IMG/VR virus record: IMGVR_UViG_3300025430_000015
Span: 1 to 64,000 of that record
DNA length: 64,000 nt
Source: a virus
Reading direction: 5' to 3' (one strand)
The translations under genes and the position numbers were made by a program. The notes below the pieces were generated by a model that ran no database searches, was not told where the DNA came from, and was given only the letters and a program-made list of their open reading frames with translations. This document shows positions 1-64,000 of this stretch, in pieces (the first letter of the stretch is position 1; each line of letters starts with the position of its first letter).

Positions 1-498
1 TCAGGTCCTGCTGTAAGCGGTACAACTGGTACAGGTGGAATAATCCCTTACGCTACCAACCCATTGCTCGTAGCACCTCTAGAACAGGTTGTAGTTAGCT
101 CTGGTGTAGTATCTTCAAGCGCTGCTGCTGTTCTCAACACCGTTTCTGGTGGAGTCTATGTCTACACTGCTGCTCCAACATCAGCATGGCAAATCCAAAT
201 AACCAATGCTCCAACTACTGTTGGTCAAGCCGTTACTGTCACTGTTGGTACAAATAATGGTTCTACAGCCTACCTCCCATCAGGGTTTACGATCAATGGT
301 TACACTGTTAACGGTGGTACTACGCTACCTGCCCATGGAACAGCATATACTAACACTTATACCGTGACAGCGTACTACCAAGGTGGTTCAATATGGACTG
401 CTGCAGATGCAACAGTAAACTATGATTTCTATGCTATTACATTAATATGTACAGCAGCTAATACGTATGTTATGCTACTCGGACAGACTAAGTTCTAA
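1..498 (+). CDS. virion/fibre-like protein, C-terminal part (cut by window edge)
   Basis: The frame is open from base 1 with no start codon, so only the last 165 residues are present; the stop is TAA at 496-498. The sequence is rich in Ser, Thr, Gly, Ala and Val with repeated small beta-strand-like stretches, the composition of the fibre and decoration proteins elsewhere in this genome. I recognise no family. It is followed after 25 bases by the FFPP-repeat protein, which has similar composition, so it is most likely a structural protein of the tail or head surface. The function is inferred from composition and position only. Confidence 0.7.
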   Translation, partial: SGPAVSGTTGTGGIIPYATNPLLVAPLEQVVVSSGVVSSSAAAVLNTVSGGVYVYTAAPTSAWQIQITNAPTTVGQAVTVTVGTNNGSTAYLPSGFTINGYTVNGGTTLPAHGTAYTNTYTVTAYYQGGSIWTAADATVNYDFYAITLICTAANTYVMLLGQTKF

Positions 499-523
499 TG
501 TTATTATTGGAGATTAATTTCTA

Positions 524-1651
524 ATGCCATTATTCTCATCGTTAAGTGACCTTGCCGCTCGTGCTTATGGACTCCTATCAGGATCTTTAGCACCTATTAG
601 CGACCTGTTTGCAAGAACAACATCAGGATCATTAGGAACAGCAACATCAGGACAACTTTGGGTTGCACAAACTGGTGTATGGTATGCAACGAGCGGATCA
701 GCTACCACATCAACAGCAGCTAGTTCTTACCCATTAGCTACAATACCTTACAAAGCTAGTGCAACAATGACGTTGAAGAGTGCTTCAAACGGTACTGGAA
801 TTGCTTTTTGGTGGACAAGTACTGGTAACTGGTGGGCAGTTGTTAACAATGCTTACTCACAAAATAACATAACAAGCTATACCTGTACTGGTGGATATCC
901 TTGCACAGGTTATACATGCGCAGGCTATGGACCAGTGTGTCAAAGCTATTACACTGTTTGTACAGGTTATGGTTACAGCAGTGCTTATGGTGATCCAAAT
1001 GCTAAGGGAGCAACTACAACGTTGCCTAAGCGAAAGCGTCGTACAAAAGAAGATTCACCAAATACTCGACCCATTGATGTTCCAAAGCCGCAAAACCTTA
1101 GTTACGCACCAATTCCACCACCATTCTTCCCACCCTTCTTTCCGCCTTTCTTCCCACCCTTTTTCCCACCATTCTTTCCACCTTTCTTTCCTCCATTCTT
1201 TCCACCGTTCTTTCCTCCGTTCTTTCCACCGTATTTCCCACCGTGCATAAGTTATGGATTAGCTTGTGGAGGATACGCTACAGGATGTACATCATATTCT
1301 TGCTCTTCTTATGGTGCTTGCGCTGGATACACAGCCAACTACACAACACAGTACTATAACCAGCTAAGCTTGCTACAATCTGTAGGTGGTACAATCACTA
1401 CAATTGCAACAGGAGTTCTACAAGGGCCTTCAAATAGCACAACAGCTCAGATTAACTCTATCCAAATCGTTACCACTAATAGCAACATTACAGCAACTGC
1501 CTTTAGTGATTCTGCATTGGTAACATCTCTGGGAACTTTGTCTAGCAATCAGACTGCTCCAACTGGTAATGTTAGTGTTGGTATTATTGATTCACCGGTT
1601 GGCGGAAGTGCCACCCAAGGTAGTACTGTAGGACCATTTACAGCGTTATAA
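524..1651 (+). CDS. fibre-like protein with (FFPP)n stalk and Cys/Tyr-rich flanks
   Basis: A 375-residue protein of unknown family. Residues 1-115 are Ser/Thr/Ala-rich with Trp pairs. Residues about 118-155 are Cys-, Tyr- and Gly-rich (CTGY- and CAGY-like units). A basic KRKRRTK patch follows. Residues 198-240 consist of ten FF-PP type units, the last being YFPP. A second Cys/Tyr-rich segment spans about 240-272, and the C-terminal 100 residues are Thr/Ser/Asn-rich. The start has a GGAG-type ribosome site at about 509. The architecture suggests a rigid proline-rich rod capped by two small disulfide- or metal-stabilised knots, plausibly a surface fibre. It sits directly upstream of an island with a prolyl-hydroxylase-like enzyme and a sulfotransferase. 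No function is proven. Confidence 0.8.
   Translation: MPLFSSLSDLAARAYGLLSGSLAPISDLFARTTSGSLGTATSGQLWVAQTGVWYATSGSATTSTAASSYPLATIPYKASATMTLKSASNGTGIAFWWTSTGNWWAVVNNAYSQNNITSYTCTGGYPCTGYTCAGYGPVCQSYYTVCTGYGYSSAYGDPNAKGATTTLPKRKRRTKEDSPNTRPIDVPKPQNLSYAPIPPPFFPPFFPPFFPPFFPPFFPPFFPPFFPPFFPPFFPPYFPPCISYGLACGGYATGCTSYSCSSYGACAGYTANYTTQYYNQLSLLQSVGGTITTIATGVLQGPSNSTTAQINSIQIVTTNSNITATAFSDSALVTSLGTLSSNQTAPTGNVSVGIIDSPVGGSATQGSTVGPFTAL
1115..1243 (+). repeat. in-frame 12-base repeats encoding FFPP units
   Basis: Ten consecutive 12-base units encode FFPP (nine times) and YFPP (once). Pro and Phe codons vary between CCA, CCC, CCG, CCT and TTC, TTT from unit to unit. The amino-acid pattern is therefore kept although the DNA has diverged, which points to selection on the protein repeat. 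Confidence 0.9.
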
Positions 1652-1667
1652 TTAATAGAAAGAGACC

Positions 1668-1907
1668 ATGACAAACAAAGAAGAAAACCTAAATAATACG
1701 CCTCCTATGTATCGGATTGCTTTTATTCTTGATGGTTTTGTACAAGAAGTAATTGAATGCTCAGAGAGATTTGCAGCTTTATTACTAAGTAAGCCAATAG
1801 CAAGAAACATAACAGGACTTGACATACCGGTAGGATTTCAGTATGATGTAGCTACCGATACTTTCACTGATTTTGATGGTGAAAGCCTAGAAAATAATAG
1901 GAGTTAA
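1668..1907 (+). CDS. small protein, tandem paralog A
   Basis: 79 residues, family not recognised. The core (Y/N)R(I/L)AFILDG, a V-rich strand, a Cys-S-x-R segment and a hydrophobic stretch match the next protein, so the two arose by duplication. No signal peptide or membrane segment is seen. It lies between the FFPP fibre protein and the accessory island, 16 bases after the fibre gene stop. A small structural or chaperone role for the neighbouring fibre is possible but unsupported. Confidence 0.75.
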   Translation: MTNKEENLNNTPPMYRIAFILDGFVQEVIECSERFAALLLSKPIARNITGLDIPVGFQYDVATDTFTDFDGESLENNRS

Positions 1908-1908
1908 T

Positions 1909-2142
1909 ATGGCAATTCCAATCCCAGAAGATCCAATGATAGCTATCAATACTACTAACCGTTTGGCATTTATCCTTGATGGTCAAGTAGTTCATGTTCA
2001 AAGTTGCAGTGCTAGAAATGCAGCAATTATGACAAGCCAACCAATAGTAATTGATATTACAGATCATGAACGCGGCGCTTTTATCCAAGTTGGTCTTGGT
2101 TACGATGAAGAAGCCGGTGAATTTGCGAGTGAATACCGTTAA
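1909..2142 (+). CDS. small protein, tandem paralog B
   Basis: 77 residues. It shares the NRLAFILDGQV opening strand, the C-S-A-R segment and a closing G-Y-D-E-E motif with the gene immediately upstream (YDVATDTF in that copy). The start is preceded by AGGAG at about 1899 and lies one base after the stop of paralog A, so the pair is translated together. Function unknown. Confidence 0.75.
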   Translation: MAIPIPEDPMIAINTTNRLAFILDGQVVHVQSCSARNAAIMTSQPIVIDITDHERGAFIQVGLGYDEEAGEFASEYR

Positions 2143-2144
2143 AA

Positions 2145-2465
2145 ATGAACGGACAACCAAAGCAAACGCCTTGGGAATTATATTTAGAAAATCTAAAGAA
2201 TACTTCCGAAGAAACATCTGAACAACGCCCAGCTAGACCATGGGATCTATTCAATAAAAAAATTGGTAGAGTAGAAGACGAATTAGCTAGTGAACGCCTT
2301 GCAATTTGCAAAGATTGTCCACGCATTCGTAAGTCATCCATGCTATGTAAAGAATGTGGTTGCTTTATGCCTGGAAAAGTAAAATTACCTAATGCATTCT
2401 GTCCAATAGGTAAATGGCAAGCCGTTGAACAAGAACTAGAGGTTAATGAGGAAGACGAAGAGTAA
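2145..2465 (+). CDS. small zinc-ribbon-like phage protein
   Basis: 106 residues. The middle contains CKDCPR, CKECGCFM and a closing CPIGKW, an arrangement of C-x2-C, C-x2-CGC and CP-x-GKW typical of a small phage family that probably binds zinc. The N-terminus has a PWELY motif and the C-terminus is strongly acidic. The stop overlaps the next start (TAATG). Its role is unknown; adaptor or DNA/RNA contact is a guess. Confidence 0.75.
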   Translation: MNGQPKQTPWELYLENLKNTSEETSEQRPARPWDLFNKKIGRVEDELASERLAICKDCPRIRKSSMLCKECGCFMPGKVKLPNAFCPIGKWQAVEQELEVNEEDEE

Positions 2466-3145
2466 TGTCGCGTCAAATCATAAAATACGAAAGTCGTAAT
2501 GGTTTTATAGATCACATGAGGCCTATGCTTTCCGTTGTACCTGATTGGTACAAAAAAACAAAAAGATGGGTAACTGACGAAAATGGTCAAGAATGGCCTG
2601 GAGTTAAACATTGCATCCCATTCCTTGAAAGCCTTACGCTCGGTTACACCATAGTTCTTGAAGAAAGTGTATATGTTCAAAGAACAGAAAACGGTGTAAT
2701 TATACGTTATAATAATCCAAAAGAACCTGTCGTTAACAATAGGCCAAGTGCAGTAACTGATCCATCACCAGTCCCAGAGGGATATGAAGATGAACATTTT
2801 ATTTGGTTTGCTAACATAACTGTAAGACCTCCTGATGGTTATTCATTACTTTACACACACCCATTGAATCGTTGGGATCTACCATTCTTAACAAGCAGTG
2901 CGGTGGTAGACGATTATGTAATGCCCGGTGCTAACATGTCTTTTTTTATTAAAAAAGGTTTTGAAGGTGAAATACCTAAAGGCACCCCTATAGCTCAAGT
3001 GATACCATTTAAAAGAGAAGAATGGGTAGCTAAATCTACAAAAGGTCTTTGGGACATAGCTGATACTACTGTGAAAGCTCCTATATCTGAGTTGTTGAAT
3101 GGTCATTATAGAAAAAACTTCTGGAAGAAGAAGGTGTATAAATAA
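2465..3145 (+). CDS. DUF6065-like phage protein, paralog 1
   Basis: 226 residues, paralogous to the next gene. Shared blocks are PDWYKKT near residue 25, a K-x-CIPFL segment, NRP, EHFIW, a central HP-x-NR-x-(D/E)LPF block, then KKGFEGxIPKGTPI-x-Q and IPFKRE(E/D)WVAK near the C-terminus. I associate the KGTPIxQxIPFKRE ending with the DUF6065 type of phage and bacterial proteins of unknown function, but that assignment is from memory. The beta-rich core could be a small-molecule-binding barrel. It is coupled to its neighbours by TAATG overlaps in the accessory island. Confidence 0.75.
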   Translation: MSRQIIKYESRNGFIDHMRPMLSVVPDWYKKTKRWVTDENGQEWPGVKHCIPFLESLTLGYTIVLEESVYVQRTENGVIIRYNNPKEPVVNNRPSAVTDPSPVPEGYEDEHFIWFANITVRPPDGYSLLYTHPLNRWDLPFLTSSAVVDDYVMPGANMSFFIKKGFEGEIPKGTPIAQVIPFKREEWVAKSTKGLWDIADTTVKAPISELLNGHYRKNFWKKKVYK

Positions 3146-3858
3146 TGTTTAAAAAGAATAATAAAAACGTACTTCATTATGAAGGCTCCCCAACCGTAGA
3201 AAAAAAGGGTATAGGAGCTATGGTTGAAATCGTACCTGATTGGTATAAAAAAACACCAAAGTTTTTAGATAATAAAGATCCAAATAACAATATGCCTGCT
3301 ATGGGTCTTAAGATGTGTATACCATTCTTAGATGCTATGACAACTGGATTTTATATGTCTTTGCCACAAGAAGTTTATGTAGAGCAAACAGAGAATGGAC
3401 CATCTATCCGTTGCAAACAACAACCAATGCCAATTAGCAATAGACCTCCAATGACTACAGACCCAATGCCATCGCCAGCTGGTCATGATGAAGAGCATTT
3501 TATTTGGCAAACTCAGTATGCTTTCCACCTTCCTGAAGGATATAGTGCAATTCTGACACACCCATTTAATAGGTTTGAACTACCATTTATAACATTTACT
3601 GGTATTGTAGACGGTGACTTTTTTATGCATGGCGGCAATATACCTTTTAGTATTAAAAAAGGCTTTGAAGGAGTTATCCCTAAAGGTACTCCAATACTGC
3701 AAATTATACCATTCAAAAGAGAAGACTGGGTAGCTAAAAAGAAAAAAGGAGTATGGAAAAGAAGCATGGAAAACCATCCCGAAAGAAGCTATGATTATCA
3801 AGTTGGTTGGTATAGAAAAAATATATGGCGTAAAAAAACTTATAAGGTAGAAAGTTAA
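3145..3858 (+). CDS. DUF6065-like phage protein, paralog 2
   Basis: 237 residues, second copy of the family encoded just upstream. It has the same order of motifs: PDWYKKTP, CIPFLDAMTTGF, NRPP, EEHFIW, HPFNRFELPF, KKGFEGVIPKGTPILQ and IPFKREDWVAKKK. The N-terminus differs (a short Lys/Asn-rich lead). Tandem retention of two diverged copies suggests a heteromer or two substrates. No catalytic motif is recognised. It overlaps both neighbours by one base. Confidence 0.75.
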   Translation: MFKKNNKNVLHYEGSPTVEKKGIGAMVEIVPDWYKKTPKFLDNKDPNNNMPAMGLKMCIPFLDAMTTGFYMSLPQEVYVEQTENGPSIRCKQQPMPISNRPPMTTDPMPSPAGHDEEHFIWQTQYAFHLPEGYSAILTHPFNRFELPFITFTGIVDGDFFMHGGNIPFSIKKGFEGVIPKGTPILQIIPFKREDWVAKKKKGVWKRSMENHPERSYDYQVGWYRKNIWRKKTYKVES

Positions 3859-4130
3859 TGTTTAAGAAAAACAAAATATATAATGAAAAGCGTCGTTGGA
3901 AAACAATGGTAATCCCTAAGAACGATGAGAACCAAACAAGGTACCTTCGTTTTACGGAATCACGCACTGCAACAAGACTGTTCATAGAAAAAGACAAGAA
4001 TTACAAATTTTATGTTGTCTCTAGAGGAACTAACCCAGGTAAAGTAAAAGTAGTCGGAATTGCAACAGACATAAAGAGTGCTATCACATTATCTAACCTT
4101 GAATTGGAAAAAATCAATAAAGGTGAATAA
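3858..4130 (+). CDS. small basic protein of unknown function
   Basis: 90 residues, Lys/Arg-rich N-terminus, predicted alpha/beta content, no recognisable motif and no membrane segment. It overlaps the preceding and following genes by one base (TAATG), so it is part of the same translation unit as the sulfotransferase downstream. Confidence 0.65.
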   Translation: MFKKNKIYNEKRRWKTMVIPKNDENQTRYLRFTESRTATRLFIEKDKNYKFYVVSRGTNPGKVKVVGIATDIKSAITLSNLELEKINKGE

Positions 4131-4834
4131 TGATTTATTCACCTGATAATAACTTTTTATTGTTAAAAAATTATAAAGTTGGTGGGAGCTCATTAGAAAT
4201 AGCGTTGACCAATATAGTTCCAGAAAATGCTACTTGCACAGAACTTAAACCTTCAGAGTATGGTCATATGCCAAGAAACCATATATATGATAATATTGAA
4301 CTAGAAAACCATGCTTCATATTATGATATATGTGATATATTCGGTGAAGAAAAAATAAATAATACAATTTCTGTTGTCTTTGTAAGACACCCATATGAGA
4401 TTGTAGCTTCATGGTATTTTCATAAAATGAAAGAATATTGGGGAGAAAAAACCAATGATAATGCTGACCCATTTGAATATGGTGGCGGTTATGACTGGGA
4501 TGCGTTATCTCTAAAACAAAAAGATTATTTAAATAAAATGTTTTTCTATGGAAAAGAAACAGATTTTCGTTCTATTAATAGTACAAAATGGATATATGCA
4601 CCAAATGGTGAAATACTAGTTGATCATGTTCTACGATATGAGAATGGAATAGAAAACGAAATAAATAAAATTTTACCAATGGTTGGGCTGCCAAAGATTA
4701 CAATACCTTACAAAGCAAAAAGCAAATACAAACCACAACATATTACCTATAAAAATATGTTTGGCAAACAAGAACTTGAAACTATACAAAAAGAATGGTC
4801 TTGGGAATTTGAAATCTTTGGTTATGAGCCTTAA
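4130..4834 (+). CDS. sulfotransferase family protein (PAPS-dependent)
   Basis: 234 residues, predicted to transfer sulfate from PAPS to a hydroxyl or amine. The N-terminal strand-loop LLLKNYKVGGSSLE contains the 5'-phosphosulfate loop (Lys16-Val-Gly-Gly-Ser-Ser), and VFVRHPYEIVAS provides the 3'-phosphate site with Arg86 and Ser94 spaced as in the family (R-x7-S). Length is close to small bacterial and phage sulfotransferases. An APS-kinase-like gene four genes downstream (6708-7127) could supply PAPS. The acceptor is unknown; candidates are a virion protein, a glycan or a host surface molecule. The donor-site motifs make the family call fairly firm; the substrate is inference. Confidence 0.75.
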   Translation: MIYSPDNNFLLLKNYKVGGSSLEIALTNIVPENATCTELKPSEYGHMPRNHIYDNIELENHASYYDICDIFGEEKINNTISVVFVRHPYEIVASWYFHKMKEYWGEKTNDNADPFEYGGGYDWDALSLKQKDYLNKMFFYGKETDFRSINSTKWIYAPNGEILVDHVLRYENGIENEINKILPMVGLPKITIPYKAKSKYKPQHITYKNMFGKQELETIQKEWSWEFEIFGYEP

Positions 4835-5410
4835 ATGACACTAACTAAGGTTTGGAGCAAATACAATAATCCATTTAATTTTATTAACAAAGGCAACGTA
4901 GACGTTGGTAAAATTGCGGATTATTTGTTGAGCAAGAATGAAGATAAATACTTTGATGAACGGTTAAATATAATCCACCATCAACATGGTAAAATTCTAA
5001 TAGTGCAAGATTACCCCAGGAATTGGTTCTATCCGGCACCTTTCACGCCAGAATTTGAATGTAAAGATAAAGAACTTTGGGCATTAACTAAACCAATAAT
5101 CGATAAATTAGAAAAAGACTGCGATGGTAAAGCAGCTAAAATATTTTATTTCTTATTGCCAGCTGGAACCAATATCTATATTCATATGGATCTTGGACAA
5201 TATTTTAGTGCTGTACATAGACATCAAATACCGATAATAACTAATCCTCAATGTGAAACATGGGTTGATGGCGAAACTATAAACATGAAGCCAGGGGAAA
5301 TCTGGGAGATAAATAATGTTAAACGCCATGCAGTTGATAACAATGGAACAACACCAAGGATTAATTTAGTTGTGGACATAATGCCTATGTGGGCTATAGA
5401 ATCAAAATAG
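4835..5410 (+). CDS. aspartyl/asparaginyl beta-hydroxylase-like 2OG-Fe(II) dioxygenase
   Basis: 191 residues. A double-stranded beta-helix core is indicated by IHMD (His117-x-Asp119), HRHQIPI around residue 130, the distal His165 in KRHAVDNN and Arg175 in PRINLVVDI. This is the iron- and 2-oxoglutarate-binding set of the aspartyl/asparaginyl beta-hydroxylase family, which hydroxylates Asp or Asn side chains. GEIWEINN before the distal His is also typical. The start follows the sulfotransferase stop with no gap. Target unknown. All key ligands are present, so it is probably active. Confidence 0.75.
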   Translation: MTLTKVWSKYNNPFNFINKGNVDVGKIADYLLSKNEDKYFDERLNIIHHQHGKILIVQDYPRNWFYPAPFTPEFECKDKELWALTKPIIDKLEKDCDGKAAKIFYFLLPAGTNIYIHMDLGQYFSAVHRHQIPIITNPQCETWVDGETINMKPGEIWEINNVKRHAVDNNGTTPRINLVVDIMPMWAIESK

Positions 5411-5420
5411 GAGACAAAAT

Positions 5421-6116
5421 ATGCTTAGAGAACAATTTGAATTGCCTTTAAATCAAAAAGCATATGATGACGGCTTTTACGAGTTTCGTGGATTGCAAAT
5501 AGCCATTGGTGAGGGTGTTTATGCAGAGGCTTATGGAATTGATGTGTTTTTTGAGAACATGTTACTTTTTGTAAAAGAAAAGATTAATTCATTAGAAGGC
5601 CTTACCATAATAGACATGTGTGCTGGATCAGGCATGCTCGGCATAGCAATGGCAATAGAATTCCCCAATTCAGTAATTTATGGTGTAGAGAAATATGAAA
5701 AGCCATTTTTTTGGACTACAAAGAATGCAGATGGTTTTAAAGAGCAAATAAATAAAAGCAATTCTAAATTCATTCCAGTGATGTGTAGTGCTCTTGATTC
5801 AATTGATAATCTTAAACATCTTCATGGTCAGGTCGATTTTATTCTTGCAGGTTATCCATGCATACCCATCCCAGATGACCTTTCAAAAGTGGATACTCTC
5901 CCTTACGATCTAACATCAGTAGCTGGTGGCGAAGACGGGTTAGATGTTATAAAAGAAATTTTAACCGCATCATCTATTCTTCTAAAAAAAGGTGGAATTT
6001 TAGTAACAACTACTCCAGTAAGAATGTTTAAACATGTAGAACCATTGCTTGATGACTCAGTGTGGAGCGAAACATTTGAATCACCTCTTGAGTTCATGGT
6101 TACAGTTAAAAAATAA
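5421..6116 (+). CDS. PrmC/HemK-like SAM-dependent methyltransferase
   Basis: 231 residues. Motif I (IIDMCAGSGMLG, residues 63-74) binds S-adenosylmethionine and GVEKYEK corresponds to motif II. ILAGYPCIP at about 141-149 occupies the place of the catalytic NPPY loop of N5-glutamine methyltransferases. GGEDGLDVIKEIL followed by LLKKGGILV also resembles the PrmC C-terminal half. The NPPY motif is altered to GYPC, so the target or chemistry may differ from release-factor glutamine methylation. A GGAG ribosome site precedes the start. It lies between two dioxygenase genes. Confidence 0.65.
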   Translation: MLREQFELPLNQKAYDDGFYEFRGLQIAIGEGVYAEAYGIDVFFENMLLFVKEKINSLEGLTIIDMCAGSGMLGIAMAIEFPNSVIYGVEKYEKPFFWTTKNADGFKEQINKSNSKFIPVMCSALDSIDNLKHLHGQVDFILAGYPCIPIPDDLSKVDTLPYDLTSVAGGEDGLDVIKEILTASSILLKKGGILVTTTPVRMFKHVEPLLDDSVWSETFESPLEFMVTVKK

Positions 6117-6126
6117 AAGGTAAATC

Positions 6127-6708
6127 ATGGATGAAATAAAAAGAGAAATATTAGCACCAGGCATCATAAGCTATAGCAATGTAGGAGCAAATATTTCTAA
6201 TATGGTTCCTGAATGGGAAGAGCATGTTAAAAATGGTTCTTTAAATTGGGCTCCACATTCTTATGTTGGAGAAAACATAAATGTTCCAGAAGTTAGAAAA
6301 GTAAAGCTTATGGGTATTTCCAATGATGGTATAAACGAAATAATAGATAGTATAAGAGAACATTTTGATAATGCTTATAAAGCATACGTAGACGATTATT
6401 GTGAAAGGTATCGTACCAATACTATTGGATCTGATGCATACCAAATTCTAAAGTATGAAATAGGTCATCATTATAAAGCACATACTGATTGGGATCGTGG
6501 TGAGTGGTTTGAAAAAAGAACTTTTTCTTTAACACATTATCTTAACGATGATTACGAGGGTGGAGAAATTAATTATGTTGAATTTGGTTTAAAAATTAAA
6601 CCAAAGAAGGGGCAATTGATTATTTTCCCTGCACACTTCCCTTATGCACACCAAGTAGAACCAGTTATCAGTGGAGTGCGCTGGGCAATAACAAAATTCT
6701 ACCACTAA
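6127..6708 (+). CDS. prolyl-4-hydroxylase-like 2OG-Fe(II) oxygenase
   Basis: 193 residues. The C-terminal half has the complete iron and cosubstrate set of the P4H/PiuC-type fold: HTD (His119-x-Asp121), a THYLNDDYEGGEINY strand pair, KPKKGQLIIFPA, YAHQV with His175, and GVRWAITKF with Arg185. Members hydroxylate proline or other residues in proteins, or small molecules. The stop overlaps the start of the APS-kinase-like gene. The neighbouring FFPP-rich fibre protein is an obvious candidate substrate, but this is only inference from proximity. Confidence 0.75.
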   Translation: MDEIKREILAPGIISYSNVGANISNMVPEWEEHVKNGSLNWAPHSYVGENINVPEVRKVKLMGISNDGINEIIDSIREHFDNAYKAYVDDYCERYRTNTIGSDAYQILKYEIGHHYKAHTDWDRGEWFEKRTFSLTHYLNDDYEGGEINYVEFGLKIKPKKGQLIIFPAHFPYAHQVEPVISGVRWAITKFYH

Positions 6709-7127
6709 TGATTATCCAGATTATTGGGCTTCCTGGATCAGGTAAGACCGCCCTAGCAAATGGTTTAAAAGAAAAAATACCTGTAATTCATTTAAATGCT
6801 GATGAGGTTAGGGCAACAATCAATTCAGATCTTGGGTTCTCAAACGATGACAGGGTTGAACAAGCACGCAGGCTTGGTGAGATGGCAAGACTTTTAGAAC
6901 GCCAAGGTCATAACATAATTGTGGATTTTGTTTGCCCTACGGAAGAGGCAAGAGAGGCTTTTGGCAAACCAGACATTCTTATCTGGATGGACCGTATCAA
7001 AAAAAGCCGTTTTGAGGACACCAATACCCTTTGGCAAGACCCAATAAATTACGTTGATTTTATAATCAAAAATGGCTTAACCGTTGAACAAGAAGTAGAT
7101 TGCATCATTAGTAAATACGGCCTTTAG
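6708..7127 (+). CDS. APS-kinase-like P-loop kinase
   Basis: 139 residues. Walker A is GLPGSGKT (7-14). NADEVRATINSDLGFSNDDR followed by ARRLGEMARLL closely follows the adenylylsulfate kinase (CysC) pattern, and DFVCPTEEAR stands where CysC has its phospho-serine loop. It is shorter than cellular CysC (about 200 residues) and ends with an RFEDTN-type segment instead of the usual lid. In CysC the reaction makes PAPS from APS and ATP, which would feed the sulfotransferase at 4130-4834. Phosphorylation of another substrate remains possible because the C-terminus is divergent. Confidence 0.65.
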   Translation: MIIQIIGLPGSGKTALANGLKEKIPVIHLNADEVRATINSDLGFSNDDRVEQARRLGEMARLLERQGHNIIVDFVCPTEEAREAFGKPDILIWMDRIKKSRFEDTNTLWQDPINYVDFIIKNGLTVEQEVDCIISKYGL

Positions 7128-7223
7128 ATCCTTACAATGTAAGACCCTCTATAACTCAACAGAGTATATAGTAATCCCTTTCTAGCTTGCTCTTCCCCAA
7201 GAATCTAACCATCAAAGATTGCG

Positions 7224-7235
7224 TAATATAGCATA
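7224..7235 (+). promoter_or_regulatory. possible leaderless promoter element before the basic repeat protein
   Basis: The 108-base gap 7128-7235 has no ribosome-binding site before the ATG at 7236. It ends with TAATAT (7224-7229) exactly six bases before the start codon, the same spacing as at the helicase gene (35177-35189). No TTGAC-type -35 is visible at the right distance (GAATCT instead), so an activator or a late promoter type would be needed. Weak evidence. The rest of the gap holds only a small CTTAC-GTAAG hairpin. Confidence 0.3.
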
Positions 7236-9455
7236 ATGGCCAATAAAAAACCCAAGAATAATATTACTAGAGGGTACCGTTCAACCAATAATAAGGTCAT
7301 TGAAGGTTGGACTGGTGGTGAGGGTGGACCACACCCGCCAGAATATAGTAGTAATTATAAGACTATTCTATTTAGTTATTTTGCCACGAACAAAAATGGT
7401 AAAGTACCAGAAGGTTGGAGAGGTGGTCAAGGTCCACATGTCCCACCACCTTATGTAGGACCTAAGAGTAGCTTTACTAGAGCATTCTATTCACCCAATA
7501 CTGAAGCGTATGAGCTTGGTTGGAGAGGTGGCTATGGATTCCAAAAACACCTTGATTACTTTAAGAATGCCATCGCTTTGGCCACAATATTGGTTAATAA
7601 CCAGTCAAAAATCGGTAGAATTAAACAAGCTTCATCTACGTCTACAAATTTAGCAAAAACCTCAAAAAGTTATATCCAATTAAGATTTGCCATTGCTCTA
7701 CAAACCTCAGCAATTGTTACTAGATACATTAAGTCAAAACTTAAATCTGCAATAGTTAATTATGTTGGTGTTATAAAGAATAGCAAGCGTTTTACAGGTA
7801 TTCGTCGTGCTACCGCTAATAGCATTGGTTACGCAAAAGTTACTAAAATCACAAGACATTTTAGAGTTTCTATAGTTAATCTTGTAAACTTTGCATTCGA
7901 AGGCCGCATCGATCGATTCTTTAGAAAAGCGATTGCTGCCTATACACAATCAGTAATTATTGTCAAACGATCTAGATTCACCCGTACTGCTAAGGCATTG
8001 CAAACCTATTTAGCAACTAGTTTAAAGCCATTTGATCAATATTACAGAAGTGCGATCGCTACTTCAACCAGACTAGTAAATTCTAGTAAAACTTTTAATA
8101 GGTTTAGAAAAAGCACTATAACAAGTATAAACATAGCAAATAGCTATAAAACAATCAAACGTATAAAACAAGCATTAGCTGAATCCACGTTCTTGGTTCG
8201 TAATATAAAATCCTACAATAATTTTAAAAGAGCGTTTGCCACCAGAGTTTCGCTTATTACATCTAAAAATTCTAACATTAGAAGCAAATTAGTTACCGTT
8301 ACTAGGGTATCTCTTGTAAAGAGTAGCAGGACATATAATGCCAGAGTCCGTGCTATAGCTATCAATATTGTCAAAACTATTAAAATTGGTAGGTTTATAA
8401 GAACCGGTTCAGCTAATGCTATCAACATAGCAAATTCTTATAGAATTAATGTTCTTTTTAAAAAAGCCATTTCTATGGTTATCAACATAGCACGAGATGG
8501 AAAGATCGATCGATTCTACCGTTATGCCATAGCTAGAACAACCAATTTGGTTACCACTACTAAACAATCTAGATTTATTAGAGTAGCTAAATCAACCCAA
8601 GTAGGCATTACCATTGCAACAAGAATTGTCGTAGCTAGACGCCTCGCAACAGCTAACCGTGCAATGCTCGTTAAAGTCAGCAAAAACTATGGCAAGAACA
8701 TAAAAGTTATATTCACAGGGTTAACCAAAAATAACAAATTATTTAGATTCACAAGAAGAGCAACGGCAGCAGTCATTAATCTTGCTACTACCAGGAAATT
8801 TTCTAGGTTCATTAGAGTTGCTAAAGTAACTGCAACTAATATTGCATTCGATGGAAAAATTGATCAATTCTATCGTTATGCGATTGCTAGAACTACAGGG
8901 CTTATTAAAACCACTAAATTATCTAGGTTCAATAGGAATGCCAACGCTAATAGAATAAACCTTGCTAGAACCAATAAACGCCGTGCTACCTATATCAAGA
9001 CTCTATCCACTAATTTGAGTTTTAATATCAAATCCCATGCATACCGTAAAATTGCCAAGAATATTGTTATATTCATTGGTAAAGTTGTAAGTGGTGGAAA
9101 AGTTACACATAAGAATGCTTCAGTATTGCAGAGCGTATCAGCTACTGTAACCAAGGCAAACAACCGTAAAAAATACGCCACTGCCACGGTTAGCTATGAA
9201 ATTGGTACTACCAAGGGTAGAACTTATCTTAGAAGAGCAATTGCCACAACAGTCGGATTGGTTCGCTATGGACTCAGCCTAGTAATGAATGTAAGATCTA
9301 TAGAATCTGCCAAGGTTGAGCCAGTCAACGAGGTCAATTTCTATGTTACACCTAACAACCCAGACGTTGTTGGGGAGTACACATCTGAAAATGACCAGCC
9401 TGGTGACTATTCAGAGCCTGTGAATAACCTTGGTGAAGATGTAGTACCTACTTAA
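7236..9455 (+). CDS. highly basic protein of about 28 twenty-residue repeats
   Basis: 739 residues, family not recognised. Residues 1-107 carry three GW(T/R)GG repeats separated by Pro/Tyr-rich stretches (EGWTGG, EGWRGG, LGWRGG). Residues about 108-680 are a run of degenerate units of about 20 residues with the pattern RFxRxAIAxxxxLVxxxKxxx, giving a very high Lys/Arg/Ile/Ala/Asn content. The last 50 residues are acidic and Pro/Asn-rich. No signal peptide is seen. Position between the accessory island and the endolysin and fibre genes suggests a virion protein. The basic charge would fit binding of DNA or anionic cell-surface polymers, or stacking into a fibre. Confidence 0.75.
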   Translation: MANKKPKNNITRGYRSTNNKVIEGWTGGEGGPHPPEYSSNYKTILFSYFATNKNGKVPEGWRGGQGPHVPPPYVGPKSSFTRAFYSPNTEAYELGWRGGYGFQKHLDYFKNAIALATILVNNQSKIGRIKQASSTSTNLAKTSKSYIQLRFAIALQTSAIVTRYIKSKLKSAIVNYVGVIKNSKRFTGIRRATANSIGYAKVTKITRHFRVSIVNLVNFAFEGRIDRFFRKAIAAYTQSVIIVKRSRFTRTAKALQTYLATSLKPFDQYYRSAIATSTRLVNSSKTFNRFRKSTITSINIANSYKTIKRIKQALAESTFLVRNIKSYNNFKRAFATRVSLITSKNSNIRSKLVTVTRVSLVKSSRTYNARVRAIAINIVKTIKIGRFIRTGSANAINIANSYRINVLFKKAISMVINIARDGKIDRFYRYAIARTTNLVTTTKQSRFIRVAKSTQVGITIATRIVVARRLATANRAMLVKVSKNYGKNIKVIFTGLTKNNKLFRFTRRATAAVINLATTRKFSRFIRVAKVTATNIAFDGKIDQFYRYAIARTTGLIKTTKLSRFNRNANANRINLARTNKRRATYIKTLSTNLSFNIKSHAYRKIAKNIVIFIGKVVSGGKVTHKNASVLQSVSATVTKANNRKKYATATVSYEIGTTKGRTYLRRAIATTVGLVRYGLSLVMNVRSIESAKVEPVNEVNFYVTPNNPDVVGEYTSENDQPGDYSEPVNNLGEDVVPT
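7557..9280 (+). repeat. protein-level tandem repeats, period about 60 bases
   Basis: Translated units such as RFYRYAIARTTNLVTTTK and QFYRYAIARTTGLIKTTK recur roughly every 20 codons. Near-identical DNA blocks (for example ATCGATCGATTCT at about 7909 and 8507) show recent exchange between some units, while others are strongly diverged. Unit borders are approximate. Confidence 0.7.
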
Positions 9456-9489
9456 AAACACCATAGATTATAGGATAATTGAGGAAAAT

Positions 9490-9669
9490 ATGTTAACTTT
9501 TGCAGTTCTTGATGCTAATAACATAGTGGAGAACATCATAGTAGCCGATTCCCTTGAGACAGCAGAATCTGTTACTAGAACAACTTGTATCCAATATGAC
9601 GAAACAAACCCAGCATATATTGGCTGGCAATATAACGGAACTACTTTTGTAGATCCAAATGCACAATAA
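9490..9669 (+). CDS. small tail-associated protein with V-x-N-x-IVAD opening
   Basis: 59 residues, ATG preceded by GAGG at 9481. The pattern FAVLDANNIVENIIVAD near the N-terminus and GWQYNGTTFVDP near the C-terminus matches a short module often found at the ends of tail-fibre or neighbouring hypothetical proteins in many phages. Probably a minor fibre accessory protein. It lies between the basic repeat protein and the endolysin. Confidence 0.7.
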   Translation: MLTFAVLDANNIVENIIVADSLETAESVTRTTCIQYDETNPAYIGWQYNGTTFVDPNAQ

Positions 9670-9683
9670 GATAAGGAAAAATA

Positions 9684-10175
9684 ATGACTGACGTAAGACA
9701 AACAATTGTTGACTGGGCTAAGTGGTGCGCTGCTAATCACGACAAATTCACATACTCAGAAGGACCACAACGCATGTCCAGCATTGGACACCCAGGCAAA
9801 CTGCCAGTTATCGCTGACTGCTCAGCCTTTGTGACATTGATGTACAACTGGGCTGGCGCTCCTGACCCAAATGCTCAGAGCTACAACCACACCGGCTACA
9901 CCGGCACACTGCTTTCACATGGGACTAAGATTGCCCTCAAGGATGTTCTGCCAGGCGATGTAATTGTCTATGGCCCAGGAACCGGTTGGCACACAGCACT
10001 TGTAGTTGACGTTACCGGCGCTAACGCAAAGAACCCCCTCACGGTGTCCCATGGACAGGCCGGAGATCCGAGTTATTGCCACGTCAATCAAGATGGTCGT
10101 TTGCCACAAACCTACCTACGCTTCAACACTTCTGCAATTAACGCTCAGTCAATCCACACACCACCTGCAAAGTAG
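9684..10175 (+). CDS. NlpC/P60-family endolysin
   Basis: 163 residues, predicted peptidoglycan endopeptidase for host lysis. The catalytic Cys46 lies in IADCSAFVTLMYNWAG and the catalytic His103 in GWHTALVVDV, with PGDVIVYG between them, the usual NlpC/P60 order. There is no signal peptide, so export would need a holin, and no certain holin is seen next to it. The gene is visibly richer in G and C and in C-ending codons than its neighbours, which suggests more recent acquisition from a host or another phage. A ribosome site AAGGAAA precedes the ATG. Confidence 0.85.
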   Translation: MTDVRQTIVDWAKWCAANHDKFTYSEGPQRMSSIGHPGKLPVIADCSAFVTLMYNWAGAPDPNAQSYNHTGYTGTLLSHGTKIALKDVLPGDVIVYGPGTGWHTALVVDVTGANAKNPLTVSHGQAGDPSYCHVNQDGRLPQTYLRFNTSAINAQSIHTPPAK

Positions 10176-10180
10176 GATAA

Positions 10181-10927
10181 ATGGCACGTTATCGTCAAGA
10201 CTTTGTTTATGGTGTGGCATCGGGTGTTCTTGCTAGTTCTGCACAAACTACTATTACCGGTACCAACTGGCCAACCACTATCCCAAGTGGTTCATACATG
10301 CCTATTGTGCTTAACCCAGGTTACTATGGTGCTAGTGGTTCACCAGAAATTGTTTATATAACATCTGCTACAAGCACTGTTGCTACGGTAGTTAGAAACC
10401 AAGAAGGCACATCACCTACTAGCACGCCTAGCGGTGGAGTAACTCCATGGATTGCTGGACCACTTATTACTGATTTTGGTGTTGTTAACCAAATCGCCAA
10501 TGGTGATTTCCCATCGCCGACTGCAAGTGGACAATTCTTTGTTTCAAGCGCATCAGGAAGCAATTCACCTTATTGGTCAAACGTTATCCCTGCTGGTGTA
10601 ATTCAATATGTATATGATAGTAATGGTGGATCAGCTACATACATTGCAAACACCACAGACATTAATAACATTGTACAAATTAGTGGTAACTGCGTAATTC
10701 AATTACCTTCTGGTGGTATTACTTATGGTCAACAGATCACGTTCATTCAACTTACTAGTGGCACCGTAACAGCATTCTCCGGTGGTGCAACCCTTATTTC
10801 TACGGGTGCTTTGAACGGTGGCGCCAACCCACAACTTAGAGCACAATATAGTGCTGCTACTGCTATCTACTTGGGTACCACAATGAGTGCAAGCCCAACA
10901 TGGATCATCACTGGAGACGTAATCTAA
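10181..10927 (+). CDS. tail fibre/virion surface protein
   Basis: 248 residues. The N-terminal part (VYGVASGVLASSAQTTITG, then YMPIVLNPG and EIVYITSATSTVATVVRNQEGT) resembles the start of many fibre and receptor-binding proteins in actinobacterial phages. The C-terminal half is a Gly/Ser/Thr-rich beta region. It lies five bases after the endolysin stop and is followed by a large FN3-type protein. A fibre role is inferred from composition and context. Confidence 0.65.
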   Translation: MARYRQDFVYGVASGVLASSAQTTITGTNWPTTIPSGSYMPIVLNPGYYGASGSPEIVYITSATSTVATVVRNQEGTSPTSTPSGGVTPWIAGPLITDFGVVNQIANGDFPSPTASGQFFVSSASGSNSPYWSNVIPAGVIQYVYDSNGGSATYIANTTDINNIVQISGNCVIQLPSGGITYGQQITFIQLTSGTVTAFSGGATLISTGALNGGANPQLRAQYSAATAIYLGTTMSASPTWIITGDVI

Positions 10928-10929
10928 CA

Positions 10930-13185
10930 ATGCCTATCATCTTCGGTGTTATTGCTTCGGAGGAGTCTGGCCACTTACAGCCACAACCTCCATTTATCGA
11001 TACCACCTCAGGTGCCGTAGTTATTTCAGGCGGAACAACTTCTGGTAGTAGTTCCACAGTCCAAGTCTATTTTACACCAAACCCTTATGGTCAAAGAGCA
11101 ACTAATTATGCTATTACTGCTTTTAGTGGATCACCAATCGTTGCAGTTACCGGTACGACTGTTACCGGCACTACAAGCCCAATAACAATTACTTACCCAT
11201 TTGCTCCTAATGGCCTTTATGAATTTAAAGGTTATGCACTTAATGCCAAAGGTGCTAGTTCTTATGGCAATCAGAGTAATCAAGTAGAACCTTTTGTTGC
11301 TACAGCTACGCCGTCTGGTTTATCTGTAAACACTTTATCTACATCTGGAGTACAATTCACATTCCTACCAGTATCTGGTTCTACAAGTTATTTGCTTTCT
11401 GCATATGGTTCGTACACAGACCCTAATACACAAATAACAACTACCGATAGTGCTTCATTCACTCTTTCAGGGTCAGCAATGACATATCCAACGGTTACTG
11501 GTATTCTTAACCATGGTTATTTTGTAGGTATGACCTACGAATTTTATGTCCAATCACAAAACTTCGCTGGTACAAGTGCTAGTGGAGCAAACATACCTTT
11601 AACACCAAACCCATTTGGCTCACCAAAGGTGCCAGTATTTACTGCTACATTATCTGGATCTGTTAATGCTGGTATCAACATTGTTGTAACACCAGACACC
11701 AATACATTAGACAATTTGCCTACGGGTTACAATTATGCTGATAGCACTGGTGGTTTTAACAATAGCGTAAGTTATTCTGGAACAACATGGACATTGATCA
11801 ATTCATCTAATCCAATTCTTCCAGTTAGTACAGTCAACGTTACTGCTAAAGCAAGATCACCATACCCAGATACTCCAGGTACCCCAGTGGTGTTTAAATT
11901 CCCACCACAGGCTTCTCCATCCGTTATTTCAACAGTTACCGCATCTGGATCTGGATTTAATTCTTCAACTGCCAATGCAACAATTACAGTTAACTGGACA
12001 CAACCAACTTTTAATACGCAATACAGTCAACCAACTAACTATAACGTAGTTCTTTCTGGTACAAATGGTGATGTTTATTCTGGTACAACTTCTTATGGCC
12101 TTAATAGCCTTGCTTTTAATAATAACTATTATGTAAATACAAATTTCACTGCTACTGTTGTAGCTACTAACTCTGGTGGTAAAAGTCCTGTTGCAACTGC
12201 AGGCAGTGCTGTTCAACCTTACATAGTTGCTGTTCCAGGCGCTGTAACTGGAGTGACAGGCGGAGCAGCTGGAACCGCAGAGTTCGATTACCAATGGACT
12301 CCTCCAACCAGTGGTGGTCCATATTCAAATATACTTCTATACACTTCACCAGCAACTACTACTCAAACAGTACCTTCTGGTACAAGCCAAGCTTACTTTA
12401 CTTATAATTTTGCACAAGGAACATCCTACACATTCTATGCTGCTCCATATAATGGAGCTGGTTACTCAGCACCAGTATCTTCAGTGACTGCAACACCTTA
12501 TCCAGGCTTTGTACCAATAACAGTTTACACTATTGGAGCTGGTGGTGGAGGTGGATGGTACACCGGAGGTGCTGCAGGAAACTTAGTTAATGGTGGATCA
12601 GCACAAGCAACAAAAGGACAAACTATATCATGCGTTATAGGAGCAGGTGGTAGTGCAACTGCTGTTTCAACTGCTACTGCTGGAACCGGTGGTAATAGTG
12701 GTGCAACTGATTACGGAGTTACTGTATCCGTAATTGGCTTCGGTGGTAACGGTGGAGGACCTGGAACCACTAGCAATAGAGGAACTGGTGGTAGTAACAA
12801 CTCATGGTCTGGTGGAACAGGTGTTGCTGGTGCTGGTGGTGGTGGTGCAGGATCTAATGGCAATGGTAGCGCAGGAGCTGGTACCACTGGTGGTAATGGT
12901 GGACCATCTACCCCTATTGGACCATTTGGAACTATGGGACCATATAACGTCGGTGGTGGTGGTGGTGGTCGAGGTACAGTTACTCAAGGTAATACTCCAT
13001 CACAATATCTACCAGGAACTGGTGGTTTCTCAGAAAACGTTGGACAATCTGGTTATGTAGCCATACGATGGGCAATTGCTGATTACCCAGGCACTCCAAC
13101 CATCGTAGGAAGCCACGCACAGTCTACTGATGGAGTATACAACTATGCAGAATGGACCAGCACTGGTTCAATTACTTTTAACTAA
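10930..13185 (+). CDS. large fibre protein with fibronectin-III-like domains and glycine-rich region
   Basis: 751 residues from ATG 10930. Several about 90-residue beta domains with FN3-like spacing (YAITAFSGSP, YEFYVQSQNFAG, YNVVLSGTN, YTFYAAPYNGAGYSAPVSSVTATP) occupy residues about 25-530. A strongly Gly-rich stretch follows (GAGGGGGWYTGG to GGGGGGRGT, about 535-700), then a short C-terminal domain. FN3 modules are common in tail and surface fibres and are thought to bind carbohydrate or act as spacers. The Gly-rich part resembles polyglycine-helix tips of phage adhesins. Most likely a receptor-binding or decoration fibre. Confidence 0.7.
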   Translation: MPIIFGVIASEESGHLQPQPPFIDTTSGAVVISGGTTSGSSSTVQVYFTPNPYGQRATNYAITAFSGSPIVAVTGTTVTGTTSPITITYPFAPNGLYEFKGYALNAKGASSYGNQSNQVEPFVATATPSGLSVNTLSTSGVQFTFLPVSGSTSYLLSAYGSYTDPNTQITTTDSASFTLSGSAMTYPTVTGILNHGYFVGMTYEFYVQSQNFAGTSASGANIPLTPNPFGSPKVPVFTATLSGSVNAGINIVVTPDTNTLDNLPTGYNYADSTGGFNNSVSYSGTTWTLINSSNPILPVSTVNVTAKARSPYPDTPGTPVVFKFPPQASPSVISTVTASGSGFNSSTANATITVNWTQPTFNTQYSQPTNYNVVLSGTNGDVYSGTTSYGLNSLAFNNNYYVNTNFTATVVATNSGGKSPVATAGSAVQPYIVAVPGAVTGVTGGAAGTAEFDYQWTPPTSGGPYSNILLYTSPATTTQTVPSGTSQAYFTYNFAQGTSYTFYAAPYNGAGYSAPVSSVTATPYPGFVPITVYTIGAGGGGGWYTGGAAGNLVNGGSAQATKGQTISCVIGAGGSATAVSTATAGTGGNSGATDYGVTVSVIGFGGNGGGPGTTSNRGTGGSNNSWSGGTGVAGAGGGGAGSNGNGSAGAGTTGGNGGPSTPIGPFGTMGPYNVGGGGGGRGTVTQGNTPSQYLPGTGGFSENVGQSGYVAIRWAIADYPGTPTIVGSHAQSTDGVYNYAEWTSTGSITFN

Positions 13186-13193
13186 GGAAAAAT

Positions 13194-14060
13194 ATGAGAG
13201 TACGCCCCTTTCCACAATATGCAGTAGAGCCAGTAGGCATTATGACCTACTCACAAGGTGTTCTTACTGACCCTGACAATCAAAACGTTACGCTTAGCAT
13301 TGTCAATTCTGATAACGGTACGGTTATTGTTCCTGCAGGAACTACTGCTACATACGAAAGCACAGGAACTTACCAATATACGTTGACTGCTAATCAATCA
13401 TCAATCCAAGGCAATTACAATGTTACTTGGAATTACACAATTAGTGGATCACCAAGAGTATATACAGATAGTATTGTTATTACTGATCAGATGCCATATT
13501 GGAGCAACCTTAGCTACGATGAACGTCAAATGGTTACTGGGATTGTTCATAGGTTAGACAAGAGTTTTGACTCCACTGCTGGCGGACCTTACTTACAAGA
13601 ACTTAATCAAAGTGGTTTTATCATGTATGAAGAAGTTGCAATGATCATGCAAGATGAAGCAATTGACTACATTAACTACGAGTTTCAACCTATCTTTAGC
13701 CCAGCTTATGAAATTGGTTTAAATGCTCAAGTCCCATTCCCAAGCACTTATTACGGTGTACTAGCTAGCCAGACTTATGCTCACTTCTTAAAGCACATTG
13801 CTCGTAACTATATTGAACAACCTTCACCACAAGGTATGAACGCTGCTTGGATGGATCGTAGAGATTACTACCAGAGATGGTGGCAATTGTACTTATTTGA
13901 TAAAGAAATTGCTGACAAGCAACTACGTCAAATGAAGCGTCAGTTCATGGTTGGTTCACGCAGAAGTCTCTTGGTTGCTGGTGGTCTTATCCCACGAATG
14001 TTTGTCAACCCAGCACGTCCTCACTTCCAATACGCTGCAGCTAACATGGGTGGAGCATAA
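13194..14060 (+). CDS. virion structural protein, probable neck/connector
   Basis: 288 residues. The N-terminal 100 residues look like a beta-sandwich (Ig-like, DPDNQNVTLSIV and YQYTLTANQSSIQGNYNVTW). The C-terminal half is helical with many Tyr, Trp and Arg residues. It opens the run of neck, terminator, sheath and tube genes, so a head-tail connector or neck role fits. No specific family is recognised. Confidence 0.6.
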   Translation: MRVRPFPQYAVEPVGIMTYSQGVLTDPDNQNVTLSIVNSDNGTVIVPAGTTATYESTGTYQYTLTANQSSIQGNYNVTWNYTISGSPRVYTDSIVITDQMPYWSNLSYDERQMVTGIVHRLDKSFDSTAGGPYLQELNQSGFIMYEEVAMIMQDEAIDYINYEFQPIFSPAYEIGLNAQVPFPSTYYGVLASQTYAHFLKHIARNYIEQPSPQGMNAAWMDRRDYYQRWWQLYLFDKEIADKQLRQMKRQFMVGSRRSLLVAGGLIPRMFVNPARPHFQYAAANMGGA

Positions 14061-14063
14061 TAA

Positions 14064-14750
14064 ATGTCTGGTATTGATCCACAGCCAGGGCCGGTTGTAC
14101 CCGGTGCCGGTGGACTATCCACCCAGCAAGAAAGCCCTCTTCTCGTTGTAAAACAACGTGAAATATGGGCTCAGACTGACCAGCAACGTTTCCACGATGA
14201 AGCTTTGCAATGGTATGGAGAAGAAGTTATTGTACGTCAACTTTGGCGTGCAGAAGATGCTGCTCTTGGACTTGTAGGATACTGTCAACAATGCCAAGAT
14301 AGCCCAAACCCATCACAACCTAATGCTGCTGTCCAATCACGAGTTAGCAAAGTATACCGTCAAACGGGTAATAGTTACTGTGGGACTTGTTATGGAACAA
14401 CATTCAGTGGTGGATTTAAACCAACTTGTTATCACTTATATATGCTAGCTGCTGACACACCTCAAATTCGTATGAATCTAAGCACTGGTCAATTTTGGAA
14501 AGATAATCCAACTGTTCAGTTCAGCTGGTATCCAGAAATTAGAACTGGTGACTTAGTTGTTCGTGTAAACGAATGGTACGAAGAAACGCCAACATCGCTT
14601 GGAGATAGATTTCAAGTTAGTGCCGTAAGCCCACAAAGCATCCGCACTGGCCCAGGAACAAGTTATAGCCCAAGTGTTTATGTTAACCAAACTTGTACTT
14701 TAGAAAACGTATTCCCAAGTGCTCCATACTACAATGTACCGGTGATTTAA
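14064..14750 (+). CDS. probable neck/head-closure protein with Cys pairs
   Basis: 228 residues. CQQCQ at about residue 75 and CGTCYG at about 109 form two C-x2-C pairs that could bind one zinc ion. The C-terminal part is beta-rich with the pattern of head-completion proteins. The stop overlaps the next start (TAATG). Assignment rests on position directly before the tail-completion and terminator genes. Confidence 0.5.
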   Translation: MSGIDPQPGPVVPGAGGLSTQQESPLLVVKQREIWAQTDQQRFHDEALQWYGEEVIVRQLWRAEDAALGLVGYCQQCQDSPNPSQPNAAVQSRVSKVYRQTGNSYCGTCYGTTFSGGFKPTCYHLYMLAADTPQIRMNLSTGQFWKDNPTVQFSWYPEIRTGDLVVRVNEWYEETPTSLGDRFQVSAVSPQSIRTGPGTSYSPSVYVNQTCTLENVFPSAPYYNVPVI

Positions 14751-15271
14751 TGTACGAAGGAATAGCAGCACCAGATGCATTGACACAACGTTTAGCTAGA
14801 CGTGCAGTCGAGATTGCTCAAGTCATTGGACCACGTAAAAGTGGTAAAGCACTAAACAGTTTGATCCCTTTTTATCAAACTGGTGTAATAGGTATTGAAG
14901 TTCCTGATGAAGTAGCTTATCTAATGGATCTAGACCAAGGTATTAAAGCTCACGCAATGGTTGATTTATCAGGAAGAGTTATACCAATTAGGAACACAGA
15001 CGGAACTATTTCTTTTAGACGAGCTGGCGCTAACCAAATTGGCAATATCCCTATTATTACTAGATTAGCTAAAGATGGAAGAATTAAAGAAAGCAAGCCT
15101 GAATGGGTATATCCTAAGAAGCCTGCATTGAAGGTATTAGAAAATTCATTAAACGCAAGCGTTGAAGAATGGAAAAGAACTGTTACTTCTAAAGAAGTAT
15201 TAAATCTTTTGATGCAGACTGATGCAAAAGACGATTTAGGAGAAATCTTTTACGGAAAGAATATGATATAA
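14750..15271 (+). CDS. probable tail-completion/neck protein (HK97 gp10-like position)
   Basis: 173 residues from the ATG that overlaps the upstream stop. An upstream ATG at 14693 in the same frame would run through the previous gene and is not needed. RRAVEIAQVIGPRKSGKALNS near the N-terminus is typical of the helix-loop of HK97 gp10-type proteins, which sit between neck and terminator genes. Function inferred from motif shape and gene order. Confidence 0.5.
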   Translation: MYEGIAAPDALTQRLARRAVEIAQVIGPRKSGKALNSLIPFYQTGVIGIEVPDEVAYLMDLDQGIKAHAMVDLSGRVIPIRNTDGTISFRRAGANQIGNIPIITRLAKDGRIKESKPEWVYPKKPALKVLENSLNASVEEWKRTVTSKEVLNLLMQTDAKDDLGEIFYGKNMI

Positions 15272-15272
15272 A

Positions 15273-15935
15273 ATGTTTACTACAGCCGTAAAAACCGCAA
15301 TCGTTGAAGCACTTCAAGCCGGGTTCTCAGCTCTAGCATCTGCTCCAATTGATACTAGCCTCGATCTGGTTCCAAACAGCGTAACAATTGAGTATCCACT
15401 CGAACTAGTTGCATGGCCAGCAGTCTTTGTGCAGTTCAGACCAAGTAAAATTCAATGGTCAGGTCTTAACCCAGACATTTATACAGCTGCTTCAGGCGGT
15501 ATAGTTATTAGTGGTACAACTTATTCTGGAACTCAAAGTTCAAGAACAGGCTACTTTGAAGGTAGCATAGATTTACAAATTATGGCTATGCACAGCGAAG
15601 AGCGAGACCGCCTATACGATAGCGTTGCTAATTTGATCCTTATGGGTCAGGGTAGCCCAGCTAGCACAGCGTTTTTTAATAGCATTGTTAACAACAATTT
15701 GCTGGGTATGACCTTACTTTTGGATACTTTTACCCCATTAGGTGACAGCGTTAGCGTTGGGACCCCATGGAGTCCAGAAGAATTGACTTATGAGGCTAGC
15801 ATAAGAGTCCAATGTATAGGTGACTTTTATGAGAATAAGTACAACTACGTACTACCTGAATTCACAATTGTTACCGCTAGCGGAACTATGGTTGCTAACC
15901 CTTATTCTACACCAAATGAAACAAATACCTTATAA
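15273..15935 (+). CDS. probable tail terminator protein
   Basis: 220 residues. The opening helix TAVKTAIVEALQAGFSAL, then WPAVFVQFRPSK and a central FEGSIDLQIMAMHSEERDRLYDSVANLIL block resemble tail terminator proteins that cap the tube. It directly precedes the sheath gene, the usual location. No exact family recognised. Confidence 0.5.
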   Translation: MFTTAVKTAIVEALQAGFSALASAPIDTSLDLVPNSVTIEYPLELVAWPAVFVQFRPSKIQWSGLNPDIYTAASGGIVISGTTYSGTQSSRTGYFEGSIDLQIMAMHSEERDRLYDSVANLILMGQGSPASTAFFNSIVNNNLLGMTLLLDTFTPLGDSVSVGTPWSPEELTYEASIRVQCIGDFYENKYNYVLPEFTIVTASGTMVANPYSTPNETNTL

Positions 15936-16000
15936 TAAAACTGGTAAAAGAAATACTGTAAAACAATCGCGATTATGCATAAGGCATTGAAGGAGAATGT

Positions 16001-16909
16001 ATGCCCATTTCCAACTATCAGATTCCAGGTGTTTATGTCACGCAGTCTGGCACATCGCTGACAGCTATAAACCCTACAAATCTTAATATTCTATTGCTTG
16101 CTGACCAGCCTGTCGCTGGTAGCAATACTGACACGTTCTATAACATCACTGCTACATCCGGTGTAACAATCGGTCAACTTACTACCCCTATGGTCAACAC
16201 GACTTCAACGGGTACTTACACTTCTTTCTCTGGTTACACTGTAACTTGGGTTAGTGGTAGCACAACTGTTACTGGTACTTACGGTGTTAACTTTACTGTC
16301 AGCACCGCCAGTGGTCAGCCTTTTAGTGCTATAACTACAGTTGGAACCACAACTGGCGTTGGACTTCCAAGTGGAACTGTTTCTGTTACATACGGTCACA
16401 ACTGGGCAGCATACGGAACTTATTACGATTTTAATACACTCACCAACACAATTGGTGCTGCTATCAGTGGAACAACAATTAATAATCCAGCTGTGCTTGC
16501 TGCACAATTTGCATTCCAAAATGGTGCAAATGTTGTACAAGTTCTTCCTGTAGCTCGTATTTCATCAAGCGGACAAAGTGCTGCTACTACTACCGACTGG
16601 AACCGTGCACTTGCAACTAACGGTACAGGTAGTGACCCAACATACCTTTCATCATTCGCTGGCGTAGACGTAATTGTCCCACTCTATGGTTTTGTTACCA
16701 ATGGGCAAGTTACTGCTTACGCAAACGGTACGGTTGCTAGCACATTGGCTGCGTACCTTACTAGCCAAAATAGCAATGGTAATTACCAGCGTGCCTTCCT
16801 TGGTTTTGATGGAACCTCTAACCAGATCACTACTTCAGGTGTGCAATCATTTGTTGGTGGAATTGGTGCAAGCAATGCAGGTACACGAGTCAGTGTTGTA
16901 TTCCCATAG
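16001..16909 (+). CDS. contractile tail sheath protein, N-terminal part (reading frame broken)
   Basis: 302 residues beginning MPISNYQIPGVYVTQ, the PGVY(V) signature of sheath proteins, after a strong GGAG ribosome site. The frame ends at TAG 16907-16909 inside a 16-base direct duplication. Removing one copy joins RVSVVFP to GSINYNPG and gives a continuous 515-residue sheath (16001-17564), a normal sheath length. The middle domain is Thr/Ser/Gly-rich as in surface-exposed sheath domains. It is followed by the tube gene, the canonical order. As read, the phage could not make a full sheath without the duplication being an artefact, repaired, or bypassed. Confidence 0.8.
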   Translation: MPISNYQIPGVYVTQSGTSLTAINPTNLNILLLADQPVAGSNTDTFYNITATSGVTIGQLTTPMVNTTSTGTYTSFSGYTVTWVSGSTTVTGTYGVNFTVSTASGQPFSAITTVGTTTGVGLPSGTVSVTYGHNWAAYGTYYDFNTLTNTIGAAISGTTINNPAVLAAQFAFQNGANVVQVLPVARISSSGQSAATTTDWNRALATNGTGSDPTYLSSFAGVDVIVPLYGFVTNGQVTAYANGTVASTLAAYLTSQNSNGNYQRAFLGFDGTSNQITTSGVQSFVGGIGASNAGTRVSVVFP

Positions 16910-16922
16910 TGTTGTATTCCCA
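16892..16922 (+). repeat. 15-base direct repeat, period 16, splitting the sheath gene
   Basis: AGTGTTGTATTCCCA occurs at 16892-16906 and again at 16908-16922, separated by one T. The period of 16 shifts the frame by +1 and creates an in-frame TAG directly after the CCA codon. Confidence 0.95.
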
Positions 16923-17564
16923 GGTTCTATTAACTACAACCCAGGATTGAATACTAATACTGGACTTACCAACGTTAACTTCAATATCCCTGGTTACTAC
17001 CTTGCTGCTGCAATCGCTGGTACTTTTGTAGGACAGACTCAAGTTAGCACCCCTATTACAAATAAGATTGTTTATGGATTTAATTACATCCCTAACCAAA
17101 TTAGCCTTACGGACGCAGCTACTAACTATCTACCTTATGGTGTTACTACAGTTTACCAAAAGCGTGACGGTAACCTCTGGATTCTACAGGGTCTTACAAC
17201 TAATGTAAATAACTGGTTGACACAAGAAATATCAATCAATGCTGTTGGTGACCGCTTAGCTAACAACGTTCGACGTGACTTGGTCAATAGTGCACTTATT
17301 GGTGGTCCTTTGACACAGATTACTACTGGTGCTGCGCTTTCAACAGTGCAAGGTACTTTGATCAATGCAAAGGCATCTGGACTTATCCAAAGTTACCAGA
17401 ATATTAATTACACAGTTAACCCATCTAACCCAACGACTGTAAATATTACTTTCCAATATTCTCCGACGTATCCGATTAATTACATCCAGACTACTTTGAG
17501 CCTAAATACTCAAACTGGTACCGTAATTACGAATAATACTCAGAGCAATCTTGTAGTCTACTAG
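16908..17564 (+). CDS. contractile tail sheath protein, C-terminal part
   Basis: Continuation of the sheath in the shifted frame from SVVFPGSINYNPG to the stop at 17562-17564, about 218 residues including the duplicated SVVFP. It contains the conserved C-terminal sheath region, including a PYGVTTVYQKRDGNLWILQG-type strand pair and NNVRRDLVN, which interlocks sheath subunits and packs on the tube. No ribosome site lies at its beginning, supporting that it is the second half of one gene. Confidence 0.8.
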   Translation, partial: SVVFPGSINYNPGLNTNTGLTNVNFNIPGYYLAAAIAGTFVGQTQVSTPITNKIVYGFNYIPNQISLTDAATNYLPYGVTTVYQKRDGNLWILQGLTTNVNNWLTQEISINAVGDRLANNVRRDLVNSALIGGPLTQITTGAALSTVQGTLINAKASGLIQSYQNINYTVNPSNPTTVNITFQYSPTYPINYIQTTLSLNTQTGTVITNNTQSNLVVY

Positions 17565-17576
17565 GAGCAATAAAAA

Positions 17577-18053
17577 ATGGCAACTTCACTATTTCGCGTA
17601 GGTGGACACTATACTGCGTTCACCTACAATGGACAGGCACTAGCCTATGCTCAGGTTATCAATGAGCGAGGCCCACAGCCTGTAGCACAACCACAGCCTA
17701 TCCAACCTTTGGATAACGCTTACCCAATTGAGATTGCTTTGCCTGCTGCTTTGAATGCAGGATATCTCGAAATCACATTCCTAGAACAATGGAATGCTGA
17801 AGTATGGGCACAATTGGGTGCAAACTTTGCTAATGCAGCTGACCTCCTTGACGTGTTCAAGGCTCAACTTGCTCAAGGCGAAGTCCAGTGCATAAAAGTC
17901 ATCAATAAGCCAGACGGTACCCAGCGTAGAATTACTTACACTGGTTGTGTCGTAGTTAACGTCACAGTTGATGAATTAATCCAAATTGGAACAATGACTA
18001 TTCCCAAGACGATTACAATCATGTACCGTCAAAGAACCGAAACTCTAAATTAA
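17577..18053 (+). CDS. tail tube protein
   Basis: 158 residues, typical size for a myovirus tube subunit and directly after the sheath gene. A beta-sandwich pattern is visible: VGGHYTAFTYNG, PIEIALPAALNAGYLEITFLEQW, CIKVINKPDGTQRRITYTGCVVV and KTITIMYRQR. It polymerises to form the inner tail tube. Ribosome site AGGAG at about 17564. The family call is by order and fold pattern. Confidence 0.7.
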   Translation: MATSLFRVGGHYTAFTYNGQALAYAQVINERGPQPVAQPQPIQPLDNAYPIEIALPAALNAGYLEITFLEQWNAEVWAQLGANFANAADLLDVFKAQLAQGEVQCIKVINKPDGTQRRITYTGCVVVNVTVDELIQIGTMTIPKTITIMYRQRTETLN

Positions 18054-18070
18054 GAAAGGCATGAAATAAA

Positions 18071-19054
18071 ATGTCCGTACGTTCATATGTAATTCAATTG
18101 CAGGCAGGAGTGGGTCAAGCCATTCTTCCTGATCACCGTAAGATGGTCCCAGGTGTACAATACGTGGTAGATGCTGATACGTTCTCAAAGATTAGCCTAG
18201 GTGCTCGTCAGAATGTTATCAAAGTTGTCACTGTTAACACTGACCTTACCACTGCTAGTGGTGGTTTTGTACCTGCCCAAGTATCAAATGGTGTAAATAC
18301 CCAGTTGTTTGGTGGAAATGGTCCACTCAGCCTCCTCGGTACTGTAAGCAACACTCTTAGCACATTCAGCATTGCTGGTTTTGCTGCTCAAGGAGCTGCT
18401 GCTGGTGGAACCACTGGTGCTGGTGCTGGTATTGGAACACCACAAGACACACTACTAGGATCTTTCCAACCTTACTCACTAACTGGTCCTGATGGTGCTC
18501 GTTACCAACTCGTTTATAATGGAACTGCTACTACCATTTCAGGTGGTTGGGCAACGGTATGGCAAGACGAAAGCAATGGTTACGTATCAACTGCTTCTGG
18601 TATCACATACCAAGTCAAGCAAGATGGTCAAGGCGTTTCATATGTTATTAGCGCCAATACAACTCTTAGCGGTGTAAACGGAAACGTTACTACTGTTGGT
18701 ACTAAGCAAGGTGCTTTCTCAGGTGTTGCACTTGTTAACATTCCTGCTGGTTACTTTGGTTTCACTCAAATCGAAGGTATTTGCCCATCAGTTGCTGTCG
18801 TTAGCGGTACTGCCGTTGGAACTGCAGTTGGTGTTGTAGCAACTAGCAACGCTGGTTACCTTGGAGTTCCTGCTTCAACTACCACAGCTGTTAGCTCACT
18901 TGGTGTTGTAACTGGTAGCCCACTTGCTAATAACATTGCTGGTACAACGCTTACTACTCCTGCTTCAGGTACTAACGGTCAGTTTTTTGCTCAAGTTGAA
19001 CTCCGTAGCCGCAGAAGCAAGAAGCCTTACAACCGCTTCCTTAACAAAAACTAA
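18071..19054 (+). CDS. virion structural protein between tube and chaperones
   Basis: 327 residues. A compact N-terminus (YVIQLQAGVGQAILPDHRKMVPGVQYVVD) is followed by Gly/Ala/Thr/Val-rich beta repeats and a basic tail (RSRRSKKPYNRF). The codon use is biased to C-ending and Asn/Ala codons as in the sheath and tube, suggesting high expression. It could be a decoration or second tube-like protein. No family recognised. Confidence 0.6.
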   Translation: MSVRSYVIQLQAGVGQAILPDHRKMVPGVQYVVDADTFSKISLGARQNVIKVVTVNTDLTTASGGFVPAQVSNGVNTQLFGGNGPLSLLGTVSNTLSTFSIAGFAAQGAAAGGTTGAGAGIGTPQDTLLGSFQPYSLTGPDGARYQLVYNGTATTISGGWATVWQDESNGYVSTASGITYQVKQDGQGVSYVISANTTLSGVNGNVTTVGTKQGAFSGVALVNIPAGYFGFTQIEGICPSVAVVSGTAVGTAVGVVATSNAGYLGVPASTTTAVSSLGVVTGSPLANNIAGTTLTTPASGTNGQFFAQVELRSRRSKKPYNRFLNKN

Positions 19055-19104
19055 TTAAGCTAATGTGGTAGGCTTTGAATAGAAGCCCTAGATCCAAAGG
19101 AAAC

Positions 19105-19632
19105 ATGACAACGAAGAATGGAATCGGATGGGGGAGTGAAGACCTCCCCCAGACCGAAACAAGTAAGAACATCGATAGCTTTCCAGAAGAATGGAAAGAT
19201 GATTTCGAAGGCCTGCTCTTTTTAGGTTATTTACAACGTGAAGTCACAAAAGTGCCTTTCCACAAGTTTGTGGTTAGAACATTGACTATTAACGAAAAGC
19301 TAGAAATTAGTCTATTGACAAAGCCGTACCTAGATACTGTTGGGTACGCTCGTTCTTACAAATCTGCTATCGTTGCTGCCGGATTGGTTAGTGTTGATGG
19401 TAGGGATCTAATCCCTGGTAATAAAAATATTAACGTAGTTAGACAAAAGTATGATTACGTAGTCAATAATTGGTATGATACTATTATTGATATTCTTTAC
19501 GAAGAAATTGATTCTCTTGAAAACCGTGTAATTATGGTATTGCAAGAACTCGGTATTATTGAACCAGTTGTCCCTTTTGATATCTTTGAAAAGGTAGAAG
19601 AGGAACTGGATATCCCAAAAGATGGGAAGTAG
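19105..19632 (+). CDS. tail assembly chaperone (short, zero-frame product)
   Basis: 175 residues from ATG 19105, preceded by AAAGGA; an in-frame TTG upstream lacks a ribosome site. It sits immediately before the tape measure pair, where contractile and siphophages encode two overlapping chaperones (G and GT). The C-terminus IFEKVEEELDIPKDGK carries a CCCAAAA slippery heptamer, and a -1 shift fuses it to the following frame. The chaperone coats the tape measure during tube assembly and is not part of the virion. Confidence 0.75.
   Translation: MTTKNGIGWGSEDLPQTETSKNIDSFPEEWKDDFEGLLFLGYLQREVTKVPFHKFVVRTLTINEKLEISLLTKPYLDTVGYARSYKSAIVAAGLVSVDGRDLIPGNKNINVVRQKYDYVVNNWYDTIIDILYEEIDSLENRVIMVLQELGIIEPVVPFDIFEKVEEELDIPKDGK
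19614..19620 (+). other. programmed -1 ribosomal frameshift site CCCAAAA
   Basis: Zero-frame codons are ATC CCA AAA GAT, giving the X-XXY-YYZ heptamer C-CCA-AAA. A -1 slip reads AGA TGG GAA next, avoids TAG at 19630-19632 and enters the downstream chaperone frame to 20042, giving a 312-residue fusion. Position and direction match the conserved tail-chaperone frameshift of many phages. Confidence 0.8.
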
Positions 19633-19640
19633 ATCCGTAT

Positions 19641-20042
19641 GTGATCGAGAATAGTGAGATTGCCAATCTTACTGGTGTTTTTACCAGAGGCAACCTCAAT
19701 GTAGTACAACAACAAATCCTTGTAACGCATACTATCCGTAAACGTAGACAAGAAAATGAGTTAGAAGAACTTCGTTTTGAACAGAATCTGTTTATAAACA
19801 ACCCAGAGTTCCATAGCATTTACATGAAGAAAAAACAAGAAGAGGAAGAGATGGGCGATGTCGTCTGGCTTACTCCTCAAAGTATTGAAGAACAACGTGA
19901 GCTCGATAAGGTATTCGCAGAAATGGCAAAACCTCAACAAAGAACACCTGAAGAAATCGCCGCTGACGCAGCTTTTGTCGAACAAATGACTTTAAACAAC
20001 CCATTTGATGGCATAGATATAGACGAGATAGGAGGTGATTAA
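19641..20042 (+). CDS. tail assembly chaperone, frameshift extension
   Basis: Downstream part of the chaperone pair, read after the -1 shift (the open frame continues from the heptamer at 19614). The first possible start is a GTG without a good ribosome site, which supports expression only as a fusion. The sequence is helical and charged (KRRQENELEELRFEQ, QEEEEMGD, AADAAFVEQMTLNNPFDG), as expected for the tape-measure-recruiting T domain. The stop overlaps the tape measure ATG. Confidence 0.75.
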   Translation: MIENSEIANLTGVFTRGNLNVVQQQILVTHTIRKRRQENELEELRFEQNLFINNPEFHSIYMKKKQEEEEMGDVVWLTPQSIEEQRELDKVFAEMAKPQQRTPEEIAADAAFVEQMTLNNPFDGIDIDEIGGD

Positions 20043-22510
20043 TGGCTACAGGTGATCCACTTGAGATACCGGTAAATTTTCAAGATAATACCGGTTCTAC
20101 AGTACAAGGTTTTCAACAACTCGCTTCTGTAACAAAACAAATACGTGACGACGTAGAAGCCATTGATACCGCTATTTCTGGCGTTACTGATCGTGCAGAC
20201 AAACTAAGAGGTTATTTCCAAGAAAACTTAGATGTTGTTACTGGAATTAAATCTATTTTAGAGATTGTATCAACACAAGCACAAGCTAACCAAGCTACAT
20301 TTAGCAACCTTGTAATGCAATTGCAAGAAATGATGAATAGCGCAAGAGGCCTCGGCGGCAATGCCAATATGGGTCAAGCTATGCAGATGCTTGGTTTTGG
20401 TGGTAACACTGGTGCTGGTTACTTTGGTAACACTGGTTCTGGTGGATATAGTCAAAGCATCACTTCATCCGTAGACTTTTCTACTGACCCTAACGTACAA
20501 AGAACTTCCATTAATAACAGATTCGCTGGTAAGTCTAGAGACTTTAGCGATCTTATGTCAGGAATATCTGGTGGCAATGGCAATAATATAGTACCACCAA
20601 ACGCACCTCCATCTGGTGGATATGACGAAGAAGACGATGGTAGAAAAAGAGTCTTTGGCAATGCTCTAAGCCAAATAATTTCACCTACAGTTAATAATCA
20701 AGTGCCTAACGATTCTTTGCAAACAAGGCTTCAAGCGCAACTTAAAAATAATTATTCAAATATTGCTGATAGCATTATTGCTCAAAAAAAAGAAGGCAGA
20801 GCAGCAGAAGTTGCCTACAGACAATCTACTAATTTAATTACTAGAACACTTGGAAATAGAGCTGGTAGCTTTTACAAAAGTGTTCTTGGTAATCTTGGTA
20901 TTGATAGAGAAACACTTAGACAAGCTCAAGCTGAAGCTAAATATGAAAATGTTCTTGATGCAAATGGTAACCCAACGTATTATCCTGGTAGTACCATACC
21001 AATTCAACAACGCACAAGCGAAATCGTTTCCGGTGGCACTGAAGATAAAATGCTTAAAATTGCTGACCACATTACAAGCATATTTGGATCTAAACTATTA
21101 ACAAAATTTACTGAATTTGCTGGCTATGCAAATATTGCATCCGGAATTTACGGGGGTGCCGTTGCTATTGCTAACCAAGCACGACAAATTACTGGTTTTG
21201 CCCAAGCACAAGGACAAAACGTTGGTCAAGTAGATTATGGACGTAGCGCTGGACAAGCCCTTAGTGCTTTTGTACAATCTGGATTTAATCTTAATCCATC
21301 TTTCAGTATGGCCGATGTTATGCAAGCTCAAAACAATGCTCAAGCTCTTGGTCTAAGAGGCGGAAACATACAACAATATGTTAATAATGCTTTGCAATTT
21401 AAGACACAATATGGTTTAAATGCACAACAAACTCAACAAATCATTGGTGGTGGTTTAGCTGCCGGTGTAAACATGGGCGATACTGCTAACGCTTTTGCTT
21501 ATGTACGTCAACTTGAAAATAATACTCAAACAAGTACAGCATATGGTAATCAAGCTTTTATGACTGGAATGTCTCAATATGCTGCTGGAGGAGCTACCGG
21601 CGTTGTAGCTGCGCAACTAGGTGCACAAGCTGCTCAATTTGGTGCAGGAAACTTTGTTTTGCAAGCACAAGGTGCAACTGGTACAGAGTTGTTAGGAACA
21701 CAATTAGGCAATGCTTTGATGGCGCAAGCTCTTGGTACAAGTTACATGGGTCTATATGCAACAGAACGTAAATCTACTTCAGCACAATTGCAGACTGCTA
21801 CATATACTTCTGATGAACAAATCCTACATTGGGCACAAATTGATACAACAACTGATTATCAAGGTAGCCAAAAAAAGTTTGATGATAAAAACGCTGGTCA
21901 ATATATGATCTTATCTGCTATCATGAGTCAACCTTCAATGGGTTCTGCTATAAATAAACAAGGTGACACACCACAACACGCAGGTAATTGGGCATGGGGC
22001 GTTGTAAAACAAGTACAAACTGCAAAAAAATATGGTGCACCTGTCGCATTCACTGATGCTACTGCTAGCGGTAATGTAAAGAAAATAGTTGATCAGACAA
22101 ATCAAGCTGCTCCAGGCGGACAGCTTCGTATTAGAGGTGCTAGTTCAGAATATGTTTTTAAACAAGAACAAGAACATGCTCTAGAAGCACTTAATAAAGT
22201 AACTCAAGGTACAATCAATGTGCCAAAATCTGTTTACCAAGAAGCTTATAATGCCTATCAATCAGGAGATTATACGACTGCTACACAAGATATTTATGGA
22301 TATAAAGCACCAAGCAATAACAACAATGCATCAACATCACATGTTAGTCTAATGCATCAACATCACATGTTAGCCTTAGTTTTAATCCATCTACTGCACA
22401 AGCTCTTAGCTTTTCTATGCAAAACAATGCAGCTGGTTATACTACTGGCACTATACCACTTACTAAAATACCAAAACATTTATGATAAATTATGGCAGTT
22501 AATATCGTAG
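20042..22510 (+). CDS. tape measure protein (C-terminal end scrambled by a duplication)
   Basis: Long helical protein rich in Gln, Ala and Asn with repeated coiled segments. It follows the chaperones and precedes baseplate genes, the standard tape measure position. As read it is 822 residues, but a 26-base duplication at 22325-22373 shifts the last part into a hydrophobic, unrelated frame (LMHQHHMLALV...). Removing one copy gives 805 residues ending SFNPSTAQALSFSMQNN...KIPKHL at stop TGA 22483-22485, six bases before the next ATG. By the usual 0.15 nm per residue rule this would set a tail of roughly 120 nm. Confidence 0.85.
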   Translation: MATGDPLEIPVNFQDNTGSTVQGFQQLASVTKQIRDDVEAIDTAISGVTDRADKLRGYFQENLDVVTGIKSILEIVSTQAQANQATFSNLVMQLQEMMNSARGLGGNANMGQAMQMLGFGGNTGAGYFGNTGSGGYSQSITSSVDFSTDPNVQRTSINNRFAGKSRDFSDLMSGISGGNGNNIVPPNAPPSGGYDEEDDGRKRVFGNALSQIISPTVNNQVPNDSLQTRLQAQLKNNYSNIADSIIAQKKEGRAAEVAYRQSTNLITRTLGNRAGSFYKSVLGNLGIDRETLRQAQAEAKYENVLDANGNPTYYPGSTIPIQQRTSEIVSGGTEDKMLKIADHITSIFGSKLLTKFTEFAGYANIASGIYGGAVAIANQARQITGFAQAQGQNVGQVDYGRSAGQALSAFVQSGFNLNPSFSMADVMQAQNNAQALGLRGGNIQQYVNNALQFKTQYGLNAQQTQQIIGGGLAAGVNMGDTANAFAYVRQLENNTQTSTAYGNQAFMTGMSQYAAGGATGVVAAQLGAQAAQFGAGNFVLQAQGATGTELLGTQLGNALMAQALGTSYMGLYATERKSTSAQLQTATYTSDEQILHWAQIDTTTDYQGSQKKFDDKNAGQYMILSAIMSQPSMGSAINKQGDTPQHAGNWAWGVVKQVQTAKKYGAPVAFTDATASGNVKKIVDQTNQAAPGGQLRIRGASSEYVFKQEQEHALEALNKVTQGTINVPKSVYQEAYNAYQSGDYTTATQDIYGYKAPSNNNNASTSHVSLMHQHHMLALVLIHLLHKLLAFLCKTMQLVILLALYHLLKYQNIYDKLWQLIS
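22325..22373 (+). repeat. 23-base direct repeat, period 26, in the tape measure gene
   Basis: The block from AATGCATCAACATC to GTTAG lies at 22325-22347 and 22351-22373 with TCT between. The period of 26 shifts the frame. Confidence 0.95.
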
Positions 22511-23112
22511 GAGGCAGTCAAAACTCATTAGACCAACCATTGTTGGTTAGTTCTGCCACGATCAAAGACAATTATACTGGTAAAACTTATACTTTCCCTT
22601 TTAATGTTAATTCGTTAAATTGGTCGTACCAAGTAAACTCACAAAGCTACGATACTATTGGTGGCCGTGTAACTCAAATATTATCTGTAAGAATTAATAC
22701 TATGCAAGTGCAAGGTGATGCTGGCAGTAGAGGCACTCTTATGGAATTATATGAAATCTTTAAAACTGTACAAGATAGCCAAAACCAGTCTAAAAAACCT
22801 ATGACTTTTAGTATTCCTAGTAGAAATTTATCTTTTATGGTATTTTTACAAAACTTTCAAATGGGTTGGGATATCACTACAGTAACTTACCCATACTATC
22901 TTACTTTTGAAGTGCAACAAGATCTTACAAAAGTTGTTACGCAAAGCGCCACTTTAAAAGCTCTCAATAGTTATTCAGCAACCGCTGGTGGCATTGGGTT
23001 TAATGAATTATGGACTGGTCTTAGCACAATTTCTCAAAGTACAAAAACCGCAAATATTCTTCAAGCATTGGAAAACTCTAATGCTTCTCAACTTTTTACA
23101 ACTGGTAGTTAA
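22492..23112 (+). CDS. baseplate/tail-tip protein, tube-to-baseplate adaptor candidate
   Basis: 206 residues. KTYTFPFNVNSLNWSYQVNSQSYDTIGGRVTQILSVR and the following beta pattern resemble the tube-like adaptor proteins that lie between tape measure and hub in contractile tails. The start is six bases after the restored tape measure stop. Family not recognised with certainty. Confidence 0.55.
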   Translation: MAVNIVGGSQNSLDQPLLVSSATIKDNYTGKTYTFPFNVNSLNWSYQVNSQSYDTIGGRVTQILSVRINTMQVQGDAGSRGTLMELYEIFKTVQDSQNQSKKPMTFSIPSRNLSFMVFLQNFQMGWDITTVTYPYYLTFEVQQDLTKVVTQSATLKALNSYSATAGGIGFNELWTGLSTISQSTKTANILQALENSNASQLFTTGS

Positions 23113-23114
23113 TT

Positions 23115-23312
23115 ATGGATAATAATACAAACATAAACAATGTTGAAGGTATGTATTCTGCTAATTGTAGGATATCAACACCTATTCTTTATCCACAAGC
23201 TAACGTAAAAAGTTTTAATGGATTTGCATGGAGTAATAGTATGGGGATGATACACGAAACATCTCCTATAGTAGATGAAGGTTGGCAGCAATGGCTGGGA
23301 ACGCAACAATAA
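23115..23312 (+). CDS. small baseplate-region protein
   Basis: 65 residues, no recognisable family. It overlaps the next gene by 22 bases in another frame. I considered a frameshifted N-terminus of the next protein, but no duplication or homopolymer explains the junction, and the next gene has its own plausible start, so it is kept as a separate short gene. Confidence 0.5.
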   Translation: MDNNTNINNVEGMYSANCRISTPILYPQANVKSFNGFAWSNSMGMIHETSPIVDEGWQQWLGTQQ

Positions 23313-23986
23313 CATTATTTGATGGTAAAAAATTAACTACATTTGAAGTATGGTTGCAAAGCATTAGTACTAGTTCAACTAATCAATTTTTAACACAACA
23401 AACACGAGACGGGATATCTTGGCTCCCTATTAGACGTGCTGAAATGTTTGCTAATTTTACAATTGTTTGGTCATTGGTTAGTCTTAAGCCAAAAGGTACC
23501 GAACCAGATCTTGGTTTTGAAGATATTGATCCTACTGATGGTTTTTCAAAATTAAACAAATTTCAAGATGCTATCAATGCTCATCAAATAGCTTATGTTA
23601 ATGGTACGACTGCAGCAACAATGGAATTAAATTATTACAATAATTCTGATCCAACTTTACCTACATATAATACTATTATTAGCAAGAACCCTTTACAACC
23701 GCTAAAATATAATGGTTGGATACAAATTGTAGAAAAACAATTTGTACGTTTTAAAAGTTATTTTGTTACTAATTATACTATGAATATCTTAACAAAAAAT
23801 ATTGCAAACACCCCTTCATCTTCTTTGGAAGCTGGTTCTAAGATTACATATGCACCTTCTGCTTATGATCAAGAAGCATACGGTGCTAGTTGGGTCGATC
23901 TTTATGCTACTGGCATTGTACAAGGAGCAATTAATACAAAAGCAAGTAGCATTAATAGTCAAAACGGTGGAGTGCCAAGCGCATGA
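23291..23986 (+). CDS. baseplate protein of unknown family
   Basis: 231 residues from ATG 23291 (AAGG at about 23279); a TTG at 23282 is possible but less likely. Beta-rich N-terminus (NATITLFDGKKLTTFEVW), central helices, and a C-terminus rich in Asn and Ser. It overlaps the hub gene start by four bases, so it is co-translated with the hub and is probably a wedge or hub-associated component. Confidence 0.6.
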   Translation: MAGNATITLFDGKKLTTFEVWLQSISTSSTNQFLTQQTRDGISWLPIRRAEMFANFTIVWSLVSLKPKGTEPDLGFEDIDPTDGFSKLNKFQDAINAHQIAYVNGTTAATMELNYYNNSDPTLPTYNTIISKNPLQPLKYNGWIQIVEKQFVRFKSYFVTNYTMNILTKNIANTPSSSLEAGSKITYAPSAYDQEAYGASWVDLYATGIVQGAINTKASSINSQNGGVPSA

Positions 23987-26769
23987 GTATTGAAACTGGT
24001 CAATCCGGAACTTTCTTTTATACTCCTGATATTAGTGTTGTTGTTAATACTAGTTCAGGGCCTGTAGATATATCAGCAGATGTTGTTGACTTTAATTTAC
24101 AAAGACAAATTAATGCCGTAAGTACTTTTACTTGTACCCTTAATAACCCAGGGTTTAAATATAACTATGATGGTGGTTCTACACCTATATCAACCATGGA
24201 TCGTATTGTAGTGTTCTTAAAAAGAACTAGTTACGTACAAGTATTTACTGGTTTTGTAACATATGCACCCCTTGTAACTTTAATTCCTACTCCAATCCAG
24301 ATCCAAGCTACTTGTACGCTTAGAATATTGCAATCAACTTACTGGGATGACACGCTTATCCAATTTCAAAATCTTCTTCTTAACTATATGGACTCTGCTG
24401 CTCAAAGCAGCAACAGCACACTTAATGACGGTGGTATTGCGCAAGCAGTCGTCAATGTCCTTTATAACGTATGCAACTGGAATCCAAATAATATCCACAT
24501 CCAAGGTATTCCAAATAGCTTTATTAATTTTACAGCGCAAGTATATAGTAATTTGATTAGTTCAGCAAATGGACTAGACCAGAACTCTGTGCAAGAATTA
24601 AGTAAAATTATTAGTGCTGCTGGTGTTTCTAGTGGGCAAAATGCAGTAACAACTAATTCTGCAGGCGTTGAAACACTTACAAACAACCAAGCACCTGATG
24701 GTGGTATTGGTACTAAAATTTCTGTTAGCCAAGCAAAACCATTTATTACAACAGGAATTGGTGGGAATCCAGCTTATTTCCCAGGGCCTAACTCAATGAA
24801 CCCAGTTAATTCTTCATTGATTACTGAAGACATTTATTATTGTTCAGCCCCATTTTCTTATTTAAATCTACAAAACCAAACTGAAATTAATAATGCCAAA
24901 ACTTGGTTGGCACAAAACCACGTTACGGGTAAAAACGATGGAAGACTTTTACTATTAATCAATCAAAGATATAATAAAGTTGTTGCTGTAAGAACAACTA
25001 GTGTTCCACAAAAAACTACAGGAAAAAACAACCAAGCAATTGTTGATAAAAGTGTTGATTATTTTCAAGTACACCCTGGTGTAATAGCATATCTTACAAA
25101 TAACGCAAACGATCCTAAATCGTATGACCCTAAAAATGCTACAAGCAGTATGTACTCAGAAGTTACTTACTTATGGGCAGATCAAACTGTAGTTAACGTT
25201 GGTCCACAGAATGGTCTTAATTCAAATCTTATTCAAACAAATGCTAGTGTTAATTCTCAAGATGTATTAAACAATACAGCAATCGTTAATTCAGTTATTA
25301 GTAATATGAGAACTCAAGTTGGTCATACTAAATATGTTTATGGTGGCAGAACTCCAGGGGTTGGTTTTGATTGTTCTGGTCTGGTTCAATGGGCATGGAA
25401 TACAGAATTTAAAAAAAGAAACGTCAATGCTTCATTGAATGCTAATACAAATTCTCAATTTGGTTCTCTTGCGCCGAGTGACAAACAAATGGTCAACGGT
25501 CCAGTTCCTTTAAACAACCAAATTTTAGGAACATATTTTGGTGTGAATGCGCAACCACAAGCTGGTGATGCTTTGTATTTTTATAATATGCCAAAAGCAG
25601 GTGGAGATAATACACCACCACCGAACCACGTGGCAACATTAAGCATTGACTTTGGTCAACCTGGACCAAATGGTGAAAAAGCTAACCCCGATCAAGGTTG
25701 GTACATTGCAGCACAAACAAGCTCAGGGCCATTAAAAGATCAAATTGTTGAACAACCAATATATTGGAGCCAAATTGTTGGCGGTTATAATAATAAAAAA
25801 GCTCAAAGCAATGGTTCTATTTATTTAGGAGCTAGACGACCTTTGTCATTGTTTGGTGGCGCTACTACAACTTTAAATTCAAATAGTTCAAACAATGGTA
25901 GTTATTATAATGCTAATGACCCATCACAAAGGTCTGCTTTAAACCTTACCAACGCTTTTAATACTCTTTTTCAAGCTCCACAATTTGACGTAAGAGCAAG
26001 TGTTATCCAAGGTTCACCAAGAGCGTTTTTACTTGATAACCCAGTAATGCAAGACATTACACAAATTATGGGTGCTGGTCTTCGTCTATACCAAAGTGCG
26101 CCAAATGGTGACTTTGTTGCCTGGTTCCCTGATTACTATGGTATTTATGGCACTGATCCAGTTATGGATATTAGCCCAGTAGAAATTATGGATTTCCAAA
26201 TTTATCATGATGACAACCAATTAGCTACTCACGTAGGTGTCATCGGTGATACTACCGGTATTGGTCAACAAGTTAGTTTCCAAGATTATATTACAACAAA
26301 TGGTATTGTTAGCATCCAAGATACAAGCACTATGGAAATTTTGTTTGGTACTTATTTGGTTCAAAACAATACTAATAACAATACTACAGGAAATACTCCA
26401 ACATCTACTAACTTAAAAAATGTCCTTACATTTTTGAATAGATATGGTATGCGACCAATGGTCCAAGAGCAAAGTGTTATTCACAGTCATGCTATTGAAT
26501 ATTTATATGCTTTACAACAATTTATGCTTCAATGGGTTAACCAATTTGTTAGCACTGTCCAACTTACATTTATGCCTGAACTTTATCCAGGTATGAGAAT
26601 AAAGATAAACATGGATCAAAATAACGTTTATCATTTTTATGTAATGGGTGTTACTCACCAGGGTAGCCGTTCTGGTGGATTTACTACACAAGTACAATTA
26701 ACTGCTCCTATGAAGGGTAATAAGATTCTTCACTATGGGCTTGATCTAGTGCCGAATGTAATATCATGA
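23983..26769 (+). CDS. baseplate hub protein with embedded NlpC/P60 peptidase
   Basis: 928 residues. The N-terminal part (residues about 1-130) has the strands expected of a gpD/gp27-type hub. A central NlpC/P60 domain spans about 445-620: YVYGGRTPGVGFDCSGLVQWAW with catalytic Cys464, GDALYFYNMPKAG, and NHVATLSIDFG with His549. The C-terminal 250 residues continue the hub fold (DFQIYHDDNQLATHVGVIG, YPGMRIKINM, FYVMGVTHQGS). The peptidase would cut peptidoglycan during injection. Asn-rich linkers flank the insert. The stop overlaps the next start (ATGAG). Confidence 0.8.
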   Translation: MSIETGQSGTFFYTPDISVVVNTSSGPVDISADVVDFNLQRQINAVSTFTCTLNNPGFKYNYDGGSTPISTMDRIVVFLKRTSYVQVFTGFVTYAPLVTLIPTPIQIQATCTLRILQSTYWDDTLIQFQNLLLNYMDSAAQSSNSTLNDGGIAQAVVNVLYNVCNWNPNNIHIQGIPNSFINFTAQVYSNLISSANGLDQNSVQELSKIISAAGVSSGQNAVTTNSAGVETLTNNQAPDGGIGTKISVSQAKPFITTGIGGNPAYFPGPNSMNPVNSSLITEDIYYCSAPFSYLNLQNQTEINNAKTWLAQNHVTGKNDGRLLLLINQRYNKVVAVRTTSVPQKTTGKNNQAIVDKSVDYFQVHPGVIAYLTNNANDPKSYDPKNATSSMYSEVTYLWADQTVVNVGPQNGLNSNLIQTNASVNSQDVLNNTAIVNSVISNMRTQVGHTKYVYGGRTPGVGFDCSGLVQWAWNTEFKKRNVNASLNANTNSQFGSLAPSDKQMVNGPVPLNNQILGTYFGVNAQPQAGDALYFYNMPKAGGDNTPPPNHVATLSIDFGQPGPNGEKANPDQGWYIAAQTSSGPLKDQIVEQPIYWSQIVGGYNNKKAQSNGSIYLGARRPLSLFGGATTTLNSNSSNNGSYYNANDPSQRSALNLTNAFNTLFQAPQFDVRASVIQGSPRAFLLDNPVMQDITQIMGAGLRLYQSAPNGDFVAWFPDYYGIYGTDPVMDISPVEIMDFQIYHDDNQLATHVGVIGDTTGIGQQVSFQDYITTNGIVSIQDTSTMEILFGTYLVQNNTNNNTTGNTPTSTNLKNVLTFLNRYGMRPMVQEQSVIHSHAIEYLYALQQFMLQWVNQFVSTVQLTFMPELYPGMRIKINMDQNNVYHFYVMGVTHQGSRSGGFTTQVQLTAPMKGNKILHYGLDLVPNVIS

Positions 26770-28034
26770 GTGTTACAGGAAATCCATATGATAAAAAAAT
26801 GGGCGTTATTAAAGTACGCCTTACATCACTTCCACAACTTCATCCTTTTAGCCTAGCAAACAATGCTGCACAAAATTATTATTGTCTAGCTTTAGACACA
26901 AAAGGTTTTCAAGTTGAAATCGATCTCCAAGCTATGCCACCAGGAGTTACACTTGCTCAATTACAACCTAACCAAGTTTGGTGGGTAGAAAAAAGAACAA
27001 CATTATATAGGTTATATCTATACGGTGGCATATTTGATAGCACAAAAAATCAAGTAGTTAGTACAACACCTCTACCGAGCAGTGCAGCAACAGGAGGAGT
27101 ACCTGCAGGAACGCTTCTTGATTTTGCTGGCCCTGTTGCACCATCTGGGTATCTTCTATGTGATGGATCTAGTTATTCTACAACTACATATAGTGGTCTA
27201 TTCAATGCCATTAGTTATACATGGGGTGGAACTGGATCTAGTTTTAACGTACCTGATCTTAGAGGTCGTACAACGATTGGTGCAGGCAGTGGTACAGGGC
27301 TTACCCTTAGAGCTTTAGCTACTTATAGCGGTGAAGAAACTCACGTATTGGTATCTGGAGAAACTCCTTTAGTAGCTCACTCCCATGGATTCTCAGTGCC
27401 TGCACAAACAGGCCTTACAACTAGTACAGGAACTAGCAATACTGTCAGTTTGAATACAGCCGGTGGATCTACTGGTTCAGGATCTACAGGAACTGGTACT
27501 ACCAATTCAACTACTACTGTGGCAGGTAGTGCTAGTATTAGTTCTGGTACTACAGGAACCGGTACTGCTAATATTAGTGCTAGTACAAGTGTAAGTATAA
27601 CAGATCCTGGTCACACACATAGTGCTGGATCTTATGCTTTTATGGTATACAACACTACTGGTGGTGGAAACCTTTATGGTACCGGAACCCCTAGTAACCA
27701 CTTTGGTACTGCTAACCCAACTCAATCTGCAACAACAGGTATTACTTCTAGTGCTACTACTTCTGGTAGTGACTCTGGTCACACTCACAGTCTATCTGGT
27801 GTTAGTGTTAGCATCCCTTCACTCACCGTTAATGGTGCTACTATACCTGCACTTTCGATTCCATCTCTTTCTATTGCTTCTCAAGCAGTTACCGGTAGCG
27901 TATCTATTCCTGGTCTTGCTTTTACAGTGCCTGCCCAAACGGGGCTTACAACCAGCGGAAACACCGCTACAACAGCTTCTGGCCACAATAATATGCAGCC
28001 ATATGCCGTAGTTACCAAGATCATCAAGTATTGA
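26766..28034 (+). CDS. baseplate/short tail fibre protein with phage collar domain
   Basis: 422 residues. The N-terminal 110 residues form a small beta domain with WWVEKRTTLYRLYLYGG. Residues 120-180 match the phage tail collar domain (GTLLDFAGPVAPSGYLLCDG, then FNVPDLRGRTTIG). Three His-x-His motifs follow: AHSHGF, GHTHSAG and GHTHSLSG, which in T4-like short fibres bind metal ions along the trimer axis. Thr/Ser/Gly-rich repeats separate them. Probably a trimeric fibre or host-contact protein. Confidence 0.75.
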   Translation: MSVTGNPYDKKMGVIKVRLTSLPQLHPFSLANNAAQNYYCLALDTKGFQVEIDLQAMPPGVTLAQLQPNQVWWVEKRTTLYRLYLYGGIFDSTKNQVVSTTPLPSSAATGGVPAGTLLDFAGPVAPSGYLLCDGSSYSTTTYSGLFNAISYTWGGTGSSFNVPDLRGRTTIGAGSGTGLTLRALATYSGEETHVLVSGETPLVAHSHGFSVPAQTGLTTSTGTSNTVSLNTAGGSTGSGSTGTGTTNSTTTVAGSASISSGTTGTGTANISASTSVSITDPGHTHSAGSYAFMVYNTTGGGNLYGTGTPSNHFGTANPTQSATTGITSSATTSGSDSGHTHSLSGVSVSIPSLTVNGATIPALSIPSLSIASQAVTGSVSIPGLAFTVPAQTGLTTSGNTATTASGHNNMQPYAVVTKIIKY

Positions 28035-28066
28035 TGTATAAAAAGCCCTATTTTGCCTAAGATACT

Positions 28067-28519
28067 ATGAAGACTATAACAGTTAGCAACGGTGATATTA
28101 AACTTAGTACAGGAAAAATACAGTTTTCCACAGGTAATGCTAAGTTAGTACAAGACATATCTTTATGGCTAAAAGAACCCATTGGCACTGGATTCACCAC
28201 GCCTAACTTTGGTAGCCTATTGCCACAATTGGTTGGTGGGACACAATCTGCATCAACCATTAGTACAGTAACAAACGAAATCATTCGCGTATTACAACTA
28301 TACCAGGGTCAACAAGCATTATATCTACAACAAGCACAAAATACAGCACAGCTTGCCAACTGGAATAAAAGTGAAATTATACAAAACATTGTATCGGTAA
28401 ATGTATCGATACAGAATACAACAATATTTGCCGCTATTGCTTTAAACACTTTGAATAACAATACGGTAAATCTTAATCTGACGATCAATAGCAACGGAGT
28501 GAATATAACTAATGGCTGA
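28067..28519 (+). CDS. baseplate wedge protein, gp25-like
   Basis: 150 residues. ISLWLKEPIGTGFTTPNFGSLLPQLVGG is the conserved core of the GPW/gp25 family, which links sheath and baseplate. The remainder is helical, then Asn-rich. It precedes the J-like gene by a 5-base-scale overlap, the common gene pair in contractile systems. The start has no clear ribosome site. The 32-base gap before it shows no terminator. Confidence 0.75.
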   Translation: MKTITVSNGDIKLSTGKIQFSTGNAKLVQDISLWLKEPIGTGFTTPNFGSLLPQLVGGTQSASTISTVTNEIIRVLQLYQGQQALYLQQAQNTAQLANWNKSEIIQNIVSVNVSIQNTTIFAAIALNTLNNNTVNLNLTINSNGVNITNG

Positions 28520-30989
28520 TACCTCAGGAGTTCTCGCTAGGCTACAAGCCGCCCTTTCAGTATACGACCCCACCTGGGACGTCAGCGTTGGTACAGCCAC
28601 GTATAAAATCCTAGAATCTGTTGCAAAAGAAATTGCTCTTGCTAACAATAACTCTGTTCTTCAAACATATAGTTATGATGTTAACACAAAGAATGGTATT
28701 GAATTAGATACATTTTGTAACTTGTTTGGTGTTTATCGCCAATTTGGTAAAAGAGCTTCTGGGCTTGCAACTTTTTCTGTTAATACTCCATCAACTAACA
28801 TTATTGATATCCCACTAGGTACACAAATTGCTGTACCAATTGGCACTAATTATACGTCTGCAATTTACTACGCAACTTCTGCACCAGCAATTATTGGCGT
28901 TGGTAGCACATCCGTTGACGTTCCAATCATTGCAACACTACCTGGAGCTTATGGCAATGTACCAACTGGTGCAATTACTACAAAAGTTAGTTCACTTGTT
29001 GGTATTACATCAGTAGTTAACAATAGTGCAATAACTGGTGGTCTTGACCCAGAAAGTGATGCTTCTTTACGAGCTAGATGGCAAAGCACAGCTTTTAACA
29101 ACAACATTGGTACACAAGGTAAGTATATTCTTACTGCTCTTCAAGATCCAAACGTAACTCTTGCTAACACAGTTAGTCAACAGACTTTCTATAGCGAACA
29201 ACTACAAATTAATTCATCAATCAGTGGAACAGGCAATGCATTTACCATGCTGCTTGTAGCTTATTCTGGTATGACTAGCGTAATTAGTGGTACTACTTTT
29301 AGTGGGACCACAGTCGTTGCAAGCAGTGGATTTACCGGTTCAGTTACTGGTAGTGCGTTAGCTTCTGGAATAACTGCAATGATCAGTGGTGTTGCACCAA
29401 ACTATCAAATTGTTGCATCACCTAACTCAAATACTAATACAGTCAATGGAACAGGTGTTTTAATTAATTATAGCGCAGGTTTACCATATCGTATAATGAT
29501 TGGTAGCGGTACTTCTATCCCAGGTGCAAGCGTTACTACCAGTGGCGTTACCACTGTAAGTGGTGTTAGTTACTATAGTTATATTCAAAGTGCAAACCCT
29601 GACATTGGTACTAGCGGTACATTGTCATATAATGGTACTTTTGGTGGATATGTCTACCCGCAGGGTAATGAATTAATTGGTTCAAACCTTAATACGCCTT
29701 CACAAATAGTATACGCAAACAACACTGATTATTACTATCCTACAAACCCAACTGCCCCTCTAGTAGTAACTATTGCAAACAATGCCAACCAAACTGCACT
29801 ATTTGCTGGCAACCAAATACAATTAATTTCAGAATATTGCCCAGCATCAAGTAGGTCTATAACACTTGCTAGTGGTAATTTTATTGATATCTTTATTAAT
29901 GGTACGTCAGCTTCTTCAGCAACTGAACAAGTTGTTCAAGTTGTTTTTAATCCATCATTTACTTTAAGTTCAGGCAACGCGATTGCTAGTCTAAACACTG
30001 TTAACTACACATTGGCTAGTGGTGCTGTAGCAACTACAAACTCAACAATTGCTAATGATATTTATATCCCATTAAACCAACAACCTGTTATCAACTTCCC
30101 ATCTCAGTTGTCTACATCAACTAGTGGAATAGCAGACAATATTTATCTTTACAATGTTGGCACAAGTAGTGGTACTACTTACCCAATTGCTTTAAATAAA
30201 TATCCATGGGTAACGTTTACAGGTACGGTTGTATCAGGAGCAACTACGAATGGAACAACATTTATTCCAGTAACAAATGCCAATGGTCTATCACAGTTAT
30301 ACCCAGGTTTAGCACTCGCTAATAGTGCAATTGCATCAGGATCTGGTTACTATATTACACAAGTAACATCCAGTGGTGTTTATGTAAATCAAAATATTAC
30401 TGCACCATCAGGTACTGCAACTACAGCAGCAATTAGCGGTAAAACTTTAGTTTACCCAATTTATGACACAACAGACAATAAAAATAGTGTACTACAAACA
30501 ACTGGCCTTGCATTTGATGTAACAACGCCACCAAGTGGTTGGCCTGCATTGCCAACACTTATGTCATGGTTGAAATACAACCATAATTATAATAGCGATG
30601 TAGTTTCTGTAGAAACGTTGGTACAACAAAGTAGACCATTAGGAACAAACACTCTTGTTCACCAAGCAAACTATATCAACCTGGTTCTTAACCTTAGAAT
30701 TGTGTTCTCATCTGGGTTTACTCCAACTTCAGTTGAAACAAATATTGCTAATAACCTTGCTACTTATTTTAGTAGTTTTTATTATCTTGGAAGTATTTCT
30801 TTCTCGACTCTTGCAGCTCAAATCCTATCAGTGCCAGGGGTATCAAACGTTAAAGTAACAAGTATTAATACTGTTGCTTTAGATGGAACAATACTCACTA
30901 CACAATCTAGTGATTTTAACCTTGCAAGCAACCAATTACCATTGCTTAACGCAATTAACTTTACAGTTAAGGGAAATAGTAATTTCTAA
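28512..30989 (+). CDS. baseplate J-like protein (wedge, gp6-type)
   Basis: 825 residues. The N-terminus (WDVSVGTATYKILESVAKEIALANNN and GIELDTFCNLFGVYRQFGKRASGLATF, then IPLGTQIAVP) is the Baseplate_J signature. A Thr/Ser/Gly-rich insert makes it larger than simple P2 gpJ. The C-terminal part (LRIVFSSGFTPTSVETNIANNLATYF and ILSVPGVSNVKV) is also typical. It forms the wedge ring around the hub. Confidence 0.8.
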   Translation: MADTSGVLARLQAALSVYDPTWDVSVGTATYKILESVAKEIALANNNSVLQTYSYDVNTKNGIELDTFCNLFGVYRQFGKRASGLATFSVNTPSTNIIDIPLGTQIAVPIGTNYTSAIYYATSAPAIIGVGSTSVDVPIIATLPGAYGNVPTGAITTKVSSLVGITSVVNNSAITGGLDPESDASLRARWQSTAFNNNIGTQGKYILTALQDPNVTLANTVSQQTFYSEQLQINSSISGTGNAFTMLLVAYSGMTSVISGTTFSGTTVVASSGFTGSVTGSALASGITAMISGVAPNYQIVASPNSNTNTVNGTGVLINYSAGLPYRIMIGSGTSIPGASVTTSGVTTVSGVSYYSYIQSANPDIGTSGTLSYNGTFGGYVYPQGNELIGSNLNTPSQIVYANNTDYYYPTNPTAPLVVTIANNANQTALFAGNQIQLISEYCPASSRSITLASGNFIDIFINGTSASSATEQVVQVVFNPSFTLSSGNAIASLNTVNYTLASGAVATTNSTIANDIYIPLNQQPVINFPSQLSTSTSGIADNIYLYNVGTSSGTTYPIALNKYPWVTFTGTVVSGATTNGTTFIPVTNANGLSQLYPGLALANSAIASGSGYYITQVTSSGVYVNQNITAPSGTATTAAISGKTLVYPIYDTTDNKNSVLQTTGLAFDVTTPPSGWPALPTLMSWLKYNHNYNSDVVSVETLVQQSRPLGTNTLVHQANYINLVLNLRIVFSSGFTPTSVETNIANNLATYFSSFYYLGSISFSTLAAQILSVPGVSNVKVTSINTVALDGTILTTQSSDFNLASNQLPLLNAINFTVKGNSNF

Positions 30990-31945
30990 TGGCTGGTAAT
31001 CTTTTCCCCACTGCTTTGCACTCTACCTTTATACAAAAGGTAAGTAATTTTCCAGATGATATTTATGATTTTAATAGTGGTGATGACCTCACCACGTTAA
31101 TGAATATTTTGCTTGGCAACAGTGGTACTGGACAACTTAACAACCTACAGCTTGCTGCAAGGCTTGGTCAGCAAAATATAGAATTTAATAATTTAGATAC
31201 AATACTTGGATTAATTCTTAATGTAAAAAGAACTGCTCCTGAAATCTATAGTTTTGCTACAAATCCTTTTATTGATCAATTGACTGATGCTCAATGGCAA
31301 GAAATCAGTACAAAAGATGCAAGTTATCGTGAAAGACTTATGGGAGCTGCAGAAGCTTTTCAAATAGGTTCAACGCTGTGGGGCGTTCTCACTATGTGTG
31401 AAGCATTAACACAAACAAAGTTTTATGTTGTAGAAAGTTGGAGAACACCCGGTTATGGAAGATCGGGCGTTAACCCAGCCCAAGAAATAGTTCTTATTCC
31501 TTTAATGGATTCTACTAACAATAGTGGTTTCTTTACTTGGGATCAAAGCAAAGTTAATACAATTTTGAATACTATAAAGTATTTTACATTTAATAATTTT
31601 GTAATTAGCTTTGGTTCGCCTATTAATACACTTACTCAAATTTCTGGAAACTACGTAGCAACTAACGGTGGTTATTCAGAATACTTTCATTTGCAAACAT
31701 CTGTGAATGCAAACGGTTTGAACTCACCTGGAAATATACAACCAGGTGCTAACACAAGATATTGGGTAAAGAATAATACAAGCAGCGTAGCTCCACATTT
31801 TGCTCACTTGCAAACACAAGAAATAATTATTGACTTAACAGGGAATATTAATTTTGTTAGCAGTACTGATCCAACTGGTTTCCCAGAAAACAGCGTTGCT
31901 CTTCCTTCTATCCAAGTTACATCAACAGTCTATGGTGCACAATAA
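30989..31945 (+). CDS. baseplate protein after J (gpI/gp7-like position)
   Basis: 318 residues starting at the overlap TAATGG. The N-terminus is helical (DDLTTLMNILLGNSGTGQLNNLQLAARLGQ), and the middle RERLMGAAEAFQIGSTLWGVLTMCEALTQT could pack on the wedge. The place directly after the J gene suggests the wedge partner protein. No family certain. Confidence 0.55.
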   Translation: MAGNLFPTALHSTFIQKVSNFPDDIYDFNSGDDLTTLMNILLGNSGTGQLNNLQLAARLGQQNIEFNNLDTILGLILNVKRTAPEIYSFATNPFIDQLTDAQWQEISTKDASYRERLMGAAEAFQIGSTLWGVLTMCEALTQTKFYVVESWRTPGYGRSGVNPAQEIVLIPLMDSTNNSGFFTWDQSKVNTILNTIKYFTFNNFVISFGSPINTLTQISGNYVATNGGYSEYFHLQTSVNANGLNSPGNIQPGANTRYWVKNNTSSVAPHFAHLQTQEIIIDLTGNINFVSSTDPTGFPENSVALPSIQVTSTVYGAQ

Positions 31946-34900
31946 TGCCAATTTTACCAAACAATACAGACCCCTCAAAAGAATACGTAACGCAATCGGT
32001 TAATCCGCCTTTAACTATTGACGGTGTTGTCTATAATAAAATTTATTCACACACTGGTGTAATTGATACTTTATCAAATATTCAAAGCACTGGATATTCA
32101 GATCCCAATGTAAACATTTTTAATCAATCAAATAGTATTATTAGTTTTGATCCACAACTACAAAAATCATGGATCTCAAGTACTGATTTTGGTGGACCTA
32201 CAAGTAATCCTGTAGTAATTACTTACGATATTGTAAATACTACTTATTACAACAATATTGTTTTTGATGTGCTTAACGTACCTTGTTTTGTTGAGATACT
32301 AGACGAGAATGATAATCCATTGCCCGGTTCCTCAACATTCTCAATTGCCGGTGGTGGAGACATTTACACAACTACTAATTGGTTGCGTTTAGAATACAAT
32401 GCACCAACTAACCCAACACCAGCTACAGTATCAGGTACAAATGGAACAAGTAATTTTACTTATCCATTAACTGGTGTAAGCGAAATATCTATTCGCATTA
32501 CAAGGAATAAAACTGTTCAATCTAACTCGGGTAATGGAAATACTTTAACAAATATTGCTTATTCAGTAGGTGTACAAAACTTTAGTATCAAATTAATTGT
32601 TAAAAATAATTCTGATATTCCTGCCGCGGTTGTTAGTGGTTCTAATTCTATTATTACACAAAATCGTTTTAATTTTGTAGAAACATATTCTTATTCAGTT
32701 AATAGTGTTTCTAATATGTTTGTTAATGATTCAACATATTGGAAATGTGCTCCACAACCTGTAAAAGACTCAATCGTATATTTTTATATGAAAGTTAGCG
32801 ATCCAACGCCAAAAACAATTAATAGACTATACATTGATCCATTGTACAGTGGTTGCAAATTTAATGTCTATTACACTATTCAATCAACAATTAGTGGTAC
32901 AGTAGATCCAAGCACTTTCTCTTGGACGCCTATTCAAAGAGATTTTTCTTTAAGAAAAGGTTTATACGATTTACCAACCGTAAGCTGCACGTATTTAAAA
33001 ATTGAATTTATAAAACTTATACCAGAAGTATATGACCTGCCATTGGATTCAATTAATAAAACTATTAATGTTTTTCCTTATGATGTTGAAAATTACTTCT
33101 CTCAACTAGAAGCAAATATTATTGACGGTAATGCAGTAAAATATGCAATTACTAACCCAGGTGCTATTGGTGTTTCAACTATCTTAAACCAACAGATTAG
33201 TAACTCAACTATCCTGGGTAATGCAACTGCAAATATTGGTAATAATTCTACTTTTCCAAGTCTTGCAAATCTTAACTCAACACAGATTAATAATCCTACT
33301 ACACAATCTATAAATACAAGTTCATATATCATTGACCCAAGTATTAGTTACAAACTATTAGATTCTAATGGTAATTATAACTATAGTTCATATAATGAAT
33401 TCCTTCAAAGAAGATTTCCAGACAATCGTGTCCATGTTTATAATCAAGTAAACATTAATCAAACTTGGCACCAAGCCTACTTTACTGGTATTAGATACAT
33501 TACTTCATTTTTTGAAAATAATTTTGATGATCTACGTGGAACACCACAAAATTTTATTTCAAGCAATGGATCAAACACAGGATTCTCTAGCCAAGGTGTT
33601 GATTACATTAACCTTAATGTTGACGAAATTGCAGTAACACCATGGTTCTCTACCATTGATAGTTTTAACGCATTTAATATTGGTGGTTTAACTACTGACT
33701 GGCAAAGTTTTTTAACTCAAGGCAATACAATTAGCAATGATAATACATTGATGAATAACATTAGTGCTGCAACTTTAAGCACCATGCTCATTAATGCTAG
33801 CGGTACAAAAATAGGTACGCTTGGTACAAGTACTATTTATGCAATATCTGGTCAACCTAATACTCAATATGGTATCCAATCAGCAGCGTATTCTTTTGGC
33901 AATAATATTCTTAATTACTACAACGCTAATTTCCTACCATACTCTGGATCAATTTTAAATTGGTCAGGTCTTGGTGGTACTACAATAACTGGTACATCTG
34001 TAAATTATTATAATCCATCAACGGGTCTTAGTGGCACTGCTAGCGGACTAAGTGTTAGCGGTGGGAACTATACAGCAGCATTTAACTTTACTATACCAAA
34101 CGTCAATGCAAGTGGTATCCAAACTTGGCAATTGCAATTTGGTGCACCATCGTTTGGTGTAGTTGGTTATGCAAGCTATACACAAGCCGGTGGGTTTAAT
34201 TACTACTTTTTAACCAATGTCCAAGCTTCTGGTTCTACTAATATTAGTCTAAAAACTAGATTTATTAATCCAACAACTAATAATGTAATCTCTGGAACTA
34301 CTGTGAGTGGTAGTACAGTTGCTGTAACTTCTGGATTTAATATAGCTACTGTTACTGGAACTAATTATAGCACTTCAATACCATCAAATACAATTCAATT
34401 AGTGATTAGTGGTAGCGCAAGCGTACCATATTCACTATATCAATTAGGTGTTTTCACTCAACCAACTAATAAATGGATTGGGCCATCCGACCATAGCAAT
34501 ATGAGAGTTAGTGGAACAGTACGTGTACTATTGCCAAAAAATAATGCAGGAACTTATAGAGCAAGTCTTATTGGCACTGATGTATTAGGTAACTTATCTG
34601 AACTAGCTTATAAAATTTATACACCAGGAACTATGCCAATAAATACTTGGTTCGATGTAGAACTAGAAGGATTTACCGGTAGCAATTACGTATCATTCGT
34701 AATGGTTATAAGGCAGATTGTACCAACAATTAACGAAATTTTTTATGTAAGTATGCTTGCACCATTCTATCACCCAGTGCGTTATGAATTTACTAATACA
34801 CAAAACAACAATATTACTGGAAAAACAGGTTGGTATCCAATCACTCTTGGTGTAAATGATGCAAATAGTTTTATAAGTACTGCATCTGGATTACCAGCCA

Positions 34901-35157
34901 GTGGAATACAAATACGTATGACAGCTCTAGACCCTAATGTTTATGTAACTGGAGTAAGTATTATTCCACAATATAAACAAAACTCATATTACTCTAATCT
35001 TGATATAAATTACATTGGAGTGAGTAAAACCAACGAAATTAGTTCACGACGTAATATTAGTAGTAAACCTTATTTTCAGTTGAATTCTGAATATCATCCA
35101 GCTATTTTTAATATAAATAGGATCTCAAGCAATGTAAATCTTTACAACGTAGATTGA
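31945..35157 (+). CDS. large baseplate/tail fibre protein
   Basis: 1070 residues, the largest structural gene in the tail block and the last before the promoter at 35154. It is composed of successive beta domains rich in Asn, Ser, Thr and Tyr, including jelly-roll-like stretches near residues 60-220 (WLRLEYNAP) and repeats around 650-800. It probably forms a peripheral wedge or fibre for host contact. No family recognised. Confidence 0.65.
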   Translation: MPILPNNTDPSKEYVTQSVNPPLTIDGVVYNKIYSHTGVIDTLSNIQSTGYSDPNVNIFNQSNSIISFDPQLQKSWISSTDFGGPTSNPVVITYDIVNTTYYNNIVFDVLNVPCFVEILDENDNPLPGSSTFSIAGGGDIYTTTNWLRLEYNAPTNPTPATVSGTNGTSNFTYPLTGVSEISIRITRNKTVQSNSGNGNTLTNIAYSVGVQNFSIKLIVKNNSDIPAAVVSGSNSIITQNRFNFVETYSYSVNSVSNMFVNDSTYWKCAPQPVKDSIVYFYMKVSDPTPKTINRLYIDPLYSGCKFNVYYTIQSTISGTVDPSTFSWTPIQRDFSLRKGLYDLPTVSCTYLKIEFIKLIPEVYDLPLDSINKTINVFPYDVENYFSQLEANIIDGNAVKYAITNPGAIGVSTILNQQISNSTILGNATANIGNNSTFPSLANLNSTQINNPTTQSINTSSYIIDPSISYKLLDSNGNYNYSSYNEFLQRRFPDNRVHVYNQVNINQTWHQAYFTGIRYITSFFENNFDDLRGTPQNFISSNGSNTGFSSQGVDYINLNVDEIAVTPWFSTIDSFNAFNIGGLTTDWQSFLTQGNTISNDNTLMNNISAATLSTMLINASGTKIGTLGTSTIYAISGQPNTQYGIQSAAYSFGNNILNYYNANFLPYSGSILNWSGLGGTTITGTSVNYYNPSTGLSGTASGLSVSGGNYTAAFNFTIPNVNASGIQTWQLQFGAPSFGVVGYASYTQAGGFNYYFLTNVQASGSTNISLKTRFINPTTNNVISGTTVSGSTVAVTSGFNIATVTGTNYSTSIPSNTIQLVISGSASVPYSLYQLGVFTQPTNKWIGPSDHSNMRVSGTVRVLLPKNNAGTYRASLIGTDVLGNLSELAYKIYTPGTMPINTWFDVELEGFTGSNYVSFVMVIRQIVPTINEIFYVSMLAPFYHPVRYEFTNTQNNNITGKTGWYPITLGVNDANSFISTASGLPASGIQIRMTALDPNVYVTGVSIIPQYKQNSYYSNLDINYIGVSKTNEISSRRNISSKPYFQLNSEYHPAIFNINRISSNVNLYNVD

Positions 35158-35182
35158 TTTTCTCTGTTGTTTATGGTAATAT
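35154..35182 (+). promoter_or_regulatory. promoter TTGATT-N17-TAATAT for the helicase gene, likely leaderless
   Basis: TTGATT (35154-35159), a spacer of 17 and TAATAT (35177-35182) preceded by TGG, an extended -10. The ATG at 35189 lies seven bases after the -10, where transcription would normally start, and no ribosome site fits between, so the mRNA is probably leaderless. The -35 box overlaps the stop of the last tail gene. Confidence 0.65.
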
Positions 35183-35188
35183 TTACTC

Positions 35189-37048
35189 ATGCCTTCAGAG
35201 AAGACTATATATGTTCAAAAGAGTAAATTACTCAATGGAGTACTAAGATACAGCTCCTTGGACCCTGAAGTCAAGAAAAAACTTTTGATGCTTGATAATT
35301 ACGGTACTTTAAAAAACCGTGACAGGATTGATGAGTTTGCTCAGCTTGTAGAAAATAATGATTATTCTTTAATTTTTGAGGATAAAGAAGCTGAAAACGA
35401 TTTTATAGATTTACAGATGTGCAGTTCTGAACCATATGAAGTTAATAGCCCTTTTTTGGTTGAGAACCATTTATTCCCTTTTCAGCATGTTGGACTTAAT
35501 TATGTCTGGAAGCAAATGCTCTCAGAAAACCCACAAGTATTAGTCCAGTGGGATACAGGTGCAGGCAAAACTTTATTGAGTTGCCTCACTAGCCAGAAAC
35601 TGTTTGATCATGGTGCCATTGACAAGGTGCTGGTCTTTTCAAAGAAGATCAAACAATACGACTGGGAACAGGAGTTTAAGCGGATGACACACTTAACTGT
35701 TGAACGTGTAACAGAAAAGATGACTCGCAAAGCTCGCCACGCCATGTACGAAAAAAACACTAACCAAGTATTAGTTCTTAACTACGAAAAAGTACGTGAA
35801 GGCAATATGGCTAAAGTGCCAGGCCAGAGAAAGAAAGTTAAGTCCTACGACCGTACAGATTTATTGCAAATTCTGAACATGATCAAGGGGCAACGTGTAC
35901 TTATCATTATTGATGAAGCACAAAAAATCAACAGCGGAGAAAGTCTGTTGGGAGAAGGTTTTCATACTCTTATTAACACACCGGATAGCGAAACAAAAGC
36001 TCTAGCATTAACGGCTACACCATATACGACTAGCCCATTGAACATCCGTAATATTTTTTCTGTAGTAGCCCCTGGTATTCCTGACGTTAGTGACATGAAA
36101 CGTGATGTTTTTAAACGTTTTTACGGTAAAGAGTTCAGCATGTATAGCAATGGTTTTGTACAAGAACTATATGTAAAAGAATGGGATCGTGCAAAACTTT
36201 CTTTATTAGGTAAGAAACACGAAAATTGGACTCACATTGCAATGAAAAGCGATCCCATTATTGCTGCACAGTTCCCTGAAAGCACTCCAAAAAAGCTTGT
36301 ATATGAACTTTCTGATATTGACCGTGCTATTTATGATTGGGCTGAAGAACAAGCTCGTGAACGTTATAATCCAGATAACCAAGTTGCTAACTGGAGCTAT
36401 ATTGACGTACTCCGTATGATTTGCAATACCACTGAAGGTCTTAAAAACAGTAATGGTAAGTTTGCTAAAGAAATTGTTGCAGAGTTTGGTAATGACATCA
36501 GCATCCAGAATAGTGCAAAATATCAGTTGATTATAAATAATCTTGACGTTTATTTTGAAAAAAATGAAAAAGTTGTTTTGTTTACATATTGGACAAACGG
36601 CACTCTATTTCCATATTACGAAGCGTTAAAAGCACAATACCCAGATGTTCTTATTTTGCCTATCTGGGGAGTTGGAATGAGCACTGATCAGTCAGCAGAA
36701 AACATGAAACTATTTAATGCTGCTAAAGGTCCAGCTGTATTAATTACAAGTGATGTACTCCAAGAAGGTGCAAACCTTTATGCACCATACCTTTGGAACA
36801 TTGAAGTACCACGTACATATGCAGATTACAAACAACGTAAAGATCGTATCAATCGTGCCGATTCTCGCTCAAAAGGAGTTGACAAAACATGGGTATATCG
36901 TCCAGTAGCTGTAAATACTATTGAAGAAAGAGTAGATGCAAAAGTTTTGAGACGGAGAGCGGAAGCAGAAGCAATTCGTGGTATTATAGACGAGCATGCT
37001 GACATGGAAGACACTATTGATGTAACACCGTTTGGATTTTTGTTTTAA
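35189..37048 (+). CDS. SF2 DNA/RNA helicase (SNF2/DEAD-like)
   Basis: 619 residues. Motif I QWDTGAGKTLLS at residues 119-130, motif II IIIDEAQKIN (DEAQ box), motif III ALTATPY, and motif VI-like NRADSRSKG near the C-terminus make this a superfamily 2 ATPase. The C-terminal RecA-like domain contains VVLFTYW and VLITSDVLQEGANLY. Such phage helicases act in replication, recombination or transcription-coupled remodelling. It has its own promoter and is the first gene after the tail block. Confidence 0.85.
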   Translation: MPSEKTIYVQKSKLLNGVLRYSSLDPEVKKKLLMLDNYGTLKNRDRIDEFAQLVENNDYSLIFEDKEAENDFIDLQMCSSEPYEVNSPFLVENHLFPFQHVGLNYVWKQMLSENPQVLVQWDTGAGKTLLSCLTSQKLFDHGAIDKVLVFSKKIKQYDWEQEFKRMTHLTVERVTEKMTRKARHAMYEKNTNQVLVLNYEKVREGNMAKVPGQRKKVKSYDRTDLLQILNMIKGQRVLIIIDEAQKINSGESLLGEGFHTLINTPDSETKALALTATPYTTSPLNIRNIFSVVAPGIPDVSDMKRDVFKRFYGKEFSMYSNGFVQELYVKEWDRAKLSLLGKKHENWTHIAMKSDPIIAAQFPESTPKKLVYELSDIDRAIYDWAEEQARERYNPDNQVANWSYIDVLRMICNTTEGLKNSNGKFAKEIVAEFGNDISIQNSAKYQLIINNLDVYFEKNEKVVLFTYWTNGTLFPYYEALKAQYPDVLILPIWGVGMSTDQSAENMKLFNAAKGPAVLITSDVLQEGANLYAPYLWNIEVPRTYADYKQRKDRINRADSRSKGVDKTWVYRPVAVNTIEERVDAKVLRRRAEAEAIRGIIDEHADMEDTIDVTPFGFLF

Positions 37049-37049
37049 T

Positions 37050-37078
37050 TTGACTCTGGTCCCATATCGTGATATGTT
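37050..37078 (+). promoter_or_regulatory. promoter TTGACT-N17-TATGTT (TG-extended)
   Basis: TTGACT (37050-37055), 17 bases, TATGTT (37073-37078), with TGA directly before the -10. It lies just after the helicase stop and about 70 bases before the Rpf-like lysin. A GAAGGGAG ribosome site at about 37091 precedes a TTG that encodes only KTN before a stop, possibly a leader peptide. Confidence 0.6.
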
Positions 37079-37146
37079 TTATAAACTTAAAGAAGGGAGA
37101 TCTATTGAAAACTAACTGACCTTATTGTTAGAGAGATAGGATAATC

Positions 37147-37553
37147 TTGAGACGTTTAATTACAATCTCAGTATTAGCTGTCAGTATGGTTATTAATCAT
37201 GTTGGAGCTAGCACCCCAAAAGTATTAACAAACAAAGAAACACCAAAAGTGGTTCAAAAGATTAAAAAAGTAGTATATCCAGTGATATTGTTTTCTAGGC
37301 CAATTATGTTGGCTTGGGAAAAAGTTAACATCTGTGAAATGGGTGGTAACTGGCATTACATAGGCCCCTACTACAGTGGTGGACTAGGAATGACTAATAT
37401 TAACTGGATTATATTAACTGGATTAAATTTGGCGGTTTAAAATTTGCCAAGAATGCAGGATTAGCAACACCAGAAGAGCAGGTAACAATTGCTCGTGAGA
37501 TCGAAAAAAGTGGCTACGTTCCTGACCAATATGGTTGCGGACAAGGCTGGTAG
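37147..37553 (+). CDS. Rpf-type transglycosylase-like secreted lysin (frame broken)
   Basis: TTG start gives a signal peptide (RRLITISVLAVSMVINHVGAS). The rest is a resuscitation-promoting-factor-like domain: WEKVNICEMGGNW with the catalytic Glu after Cys, YYSGGLGMTNINW, then FGGLKFAKNAGLATPEEQVTIA and a closing CGQGW. The frame as read stops at 37440 because of a 14-base tandem duplication (37397-37425). Deleting one copy gives NINWIKFGGLKF and a complete 130-residue protein ending at TAG 37551-37553. Rpf domains cleave actinobacterial peptidoglycan. It may help lysis or act on dormant hosts. Confidence 0.75.
37397..37425 (+). repeat. 14-base tandem duplication in the Rpf-like gene
   Basis: TATTAACTGGATTA is present at 37398-37411 and 37412-37425 with no spacer (15 bases match across the junction). 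The period of 14 shifts the frame and separates the two halves of a conserved domain. Confidence 0.95.
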
Positions 37554-37568
37554 AGGAGAAAATAATAA

Positions 37569-37784
37569 ATGGCAATTAATAAGTATGATCAGATCCAACG
37601 AGACATGATGGACATGATCACCAGTGGTCAGATGCATAGTACCTTGATTGGTAAGACCATTGCTGTGGGCGGAAATAGCCCACGATCACTCCAAGAAATT
37701 GAAGATTTTGTAGAATATATCATAAATTTGCTTAAAAAAGCAGAGCAATTCCGAAAGGATAATGTAAAAAAGAGCAAAAGATAG
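37569..37784 (+). CDS. small helical protein of unknown function
   Basis: 71 residues after an AGAGGAG ribosome site. Two charged helices (YDQIQRDMMDMITSG and LQEIEDFVEYIINLLKKAEQF) are separated by a Gly-rich turn, and the C-terminus is Lys-rich. No family recognised. Confidence 0.6.
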   Translation: MAINKYDQIQRDMMDMITSGQMHSTLIGKTIAVGGNSPRSLQEIEDFVEYIINLLKKAEQFRKDNVKKSKR

Positions 37785-37817
37785 CTAATGAAGTGAGAGA
37801 GCTTTACAGCCTCTCCA

Positions 37818-37883
37818 GAAGGGCCTGGTCTTCCTCGGGAGTTGCAGTCGGTGTTCATACCTTGACTCCTCCCGAGGCCCTTC
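37818..37883 (+). ncRNA. strong bulged hairpin before the WhiB-like gene
   Basis: CTCGGGAG (37834-37841) pairs with CTCCCGAG (37869-37876), and GAAGGGC (37818-37824) pairs with GCCCTTC (37877-37883). This forms a 15-pair stem with a nine-base bulge and a loop of about 27. It is GC-rich in an AT-rich genome. No T run follows, so it is not a classic terminator. The WhiB-like ATG 25 bases downstream lacks a ribosome site. It may be a regulatory leader or small RNA; the type is unknown. Confidence 0.5.
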
Positions 37884-37907
37884 CAGCTATCAATCTTTCC
37901 AATAATT

Positions 37908-38393
37908 ATGGATACTAAAATTGATTATAAATGGCAAAAAGAGTCTGCCTGTAAAGGAATGGATATTGAGTTGTTCTATCCATCGCATGGTAAAGCTCCA
38001 TCAAAACAACTATCAGACAAATGCGATGGTTGTCCAGTATCCACACAATGCCTTGATCATGCACTCAAATATGAAGAATATGGGCATTGGGCTAATACAG
38101 GACCAACTGAACGTAGAGAATTACGTAATAAACTTGGCATAGAATTGGTTAATATTAATATTGCGTTTCTAAATAATCAATATATTGAAGAAGAAGAAAA
38201 AGTTGAATCTACTTCTATAAAAATTAAAGGACGTGGTCGTAGACCAGCAGATTGTGGGACACGTTCTGGTTATGGTGCACACAGGCGAAAAAAAGAAATC
38301 CCATGCGAAGCATGCCGTGCTGCACAGAATGCAAGCGTTAAAGAGTTTAATAAAAATAAAAAAGACAAAGAAAGTGATCCATTTTATCAATGA
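37908..38393 (+). CDS. WhiB-like iron-sulfur transcription regulator
   Basis: 161 residues. Cys15, Cys39, Cys42 and Cys48 (C-x2-C-x5-C in KCDGCPVSTQCLDHAL) are the [4Fe-4S] ligands of WhiB proteins. The usual GVWGG turn is replaced by GHWANTGPTERR. The second half has GTRSGYGAHRRKKEIPCEACRAAQNA, a Cys-pair module also seen attached to actinophage WhiB-like and small regulatory proteins. WhiB proteins are found in actinobacteria and their phages, so this gene is the best host indicator here. It probably modulates host or phage promoters through sigma factor contact. Confidence 0.8.
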   Translation: MDTKIDYKWQKESACKGMDIELFYPSHGKAPSKQLSDKCDGCPVSTQCLDHALKYEEYGHWANTGPTERRELRNKLGIELVNINIAFLNNQYIEEEEKVESTSIKIKGRGRRPADCGTRSGYGAHRRKKEIPCEACRAAQNASVKEFNKNKKDKESDPFYQ

Positions 38394-39085
38394 AAATTGG
38401 CTTAGTAATTCCTGTTCTTAATAATTTTGATCAAGCAATAGATATGATCTATAGTGCTAATAGTGAGCATAATGTAAAGTTTTATATCCAACCACAATAC
38501 CGTTATCAAGTTCCATTAGCTAAAGCATGGAATACTGGTATCAAGAATGCAATTACTGATGGGTGTGATGTAATCATTGTAAGCAATGATGATGTTCTAT
38601 TTTCTGAAAAGACTATAGATTATTTAGCTCGTGAAACTAAAGCAATGCCCGATGATTATGTAATGGCATTCCCAGTAGACATGTTTGATGCTTTAAGTGA
38701 CCCATCACAAATCTTATGGGATGATGAAATAGTTGGCGATGTTTCATACGCTGTTGAAGATCAAAGTTACGCTTGTTTTGCAATACGACCAGACTTTTTT
38801 GAAAAGTGTGGAACGTTTGATGAGAATTTTGATCCAGCTTGGTGGGAAGATACTGATATGAAATATCGTATCAAGTTGCTTGGATACAAAACTATACAAA
38901 CAAGCATCCCTTACGTGCATATTAGACACCAGACTACAAAAAAACTCACTCAACCTCTTAATTCGTTGAAGAGCGGTCAGTATTATGAAAAAAAGTGGGG
39001 AAGTACTCGTAAAGACTTGAAAGAGGTCTATGCTAAGCCCTATAATGATCCTAATATGAGTCCAAGAGAATGGAAGAATTCATGA
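38390..39085 (+). CDS. GT2-like glycosyltransferase
   Basis: 231 residues. MKIGLVIPVLNNFDQAIDMIYSA is the nucleotide-binding first strand of GT-A folds, VIIVSNDDVLF supplies the DxD-like metal motif (NDD), and PAWWEDTDMKYRIKLLGYK is the ED motif of GT2 enzymes. It overlaps the WhiB-like stop by four bases and the next glycosyltransferase by four. Likely transfers a sugar to a virion, DNA or surface acceptor. Substrate unknown. Confidence 0.75.
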   Translation: MKIGLVIPVLNNFDQAIDMIYSANSEHNVKFYIQPQYRYQVPLAKAWNTGIKNAITDGCDVIIVSNDDVLFSEKTIDYLARETKAMPDDYVMAFPVDMFDALSDPSQILWDDEIVGDVSYAVEDQSYACFAIRPDFFEKCGTFDENFDPAWWEDTDMKYRIKLLGYKTIQTSIPYVHIRHQTTKKLTQPLNSLKSGQYYEKKWGSTRKDLKEVYAKPYNDPNMSPREWKNS

Positions 39086-40356
39086 GCAAGATTAAGGTAC
39101 TAGCGTGGGGTGACTATGCTTGTAGCACAGGGTTTGGTACCGTGATGAAAAATATCATGGGAGAACTGTACAAGACTGGCAGCTATGACATTGACGTAGT
39201 TGGTGTTAATTATGATGGTGGGCCTTACGATACAACTCTTTGGCCTGGTCGCCTATGGCCTGCTATTAGTGCTTTACGTACACAAGGACCATACGGAGAT
39301 GTTTTTGGTCGTCAAGTGTTCCTAGACCTCCTTGCTCAAGGCGATTATGACATCGTATTTATTGTTCAAGATACGTTTATTGTATTGGATATTGTTCCTC
39401 AAATTCTTGAATTGCAACGTACTAAGCCAAATACGTTCTCGACTATTTACTACTATCCATTCGATTGTGCTCCACGTGAAGAATGGGTCAACCAATGTGT
39501 ATCTAGTTTTGACTTCCCTGTTGCTTATACTGAGTACGCAAAGAACGAAAGCCGTAAAGTAATTGGTAACATTGCTGATAAGCAAGATGTTATTTACCAT
39601 GGAACCAATACTAAAGACTTCTTTCCACTATCACCAGAAGAAAAGAAACAAGCTAAAAGCATGATCTTCCCTATGCTTCAAGATAAATTTTTGATTACGA
39701 ATGTTAATCGTAACCAAGGTCGCAAAGATGTTTCAAGAAGTCTTATGATCCTTAAAGAATTACGCAATATGGGAGTAGAGGATGCGTTCCTTTACATGCA
39801 TATGCAAGAAAAAGACTTTGGTGGAAGTATTCTTGAAATGGCTCGTGCACTTGGGCTAGATCCAAATAAAGATTTTACTGTACCAGACCCAAGGCAATTT
39901 GGTGCACACAGCGGATTCCCAATTGAATTCCTTAACCAAATCTACAACGCTAGCGATGTTTACCTTACCACTACTCACGGTGAAGGTTGGGGCCTAAGTA
40001 TCACAGAAGCAATGTCTACTAAGACACCTGTTGTTGCTCCTGATAATACATCAGTCCCTGAAATTCTTGGCGATGACCGTGGTTGGAGAATCCCTAGTGG
40101 GCACACCCCATCTCATTGGATTATTAAAGATAATGATAATGAACGTATGCGTCCATTAATGAGCGTTGAAGATGCTGCTAAGACTATTAAGCACATTATG
40201 GATAATCCAAAGGAAGCTGCAGAACGTGCAGAGAAAGCCTATGAATGGGCATCTACAAACACTTGGGAAGCCATTGGTAAGCAATGGATGAATGTATTTA
40301 ATCGTGCTACCAATAAAGCTAAGATGGCACGAAAACTTAAGGAACAGGCAAAGTGA
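39082..40356 (+). CDS. GT4-like (GT-B fold) glycosyltransferase
   Basis: 424 residues from ATG 39082, which overlaps the previous stop; an ATG at 39070 is possible. GTVMKNIMGEL near the start and LITNVNRNQGRKDVSRSLMILKEL at the hinge are GT4 features. THGEGWGLSITEAMSTKTPVVAPDNTSVPEIL contains the E-x7-E donor-site motif. Second gene of a three-gene overlapping glycosyltransferase set, expected to build an oligosaccharide together with its neighbours. Confidence 0.8.
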   Translation: MSKIKVLAWGDYACSTGFGTVMKNIMGELYKTGSYDIDVVGVNYDGGPYDTTLWPGRLWPAISALRTQGPYGDVFGRQVFLDLLAQGDYDIVFIVQDTFIVLDIVPQILELQRTKPNTFSTIYYYPFDCAPREEWVNQCVSSFDFPVAYTEYAKNESRKVIGNIADKQDVIYHGTNTKDFFPLSPEEKKQAKSMIFPMLQDKFLITNVNRNQGRKDVSRSLMILKELRNMGVEDAFLYMHMQEKDFGGSILEMARALGLDPNKDFTVPDPRQFGAHSGFPIEFLNQIYNASDVYLTTTHGEGWGLSITEAMSTKTPVVAPDNTSVPEILGDDRGWRIPSGHTPSHWIIKDNDNERMRPLMSVEDAAKTIKHIMDNPKEAAERAEKAYEWASTNTWEAIGKQWMNVFNRATNKAKMARKLKEQAK

Positions 40357-41117
40357 CTCGACGTGTAGTTAGCATTACCCCATTTTATAACGAGACGCAT
40401 ATCCTTGAATTGCGGCTTGGCATTTTAGAAAATGTGGTTGATCGCTTCTACACGATTGAAGCTAACAAAACTTTTACTGGTCTTGATAAACCAATGCTTG
40501 CTAATACCATCAAGCACCCAAAACACACAGTTGTAGAGATTGAGTTTCCTGAGGGCCTTAGTGAGTGGGGCAAAGAAAATTATCAACGGGATGTTATTCT
40601 AGATTTATCAGAATATAATGATGATGATATTGTTCTTATTAATGACTTAGATGAAATTCCTAACCCTAAAACTATTGAATTTCTTATTGAGAACTTTGAT
40701 CCTGATTTCACATATTCATTTGAAATGGTTATTCATCAATATTATTTAAATAACCAAAACCTTGGTGAAGGTATATGGTGGAAGGCTAAGGCTTGCAGCG
40801 TAGGCGAATACCGTCGAGCTGGGTTTAATGCTACTCAACTTAGGTTAGGTGTAAACTCTTTAAATATCCCCAATGGTGGATGGCACTGGACTTTTTGTGG
40901 AGATACTACATTCATTAAAAACAAGATTGAAGCTTTTGCTCATACAGAATGTAATACTGACCAAATTAAATCAAACCTTGATTTGAATTTTGAGAACAAT
41001 GCTGATACACTTGGTCGTGGATACGAACTAAAACTAGTAGATATAGATTCAGATTTTTATCCAGATTATCTAAAAGATAACAAGAAAAAATACAGTAAGT
41101 ATATCAAGGAGCTATAA
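40353..41117 (+). CDS. GT17-like N-acetylglucosaminyl-type glycosyltransferase
   Basis: 254 residues, GTG start overlapping the previous TGA. VVDRFYTIEANKTFTGLDKPML, VLINDLDEIPNP (DxDEIP) and GGWHWTFCGD are hallmarks of family GT17, whose known eukaryotic member is beta-1,4-mannosyl-glycoprotein GlcNAc transferase. Related genes occur in bacteria and large viruses. Third gene in the glycosyltransferase set. The donor and acceptor are unknown. Confidence 0.75.
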   Translation: MTRRVVSITPFYNETHILELRLGILENVVDRFYTIEANKTFTGLDKPMLANTIKHPKHTVVEIEFPEGLSEWGKENYQRDVILDLSEYNDDDIVLINDLDEIPNPKTIEFLIENFDPDFTYSFEMVIHQYYLNNQNLGEGIWWKAKACSVGEYRRAGFNATQLRLGVNSLNIPNGGWHWTFCGDTTFIKNKIEAFAHTECNTDQIKSNLDLNFENNADTLGRGYELKLVDIDSDFYPDYLKDNKKKYSKYIKEL

Positions 41118-41299
41118 TGGATTTTGATGAGTGGTTAAAATATGGAGTAGATAATGGTTTCTGCTCAGAACAGTTCTGCAGTACCCATGATGGTTTTCCT
41201 ATGCATGATAGCGAAGAAAAGTCATGGGAAGACGGTGGAGACCCTTGTGCACATGTTGTGCGCTTGGGATCATATAATGATTGGAACATAGGAGAATAA
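41117..41299 (+). CDS. small actinophage-type Cys/His protein
   Basis: 60 residues with CSEQFCSTHDGFPM and GGDPCAHVVRLG. Three Cys and two His could hold a zinc ion. I have the impression that similar short proteins with a CxTHDG and GGDPC-x-HVVRL pattern are common in actinobacteriophages. One-base overlap with the glycosyltransferase stop. Role unknown. Confidence 0.7.
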   Translation: MDFDEWLKYGVDNGFCSEQFCSTHDGFPMHDSEEKSWEDGGDPCAHVVRLGSYNDWNIGE

Positions 41300-41301
41300 T
41301 A

Positions 41302-41487
41302 ATGGGTGCAGGACAAAACTTTTTGAATTGGTTGCAAGGAACTTTTGGTGGTAATAATGGACCCGGCATTCCAGACCTTCCACTTCCAATGGGAGATAAA
41401 GCTCCAACAGCAAAGCCAAAGAAAGATAAACCAGCAGTGAAGAAAGCAGCACCTAAGAAGGCTGCACCAAAGAAAAAGGAACAATAA
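41302..41487 (+). CDS. small protein with histone-like Lys/Ala/Pro tail
   Basis: 61 residues from ATG 41302 after AGGAG. The N-terminal half is Gly- and Pro-rich, and the C-terminal 30 residues are KPKKDK, VKKAAPKKAAPKKK, like histone H1 or HU tails. It may bind nucleic acid non-specifically. The stop overlaps the next start. Confidence 0.7.
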   Translation: MGAGQNFLNWLQGTFGGNNGPGIPDLPLPMGDKAPTAKPKKDKPAVKKAAPKKAAPKKKEQ

Positions 41488-41654
41488 TGCACGTAATGTT
41501 AGTACTAATTTTACCAGCATTGTTTTTTATGGGTGTTGGCGCTTTTATTCATATGTTTAGCCAAGGTGTAAAGAATGGTATTTATCAAAAGACCAAAGCA
41601 CCTGAGAAGAAAAACTCATGTGGTGGCAACTGTAATTGTAAATGTAAGAAGTAA
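41487..41654 (+). CDS. small membrane protein with Cys-rich tail
   Basis: 55 residues. Residues 3-23 form one hydrophobic segment (LVLILPALFFMGVGAFI), followed by a basic stretch and the ending SCGGNCNCKCKK with four Cys. Signal-anchor topology with a metal-binding cytoplasmic tail is plausible. It overlaps both neighbours by one base. Confidence 0.65.
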   Translation: MHVMLVLILPALFFMGVGAFIHMFSQGVKNGIYQKTKAPEKKNSCGGNCNCKCKK

Positions 41655-41890
41655 TGGCTAAAGATTTAAATTGGGCAGCAAAGACTATGCTAGAATTAGC
41701 ACAGATCCCAGCTCAGCCAAAACTTATTGCTGCGTTTAGTAATTATAGTGCTAATACAATGTGGGTTAAAGGTGTTATCAAGTCTGCATCGCGTAGGGTT
41801 GTTAATGATATGAGCAACCCTTATTTTGAACAAGCAATGGATATTTTACGTGAAAATGGCATAGACGTAAATATCTATGATACTAATTAA
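41654..41890 (+). CDS. small protein of unknown function
   Basis: 78 residues, mixed helical, with a possible DNA-contacting basic helix (VIKSASRRVV). No family recognised. It ends six bases before the tRNA gene. Confidence 0.6.
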   Translation: MAKDLNWAAKTMLELAQIPAQPKLIAAFSNYSANTMWVKGVIKSASRRVVNDMSNPYFEQAMDILRENGIDVNIYDTN

Positions 41891-41896
41891 AGTATT

Positions 41897-41972
41897 GCCC
41901 TAGTAGCTCAACGGATAGAGCATCGGAGTTCTAACCCGCAGGTTGCAAGTTCGAGTCTTGCCTGGGGCACCA
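41897..41972 (+). tRNA. tRNA-Arg (anticodon TCT), CCA encoded
   Basis: Full cloverleaf: acceptor GCCCTAG with CTGGGGC, D stem GCTC with GAGC, anticodon loop GTTCTAA giving TCT, T arm GCAAG-TTCGAGT-CTTGC, discriminator A and encoded CCA. The anticodon stem has mismatches at its ends (A31-C39 and T27-C43), so it may be weak. It reads AGA, a codon used heavily in this phage and probably rare in a GC-richer actinobacterial host. Confidence 0.9.
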
Positions 41973-41974
41973 AT

Positions 41975-42003
41975 TTGACTTTTATAGTAGTCAACAGTAA
42001 AGT
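41975..42003 (+). promoter_or_regulatory. promoter TTGACT-N17-TAAAGT
   Basis: TTGACT (41975-41980), spacer 17, TAAAGT (41998-42003), directly after the tRNA. An AAGGAG ribosome site precedes ATG 42024. The AATTTGACT context is shared with the promoter at 37050. The TG extension is absent here. Confidence 0.55.
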
Positions 42004-42023
42004 ATTAAAAAGTAAGGAGTTAT

Positions 42024-42377
42024 ATGAGAACCAAAACAAGGTTGCTTAGAAGTGGTTTACAAATAGCACTAGGTGCTGAGCTTGTTTCAGTTAGTAAAAG
42101 GATGAAACAATATCAGAATGAGACTCAGCTTGCAAAAGCTACTCCCATAGAAGTGCCTGTAGCACCGCCAGTAAATAAAGAGTATCAGTATGTCATGCGT
42201 GAAAAAGCAATTAAGCAAATTAATACTGTACTTAATGAACTAATTAATGCTACTATGATGAATGATATTTATATTGAACCAAACATCTTAAACCAGGCAA
42301 AAGAACTTATGGACTTGTTTGCTTGGATTATTGAAAGTAGTCCCGAAGAAAAGGAAGCATATGGAACTCAAGCTTAG
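42024..42377 (+). CDS. helical protein of unknown function
   Basis: 117 residues, first gene after the promoter at 41975. The N-terminus is basic (RTKTRLLRSGLQIALGAEL), followed by a Pro-rich linker and a helical domain. No family recognised. It overlaps the next gene by 17 bases. Confidence 0.6.
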   Translation: MRTKTRLLRSGLQIALGAELVSVSKRMKQYQNETQLAKATPIEVPVAPPVNKEYQYVMREKAIKQINTVLNELINATMMNDIYIEPNILNQAKELMDLFAWIIESSPEEKEAYGTQA

Positions 42378-42666
42378 TGTAAGCATTGGAGGCACTCTCC
42401 AAGTAAAGAACGCCAAAGGCGAATGGGATTGGATCAAGCCAGAAGTTGGTTGTGAGATTATACTTCATCATGGTGAGATCACAGAACAATTGCAAGAGCA
42501 ATTTGCTGCTATGTGGGATCAAGTCGTTGGTCCTCAATTTAAGAATGTAGTCAGCGAACTTATTGCTGAACCAGTCGCTGTTGTAGAAGAAACTACAGAA
42601 GAAGAATCTACAGAAACGTCAGAGGAGAACGAAAAGCCTAATGTAGATGAGGATGATTACTACTAA
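42361..42666 (+). CDS. small acidic-tailed protein of unknown function
   Basis: 101 residues from ATG 42361, with AAGGAAG just upstream inside the previous gene. KGEWDWIKPEVGCEI in the middle and a strongly acidic C-terminus (Glu/Thr-rich, ending DEDDYY). Similar short proteins are common in actinophage early regions. Function unknown. Confidence 0.65.
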   Translation: MELKLSVSIGGTLQVKNAKGEWDWIKPEVGCEIILHHGEITEQLQEQFAAMWDQVVGPQFKNVVSELIAEPVAVVEETTEEESTETSEENEKPNVDEDDYY

Positions 42667-42821
42667 TGACTGAATGTAAACATTGTGGCATGCCAATCGT
42701 TAAGTATCTAAACCCAGGTAGCTGGGACATTATTGGCGAAGACGACAATTGGGTCCACTTAGAAGATCAAAATACTATAACTAAACATACTGCTAAACCT
42801 GATTGGGATACTAAGTCATGA
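42666..42821 (+). CDS. zinc miniprotein, CxxC-WVH family member 1
   Basis: 51 residues with CKHCGMPI at the N-terminus, then DDNWVH and a later KHTAKPD. The layout C-x2-C, W-V-H, and a last His or Cys recurs in three other genes of this window (58827, 59324, 59706). It probably folds around one zinc ion. It overlaps both neighbours by 1-4 bases. Role unknown. Confidence 0.7.
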   Translation: MTECKHCGMPIVKYLNPGSWDIIGEDDNWVHLEDQNTITKHTAKPDWDTKS

Positions 42822-43384
42822 CCGTGCTATCTGCAGCTATTACAAAAATGGATGGCATTGTCATCGCTGCTGACTCTCAAATCTCCTTTGATTATTCTAA
42901 GAGCGATGAAGGCCCAGGTAAATTATGGATGGACAAAGACCGTAGGTATATATTCGGTGGCTGTGGAAGCATTAGAGCTATGCAAGTTATACAATATTGG
43001 ACTGAATGGCCCGAGTTCCGTGAATTTCATGAAGTAGATAAATTTGCTGTAAAAGATATTGTTCCTGCTATGCGTGAAGCTTTGAATGAACACGGTGCTC
43101 TTGAAAGCTCAAAAAAAGTAGAGACTTTTGGTGCTGGCATTATTATGGCATGGGATAGCAATCTTTTAATTATTGATGAAGATTTCAGCGTTACTATTCC
43201 AGTTAGTGGAAGATGGGCAATGGGATCAGGAGCAAGCGAAGCATTTGGCAGTTTGGGTGATCAAGGCCCATGGACTAAAACAGATGTTATTAAAGCAGCA
43301 CGCACTGCAGCAAAAACAGCTCAAGGTGTTGGTGGAGATATTTACTACATCACAACAAAGAGCATGGAAATCAGAAAGGCTTAA
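42818..43384 (+). CDS. proteasome/HslV-like Ntn hydrolase
   Basis: 188 residues. TVLSAAITKMDGIVIAADSQIS at the N-terminus resembles proteasome beta and HslV subunits, with Thr2 available as the N-terminal nucleophile once Met is removed and Asp19 in the AADS position. GKLWMDKDRRYIFGGCGS then supplies a Lys close to the expected position, and MGSGASEAFGS matches the later conserved turn. It may be a phage-made peptidase or an inactive relative. No HslU-like partner is seen in the window. Confidence 0.65.
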   Translation: MTVLSAAITKMDGIVIAADSQISFDYSKSDEGPGKLWMDKDRRYIFGGCGSIRAMQVIQYWTEWPEFREFHEVDKFAVKDIVPAMREALNEHGALESSKKVETFGAGIIMAWDSNLLIIDEDFSVTIPVSGRWAMGSGASEAFGSLGDQGPWTKTDVIKAARTAAKTAQGVGGDIYYITTKSMEIRKA

Positions 43385-43390
43385 GCCAGT

Positions 43391-43419
43391 TTGATTCCTT
43401 TCAACTATTATGTTAATAT
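43391..43419 (+). promoter_or_regulatory. promoter TTGATT-N17-TAATAT (TG-extended)
   Basis: TTGATT (43391-43396), 17 bases, TAATAT (43414-43419), with TGT directly before the -10 (TGN extension). It is followed by an AAGGAG ribosome site and ATG 43449. Best match of the promoter set. Confidence 0.7.
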
Positions 43420-43448
43420 AAATACAAACACAAGTAAGGAGAATAATA

Positions 43449-44138
43449 ATGGGTCAACCAATCATGCCAAAGCGCAAGGGACTATCAACTGGGAACCTAC
43501 AGGAGGTTACAGAACCTTTGTATGGAGAATCACCCAAAGCTGCTACCCGAGCTGAAGTCCGTAGAAATAGTGCAACCGATGTTAACTTAGTTAACCTTGA
43601 TGAAGTTATGGGTTCTGTGTTGGAAGAGCTAGGCAAAACAGACATTAGTCAACCACACCCTGAAATCACACCTTTTCAAATTGATACACTTGCTACAGAG
43701 CTTGTAGCTGTACGCAATGCTAAAGACGTTATTGAAGGCCGTGAGAGTGCTCTTAAAGCATATGCAACAGAAGTAATTAATATGCGCATTGCATCTACAG
43801 GTAAAGATTACGCCACAGAAAGTGGTTACCTTGTAAGCCCTGAGAATGGCGTTAAATTATCCAAAGAAGTATCTGGTGGCAAACTTAATATTGATGTTGA
43901 TCTTTTGTTTGATGTATTAGACCACGATCAATTTATTTCAGTCGTTAACATTGTTGAGACAATTACAAAAACTCAAAAGCCTGATGGTGGTGTAAGCACA
44001 GTCGAGTCACGTGTCTATGAACTCAATGAAGAGTGTTTAGAAAAACAACTCAAGCTTGGCAATATTGGCATGGAGCAAATTGTAAAGGCAACAACCCCAG
44101 GCAAGGTGCGTTCAGCCTTTTATGTCAGAAGCATCTAA
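43449..44138 (+). CDS. early protein of unknown function
   Basis: 229 residues, first gene behind a strong promoter. It contains a flexible N-terminus and helical core (FQIDTLATELVAVRNAKDVIEGRESALK). It precedes a MerR-like regulator and the replication genes. A role in replication or recombination is possible, but no family is recognised. Confidence 0.6.
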   Translation: MGQPIMPKRKGLSTGNLQEVTEPLYGESPKAATRAEVRRNSATDVNLVNLDEVMGSVLEELGKTDISQPHPEITPFQIDTLATELVAVRNAKDVIEGRESALKAYATEVINMRIASTGKDYATESGYLVSPENGVKLSKEVSGGKLNIDVDLLFDVLDHDQFISVVNIVETITKTQKPDGGVSTVESRVYELNEECLEKQLKLGNIGMEQIVKATTPGKVRSAFYVRSI

Positions 44139-44469
44139 TAAACCAAAAAGATTAATAAAACTACGTGACGATGATCAAATCTACACGCAGACTATGGCTG
44201 CAGCATTTTTTGATTTAACTCCAAGAGCTTTTAAGAAAAAAGAAAAATATTTTATTGATTCAATGGGCAACCCTATTGAGATCGCTAGAACACCTGGTGG
44301 TTATCGTCATTACAGTCTAAATGACATTCTTAAAATTGCTCATTCATTGCGTAGGGCAAATAAGATGACAGATAGGCAACTACGTTTAATAGTATTAAGA
44401 GTAGACGCTTTTAAAGAACCAATAAAGAAACATCGTCTAAGATATCGAAAAGGCAACAATCCAACATGA
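44122..44469 (+). CDS. MerR-like DNA-binding protein
   Basis: 115 residues. TMAAAFFDLTPRAFKKKEKYF is a helix-turn-helix, and RTPGGYRHYSLNDILKI is the MerR wing signature (R-x-P-G-GYR-Y). The C-terminus is basic. It probably regulates nearby promoters. It overlaps the previous gene by 17 bases and the exonuclease start by four. Confidence 0.7.
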   Translation: MSEASNKPKRLIKLRDDDQIYTQTMAAAFFDLTPRAFKKKEKYFIDSMGNPIEIARTPGGYRHYSLNDILKIAHSLRRANKMTDRQLRLIVLRVDAFKEPIKKHRLRYRKGNNPT

Positions 44470-45413
44470 ACAAGAAAACATTATTACTGTTTGATGGGCA
44501 TAATGTGTTCATTAGATCATTTAGTGGTTTGATGAGGCAGGGGCTGAGCGCTCCAGATGGTTCAGGCACTTGGGGAATCTATGGTGCTTTTAATGTAATT
44601 GCTAGTATGGTTAGAAAACATAAACCTACGCATGTTCTTATTGCTTTTGATAAAGGCCGTAGTGCCAAACGTTTAGCCATTGATCCTGAATACAAAGCTA
44701 ATCGTGATAAGAAACGTGATCCAAAAAACACAATGGATAACGCATTCTCTTTAGAGTTTAAACCGCAATTAGAAACATTTAAATTTCTTTGTTCTAAAAG
44801 CGGCATACCTTTTATGAGCATAGAAGACGTAGAAGCAGACGATATTATTTCTACTGCGGCATTGGGTAATGCTGGTATTTTTGATAAGATTGTAATCGTC
44901 AGTGCAGACCATGATTTACATCAATTGATACGACCAAATATAACTGTTATAAAACCTAGCATTAGCTACAAAGATATTGATGAAGAAGTCAATGACATGG
45001 AATCTATCATGTTAGAGTGGGGCGTAGAACCTTGGAGGCTTCCTGAGATCTGGGCTTTGATGGGTGACAAGGGTGACAATGTTAAAGGTATTCCTGGCAT
45101 TGGACCTAAGAAGGCTACAAAACTTATTGCTGATTATGGCAATTTAGAAGAAGTTCTTGAAAAAGAATCTAAAGTTAAAGATCATATAAATATAGTGCGC
45201 AAAGCAAAATCATTGATTGAGCTTAGCCATGATGAAGATTTACCATTCCCACCATTGGGGGATCTACAGTTTACGCCTGTACAACCTAAAACTGAAAACG
45301 CTGATGAATTAGAACAATTGTTTGATGAACTTGGGTTTATTCAGGTAAAAGATAGATGGAGACATTTCACTTTATGGAATGATGTGATCCCTTTTGGTAG
45401 GAAACTGCGATGA
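44466..45413 (+). CDS. 5'-3' exonuclease / flap endonuclease
   Basis: 315 residues of the PolI-N/T4 RNase H type. LLFDGHNVFIRSF carries the first metal Asp, LIAFDKG and YKANRDKKRD follow, IEDVEADDIIS and IVSADHDLHQLI supply the acidic cluster, and MGDKGDNVKGIPGIGPKKATKLI is the helix-hairpin-helix. It would remove RNA primers and flaps in phage replication. Stop-start overlap with the LuxC-like gene. Confidence 0.9.
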   Translation: MNKKTLLLFDGHNVFIRSFSGLMRQGLSAPDGSGTWGIYGAFNVIASMVRKHKPTHVLIAFDKGRSAKRLAIDPEYKANRDKKRDPKNTMDNAFSLEFKPQLETFKFLCSKSGIPFMSIEDVEADDIISTAALGNAGIFDKIVIVSADHDLHQLIRPNITVIKPSISYKDIDEEVNDMESIMLEWGVEPWRLPEIWALMGDKGDNVKGIPGIGPKKATKLIADYGNLEEVLEKESKVKDHINIVRKAKSLIELSHDEDLPFPPLGDLQFTPVQPKTENADELEQLFDELGFIQVKDRWRHFTLWNDVIPFGRKLR

Positions 45414-46542
45414 TTAATGAATGGATTATTAATCCATCGGTGGATATGGTTGCTGTTTTAGCACAATATGGCAGGTTTCTAGAAACTGACTATCGTATGC
45501 TAATCGAAAGTATGGGAGTACCTTCTACTTTTGAAGAATATACAGAAAAGACAGGTAGGCGGTTTCTTATTGTTGGCGCCAAAGAAACACCAGGTCTAAT
45601 AGCAAAAAGTGCATACTTATGCCTCAAGCTAGCTGGTCCTGATAGTGTTGTCGTAAAAGTACCAACACTTGATGAAAGTTTTTTGTTGCAAAATGTATTT
45701 GAGCATCACGCTGGTGATGTACGAAATAAGATATTTGTATCGCATGGTGATGAATTAAAGCTTAGTAGCGAATGGCGAGATGAGATTGAAAATGCAACTG
45801 ATATAATTGTATTTGGTAGCCAAAACGCTTTAGTAGCGAATGGCGAGATGAGATTGAAAATGCAACTGATATAATTGTATTTGGTAGCCAAAACGCTATG
45901 GAAGCATTTCGTGAGTACGAGACAGTTGATCGACGTGTATGGGAACATGGTTTTAAATTTAGTTTTGGTTTAGTGCGTGCTGAGTATTTGACTCCAAGCA
46001 TTATTAACGAAATATGTTTTGATTTTTTCAGTTACTACGGTGAAGGTTGTTTAGCACCAAAATTCTATTTTATTGTTGGTAAGCTAAGCAAAAAAATTGC
46101 TAAACAATTTAGTGAAAACATGTCTTCATTCTATGGAGAGTACATCGAAGAATATAGAGAAAAGCTACCTTTAACAAGAAAAAGCGAACTCGTACAGGTA
46201 ACTCTTGATTCAAAGTATGCATATGATTATGTTCGCCTTGGCGACTTGAATTCTGATGATATCTTTGATACTCTTTATGGTGATGTAAGATTAATTGTAG
46301 TAGATGATTTAGATGAAGTCAGTTATTTCATTCATGAATGGAGTGACAATATCAGTACTGTTGCTATAAATATGCAAGATGATCCAGCTATGATGGATTT
46401 ATTGGATGACCATATGGTTATCCGTATTTGTAATATTGGTGAGATGCAGTTCCCTGAATTCTTTGAACAATATGACAGCGTAGATGACTTTAATATTTAT
46501 GTTGGTGACGAGATCGAAAATGATCCCTACGACAGTCTTTAG
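45410..46542 (+). CDS. LuxC-like acyl-CoA reductase (ALDH fold), frame broken by duplication
   Basis: As read there are two pieces (45410-45874 and 45898-46542). Deleting one copy of the 68-base duplication gives a 354-residue protein. Family features: RRFLIVGAKETPGLIAKSAYLCLK followed by a VVKVP strand (nucleotide fold), DIIVFGSQNAMEAFRE, HGFKFSFGLV, and DFFSYYGEGCLAPKFYFI with Cys191 at the place of the catalytic Cys. This pattern fits acyl-CoA reductases (LuxC, PF05893), which reduce fatty acyl groups to aldehydes with NADPH. It is shorter than typical LuxC (about 480). The gene is embedded between replication genes. The role is unknown; lipid or protein acyl chemistry is conceivable. Confidence 0.6.
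45762..45897 (+). repeat. 68-base perfect tandem duplication in the LuxC-like gene
   Basis: 45762-45829 is repeated exactly at 45830-45897 with no spacer. The period of 68 shifts the frame. The second copy is followed directly by ATG 45898, which allows a false second gene call. Confidence 0.95.
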
Positions 46543-46576
46543 AACTTACAAAAGTAAGAAATAAAAGGAAGGTAAT

Positions 46577-46852
46577 ATGACAGTTTCTTCAAAACGAAGA
46601 AAAAAGATTAGAGTAATAATTAATAGTTATTCTCAATCAAAATTATTTAAAACAATGTTAACTATTGGTTTTGGCATTGCAACGATTATAATGCTACCAT
46701 TGTTTATTGTTGCTATACCATTCATATTTGCATGGGATGTAGCAGGTATTTTTATGGAAAATAATATTATTAAGGAAGAAAGCATGGATGCTGTTAAAAG
46801 TAAGTGGGGAGAATTTTCTCTTGATTTCGATAGCTGGAAGAAGAACGTTTAA
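46577..46852 (+). CDS. small membrane protein
   Basis: 91 residues. A basic N-terminus (SSKRRKKIRVI) precedes one long hydrophobic region (IGFGIATIIMLPLFIVAIPFIFAW) that could cross the membrane once or as a hairpin. Preceded by AAGGAAGG. Function unknown; an inhibitor, anchor or holin role cannot be judged. Confidence 0.65.
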   Translation: MTVSSKRRKKIRVIINSYSQSKLFKTMLTIGFGIATIIMLPLFIVAIPFIFAWDVAGIFMENNIIKEESMDAVKSKWGEFSLDFDSWKKNV

Positions 46853-47229
46853 TGGAAAATTTAGCTCAGCAAACTGAAACAATGTTTGAACGCAACATAG
46901 CTATTATTGCAAGTAGAAAACAAGAAGTTCAGGTCTTTAGTGATGGTTTCGTTTATGTCGGGTATCTATGTGGGCTTGATGAAAAATGGGTACAATTATA
47001 TGGCCACGAAGAGAATGACAAGAATAATGTTGATACCATGTGGCGTTTCCTGTTAATCAATAAGAATAATATCTCAGCAATTGGACCGAATGGTAATGGG
47101 CTATACGACATTGATCAAGTGACACGCGAATGGATTAGCAAGAAGATTCAGATGTTTTCAGATGTATGTGATAAGTTTCTATCAGTTAGAGGAATAAAGA
47201 AAAATGACGATCGAAAAGAAAAGTTTTGA
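46852..47229 (+). CDS. Sm/Hfq-like fold candidate protein
   Basis: 125 residues. KQEVQVFSDGFVYVGYLCGLDEKWVQLYG resembles Sm motif 1, and FLLINKNNISAIGPNG resembles the Sm2 strand, the bent five-stranded barrel of Hfq/LSm proteins. The C-terminus is helical and charged. If correct it could form a ring that binds RNA. It overlaps the next gene by 26 bases. Moderate-to-low confidence, from pattern only. Confidence 0.5.
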   Translation: MENLAQQTETMFERNIAIIASRKQEVQVFSDGFVYVGYLCGLDEKWVQLYGHEENDKNNVDTMWRFLLINKNNISAIGPNGNGLYDIDQVTREWISKKIQMFSDVCDKFLSVRGIKKNDDRKEKF

Positions 47230-47671
47230 TGGGCCTTTGGCCAATTACGACGACAATAGCTACGACGATGTTGTAGAAGTAGTCCCAGTAGAAAGCAAGA
47301 ATGAGCTTGTAAAAGAGATTGATCTTGCTAATGCAGAACCACGTGAGCTTTTGATATATTTTGCATCCCGTTATAAAGAAGTGCATGGCTACGAATATGT
47401 GGTTGAATGGATTAAGGAAGTTGCTATCTTTAAAAGCTTTAAAGAGCGTTACAAAGTTGATGCAGGCCCTATGGTTGCTTTGCTATTCGATAAGCACAAA
47501 GGCAAAATCAACGACATGGTGATGACCGTAACAGCCTTTAGTAAAGGCAGTAAATGGATTCAGGACACCTTATACATTCAGTTACAACAAGATAAGATAA
47601 AAGAAGAAAACCGACCAAGTTCAGAAGGGTTAATGAATACAGATGACTTCCTTAAACGATTCGCTGTTTGA
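47204..47671 (+). CDS. protein of unknown function before the helicase loader
   Basis: 155 residues with an acidic N-terminus and a helical core (AEPRELLIYFASRYKEVHGYEYVVEW). It is coupled to the DnaC-like gene by a 29-base overlap, so it may be a partner in helicase loading. No family recognised. Confidence 0.6.
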   Translation: MTIEKKSFDGPLANYDDNSYDDVVEVVPVESKNELVKEIDLANAEPRELLIYFASRYKEVHGYEYVVEWIKEVAIFKSFKERYKVDAGPMVALLFDKHKGKINDMVMTVTAFSKGSKWIQDTLYIQLQQDKIKEENRPSSEGLMNTDDFLKRFAV

Positions 47672-48443
47672 TTGGCAAAACGACTACGTAAATATTAAGT
47701 TTGATTTCTTGTCAGACGATGAGATTGATTATTTAGAGCTTAAGTATCCTCAGTTTGAAACGTTTAATAAACGAGGCTGCCCAACGTGTGAAGGCCATAA
47801 TTGTGGTGACTGTAAAGCGCAGTTGCAACTTTATAAGCATTACCTACGTGCAGGCATTGGACTAAATTATCAACGACTTGGTTTTGAAGACTTCCATGGC
47901 GATGCTAAAGCATTAGACCTTGCTAACGTTTATCTAAGCCAACACAAACAGTTTGTTAAGGGTGGCATGGGTCTGATGTACCACGGCTCATGGGGTACTG
48001 GTAAGACTCTTCTTACTAGCCTTATTGCTAAAGAACTAGTAAAGCTTGGCTACACAGTTTACTTTGCTACGTTTACCCAAATGGTTGATGAATTTACCCG
48101 AGGGTGGGGTAGTAATGAAGACAAGGCACGATTCGAGAGCAAGGTTGTTAAGAGCGATGTGTTCTTTTTAGATGACATCGGTAAAGAGTTTCGTACCAAG
48201 AATAACTTGAGTGAAGCTACATTTGACCACGTGCTCCGTCAACGTGCATTGGACAATCGTCCTACTTTTATCACCACGAACATGACAATTGAGGAATTGA
48301 ATGAGGGTTACGGTAGTGCTATATTTTCTCTCCTAAAGGAAAGAATGATTGTCCACAACATGGAGGGCGTTGATTACCGAGAGTTTGCTCGTAACCGTAC
48401 GCTTGATGAAATTAAGAACGACACAGTACGCAAAATTATCTAA
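47643..48443 (+). CDS. DnaC-like AAA+ helicase loader
   Basis: 266 residues. A Cys cluster (CPTCEGHNCGDCKAQ, residues about 38-52) is followed by an AAA+ ATPase: Walker A HGSWGTGKTLLTS, Walker B VFFLDDIGKE, sensor TFITTNMTIEELN, and a C-terminal arginine region (LLKERMIVHNMEGVDYRE). It loads the replicative helicase encoded next. Confidence 0.85.
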   Translation: MTSLNDSLFDWQNDYVNIKFDFLSDDEIDYLELKYPQFETFNKRGCPTCEGHNCGDCKAQLQLYKHYLRAGIGLNYQRLGFEDFHGDAKALDLANVYLSQHKQFVKGGMGLMYHGSWGTGKTLLTSLIAKELVKLGYTVYFATFTQMVDEFTRGWGSNEDKARFESKVVKSDVFFLDDIGKEFRTKNNLSEATFDHVLRQRALDNRPTFITTNMTIEELNEGYGSAIFSLLKERMIVHNMEGVDYREFARNRTLDEIKNDTVRKII

Positions 48444-48457
48444 TAGAAAGTAAGAAG

Positions 48458-49738
48458 ATGGACATTGAAAAGTCGATAGTAAAGCATTTTGACAAGTTAG
48501 AAAGTTTCAACACAATTTGGGATAAGGGGGTACGTAGCGAACACTTCTTTGATGATGGTGTACGTGAACTGTTTGATTACAGCCTTGACTATTACGTTCG
48601 TAGTGAGTTCAAGAGTACAGTAACTCGTGACTTCCTAGAGACTAAATTTGAAGACTATTTTGTTCGTAATGAGTGGCCAGAAGAAGAATACTTAGTTGGT
48701 GTTCTTATCGAGGAACTTATGACTAAGTACCGCAAGGCAACCACCCAGAGCGCACTGCTTAAGGCAGCTAATGCGCTTGAGGAAGATCCTGAAGTCGGTA
48801 TTAGTATGGCACTTAATAGCCTTACACGTATCCAAAGTGACACAAGTACACGTGAGCGTATTGAAATTTATGGTGATGGTTACGAACGTCGTGTTAATGA
48901 ATACATGGACGAAGTATCTAACCCAACCAAAGATAAGAAGGGAATCTATCTTGGTTGGGATGCATTGAATGACCATATGTACGGCATCCAGAAAGGTGAA
49001 CTTGCGGTTGTCGTAGGTATTCCTAACGTTGGTAAGTCATGGGTTGGATCGGTTATTGCTCTTGAAGCAGCACGACGTAAAACTAAAGTTTACTTTGCAT
49101 CATTAGAGCTTCGTAAAGAACTAACTCTAATGCGTCTTGATTGTCTTGTTAGTGGTGTGCCGTATGCTCGCTACGAACGTGGACAACTAACTCCTAATGA
49201 GTTAAAACGTCTTAAGGAAGCTCGTGAAGAAGTTATGGAGTTTGGTGAATATCTTCTTATTGACTCACCTAGTCGTAAGTCTGAACGTAGCGTTATGGAG
49301 TTGTACTCAAAAGCTAAGCACTGGGGTGCTGAACTAATGGTTGGGGACCAATTGTCATGGATCTCAACCGAGAAGAGTTATGGTTCAGCAAGTAACTTCC
49401 AAACTCTACAGATGTCTGAAGTGATCACTGACGTAGCTTCTACTAACCGAGAGATGGGTATGGCTTCTGTATGGCTTGCTCAGTTCAACCGTGAAGCTAT
49501 GAAGAAGAAGAATGGTCGTGGTGGTCTAGCTCAGATTGGTCTTAGTAGTACCATTGAACAAATTGTGGACATGGCTATTGGTATCGGTGCTACCAAAGAA
49601 ATGAAGCAGCAAGAAGCACTTGTTATGGATATCCTTAAAAGCCGTCGTAGTGACCTAAAATCATGGATGATGGGTTTTGAGCTAAAGGATCGTACATCAC
49701 TCCAAGTTGTTCGTGAATACGAGGATAATAATGATTGA
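48458..49738 (+). CDS. DnaB-like replicative DNA helicase
   Basis: 426 residues. The N-terminal helical domain is followed by a RecA-like SF4 core: LGWDALNDHMYGIQKGELAVVVGIPNVGKSWVGS (Walker A GIPNVGKS), YFASLELRKELTLMRLD (H1a), LMVGDQLSWI (Walker B) and a late VWLAQFNREAMKKK segment with the arginine finger region. It unwinds DNA at the fork. Lies 14 bases after its loader. Confidence 0.9.
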   Translation: MDIEKSIVKHFDKLESFNTIWDKGVRSEHFFDDGVRELFDYSLDYYVRSEFKSTVTRDFLETKFEDYFVRNEWPEEEYLVGVLIEELMTKYRKATTQSALLKAANALEEDPEVGISMALNSLTRIQSDTSTRERIEIYGDGYERRVNEYMDEVSNPTKDKKGIYLGWDALNDHMYGIQKGELAVVVGIPNVGKSWVGSVIALEAARRKTKVYFASLELRKELTLMRLDCLVSGVPYARYERGQLTPNELKRLKEAREEVMEFGEYLLIDSPSRKSERSVMELYSKAKHWGAELMVGDQLSWISTEKSYGSASNFQTLQMSEVITDVASTNREMGMASVWLAQFNREAMKKKNGRGGLAQIGLSSTIEQIVDMAIGIGATKEMKQQEALVMDILKSRRSDLKSWMMGFELKDRTSLQVVREYEDNND

Positions 49739-49868
49739 GAAAACTCCTAAAGAAATGGGCGAAGATGCCCTTAGAGATTTAAGCCCAGAAGATAAAGCAT
49801 TTTTAGAGAAGGTCAAAAAAGATAATAAAGACTTTTTAGAACATTTGAAGAATGATAAGTTTATCTGA
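49731..49868 (+). CDS. tiny acidic/helical protein
   Basis: 45 residues, ATG overlapping the helicase stop by eight bases and running 17 bases into the primase gene. Very charged (EKTPKEMGEDALRDLSPEDKAFLEKVKKDN). No family recognised. May be an adaptor or simply a coupling peptide. Confidence 0.55.
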   Translation: MIEKTPKEMGEDALRDLSPEDKAFLEKVKKDNKDFLEHLKNDKFI

Positions 49869-50859
49869 TATCTTCACTAACTTAGACGCCAGGGTTGTTC
49901 TCCAAGACATTATTGGGGTAGGAGAACTAATAGAGAACGGTGATGAATATATTCACTCATGCCCACTCCCATTTGGCATGCATAAGAATGGTGACTCCAA
50001 CCCAAGTGCTAGTTTAAATAAGGATACCCTACTTTTTAACTGCTTTACTTGTGGTGGAGGTAGCGTCATTTGGCTAGTCCAGAACTGCCTAAATGTCACT
50101 AAAGATGAGGCTATTTCTGTCCTAAAGAATGAGGTAACAGAACTCAAGGTTATCTCGATTGAGGACTTCACCAAGAAGCTAGAGGGTGTTTTTGGTACCG
50201 CTCAGCAGAGCAAGACAGAAATCCCTATTTATAGCGAAAACCTCCTTAACAGATGGCAAGGAACTTGCGATTATTTGACCGTTAGAGGGGTCTCAGAGGC
50301 CGTTCAGCGGGAGATGCGCACAGGGGTAGAGAGAGCACGGCCCGAAATATCTAAAGTCCAAGGAGAAGAGCATATGGTGACCCTAGATAGGGTCGTACTG
50401 CCACACTTTATGAAGGGCAAGCTTATTGGCTGGGTAGCCAGAAAGATCGAAGATGTGCCAGGTGTTCCCAAGTATAGGAATTCCAAAGGGTTCCCTCGTG
50501 GGTCATGGTTATACAACCTTGATAATAACCTTAACAGCGACCACGTGTATGTTGTGGAGAGTCCTATGAGCGTCCTTGTGCTCAAATCCAGGGGTATTGA
50601 CAATGTCGTTGCGACCTTCGGCGCAAAAGTAGACAATCAACAGATTAATCTGCTTCGCAGGTTTTCTAAGGTGACTATCTTTATGGATGGTGATGCACCT
50701 GGAAGAGCTGCTACGCAACATCTTGTAGACGAGTTGAGTTGTTACACAAAACTTGCTATCATTGAAACACCGGACGACGAAGATCCTGCTACACTGCTGG
50801 AGATTCCTAGTTCAATGAACTCAATGGAATGGCAGTTAACACATCAAGGAGTATCATGA
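49852..50859 (+). CDS. DnaG-like primase with TOPRIM domain
   Basis: 335 residues. The zinc-binding domain (HSCPLPFGMHKNGDSNPSASL then FNCFTCGGGSVIWLV) is followed by a TOPRIM core: VVESPMSVLVLKSRG, VATFGAKVDNQQ, VTIFMDGDAPGRAA. It synthesises primers and fits beside the helicase and loader. Confidence 0.85.
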   Translation: MISLSDIFTNLDARVVLQDIIGVGELIENGDEYIHSCPLPFGMHKNGDSNPSASLNKDTLLFNCFTCGGGSVIWLVQNCLNVTKDEAISVLKNEVTELKVISIEDFTKKLEGVFGTAQQSKTEIPIYSENLLNRWQGTCDYLTVRGVSEAVQREMRTGVERARPEISKVQGEEHMVTLDRVVLPHFMKGKLIGWVARKIEDVPGVPKYRNSKGFPRGSWLYNLDNNLNSDHVYVVESPMSVLVLKSRGIDNVVATFGAKVDNQQINLLRRFSKVTIFMDGDAPGRAATQHLVDELSCYTKLAIIETPDDEDPATLLEIPSSMNSMEWQLTHQGVS

Positions 50860-50954
50860 GTTTTATTACTAGCATTCATCACTGGCTTAATAGCCACGTT
50901 TTTGATATGGTACTGGCCTATTGGTTTTATGCTTGGGCTAGAAGAATTTTTTAA
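50856..50954 (+). CDS. very small aromatic peptide
   Basis: 32 residues (ATG overlapping the primase stop by four bases), rich in Trp, Phe and Tyr with an amphipathic pattern (HHWLNSHVFDMVLAYWFYAWARR). It might associate with the membrane. Supported only by coupling and length. Confidence 0.4.
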   Translation: MSFITSIHHWLNSHVFDMVLAYWFYAWARRIF

Positions 50955-50959
50955 GTAAT

Positions 50960-50989
50960 TTGATTTATGGTGGAGACATGTGGTACCGT
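50960..50989 (+). promoter_or_regulatory. promoter TTGATT-N18-TACCGT (TG-extended) for ssb
   Basis: TTGATT (50960-50965), spacer 18, TACCGT (50984-50989) with TGG directly before it. The -10 is weaker than in the others but has the TG extension, and a palindrome lies at the expected start of transcription. Confidence 0.5.
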
Positions 50990-50994
50990 AGTAA

Positions 50995-51008
50995 TTGTCC
51001 TAGGACAA
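50995..51008 (+). promoter_or_regulatory. 14-base perfect palindrome, operator candidate
   Basis: TTGTCCTAGGACAA is a perfect 14-base inverted repeat positioned 6-19 bases after the -10 box, i.e. over the start of transcription of the SSB gene. That is the usual place for a repressor operator. The protein that would bind it is unknown; the MerR-like and ribbon-helix-helix proteins of this phage are candidates. Confidence 0.5.
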
Positions 51009-51015
51009 CTGAATT

Positions 51016-51053
51016 AATAAACTAAAATATAAACCAAAGGAATAAACTAAAAT
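51016..51053 (+). repeat. 13-base direct repeat before ssb
   Basis: AATAAACTAAAAT occurs at 51016-51028 and 51041-51053, period 25. The second copy contains the AT of the start codon. It may be a leftover duplication of the same kind seen inside genes, or a leader feature. Confidence 0.6.
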
Positions 51054-51876
51054 GGCACTAAAAAAAGGAATGGCTGCAGTACGTGAAAGCATCGAGCGTT
51101 CACAGAAGAGTAGTGGTCCTCGTACATACGAGACAACCAACTGGTTCTACTGGTCCGCTGGTGAGAGCAAAGCTCTTCGTTTTCTAACTGACTCAGCTGA
51201 TATTTATGTTGTACCTGTTCACGAGAATGTACCATCGCATGATGGTAAGAAGAAGACATTTGTATGCCGTGAAGCATTCGATGCTAAGTGCGAACTTTGT
51301 GCACGCGAAGTTGGCGCACCTGGTCGTTACCGTCGTGATGTAGGCTACGGTATAGCTATTCTGCGTGAAGAAGTGCGTGAAGACGGCAAGATTACCGGAT
51401 ACCGTGACGTTACTTCTGAGTACACTGAGACTGTTGATGGCAAGGTTGTTACTAAGAAGAAGCCATACGTGGGTATTGTATCCCAGGGTATGCGTAATTT
51501 CTGGAATCAGATTGCTGTTATCTCAGAGAAGTATGGTTCACTCCGTGACCGTGAAATTGAAATCATGCGTCAAGGTGCTGGAACCGATACTACATACATG
51601 GCATTCGCTCTACCTGAGAAGGAGATCGAAAACATGGATTCACGTTACGCTAAGTTCGTCCCTGATGTTGAGGCGTTCCTAAACCGTATCGGTAGCCAAG
51701 AGTACTACGATGCTCAGCTACACGGTGTTGTCAAGGAAAAGGAGACTGGTGATAAACCAGCTTCTACTCCAGTTGCTACAAGCGACGATGATGAGTACGG
51801 TGACGAAGAATACGTCGCAATTGAAGAGGAGACCACTGCTGAGCGACTCCGTCGAAAGATGGCTAACCAGCAGTAA
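51052..51876 (+). CDS. single-stranded DNA-binding protein (gp32-like)
   Basis: 274 residues. The core has YWSAGESKALRFLTD, VPVHENVP, and a Cys cluster FVCREAFDAKCELCARE that may bind zinc as in T4 gp32. The C-terminus is an acidic tail (SDDDEYGDEEYVAIEEE) that usually docks other replication proteins. Codons are more GC-rich than in neighbours, suggesting high expression. It has its own promoter and lies between primase and polymerase genes. Confidence 0.8.
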   Translation: MALKKGMAAVRESIERSQKSSGPRTYETTNWFYWSAGESKALRFLTDSADIYVVPVHENVPSHDGKKKTFVCREAFDAKCELCAREVGAPGRYRRDVGYGIAILREEVREDGKITGYRDVTSEYTETVDGKVVTKKKPYVGIVSQGMRNFWNQIAVISEKYGSLRDREIEIMRQGAGTDTTYMAFALPEKEIENMDSRYAKFVPDVEAFLNRIGSQEYYDAQLHGVVKEKETGDKPASTPVATSDDDEYGDEEYVAIEEETTAERLRRKMANQQ

Positions 51877-51884
51877 GGTTTGAT

Positions 51885-51935
51885 TACCTGGTAGGGTGGG
51901 GGCTAACCCGACACGGCTTACTACTCTACCAGGTA
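51885..51935 (+). ncRNA. long RNA hairpin after ssb
   Basis: TACCTGGTAGGGTGG (51885-51899) pairs with CTACTCTACCAGGTA (51921-51935): 15 pairs including two G-U. The 21-base loop contains GGGCTAACCC that can pair inside. It starts eight bases after the ssb stop. No T run follows, so it may stabilise the ssb message or block read-through rather than be a classic terminator. The TTGATT at 51880 overlaps its base. Confidence 0.55.
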
Positions 51936-52029
51936 TTCATTACACATGAAAAATTTTATTATTGATTTAGGTGACTACTTTCATATCAAAGAAGGCTTAC
52001 CAATATTCCTCAAACACGAAAGAGATGCT

Positions 52030-52320
52030 ATGCCATTTAATGCATTAGAAAACAAAGTAATTATTAAAGTCGCCGTTGTGGAAGAAAAAACCGAAAGCGG
52101 TCTATTCATTCCTGACACTGCCACTGCCATGCCAGAGACTGGTACCGTTGTATCTGTAGGCCCAGGTCGAACGGCTGCCAATGGTCAAACTATCCCAACT
52201 GGAATTAATGTAGGGGATACAGTATTGTTTGAACGACGCGCTGCACAAAAAGTAGAGATCGAGGAAGAAGAATATCTTGTGTTCCTTACGGATCACATCC
52301 TTGCTATTGTAGGAGAATAA
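52030..52320 (+). CDS. GroES-like co-chaperonin
   Basis: 96 residues from ATG 52030. The family-typical beginning is MPFNALENKVIIKV, then GLFIPDTA (mobile loop region), GTVVSVGPGRTAANGQTIPTGINVGDTVLFERRAAQKVEIEEEEYLVFLTDHILAIV. The open frame continues upstream to ATG 51946 (124 residues), but that start has no ribosome site and the extra 28 residues do not belong to the family. Like T4 gp31 it would act with host GroEL to fold phage proteins. No GroEL is present in the window. Confidence 0.8.
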   Translation: MPFNALENKVIIKVAVVEEKTESGLFIPDTATAMPETGTVVSVGPGRTAANGQTIPTGINVGDTVLFERRAAQKVEIEEEEYLVFLTDHILAIVGE

Positions 52321-52322
52321 CT

Positions 52323-52496
52323 ATGAAGTTGTTTCTTCAAATACTTGTACCTATTCTAGCTTACCTAGGTATTGGCGCCATGGGAGCTAAAAATAAAGAT
52401 GATTGGAAATACATTATCTTTTTACCATTCTACTTGGCTATATTTTTAGGAATCTTTTGCCTACTAGTTCTATTTCTCAAATGGTTGTATGCATGA
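52323..52496 (+). CDS. small two-helix membrane protein
   Basis: 57 residues. Two hydrophobic segments (FLQILVPILAYLGIGA and YIIFLPFYLAIFLGIFCLLVLFL) flank a short charged loop (KNKDDWK). Preceded by AGGAG. It could be holin-like or a membrane anchor; nothing distinguishes these. Confidence 0.65.
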   Translation: MKLFLQILVPILAYLGIGAMGAKNKDDWKYIIFLPFYLAIFLGIFCLLVLFLKWLYA

Positions 52497-52723
52497 ACAC
52501 TGAATGGTTTACCAATTATGATGGTAAACACATACACATAGTTGGTGCTAAACGGTTGCCACGTAAACGTAAAAAGTTAGTCACAATAATTTATCAATGT
52601 TTGCCAAACGATAAATCTAGGGAATATTTTGTAACTAGTCCCAAATATATTGATAGAGTAGAAAAACAATTAGTAGAAAAGAATAGCAATGACAGATCGG
52701 TTAGTACACTTACACACGCATAG
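52493..52723 (+). CDS. small basic protein of unknown function
   Basis: 76 residues from ATG 52493, which overlaps the preceding stop. Basic middle (GAKRLPRKRKKLVTIIYQ). It overlaps the polymerase start by 35 bases and is presumably co-translated. No family recognised. Confidence 0.55.
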   Translation: MNTEWFTNYDGKHIHIVGAKRLPRKRKKLVTIIYQCLPNDKSREYFVTSPKYIDRVEKQLVEKNSNDRSVSTLTHA

Positions 52724-55700
52724 TGAGCATAGTTTTTTAGATGGTCTTTCAACGATTGACCAGGTAGTGAACCGCGTTGTAGATCTTGGGCAAGAAGCTG
52801 TTGCTATCACTGATCATGGTGAATGCAGCGGTCACCTTCGTCTTCAAAAAGCAGCTGACAAAGCTGGCATCAAACCTATCTTTGGTATGGAAGGTTATTT
52901 CACCGAAGATCGTTTTGAGAAGAGTGGTCGAAAAGGTGAAAACTATGACCACATGACTATTGTTGCTATGAATAACAAGGGACTCGAGAACCTTTGGGCA
53001 TTGAGTAGCCTTGCTTATATTGAAGGTAGTTACTACACTAATGCACGTTTTGACTGGGAATTGTTAGAGCGTTACAACGAAGGTCTCATTGTTACTGGTG
53101 GTTGCATGGGTGGTTGCATTGGTAAACACCTTAAAGATGGTGAGAACCATGAGAAGGCTATTGAACGCATTGCTAGATACCAAGCTATTTTCGGTGACCG
53201 TTTCCATCTAGAATTGCATACTTATCTTGACCCTGAAAGCAATGAATGGAATCTTCGTGTTGCTGAAGCAGCATTAGACTACAGCGTTCCTCTTTTATCT
53301 GTTAGTGATTCTCACTACGCTGAGCCTGAGCAATGGTTTGCTCATGAACTCATGACTGCGGTGCAGATGGGTAAAACCATTCATGATCCTTCACGTTTTT
53401 CTTATGGGCCTAATCAACTATGTATTTTTTCTGAGGAAGACACTCGCAGCAGGCTTAGCTATCTTCCTGAATCAATTGTTGACCAAGCTATCAATCGTAC
53501 TAATGAAGTTGCACAGATGTGTGACGCACGTATTCCTGGCTCACGTAAAATGCCAGTATTTTATTCATCACCTGCTATGGACGAGCGTAAGTTTCGTGAG
53601 ACTGTAGAAGAAGGATTCAACCGTAAGATTGTTGGTCATGTAGCAGAAGATATGCTACAGACATACCGTGATCGTCTTGATTTTGAGATCGATGTTATTG
53701 TTACTCGTGGTTTTCCTGGGTACTTCTTGACCGTTCAAGAAATTATTAATTGGAGTAAAGAAAATGAATTCTTGGTTGGTCCTAGCCGTGGCTCTGTGGG
53801 AGGTAGTCTTCTTGCTTATTGTATGGATATCACAACGGTAGACCCTATTCCTGCAAACCTTATCTTTGAACGTTTTCTAAATCCTGAGCGTGTGAGTATG
53901 CCCGATATTGATATTGACATGCCTAAGAATGAACGATACCTTGTTCGACAGCACTTAGAAGAGCGTTACGGTAAACATAACATTGCAAGCATTGGCACTT
54001 TGAATACTCTTGGGCCAAAGCAATCTTTGCGTGATATCTGTCGCGGCCTTGGTATTGACAAAGATGATACACAAAAGATGATCGATATCATTGATGATGA
54101 CTGGAATATTAAAAACCGTGGAGCTACGTGGGAAGACGTAGAAAAACAATACGCTAAAGAGTATGCACCTTATATTATTAAATATCCAAAGCTATTTGAG
54201 AACTTACCTGAGTTTGTTAATCACATCCGGCATACTAGTGCACACGCTGCAGGTATTGTAATCAGTAAAGAATCTCTTCTAGGGGTTATGCCACTGCGTT
54301 ATAGCCCACAGAATGATGATATCCGTACACAGTTTGACATGAATGAGATAGATGAGTTGGGTTTTGTAAAGATTGACTTGCTCGGTCTACGCACTCTCAG
54401 CACACTAATGGTTGCGCTAGATCTTATCAAACGTAATAATGGTGGAACATTGCCTTTCAAGCATTTCTACGAATGGGACCATGACTGGGAAACCTATTAC
54501 GATGACCCAGCAGTATGGGATGCTATTTGCACAGGCCACAACATTGGTTTATTCCAGATTGAAACAGGTCAGCTACGCTCTTTGGTAAAACGTTTTCAAC
54601 CACGCAGTATTGAAGACCTTTGTACAATGATTGCTATTTATCGTCCTGGCATTACTCGTTCTGTGGATAGCGAGACTGGTTTAAATCTACTTGAAATGTA
54701 TATGCAAAAGCGTGAAGGCAAGCGTCCTGTCAAATACAAGCACCCAATGTTAGAGAAGATCCTTGGGGTGTCATACGGTTCATTCGTATACCAGGAACAG
54801 ATTATGGAAACTTGCCACATCCTTGCTGGTTATACCATTCCAGAAACTGACCGTGTTCGCAAGGCTGTTTCTAAGTCTAACTATGAAGACATGAAAGATG
54901 AAGCTGAGATCTTTGTACAAAAATGCATAGACAATGGTATTGATAAAAAGACTGCAGAATCTATCTTTGATGACATGCGTGCATTTGGTATGTATGGTTT
55001 TAACAAGAGCCACGGTTACGGATACTCTATGCTATCTTACTGGACTGCTTGGGTTAAGTATTACTACCCACGTGAGTTTATGACTGCTCTATTCCGTACT
55101 AACCCATCTGACAGTGTTACCTACACTCGTGAAGCACGACGCATGGGCATCCAGGTTCTTGGGCCTGACATCAACGAAAGTGAAGGAAACTTTACACTCA
55201 CATCATCTGGTATTATCCGTTATGGACTTAGTAGTGTTAAATATGTTGCTAATGCTGCAGCGGAGTTACAGAAACTTGGTCCGTACAAAGACATGGAGGA
55301 TTTCCTTGCCCGTGTACCTACCAGAAAAGTAAACAAACGTGCTGTTATGTCTATGATTAAGTGTGGCGTATTTGATAGCGTTTGTGGTGATACTAAGCAG
55401 GCATTATATGAGTACTGCAAAACAAGGAAAGAGTTTAGGAAATTAGATGATAGTTGCAACGTTGACTGTACTTATTGTGCTGGTCGTTTTACTTTATTTG
55501 AGTGCTTCGCAGAGAACCAGGAATATATCACGCTACGGGGGCAACACGAGCAGGAGCTATTGGGAACTATGGTTAGTATTGATCCTCTTGCTGCTTATAT
55601 TGATGTAATCGAAGAGGAGCAGACTTATCCAGGAGAGAAACGTATGTTCCAGGGTGAGAAAGCTATGCTAGGTGGCATGGTTACTCAGATTAAACCATTG

Positions 55701-55979
55701 ATTACTAAAAAGGGTAAGAACCCTGGTGCTGAGATGTGCCAATTATGGATTGAATTACCGATTAATAATTTTGATGAGGATGGTTTGCTTGAAGAGGAAG
55801 ATGAAGAAAGCTCTACGAAAGATGAAAGCGTTCAAATCGTGGCCTTCCCAACAACGTACGCAAGAGTCAAAAAAGATCTTGAGATCGGCACGCCGGTTTT
55901 GGTGGAAGTAGAAAAACTACAAGATGGGTTGAGCCTAAGAAGTTTATTTCGACTTGACTTATTAAAACCGGCAGTGTAA
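52689..55979 (+). CDS. DNA polymerase III alpha subunit-like (DnaE) replicative polymerase
   Basis: 1096 residues of the C-family. The N-terminal PHP domain has HLHTHSEHSFLDG and AITDHGECSG with its metal ligands. The palm contains GPSRGSVGGSLLAYCMDIT and PDIDIDMP (catalytic Asp triad region), then YGKHNIASIGT and IRHTSAHAAGIVIS. FNKSHGYGYSMLSYWTAWVKYYYP and a helix-hairpin-helix and OB segment complete the core. It resembles bacterial DnaE, somewhat shorter in the C-terminus. The intact PHP ligands suggest its own proofreading. The central replication enzyme of the phage. Confidence 0.9.
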   Translation: MTDRLVHLHTHSEHSFLDGLSTIDQVVNRVVDLGQEAVAITDHGECSGHLRLQKAADKAGIKPIFGMEGYFTEDRFEKSGRKGENYDHMTIVAMNNKGLENLWALSSLAYIEGSYYTNARFDWELLERYNEGLIVTGGCMGGCIGKHLKDGENHEKAIERIARYQAIFGDRFHLELHTYLDPESNEWNLRVAEAALDYSVPLLSVSDSHYAEPEQWFAHELMTAVQMGKTIHDPSRFSYGPNQLCIFSEEDTRSRLSYLPESIVDQAINRTNEVAQMCDARIPGSRKMPVFYSSPAMDERKFRETVEEGFNRKIVGHVAEDMLQTYRDRLDFEIDVIVTRGFPGYFLTVQEIINWSKENEFLVGPSRGSVGGSLLAYCMDITTVDPIPANLIFERFLNPERVSMPDIDIDMPKNERYLVRQHLEERYGKHNIASIGTLNTLGPKQSLRDICRGLGIDKDDTQKMIDIIDDDWNIKNRGATWEDVEKQYAKEYAPYIIKYPKLFENLPEFVNHIRHTSAHAAGIVISKESLLGVMPLRYSPQNDDIRTQFDMNEIDELGFVKIDLLGLRTLSTLMVALDLIKRNNGGTLPFKHFYEWDHDWETYYDDPAVWDAICTGHNIGLFQIETGQLRSLVKRFQPRSIEDLCTMIAIYRPGITRSVDSETGLNLLEMYMQKREGKRPVKYKHPMLEKILGVSYGSFVYQEQIMETCHILAGYTIPETDRVRKAVSKSNYEDMKDEAEIFVQKCIDNGIDKKTAESIFDDMRAFGMYGFNKSHGYGYSMLSYWTAWVKYYYPREFMTALFRTNPSDSVTYTREARRMGIQVLGPDINESEGNFTLTSSGIIRYGLSSVKYVANAAAELQKLGPYKDMEDFLARVPTRKVNKRAVMSMIKCGVFDSVCGDTKQALYEYCKTRKEFRKLDDSCNVDCTYCAGRFTLFECFAENQEYITLRGQHEQELLGTMVSIDPLAAYIDVIEEEQTYPGEKRMFQGEKAMLGGMVTQIKPLITKKGKNPGAEMCQLWIELPINNFDEDGLLEEEDEESSTKDESVQIVAFPTTYARVKKDLEIGTPVLVEVEKLQDGLSLRSLFRLDLLKPAV

Positions 55980-56006
55980 TCTGATAACAGTAAGAAAGGA
56001 AAATAT

Positions 56007-56141
56007 ATGTCAAAACTATCAGTGTGGCGTTGCCCTAAATGCAAGCAAGAGATACAAGCTCTTGCAACTGAGGTAACACACAAATGCCCAAGCAACAAAA
56101 ATCTTCTTGTTCAATGGGAAAGTGCAGGCAAAGATGAATGA
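56007..56141 (+). CDS. zinc-ribbon miniprotein
   Basis: 44 residues: WRCPKCKQEI and HKCPSNKNLL give a C-x2-C plus H/C pair. Preceded by AAGGAAA. Small metal-binding protein of unknown role, coupled to the next gene by an 8-base overlap. Confidence 0.65.
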   Translation: MSKLSVWRCPKCKQEIQALATEVTHKCPSNKNLLVQWESAGKDE

Positions 56142-56301
56142 GATAATCATCAATGCTAATCTTAAATTGAGTCCAATAGCTTTAATCCGTTATGGTAAAG
56201 CTCTTAGAAAGTCAGGTTTAACGCCTGATGACTTTATTTTGCAAGCAGTAGCTACTATGATTTACGAGACTTTAGGAGAAGATGAGTATGAAGTACAATG
56301 A
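56134..56301 (+). CDS. small helical protein of unknown function
   Basis: 55 residues from ATG 56134. NANLKLSPIALIRYGKALRKSGLTPDDFILQAV is helix-rich. It overlaps the following gene by 14 bases. No family recognised. Confidence 0.55.
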   Translation: MNEIIINANLKLSPIALIRYGKALRKSGLTPDDFILQAVATMIYETLGEDEYEVQ

Positions 56302-56584
56302 GTTAGAACACAGCCATATTAGCCTCCGTACACATGAGGATGGCGAATGTTTAGGTGATGTATGCACTATCCATATGCGTAGTGATCACCATATGCGTGG
56401 CTTCCCACAATTTTATCGATTCGATCGTGGGATTATGGAACGCAAATGCACTCATGGAATTGGTCACCCAGACCCAGATGATATTAATATTATCAATGGT
56501 GCTGACGATGGTGCACATGCTTGTGATGGTTGTTGCCTAAGATTTGCAACTGAAGAAGAATACAAAAGTGCTAAGGTAAAGTAA
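56288..56584 (+). CDS. Cys/His-rich protein of unknown function
   Basis: 98 residues from ATG 56288 (best spaced to GGAG; ATG 56282 is also in frame). Many Cys and His: CLGDVCTIHMRSDHHMRG, RKCTHGIGHPDP, HACDGCCLRF. Likely zinc-binding. It ends with a one-base overlap to the next gene. Confidence 0.6.
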   Translation: MKYNELEHSHISLRTHEDGECLGDVCTIHMRSDHHMRGFPQFYRFDRGIMERKCTHGIGHPDPDDINIINGADDGAHACDGCCLRFATEEEYKSAKVK

Positions 56585-57006
56585 TGCAAACATTTTTACC
56601 ATACGAAAGTTTTACTAAATCTGCTTCTGTGCTTGACCGTCAACGTTTAGGGAAACAACGTGTAGAAAATCTACAAGTAATCAAAGCATTAATTACTCCT
56701 GGATATGGTTGGCAAAATCATCCAGCAGTAAAGATGTGGCGTGGTCACGAATACACACTTCTTAAATACCAAGAAGCTATCTGCAATGAATGGACTGGTC
56801 GTGGCTACAAAGATACATGCCTTGAAAAATCCATAGATTTACTTGCTGGTTATCCTATTGGCATAACCAAACCAGAATGGTTAGGTGACGTAGAGTTTCA
56901 TGAATCTCACCAAAGCAATCTTTTACGTAAATTCCCAGAACACTATTCACAATATTTTACAAATGTACCAGATAATCTTGAATACGTCTGGCCAATAGGA
57001 GCATAA
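56584..57006 (+). CDS. MSMEG_6728-family protein (pyrimidine-dimer glycosylase-like)
   Basis: 140 residues. MQTFLPYESFTKSASVLDRQRLGKQRVENLQVIKAL followed by GYGWQNHPAVKMWRGHEYTLLKYQEAICNEW is the pattern of the actinobacterial MSMEG_6728 family, distantly related to T4 endonuclease V-type DNA glycosylases. It may repair UV damage. Another indication of an actinobacterial host range. Confidence 0.75.
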   Translation: MQTFLPYESFTKSASVLDRQRLGKQRVENLQVIKALITPGYGWQNHPAVKMWRGHEYTLLKYQEAICNEWTGRGYKDTCLEKSIDLLAGYPIGITKPEWLGDVEFHESHQSNLLRKFPEHYSQYFTNVPDNLEYVWPIGA

Positions 57007-57179
57007 TGAGTTACAACAGTAGAGAACGATACCACCAAATGATGCGTCGCAAAGAACGAGAAACTCAGCTATACATGGAAATGCATCCACCAAAGAATAA
57101 TATGAGTGCAACTGAAGCGATGAGTCGTATTGTATTCCCAGAATATTACGAAAAGGAAGATGATGCAAATAACAATTGA
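57006..57179 (+). CDS. small charged protein
   Basis: 57 residues, ATG overlapping the preceding TAA. Rich in Arg, Glu, Met and Tyr (SYNSRERYHQMMRRKERETQLYMEM), mostly helical. No family recognised. Confidence 0.55.
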   Translation: MSYNSRERYHQMMRRKERETQLYMEMHPPKNNMSATEAMSRIVFPEYYEKEDDANNN

Positions 57180-57282
57180 TATTGATCAACGTACATATAA
57201 CCACTTGAAATCAATGGCAGAAATTGATAGAATGACCGTTGAAGAATTTATTCAAGAACTTGTAGAGGAAAACTATGGCTAA
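57163..57282 (+). CDS. ribbon-helix-helix miniprotein
   Basis: 39 residues: strand MQITIDID, then two helices (QRTYNHLKSMAEID and TVEEFIQELVEE), the arrangement of Arc/CopG-type DNA-binding dimers. It overlaps its upstream neighbour by 17 bases and the recA start by eight, so it may regulate this group. Confidence 0.6.
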   Translation: MQITIDIDQRTYNHLKSMAEIDRMTVEEFIQELVEENYG

Positions 57283-58069
57283 AGATGCTATTGAATCATT
57301 AATTAAAGAACTTAATAAGTTCACTCCTGAAGGTAGCACTAAGCCCATTGCTTTCCGTGGTAATAACATTGAGCGCATTAATGCTATCCCTACATTCACT
57401 CCAGCATTGTCTTACTTGCTTGCAGTTGGTGGATGGCCAGAAGGTAAACTAATCGAGTTCTTTGGCAAGGAACACTCAGGTAAAAGTTCATTCGCTTTGA
57501 TGGCATTGAAAGATTGCTATGACTACTACAAGGGTGAGAAGCTTGTTGCTTATGTAGACCTAGAACACCGTTTTAATCCTGAATGGGCTGAGAAGCTTGG
57601 GCTAAAGGTAGACGAAAGCCTTATCGTTGTGCAACCACCAGATGCTGAAACAGGAACTGACATGATGGTTAGCCTAATTAAGTCAAAAGAAGTTTGTGCA
57701 ATCGTATGGGATTCGACTGGTGCTGCAGCTACAAAACATAGCATGCAACAACTTACTGATAAAAATGATCGCATGGGTGGCAACGCTGCAGTGATGAAAC
57801 GCAACGTCCAAACTGTTGCTCCATTAGCTAACCTTTATGGTGTGACTTGTTTCTACCTTAACCAACTTCGTGCAGACATGGATGGATACAACCGACCTAT
57901 GACTCCAGGTGGCCACGCAGTAAAACACGCTATGTCAGTACGTATATATTTACGCCCTGGTAGTGACAAATACTTTGACAAAATCAATGGTGAGAATGTA
58001 CAAGTTGGTTTCCCTGTTGTTATGAAGACAATGGTGAGAATGTACAAGTTGGTTTCCCTGTTGTTATGA
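57275..58069 (+). CDS. RecA-like recombinase, N-terminal part (frame broken)
   Basis: Core RecA ATPase: EFFGKEHSGKSSFAL (Walker A GKEHSGKS, residues 64-71), VAYVDLEHRFNPEWAEKLG, CAIVWDSTGAA (Walker B) and VTCFYLNQLRADMDGYNRPMTPGGHAVKHAMSVRI (loop L2 region). The frame is derailed after VQVGFPVVMKT by a 44-base duplication and ends at 58069 with an unrelated tail. Without one copy the gene runs to 58428 as a 369-residue protein, a normal RecA length. It would drive recombination-dependent replication and repair. Confidence 0.85.
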   Translation: MAKDAIESLIKELNKFTPEGSTKPIAFRGNNIERINAIPTFTPALSYLLAVGGWPEGKLIEFFGKEHSGKSSFALMALKDCYDYYKGEKLVAYVDLEHRFNPEWAEKLGLKVDESLIVVQPPDAETGTDMMVSLIKSKEVCAIVWDSTGAAATKHSMQQLTDKNDRMGGNAAVMKRNVQTVAPLANLYGVTCFYLNQLRADMDGYNRPMTPGGHAVKHAMSVRIYLRPGSDKYFDKINGENVQVGFPVVMKTMVRMYKLVSLLL

Positions 58070-58074
58070 AGACA
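57985..58074 (+). repeat. 44-base tandem duplication in the recA-like gene
   Basis: 57985-58028 is repeated at 58029-58072 with two further matching bases. The period of 44 shifts the frame. The duplicated block encodes NGENVQVGFPVVMKT. Confidence 0.95.
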
Positions 58075-58428
58075 GTAAAAAATAGTTACGGTCCTCCATT
58101 CCGTGAAGGTTGGACTGATTTCTATAATCAGCCAAATGTATTTCTAGATCACCCAGGTGTTGACACTAAACGTGATCTTGCTCGTATGGGTATCCTTTTA
58201 GGTGTAGCACAACGTGCCGGTGCATGGTTTTCTTGGAAAGATATCAAGGCACAGGGTCGTGACTCATTTTTTGATCAGATTTGGGAAAGTGGACGTGGTG
58301 CAGAGTTTGAAGCAGAAATCGTTGCTGCTATCAAAAAGGGTTCAAGTTTTGCTGAGGTAGAACAAGATGAATTCTTTGGTCGACCTTTGACCGTAGACAG
58401 CGATGACGTTAACGATCCGGACGTGTGA
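58066..58428 (+). CDS. RecA-like recombinase, C-terminal part
   Basis: Continuation of RecA after the duplication: VKNSYGPPFREGWTDFYNQ corresponds to the RecA KNK-x-APPF-x-A-x-F-I segment, followed by a C-terminal domain (DTKRDLARMGILLGVAQRAGAWFSW) and an acidic tail (DSDDVNDPDV). The ATG at 58066 is an internal Met in the restored protein, not a true start. Confidence 0.8.
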   Translation: MKTVKNSYGPPFREGWTDFYNQPNVFLDHPGVDTKRDLARMGILLGVAQRAGAWFSWKDIKAQGRDSFFDQIWESGRGAEFEAEIVAAIKKGSSFAEVEQDEFFGRPLTVDSDDVNDPDV

Positions 58429-58607
58429 TGATGACTGAAGAATACGAAGAAGAACAAGGTGTATCTATTGAGATTGATCCAGAAGGTTGGCCAGAAGATC
58501 TGGCTGGTATTCTAATCAATGGCAAAGCTTTCTATATTGTTGATGGAGTAGTAACGATTACAGGCGATCCTATTTGGAAGTTTGGGGTTATTGCCGATGA
58601 CGATTAA
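58428..58607 (+). CDS. small acidic protein
   Basis: 59 residues starting one base from the recA stop overlap. Acidic N-terminus (EEYEEEQG) and a short beta domain (GILINGKAFYIVDGVVTITGDPIWKFGVI). No family recognised. Confidence 0.6.
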   Translation: MMTEEYEEEQGVSIEIDPEGWPEDLAGILINGKAFYIVDGVVTITGDPIWKFGVIADDD

Positions 58608-58710
58608 ACATTTTTGCCATAAATGCAATTTATATTTTTATCGTGCTGTAGACTTTATACTCCATAGACAAGAGCATATGAAAGAAGAACAAAATGAAAT
58701 TGCGAAATGA
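58597..58710 (+). CDS. C2H2 zinc-finger miniprotein
   Basis: 37 residues: FCHKCNLYFYRAVDFILHRQEH fits C-x2-C-x12-H-x3-H, the classical zinc-finger spacing, including hydrophobic positions in the finger. Such fingers are uncommon in phages. It overlaps the previous gene by 11 bases and the next by 17. Confidence 0.6.
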   Translation: MTIKHFCHKCNLYFYRAVDFILHRQEHMKEEQNEIAK

Positions 58711-58837
58711 AAAATCGTTTACCTATACCGATGAAAGCTTTCACATTGAAGCTACCGGTATTTCTTCAAAAGACTTTTTTAGAATTGTTAATGAATTAAA
58801 GAATAACCACGTCGAGGATGAAGAGAATGACAACTGA
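58694..58837 (+). CDS. small protein of unknown function
   Basis: 47 residues (KLRNEKSFTYTDESFHIEATG then a helix and an acidic end). ATG inside the previous gene. No family recognised. Confidence 0.5.
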   Translation: MKLRNEKSFTYTDESFHIEATGISSKDFFRIVNELKNNHVEDEENDN

Positions 58838-58997
58838 ATGGGAAACCGCTAAGTGTAAAAACTGCAGGCGTAAGCTTGGAGATGATCGAGAAATTATTAA
58901 GAGTGGTAGTGGTGTTTGGGTACACAATAACCCCATTAATTATGATCTTAAATGCCATCCGTTTCACCAATACGTAGCAGAACCATTGGAAGATTAA
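58827..58997 (+). CDS. zinc miniprotein, CxxC-WVH family member 2
   Basis: 56 residues: CKNCRRKLGDDRE, SGVWVHNNP, LKCHPFH. Probable zinc ligands are Cys, Cys, His and Cys. Shares layout with genes at 42666, 59324 and 59706. Preceded by GAAGAG. Confidence 0.7.
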   Translation: MTTEWETAKCKNCRRKLGDDREIIKSGSGVWVHNNPINYDLKCHPFHQYVAEPLED

Positions 58998-59013
58998 GAA
59001 GAGAGAAAAGATA

Positions 59014-59337
59014 ATGACAACTCCTAAGAAAGCACAAGATGTAACACCATTTGAACAAGTGGTTGCTGAGATTATGGCTATGCATACAAAGAAGCAGGCT
59101 GATTATGGTCGTGCAGATGTTGGCGACCCATTCGCTAACGTACGTGCTAGTGAAGATTTTGGGATACCGGGGTGGATAGGTGCTGTAGTTAGAGCTAACG
59201 ATAAAGTTAGGCGTCTACAAAAAGCTGCCCGTGGTGGTAAATTAGTTAATGAATCTATTGAAGATTCATTGCTTGATGCAGCTGTTTATTTTATGATTGC
59301 TCTTTGTTTGTTTAGGGAAGAAAATGGGAATAAATAA
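59014..59337 (+). CDS. nucleotide-modification-associated domain protein (DUF1599-like)
   Basis: 107 residues. EIMAMHTKKQADYGRADVGDPFANVRASEDFG is the family signature (K-x2-DYG...DPF-x-N), and VRANDKVRRL and EDSLLDAAVYFMIAL complete the helical core. Proteins of this type are associated with nucleotide pool or DNA-base modification in phages and resemble MazG-like folds. Exact reaction unknown. Confidence 0.75.
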   Translation: MTTPKKAQDVTPFEQVVAEIMAMHTKKQADYGRADVGDPFANVRASEDFGIPGWIGAVVRANDKVRRLQKAARGGKLVNESIEDSLLDAAVYFMIALCLFREENGNK

Positions 59338-59458
59338 GTGCCCCGAATGCAATGAAGATCTTCGTCTTATCACCGAAGGAAGCGATGCTTATTGGATCCA
59401 TGATGATGCTGACTTAGCAAACAATCCAGAATGTTTTTTAAGGAACGTTGCAGAATGA
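59324..59458 (+). CDS. zinc miniprotein, CxxC-WVH family member 3
   Basis: 44 residues: KCPECNEDLRL, AYWIHDD, NPECF. Same C-x2-C, W-x-H, C layout as its paralogs. ATG lies 14 bases inside the previous gene. Confidence 0.7.
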   Translation: MGINKCPECNEDLRLITEGSDAYWIHDDADLANNPECFLRNVAE

Positions 59459-59706
59459 TTGATGCTCAACAATGGTTAAAAGAATTTCGTAATAAAGATA
59501 AAGCCAATTGGGAAACTTTTGAAGTTGAATTGGAAGATGACGAGTTTGTAAAAGTCAAGCAAGCTGCATCTATTCTTGGTATGAATGTTGAAGAATACTG
59601 CAATTATGCTTTAGTAAAAGCTTTGGATGGGTATAAATGCCCTACATGCAATAAATTAAGGTTGGATATGTCTCAAAGTTGTAGTAATTGTGGGGAAATA
59701 GACTAA
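59455..59706 (+). CDS. small protein with C-terminal zinc ribbon
   Basis: 83 residues from ATG 59455 (four-base overlap with the upstream stop). The N-terminal helical part (VKVKQAASILGMNVEEYCNYALVKALDG) resembles a ribbon-helix-helix or helix-turn-helix segment, then CPTCNKLRLD and CSNCGEID form a zinc ribbon. Possibly DNA-binding. Confidence 0.6.
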   Translation: MIDAQQWLKEFRNKDKANWETFEVELEDDEFVKVKQAASILGMNVEEYCNYALVKALDGYKCPTCNKLRLDMSQSCSNCGEID

Positions 59707-59855
59707 TGATTTGTGATAAATGCAAAGAACCTGTGCATGTCGGTGAAGTTTGGTGGGTGCACGATAAGACAAATGATACATGGTGTGACCCCTTGCAAAG
59801 TCAGTTCTCTATCGAGTATAATACAATTAAACCTGTGTTTGAAGAAGAGGATTAA
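59706..59855 (+). CDS. zinc miniprotein, CxxC-WVH family member 4
   Basis: 49 residues: ICDKCKEPVHVGEVWWVHDKTNDTWCDP. Same zinc-ligand layout as members 1-3, here in the most compact form. TAATG overlap with the previous gene. Confidence 0.7.
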   Translation: MICDKCKEPVHVGEVWWVHDKTNDTWCDPLQSQFSIEYNTIKPVFEEED

Positions 59856-59857
59856 TA

Positions 59858-60031
59858 ATGGATGTCTGTAAGCACGGCAAGACTAATGAGTTTGGCACTT
59901 TCATGCCTTATTATTCATATTTCTGTCCTGACTGCAATAACCGTATTATCCCACAAGAAATGAATCCATGCGACCATCCAAAGAGACGTGATGGAAGCTG
60001 CGTAAAGAAAGGCTGTAACGGTAAAGCATAA
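59858..60031 (+). CDS. Cys-rich miniprotein
   Basis: 57 residues with CKHG, FCPDCNN, CDHPKRRDGSCVKKGCNG. Seven Cys/His positions could bind one or two zinc ions. Distinct from the WVH family. One-base overlap with the next gene. Confidence 0.65.
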   Translation: MDVCKHGKTNEFGTFMPYYSYFCPDCNNRIIPQEMNPCDHPKRRDGSCVKKGCNGKA

Positions 60032-60276
60032 TGAACGTTGGAGATCGTGTAGCACACGTTAACTTACTAGGAACTATTGTTGGAGTATCTGCAAAAGGAC
60101 TACCAGTCATTGAATGGAATGATAGTGAATTCACTGAAGAAGATCCAGACACACTCTTGGTAGTTGAATTGCCAGAAGAACTAAATCCAGAAAACGAAGT
60201 AGCCGAACCTACGGAGAATAATAATGGAACCACTGAACAAACCACTGAACAAACCACTGAAACAACTAATAGTTGA
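60031..60276 (+). CDS. small protein with beta-barrel start and TEQ-repeat tail
   Basis: 81 residues. MNVGDRVAHVNLLGTIVGVSAKGLPVIEWND looks like a small SH3- or Tudor-like barrel. The C-terminus has TEQTTEQTTETT, encoded by a 12-base repeat that is also read in another frame by the next gene. Confidence 0.6.
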   Translation: MNVGDRVAHVNLLGTIVGVSAKGLPVIEWNDSEFTEEDPDTLLVVELPEELNPENEVAEPTENNNGTTEQTTEQTTETTNS

Positions 60277-60427
60277 AGCTCTAAAGAGCCTAGAAGGGTT
60301 CATGGAGACTGGCGCTGATAGTTCTTATCACAGTTACGATAGAGGGCGCTATGATACATATCATGTTGTGCTTGGGTGGATTAACCAATTAGAAAGAGAA
60401 AATGGGGAAGTTCCAACAGAAGTTTAG
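60224..60427 (+). CDS. small protein overlapping its neighbour through a repeat
   Basis: 67 residues from ATG 60224 (CGGAG upstream). The N-terminus PLNKPLNKPLKQ is encoded by the same repeats that give TEQTTEQ in the previous gene's frame. The remainder is helical with Tyr/His-rich SSYHSYDRGRYDTYHVVLGW. It overlaps the previous gene by 53 bases. Confidence 0.55.
   Translation: MEPLNKPLNKPLKQLIVEALKSLEGFMETGADSSYHSYDRGRYDTYHVVLGWINQLERENGEVPTEV
60231..60265 (+). repeat. 12-base tandem repeat in a dual-frame region
   Basis: ACCACTGAACAA-type units occur nearly three times in a row. The period is a multiple of three, so both overlapping reading frames remain open. Confidence 0.8.
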
Positions 60428-60815
60428 CCAACGTCAAGAACGTGAGCTAGAAGAGCAATGGCCAATGGCCAAGAGAACTATTGGTTCAGGTGCTAAGTGG
60501 GAGAAGGCAGACCTTCAAACACAAGAGTACCAGAACATAGAGTTCATGATTGAATGCAAGAGCACACAAAGCTCAAGCTTTTCCATTACTAAAACTATTT
60601 GGAACACTGTTAAAAGCCATGCTCAGAACAAGAGTTGGCTTAGTCGTCCGGTACTTGCTGTACGTTTGTACGGTCCTACTATTGAAATGACTGAGTGGGG
60701 GGAAAGAGAAAACACTCCTGAAACTTTACCAGTCGAGCTTGACCTTATCGTAATAGATAAGGATGATTTTCTTGAATTATACGAAGATTACATAAGACTA
60801 AAAGAGAATGAATAA
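60402..60815 (+). CDS. Holliday-junction-resolvase-like nuclease A
   Basis: 137 residues. IGSGAKWEKADLQTQEYQNIEFMIECKSTQSSSFSI follows the PD-(D/E)XK arrangement (Asp, then ECK) with the GSG start of resolvase-type enzymes. VKSHAQNKSWLSRPVLAVRLYG resembles the later helix-strand. It may resolve branched replication intermediates. Overlaps the previous gene by 26 bases. Confidence 0.65.
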   Translation: MGKFQQKFSQRQERELEEQWPMAKRTIGSGAKWEKADLQTQEYQNIEFMIECKSTQSSSFSITKTIWNTVKSHAQNKSWLSRPVLAVRLYGPTIEMTEWGERENTPETLPVELDLIVIDKDDFLELYEDYIRLKENE

Positions 60816-61030
60816 TGTGGTCGTGGATCCTAGCAGTTGTCGGAAGCTTTGGTGTTTTTACTATAGGTAGTAAAAATATCTATGGATGGGTTGTTCTATT
60901 CTTGAATGAATGTTTATGGGTTGCTTATGCTTTGCATACACATCAATATGGTTTTATTTTTGCTTCTGCTTTATACATGGGTACATACATTAGAAACTAT
61001 TTGAACTGGAAAAAAGATGATAAAGAATAG
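60815..61030 (+). CDS. small integral membrane protein
   Basis: 71 residues with three hydrophobic segments (WSWILAVVGSFGVFTIG, YGWVVLFLNECLWVAYAL, YGFIFASALYMGTYI) and a charged end. Similar to a small actinophage membrane family with a PnuC-like flavour. A transport or holin function cannot be assigned. Confidence 0.65.
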   Translation: MWSWILAVVGSFGVFTIGSKNIYGWVVLFLNECLWVAYALHTHQYGFIFASALYMGTYIRNYLNWKKDDKE

Positions 61031-61106
61031 AATTGTTGATCTAATTTTTATGGTGCTGGGAACGGTACTTGTGACTGAAATTACTATGAGAAAGAAAAAT
61101 AAGTGA
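61017..61106 (+). CDS. tiny single-pass membrane peptide
   Basis: 29 residues: NRIVDLIFMVLGTVLVTEI between basic ends. ATG overlaps the previous gene by 14 bases and its stop overlaps the GTG of the next. Supported only by coupling and hydrophobicity. Confidence 0.4.
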   Translation: MIKNRIVDLIFMVLGTVLVTEITMRKKNK

Positions 61107-61852
61107 GTTTTTTAGAACGCACTCTGGCTACATACCAGAACAATGAGCCTATTACTCCTCATATTGAGGAGGCTTTGATCCATGCAGATTGGCCTGAAGA
61201 ATACCCTGTAAAGGTATTTAATAAAGAACGTAAGTTTGATAACATGTATCATCCCTCATCAGACGTAACAGCTGGTGAGTTGCAATTATATTATAAATTC
61301 CATCCAGAATTGAGGTTACAATGTCAAGAAGAAAGAATAAGTCCAACACTGCAAATGACCTTTCAAGTGGGTTCAGCTTTTCACAGTATTATTCAGAGCA
61401 TGTTAATCCATTTAGGTTTTACGACTATGGAAGAAGTAGAAGTAAAGTTCAAAAACGAAGAAAGAATGTGCGCTGGCGCAGTAGATATCTTGAAACTACA
61501 AACTCCAGATGGAGAACAATTCTTAGTAGATATAAAAAGTTGTAATCAACTACCTAAAGAAGCTAGTTACCAATACCAGATGCAATTGCGTACATACCAG
61601 GATAATTGTCCCGGTGCTCCAGATCGTATGGCATTGCTATTCATTCAAAAGTCTTACCCACATAAGATTAAAACCATTGAAGTATTTAAGGATCAAAATG
61701 AACTCGATAAACTCTACGATAAGTGGGATAGAGTTCGAGTGGCCATCAGAAATAATGATACCACTGGACTCAAACACTGCTGTAACGGCCCTACAGATGA
61801 AGTTTTTCTCAGCTGCCCTGCAAGGAAAATTTGCGAATATTGGAATAAATGA
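61103..61852 (+). CDS. RecB/Cas4-like PD-(D/E)XK exonuclease
   Basis: 249 residues, GTG start overlapping the previous TGA. VGSAFHSIIQSML (conserved His), CAGAVDILKL and FLVDIKSC (Asp...D-x-K), YQYQMQLRTYQ (Q-x-Y-type motif) and a C-terminal Cys set (HCCNGP, CPARKICEYW) that could bind an iron-sulfur cluster or zinc as in Cas4 and AddB-type nucleases. It probably processes DNA ends for recombination. Confidence 0.75.
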   Translation: MSFLERTLATYQNNEPITPHIEEALIHADWPEEYPVKVFNKERKFDNMYHPSSDVTAGELQLYYKFHPELRLQCQEERISPTLQMTFQVGSAFHSIIQSMLIHLGFTTMEEVEVKFKNEERMCAGAVDILKLQTPDGEQFLVDIKSCNQLPKEASYQYQMQLRTYQDNCPGAPDRMALLFIQKSYPHKIKTIEVFKDQNELDKLYDKWDRVRVAIRNNDTTGLKHCCNGPTDEVFLSCPARKICEYWNK

Positions 61853-61873
61853 GTACATGTTTGGGAAATTGTT

Positions 61874-62215
61874 TTGACATCACCACAAAAGGCTAAAGGC
61901 TCCCAATGGGAGAGAGACATTGCAAAATACTTTAACGAACGTGGCTACCCAGATGTAGAACGTCGCTATGGTGCTGGAGCTACCCTGGATAAGGGTGACA
62001 TCAATGGCGTTAAAGATACCGTGATTGAGGCTAAGAATGTAGCCAAGATCACGCTTGCATCCATCATGGATGAAGCACTTGTTGAGCAGAAGAATGCCAA
62101 GAAACGATTTGGTATTAGTATCATTAAGCGTCGTAATAAAAGTGCTAAGGAAGCATATGTTGTTATGACGTTAGAACAATGGATTGATCTTTACTCATAT
62201 TACGTAAATAATTAA
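61874..62215 (+). CDS. Hjc-like Holliday junction resolvase B
   Basis: 113 residues, TTG start. KGSQWERDIAKYFNERGYPDVERRYGAGATLDKGDINGVKDTVIEAKN matches Hjc-type resolvases: Glu in the first helix, GAG, D-x-N/G, E-x-K. The ribosome site is weak. Third nuclease within 2 kb. Confidence 0.75.
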   Translation: MTSPQKAKGSQWERDIAKYFNERGYPDVERRYGAGATLDKGDINGVKDTVIEAKNVAKITLASIMDEALVEQKNAKKRFGISIIKRRNKSAKEAYVVMTLEQWIDLYSYYVNN

Positions 62216-62261
62216 TGATTAACCTTTACAAATGCTATTATAAAATGGTATTTTTGTAAGG

Positions 62262-62822
62262 ATGAATAATAACAGATCGTTACGTAAGGGACTAAGTGGG
62301 CTTACAGAGCCCGAGCTTGGCATGGAGCACAACGATAAATTCAATGAACTTCATTCGTTTGCAGTCCGTGCATTTGATTGGAAAGATCGTCCAGAAGAAA
62401 AAGAGATGCTCGACAGTATTGAAGTTCTCGTAGAGAAATTCTTGTATGATTACCTAAATCCTGCTGAAGTTATCATAGCTAAATTCAACACTGATGCTAA
62501 CATGGGTGAGGTAGAAGCTGAACGTTTATTTCTCAATCTACAGAGTACAATCGTATCGATTGAAGAAGAAGTTACCCGTAGGTATCTTAAGGCACAATTT
62601 AGCTATTATATGCTAGATGATAAGTACTGGGAGAATTACCGAAAAGGTAATGGAACTACTAATGATCTAACTGCTCGTGCACGTATGGAGACTCGTGACG
62701 ATCGTTATTTTTATTTTGTTCAATACGCTGCATGGCGTATCATCAATGACAAAGTGCAAAGTCTAAAAGCTACGCAGAGGCATATACAAAACAAGATCTA
62801 TCGTTCTGGGTACAGAACATGA
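62262..62822 (+). CDS. helical protein of unknown function
   Basis: 186 residues after an AAGGATG start region. Long charged helices (EEKEMLDSIEVLVEKFLYDYL, VEAERLFLNLQSTIVSIEEEVTRRYLK). It overlaps the sigma-like gene by four bases, so it may act with it. No family recognised. The 46-base gap upstream shows a possible TATTAT element but no good -35. Confidence 0.65.
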   Translation: MNNNRSLRKGLSGLTEPELGMEHNDKFNELHSFAVRAFDWKDRPEEKEMLDSIEVLVEKFLYDYLNPAEVIIAKFNTDANMGEVEAERLFLNLQSTIVSIEEEVTRRYLKAQFSYYMLDDKYWENYRKGNGTTNDLTARARMETRDDRYFYFVQYAAWRIINDKVQSLKATQRHIQNKIYRSGYRT

Positions 62823-63187
62823 GCGACACGCCACCTCAAAGAAAAAGTCGTAAACAAGAAGTTATCAGAGGAAAGATGACATGGCAAATTCTTGAACGAC
62901 TCTTGAATAATTATTGGGAGTGGTATGAAGTTTATCAAACAACAGGTAACCCTGAGTTGCAACTGTTGAATGGAATTACCGTCAACATCTATGACATTTT
63001 GAAAGGAATAGATCGTTTGCCTCCTCGCCAGAAGCAAGCAGTCGTACTATCATGTTTGGAAAACAGAAAAGAAGTAGAAGTAGCGAGGATAATGGGATTC
63101 ACGAAGTGGAGCTCCCAGGTGGGGATGTACAAGAGGAAAGCACTGAAGACGTTGTGCGAGACAGTGTGGAAGTCAGAAGTAGACTAA
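62819..63187 (+). CDS. sigma-70 region 4-like protein
   Basis: 122 residues. IDRLPPRQKQAVVLSCLENRKEVEVARIMGFTKWSSQVGMYKRKALKTL is a sigma region 4 helix-turn-helix (LP-x-RQ...A-x-L...EVA-x-IMG...R-x-A-x-K-x-L). It lacks region 2, so it would work as a regulator or with the host sigma, possibly to redirect transcription to late genes. Confidence 0.7.
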   Translation: MSDTPPQRKSRKQEVIRGKMTWQILERLLNNYWEWYEVYQTTGNPELQLLNGITVNIYDILKGIDRLPPRQKQAVVLSCLENRKEVEVARIMGFTKWSSQVGMYKRKALKTLCETVWKSEVD

Positions 63188-63546
63188 GCACTGACGATCA
63201 GTTCTCTGCTTTAGAAGAGAAATATTTTGAACGTTTACCACAAAATTGGGATGAAATGAACATGGGTGCTAAACTAGATTGGTTTGGTCACCGTATCCTG
63301 CTTGATCTTCGTGAAGAAACTGGTCGTGATGCCACTAGAGACTGGGGATTCCTCAGTGATTACCAATTAGAGCGTCGCAGAAGACGAGAAGTACAAAGCA
63401 AACTTATTGGTGGGTGGGATGATCTACCACCAAGACAAGGTGTATTCCGTAGAGTACACGTAGACAAGAATAACTTTTTGACAGGCGATAATAAAACAAA
63501 GCCAGAAGATAAGAGGCCAGAGGGTAACAATGGACAGAAGAACTAA
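63154..63546 (+). CDS. protein of unknown function (start uncertain)
   Basis: About 130 residues if the GTG at 63154 is used. The frame is open back to ATG 63052, which would overlap the sigma-like gene by 136 bases and lacks a ribosome site. EEKYFERLPQNWDEMNMGAKLDWFGHRILLDLREETGRDATRDWGFLSDYQLERRRRR is charged and helical. No family recognised. Confidence 0.55.
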   Translation: MRDSVEVRSRLSTDDQFSALEEKYFERLPQNWDEMNMGAKLDWFGHRILLDLREETGRDATRDWGFLSDYQLERRRRREVQSKLIGGWDDLPPRQGVFRRVHVDKNNFLTGDNKTKPEDKRPEGNNGQKN

Positions 63547-64000
63547 AGAATACAAAGAGCTAGTCCACATGACTCCCACCACTCAGGAGTTGTTGAGCGA
63601 AGAAATTGATGGTGAACTATATCTGTATAAATATTCACCACAATGCAAGATTTGTAATACCAGTGAAGACCTCAGAAATATCATCGATTCACTCCTATTG
63701 TTTCCAAAGACCTATAAAGAAGTTCTTCAGTCAATCCAGTCGTTACAGGATAAATTAGGCATCGTAGGTGATGACCGTATAAATTATGAGAATATTCGTA
63801 ACCACCAGAAGCGGCACCTTCCTTTTGATAAAGCGATGGTCAGAGAAACTGTTGAGCGGCGTGCTCGTGAAAAGAATCGTAGTATTTTAGATACTAGTGA
63901 AAGATTACTCACTGCTGAAGCTTTCTATGAAGTTATTGTAGCCAAAGGATGGGAAGAGATTGCCAAGGGTCACACTCAACCTACTTTGAACCAAACCATG
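63530..64000 (+). CDS. protein of unknown function (cut by window edge)
   Basis: The first 157 residues are present, starting at ATG 63530 after GAGGG, 17 bases inside the previous gene. It contains CKICNTSEDLRNIIDSLL, a long helical region and NHQKRHLPFDKAMVRETVERRAREKNRS. The single Cys pair might bind metal with residues further on. No family recognised; small-terminase-like or HTH possibilities cannot be judged from the part visible. Confidence 0.65.
   Translation, partial: MDRRTKEYKELVHMTPTTQELLSEEIDGELYLYKYSPQCKICNTSEDLRNIIDSLLLFPKTYKEVLQSIQSLQDKLGIVGDDRINYENIRNHQKRHLPFDKAMVRETVERRAREKNRSILDTSERLLTAEAFYEVIVAKGWEEIAKGHTQPTLNQTM

Follow-up and report, generated by a model that had tools for sequence, protein, structure and literature searches.

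In Skp1, prolyl hydroxylation is followed by capping with GlcNAc. Human AspH, a hydroxylase with a protein substrate, has only two histidine ligands and no aspartate. The human PAPS synthetase PAPSS1 joins an APS kinase to an ATP sulfurylase, and NadR-type proteins combine an NR kinase with an NMNAT in a domain order of their own. Among phages, those of OM43 carry Sulfotransfer_3 sulfotransferases as auxiliary genes whose function the authors called unclear; 2OG-Fe(II) oxygenases occur in the same phage groups, but the available part of that paper describes no hydroxylase-sulfotransferase pairing for them (PMC10580990). For the Limnohabitans phage DC33 an AspH is named, and the word 'sulfotransferase' is absent from the main text (PMC12195039). 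Among the titles and opening lines of abstracts that searches of open-access PMC listed, none described an AspH-sulfotransferase phage module, and these searches brought up no viral hydroxylate-and-cap system.

The DNA analyzed here, hereafter the window, is a 64,000-nucleotide stretch (positions 1 to 64,000) of the viral record IMGVR_UViG_3300025430_000015, an 88,643-base contig. The features discussed below, with the evidence for each, are:

524..1651, + strand: 375-aa protein, a possible acceptor (PPFF repeat flanked by stretches rich in Tyr and Cys; homologues)
2465..3858, + strand: two tandem PHROG 7084 proteins (PHROG; recurrence on loci with the window sulfotransferase type)
3858..4130, + strand: 90-aa ORF directly upstream of the sulfotransferase (ORF call; relatives in locus L058)
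4130..4834, + strand: sulfotransferase, Sulfotransfer_2-like, with K16-V-G-G-S-S loop and R86-x7-S94 (Pfam; invariant residues; IMG/VR relatives)
4835..5410, + strand: AspH-type 2OG-Fe(II) hydroxylase, HxD...H...R complete (Pfam; alignment of 27; AlphaFold; PDB neighbors)
5421..6116, + strand: accessory class I methyltransferase, PrmC-like but with GYPC as an altered motif IV (NCBIfam; alignment of 3; locus scan)
6127..6708, + strand: 2OG-FeII_Oxy_3 (prolyl 4-hydroxylase-like) oxygenase (Pfam; ligands)
6708..7127, + strand: APS-kinase-like P-loop kinase, stand-alone, 139 aa (Pfam; NCBIfam; alignment of 19; fold of relative L010)

With a probability of roughly 45%, we read the island at 4130-7127 as a tailoring module of the phage whose core is a recurrent AspH-sulfotransferase pair. 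The AspH-type oxygenase would hydroxylate an acceptor, the adjoining sulfotransferase would transfer the sulfuryl group from PAPS onto the hydroxylated acceptor, and the kinase would convert host-supplied APS to PAPS, a step suggested by its sequence and contact residues and by how a relative folds. To this core pair a second oxygenase and a PrmC-like methyltransferase would have been added. The acceptor might most plausibly be a polypeptide, conceivably a protein encoded beside the island.

As the original prediction had it, the five island genes form one coupled run: the ORFs, called with a simple script, are intact and all lie on the + strand, with intergenic gaps of -1 to +10 bp, and a dN/dS of 0.05-0.27 in the comparison with loci L033 and L034 shows selection on them. 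Conserved co-occurrence of all five is not borne out in more distant relatives, the complete set being confined, among the loci fetched, to the window virus and a pair of lineages close to it. No near-identical named phages of the window virus were found.

The window sulfotransferase matches Pfam Sulfotransfer_2 (PF03567; 5.5e-5, 23.8 bits, above the cut-off of 22) and PHROG 3347, named galactose-3-O-sulfotransferase (4.5e-6). Across ten sequences, the window's included, K16, V17, S21, R86, and S94 are invariant and G18 is kept in at least 90%, which agrees with the PAPS loop K16-VGGSS and the R86-x7-S94 motif as first proposed; we take K16 to mark the PAPS loop, and R86 and S94 to be the Arg and Ser of the 3'-phosphate site. 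A tblastn search of the window protein against named phages gave no match, and a PDB search with its profile gave nothing up to E = 1.

Five sulfotransferase groups partner AspH, with gene order either way: the window type, ST39 (Sulfotransfer_2, 38.4 bits), ST79 (Sulfotransfer_3, 62.2 bits), ST100 (Sulfotransfer_1, 22.3 and 25.1 bits against a cut-off of 22), and ST16. Two ST16 members, both in L114, reach 28.1 and 25.8 bits (Pfam cut-off 22), and five of nine members match the same PHROG 3347 as the window protein; Pfam, searched up to E = 1, matches neither the L129 member nor the L083 member, and the ST16 profile found no sulfotransferase beyond noise among structures (best 0.34 over 20 residues). 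One protein, f208 in L105, is called a sulfotransferase by motif and the ST16 model only, with no Pfam match up to E = 1. Among the groups, hhalign gave probabilities of 93%, 85%, and 64%, the last of them weak. Because PF03567 and PF13469 missed several phage sulfotransferases (8 and 11 matches, respectively, at E <= 1e-3 over 50 phage records, 7 and 5 of them above cut-off), the counts that follow were made with profiles of our own. AspH-kinase pairs that seemed to lack a sulfotransferase were rejected as a class, their neighbors f39 and f79 being sulfotransferases by Pfam and f16 and f100 by motifs plus Pfam.

The presence of two different 2OG-Fe(II) hydroxylases with complete ligands is upheld. 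The first matches Asp_Arg_Hydrox (PF05118; 1.4e-12, 48.2 bits against a cut-off of 22.6), and its H117, D119, H165, and R175 are invariant in 27 sequences including the window's; the second matches 2OG-FeII_Oxy_3 (PF13640; 2.8e-17, 63.9 bits against 27), with ligands H119-x-D121, H175, and R185 read directly from the window sequence. In the AlphaFold model of the AspH (pLDDT 93.2), the closest PDB fold is L-proline cis-4-hydroxylase, an enzyme of free proline (4p7w, 8.8e-10), and human AspH is also among the nearest (5apa, 6.9e-7). The window AspH thus shares Pfam family, fold, and conserved His ligands with AspH, whereas its HxD motif sets it apart from the human enzyme.

The predicted link between hydroxylase and sulfotransferase recurs in many phage lineages and with several sulfotransferase groups. 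Among 36 AspH lineages from the best 80 of 244 AspH loci (90%-identity clusters with >700 bp flanks, still related to one another; 82 ORFs fell in 37 clusters, one of which was dropped for a short flank), a sulfotransferase abuts AspH (<60 bp) in 20 and lies within 3 kb in 25, while ten have no sulfotransferase hit on the locus and one further has its only hit at 8.8 kb. For comparison, 41 of 809 members of other neighbor families in the same neighborhoods (at least 12 loci each) abut a sulfotransferase, comprising 29 of 128 from the AspH/2OG superfamily and 12 of 681 from the remainder; 20/36 against 12/681 gives a Fisher value of 3e-21, for lineages that are not fully independent. Sampling from ST16 instead (best 80 of 145 loci, with contigs in common with the AspH sample), we found AspH abutting in 22 of 33 lineages and within 3 kb in 28, and the kinase within 3 kb in only eight. 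The entire ST16 sample, and with it five of the 20 cases in which a sulfotransferase abuts AspH, depend on ST16 being sulfotransferases. Sampled from the window's own type (16 clusters at 70% identity, several loci short), AspH is adjacent in only three clusters, and in six the sulfotransferase abuts a WhiB gene instead.

A second kind of transferase accompanies AspH: four of the 36 lineages, two of them without a sulfotransferase, have a PF11397 GlcNAc transferase (4.1e-19 in L089) no more than 1 kb away, as if a hydroxyl were made and then capped. This resembles Skp1, where a 2OG oxygenase makes the hydroxyl that a transferase caps, with the difference that the present system belongs to phages and that the usual AspH neighbor is a sulfotransferase. 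If our reading is correct, a phage hydroxylate-then-sulfate modification could tune adhesins or evade defense, and it would provide a role for phage sulfotransferases, called unclear in the available part of the OM43 paper (PMC10580990).

Instead of a protein of the phage, the two enzymes could modify a host surface polymer or small molecule, for example in a superinfection block, and sulfation would not necessarily fall on the hydroxyl that AspH makes; we hold this to be possible but doubtful. The name of PHROG 3347 and the proximity of the AspH model to a free-proline hydroxylase point in this direction, as do a glycosyltransferase at 39070-40356 of the window and a Trp_halogenase-family gene just beyond ST39-AspH-kinase in L148, L151, L188, and L217 (Pfam on L217), although the place of the last may mean little because its family is widespread (23 of 147 phage loci). 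On the side of a polypeptide are the protein substrate of human AspH, itself among the nearest folds, and the PF11397 transferases near AspH in four lineages, a family that we take to include the Skp1 hydroxyproline enzyme.

Whether the kinase could make the sulfuryl donor, as originally predicted, receives a divided answer: the family match, the fold of a relative, and four APS contacts stand, but the apsK cut-off is missed, the LDGD motif is altered, and the lid appears shortened. The window kinase matches Pfam APS_kinase (6.7e-18, 65.6 bits against a cut-off of 21.1) and misses the apsK equivalog cut-off (TIGR00455; 66.7 against 138.7 bits). Its D32, R35, F44, and R49, invariant in 19 sequences, align with CysC Asp480, Arg483, Phe492, and Arg497, which contact APS according to the available part of the CysC study (PMC4373884); this mapping covers four CysC residues other than the lid contacts Lys562 and Phe576. 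In place of LDGD the window kinase reads LNAD, N30 replacing Asp478 with the second Asp kept, and most of the lid appears to be lacking. The model of its relative from L010, rather than of the window protein, has APS kinases and APS-kinase-like domains as its best VIA matches, with Z reaching 18.5, and then a gluconate kinase at 15.2 (13% identity), in a list filled by kinase-domain matches. In sequence, in this relative's modeled fold, and in mapped contact residues, the kinase is nearest to APS kinases. In L263 the gene immediately upstream of the kinase encodes CysQ, a PAP phosphatase (292.6 bits against a cut-off of 228.8), and in L266 a gene of the same family takes this place.

Relatives of the kinase usually come with an NMNAT-like nucleotidyltransferase, fused or adjacent. 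The 139-aa window protein is a kinase only, with no NMNAT, ATP sulfurylase, or other nucleotidyltransferase domain by Pfam, and a search of the 88.6-kb record for the partner, run without a positive control, gave no match, so that calling the pathway self-contained goes further than the record supports. The C-terminal domain of the relatives matches archaeal-type NMNATs (PDB 2qjt, 1.3e-5; 1f9a, 3.7e-5; NCBIfam scores below cut-offs). As in PAPSS1, an APS-kinase-like domain precedes a nucleotidyltransferase, here one with HxGH, in these relatives, and 1x6v aligns with the L010 model over 243 of 253 residues, at 16.8 A; unlike in PAPSS1, the nucleotidyltransferase is a small one whose sequence is NMNAT-like, and the window has the kinase only. 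Like NadR, they join a P-loop kinase to an NMNAT-like domain, and a few phages have a PnuC-like neighbor; here, in contrast, the kinase is APS-kinase-like and comes first, and the NadR model scores 19.2 bits on L026 against a cut-off of 341.

For the role of the kinase, the chief alternative is nucleotide or NAD salvage, together with the NMNAT-like domain and a PnuC-like transporter, its place beside the sulfotransferase being due to chance or a shared insertion site and PAPS coming from the host. In five viral loci (L015, L165, L167, L170, L196) kinase/NMNAT is abutted or overlapped by a PnuC-like ORF, an arrangement that fits NAD salvage as the NMNAT-like domain does; counting redundant loci, 28 have a PnuC-like hit and 183 have the kinase. 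These ORFs, however, have only 69-71 aa, and the three tested score 20.3-24.4 bits where Pfam requires 27.3. Many kinase loci are also without a sulfotransferase: 14 of 19 clusters with full flanks have neither it nor AspH within 3 kb by three sulfotransferase models (best 80 of at least 473 loci; 15 of 34 clusters dropped for short flanks). Set against this are the nearness of the kinase domain to APS kinases, with the phosphosulfate-binding arginines kept, the CysQ neighbor, and the way in which kinase and partner track sulfotransferases in 91 cellular genomes, and we consider salvage unlikely.

In these 91 genomes, of a SAR86 order by an assignment that rests on one locus (L253, G064), kinase plus partner and Sulfotransfer_3 are both present in 44 and both absent in 40, with 3 and 4 in the two mixed classes. 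ATP sulfurylase was found in one of the 91 and CysD in none. In 20 genomes a kinase match has Sulfotransfer_3 no more than 1 kb away, the kinase being a fragment in one of these; for this count 30 sulfotransferase places and 48 kinase places were entered, and others were compared by eye. Of 80 cellular kinase loci, 35 were used. Kinase and NMNAT-like nucleotidyltransferase are thus a candidate new PAPS-forming pair. Tentatively, and as something possible rather than probable, phages and marine bacteria may share a hitherto unrecognized sulfation route in which this pair forms PAPS from sulfate in cells without ATP sulfurylase and, in phages, feeds AspH-sulfotransferase hydroxylation and capping of a polypeptide. 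Such a pair would explain how sulfotransferases are supplied in marine bacteria whose genomes yielded hardly any ATP sulfurylase or CysD.

That the island genes have unrelated functions and merely share a tolerant insertion site among other phage genes is very improbable, for although kinase/NMNAT occurs in 118 of 147 loci (in a set where the kinase was the reason for fetching 75) and in a repeated order from which AspH or AspH-sulfotransferase comes and goes, AspH and sulfotransferases of several groups are adjacent in differing gene surroundings, in both orders, and usually with a few-base overlap. A DNA-modification pathway was considered, as phages AhaSv and DLP_6 carry a kinase relative, and was set aside when the annotated neighbors gave no lead.

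A PrmC function of the methyltransferase is not supported. It reached no Pfam cut-off, and it matches the NCBIfam PrmC model at 6.4e-16 but with 58.6 bits against an equivalog cut-off of 199.1. Motif IV, NPPY in PrmC, reads GYPC or SYPC in an alignment of three, and among the loci fetched the gene was found only in the window clade.

Upstream of the island, the 375-aa protein, which has no PHROG match, is a possible acceptor, with homologues in L033, L034, L058, and L105. The tandem PHROG 7084 proteins, whose profile has no match in the PDB, recur on loci with the window sulfotransferase type, an association only. Relatives of the 90-aa ORF likewise lie near the sulfotransferase, AspH, and kinase in L058.

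Positions 4130-7127 (+) of the window, a 64,000-base part of an 88,643-base viral record, hold five co-directional ORFs; neighboring ORFs overlap by at most 1 base and are at most 10 bp apart. Profiles assign them to a sulfotransferase (ST), an AspH-type oxygenase, a weakly matched PrmC-like methyltransferase, a 2OG-FeII_Oxy_3 oxygenase and an APS-kinase-like protein (hereafter, the kinase). Diagnostic residues are present, except methyltransferase motif IV (GYPC or SYPC, versus the expected NPPY) and the first Asp of the kinase LDGD motif (LNAD in the window); together these features confirm the five-gene run described in the original prediction. Measured against two close lineages (L033 and L034; L-numbers denote loci or contigs of relatives), dN/dS for the five genes is 0.05-0.27, with the kinase lowest (0.06 and 0.05). 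The window also encodes WhiB at 37908-38393 (52.2 bits against a cut-off of 23.6), which suggests an actinobacterial host; a passage of PMC6802176 likewise takes whiB as an indicator of such hosts. Directly 3' of the island, 7236-9455 encodes a 739-aa protein that looks repetitive by eye and matches nothing in Pfam or PHROG.

The proposal that these genes form a self-contained hydroxylation-plus-sulfation pathway holds in part: the AspH-ST pair recurs beyond the window, whereas the five-gene set was not found outside the window clade. Among the loci fetched by profile searches, this gene order was confined to the window virus and its two close lineages L033 and L034, and the methyltransferase search returned eight loci, every one of this clade. 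Many AspH loci initially seemed to lack an ST, a view rejected when their neighbors proved to be other sulfotransferases, of four groups. Three of these are assigned by Pfam family:

ST39: Sulfotransfer_2, beside AspH
ST79: Sulfotransfer_3, beside AspH
ST100: Sulfotransfer_1, beside AspH

The fourth, ST16, is the least certain as a putative sulfotransferase group. Two members, both in L114, exceed the Sulfotransfer_2 cut-off, and those in L129 and L083 match nothing in Pfam at E <= 1; five of nine match PHROG 3347, as does the window ST, and K14, T15, G17, R75, P77 and S83 are invariant across the nine sequences.

The AspH profile scan covered the best 80 of 244 loci. Among 36 AspH lineages (90% clusters with >700 bp on both sides), an ST abuts AspH in 20 (15 when ST16 cases are removed); in 25, one is found no more than 3 kb away. 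Families other than AspH represented by 12 or more loci in these neighborhoods abut an ST in 12/681 cases (Fisher 3e-21), with the oxygenase superfamily (29/128) set aside. No ST match was found in the examined locus of 10 of the 36, and one more has an ST only at 8.8 kb. In the reverse sample, the best 80 of 145 loci by ST16 profile, which shares contigs with the AspH sample, AspH abuts ST16 in 22 of 33 ST16 lineages and in 28 is no farther than 3 kb away. In some loci with the ST16-AspH pair (e.g., L132, L084, L104), a further 2OG oxygenase adjoins AspH as well. Relatives of the window ST at 33-46% identity are present in other viral contigs. Forty ST ORFs form 19 clusters at 70%, 16 of them from the ST scans themselves; within these 16, AspH directly adjoins the ST in three (window, L058, L056), 12 have the kinase no more than 5 kb away, and a WhiB gene abuts the ST in six. 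Two more AspH-adjacent clusters, L071 and the L093 group, were recovered through AspH.

Several AspH loci carry additional genes. L107 and L109, in which no ST was found, encode a PF11397-family GlcNAc transferase 226-253 bp from AspH; this family also occurs near AspH, whether or not an ST is present, in L106, L089 (7626-8624, where the Pfam match was made; other loci are assigned by family), L091 and L137. Within 18.8 kb, L114 has eight OG3-type ORFs and two each of AspH-type ORFs and ST16-type STs. Limnohabitans phage DC33 (L027, PQ492659.1), whose record files its 39-kb genome under Inoviridae, seemingly odd for such a size, carries an AspH-like ORF.

By sequence, the closest PDB relatives of the kinase are APS kinases. 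A model of the relative L010 (pLDDT 91.9) retrieved only APS kinases, PAPS synthetases or Penicillium ATP sulfurylase in the top 50 Foldseek rows. In VIA, rows aligning just the kinase domain gave Z up to 18.5 (24-32% identity, 1.6-2.5 A), the aligned part of the Penicillium enzyme being its C-terminal domain (397-573); gluconate kinase came next (Z 15.2, 13% identity). Counterparts of the APS-contacting residues of M. tuberculosis CysC, as described in part of PMC4373884, are invariant in 19 kinase-family sequences. The substrate could nevertheless differ from APS, because Asn replaces the first Asp of LDGD, the lid seems to be short and the APS-kinase equivalog cut-off is missed. A Campylobacter APS-kinase homolog phosphorylates a CDP compound, which counsels caution.

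Of 118 viral kinase-family loci, 116 encode the kinase as a fusion with a small HxGH nucleotidyltransferase, which resembles archaeal-type NMNAT by sequence. Of 80 cellular kinase loci, mostly titled SAR11 and SAR86, 64 carry this partner as a separate gene and nine as a fusion, and in seven it was not found. The kinase stands alone in the window, L058 and L105, and a search without positive control found no partner match in the 88,643-base window record. The alignment of human PAPS synthetase spans both domains of the L010 model (243 residues) but at 16.8 A, so the domain arrangement differs.

Across 35 kinase-bearing genomes, ATP sulfurylase was detected in two and CysD in none (controls 5/14 and 10/14). 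CysQ-model matches at E <= 1e-3 occur in 33/35, but also in 14/14 controls; 10/35 versus 2/14 pass the cut-off. Of the 80 cellular kinase loci, four carry a CysQ-family gene, which in L263 and L266 immediately precedes the kinase. Among 91 genomes of a SAR86 order, 47 have the kinase, each accompanied by the partner (in G086, on a different contig), and 48 have Sulfotransfer_3 (controls 2/14). Both occur in 44, the kinase only in three, the ST only in four and neither in 40 (Fisher 1e-17, which overstates the association because the genomes share ancestry and are incomplete; kinase-free ones tend to be smaller). An ST lies within 1 kb of the kinase match in 20, beside a kinase fragment in G094. 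ATP sulfurylase was found in 1/91, a kinase genome, and CysD in 0/91 (controls 5/14 and 8/14); CysQ at E <= 1e-30 was found in 45/47 kinase genomes and 29/44 others (controls 7/14).

The simplest reading is that kinase and partner would together supply PAPS. A role in NAD salvage, which we consider unlikely, would suit the NMNAT-like partner, the many viral loci with a kinase and no ST, and the small PnuC-like ORFs at kinase/NMNAT genes in L015, L165, L167, L170 and L196, but the three PnuC-like ORFs tested all fall below the Pfam cut-off. The window has a 71-aa PnuC-like ORF (60815-61030) matching ~40% of the NMN_transporter model, below cut-off.

In the proposed mechanism, the kinase would convert host APS and ATP to PAPS; AspH, perhaps with the second oxygenase, would use O2 and 2-oxoglutarate to place a hydroxyl on an acceptor, to which the ST would transfer sulfate. 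A virion protein is a possible acceptor, one candidate being encoded at 524-1651; its product may reside in the virion and has a PPFF/PPYF repeat tract with Cys/Tyr-rich stretches on both sides. Its homologs in L058 and L105 keep the Tyr/Cys-rich stretches and lack the PPFF tract; both loci also carry AspH and the kinase, a shared presence that may be plain common descent. The island's parts are members of known families; new are the gene combination and a possible PAPS-forming kinase-partner pair.

Other genes neighbor the kinase. A DUF2061 small membrane protein (L157:10753-10962, where Pfam was run, L213:10744-10953 and L255:8402-8617) is encoded within 150 bp of it in 107 viral loci, a count that includes redundant loci; in one SAR86 contig its gene separates the kinase from the partner. 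A gene of the tryptophan-halogenase family (Pfam 1.4e-105 on L217; family present in 23/147 loci) lies just past ST39-AspH-kinase/NMNAT at L148:7344-8918, L151:10996-12174, L188:8685-10259 and L217:3393-4946, and a tetrapyrrole-methylase-like gene (1.7e-10) lies directly 3' of AspH-kinase/NMNAT at L100:3475-4206.
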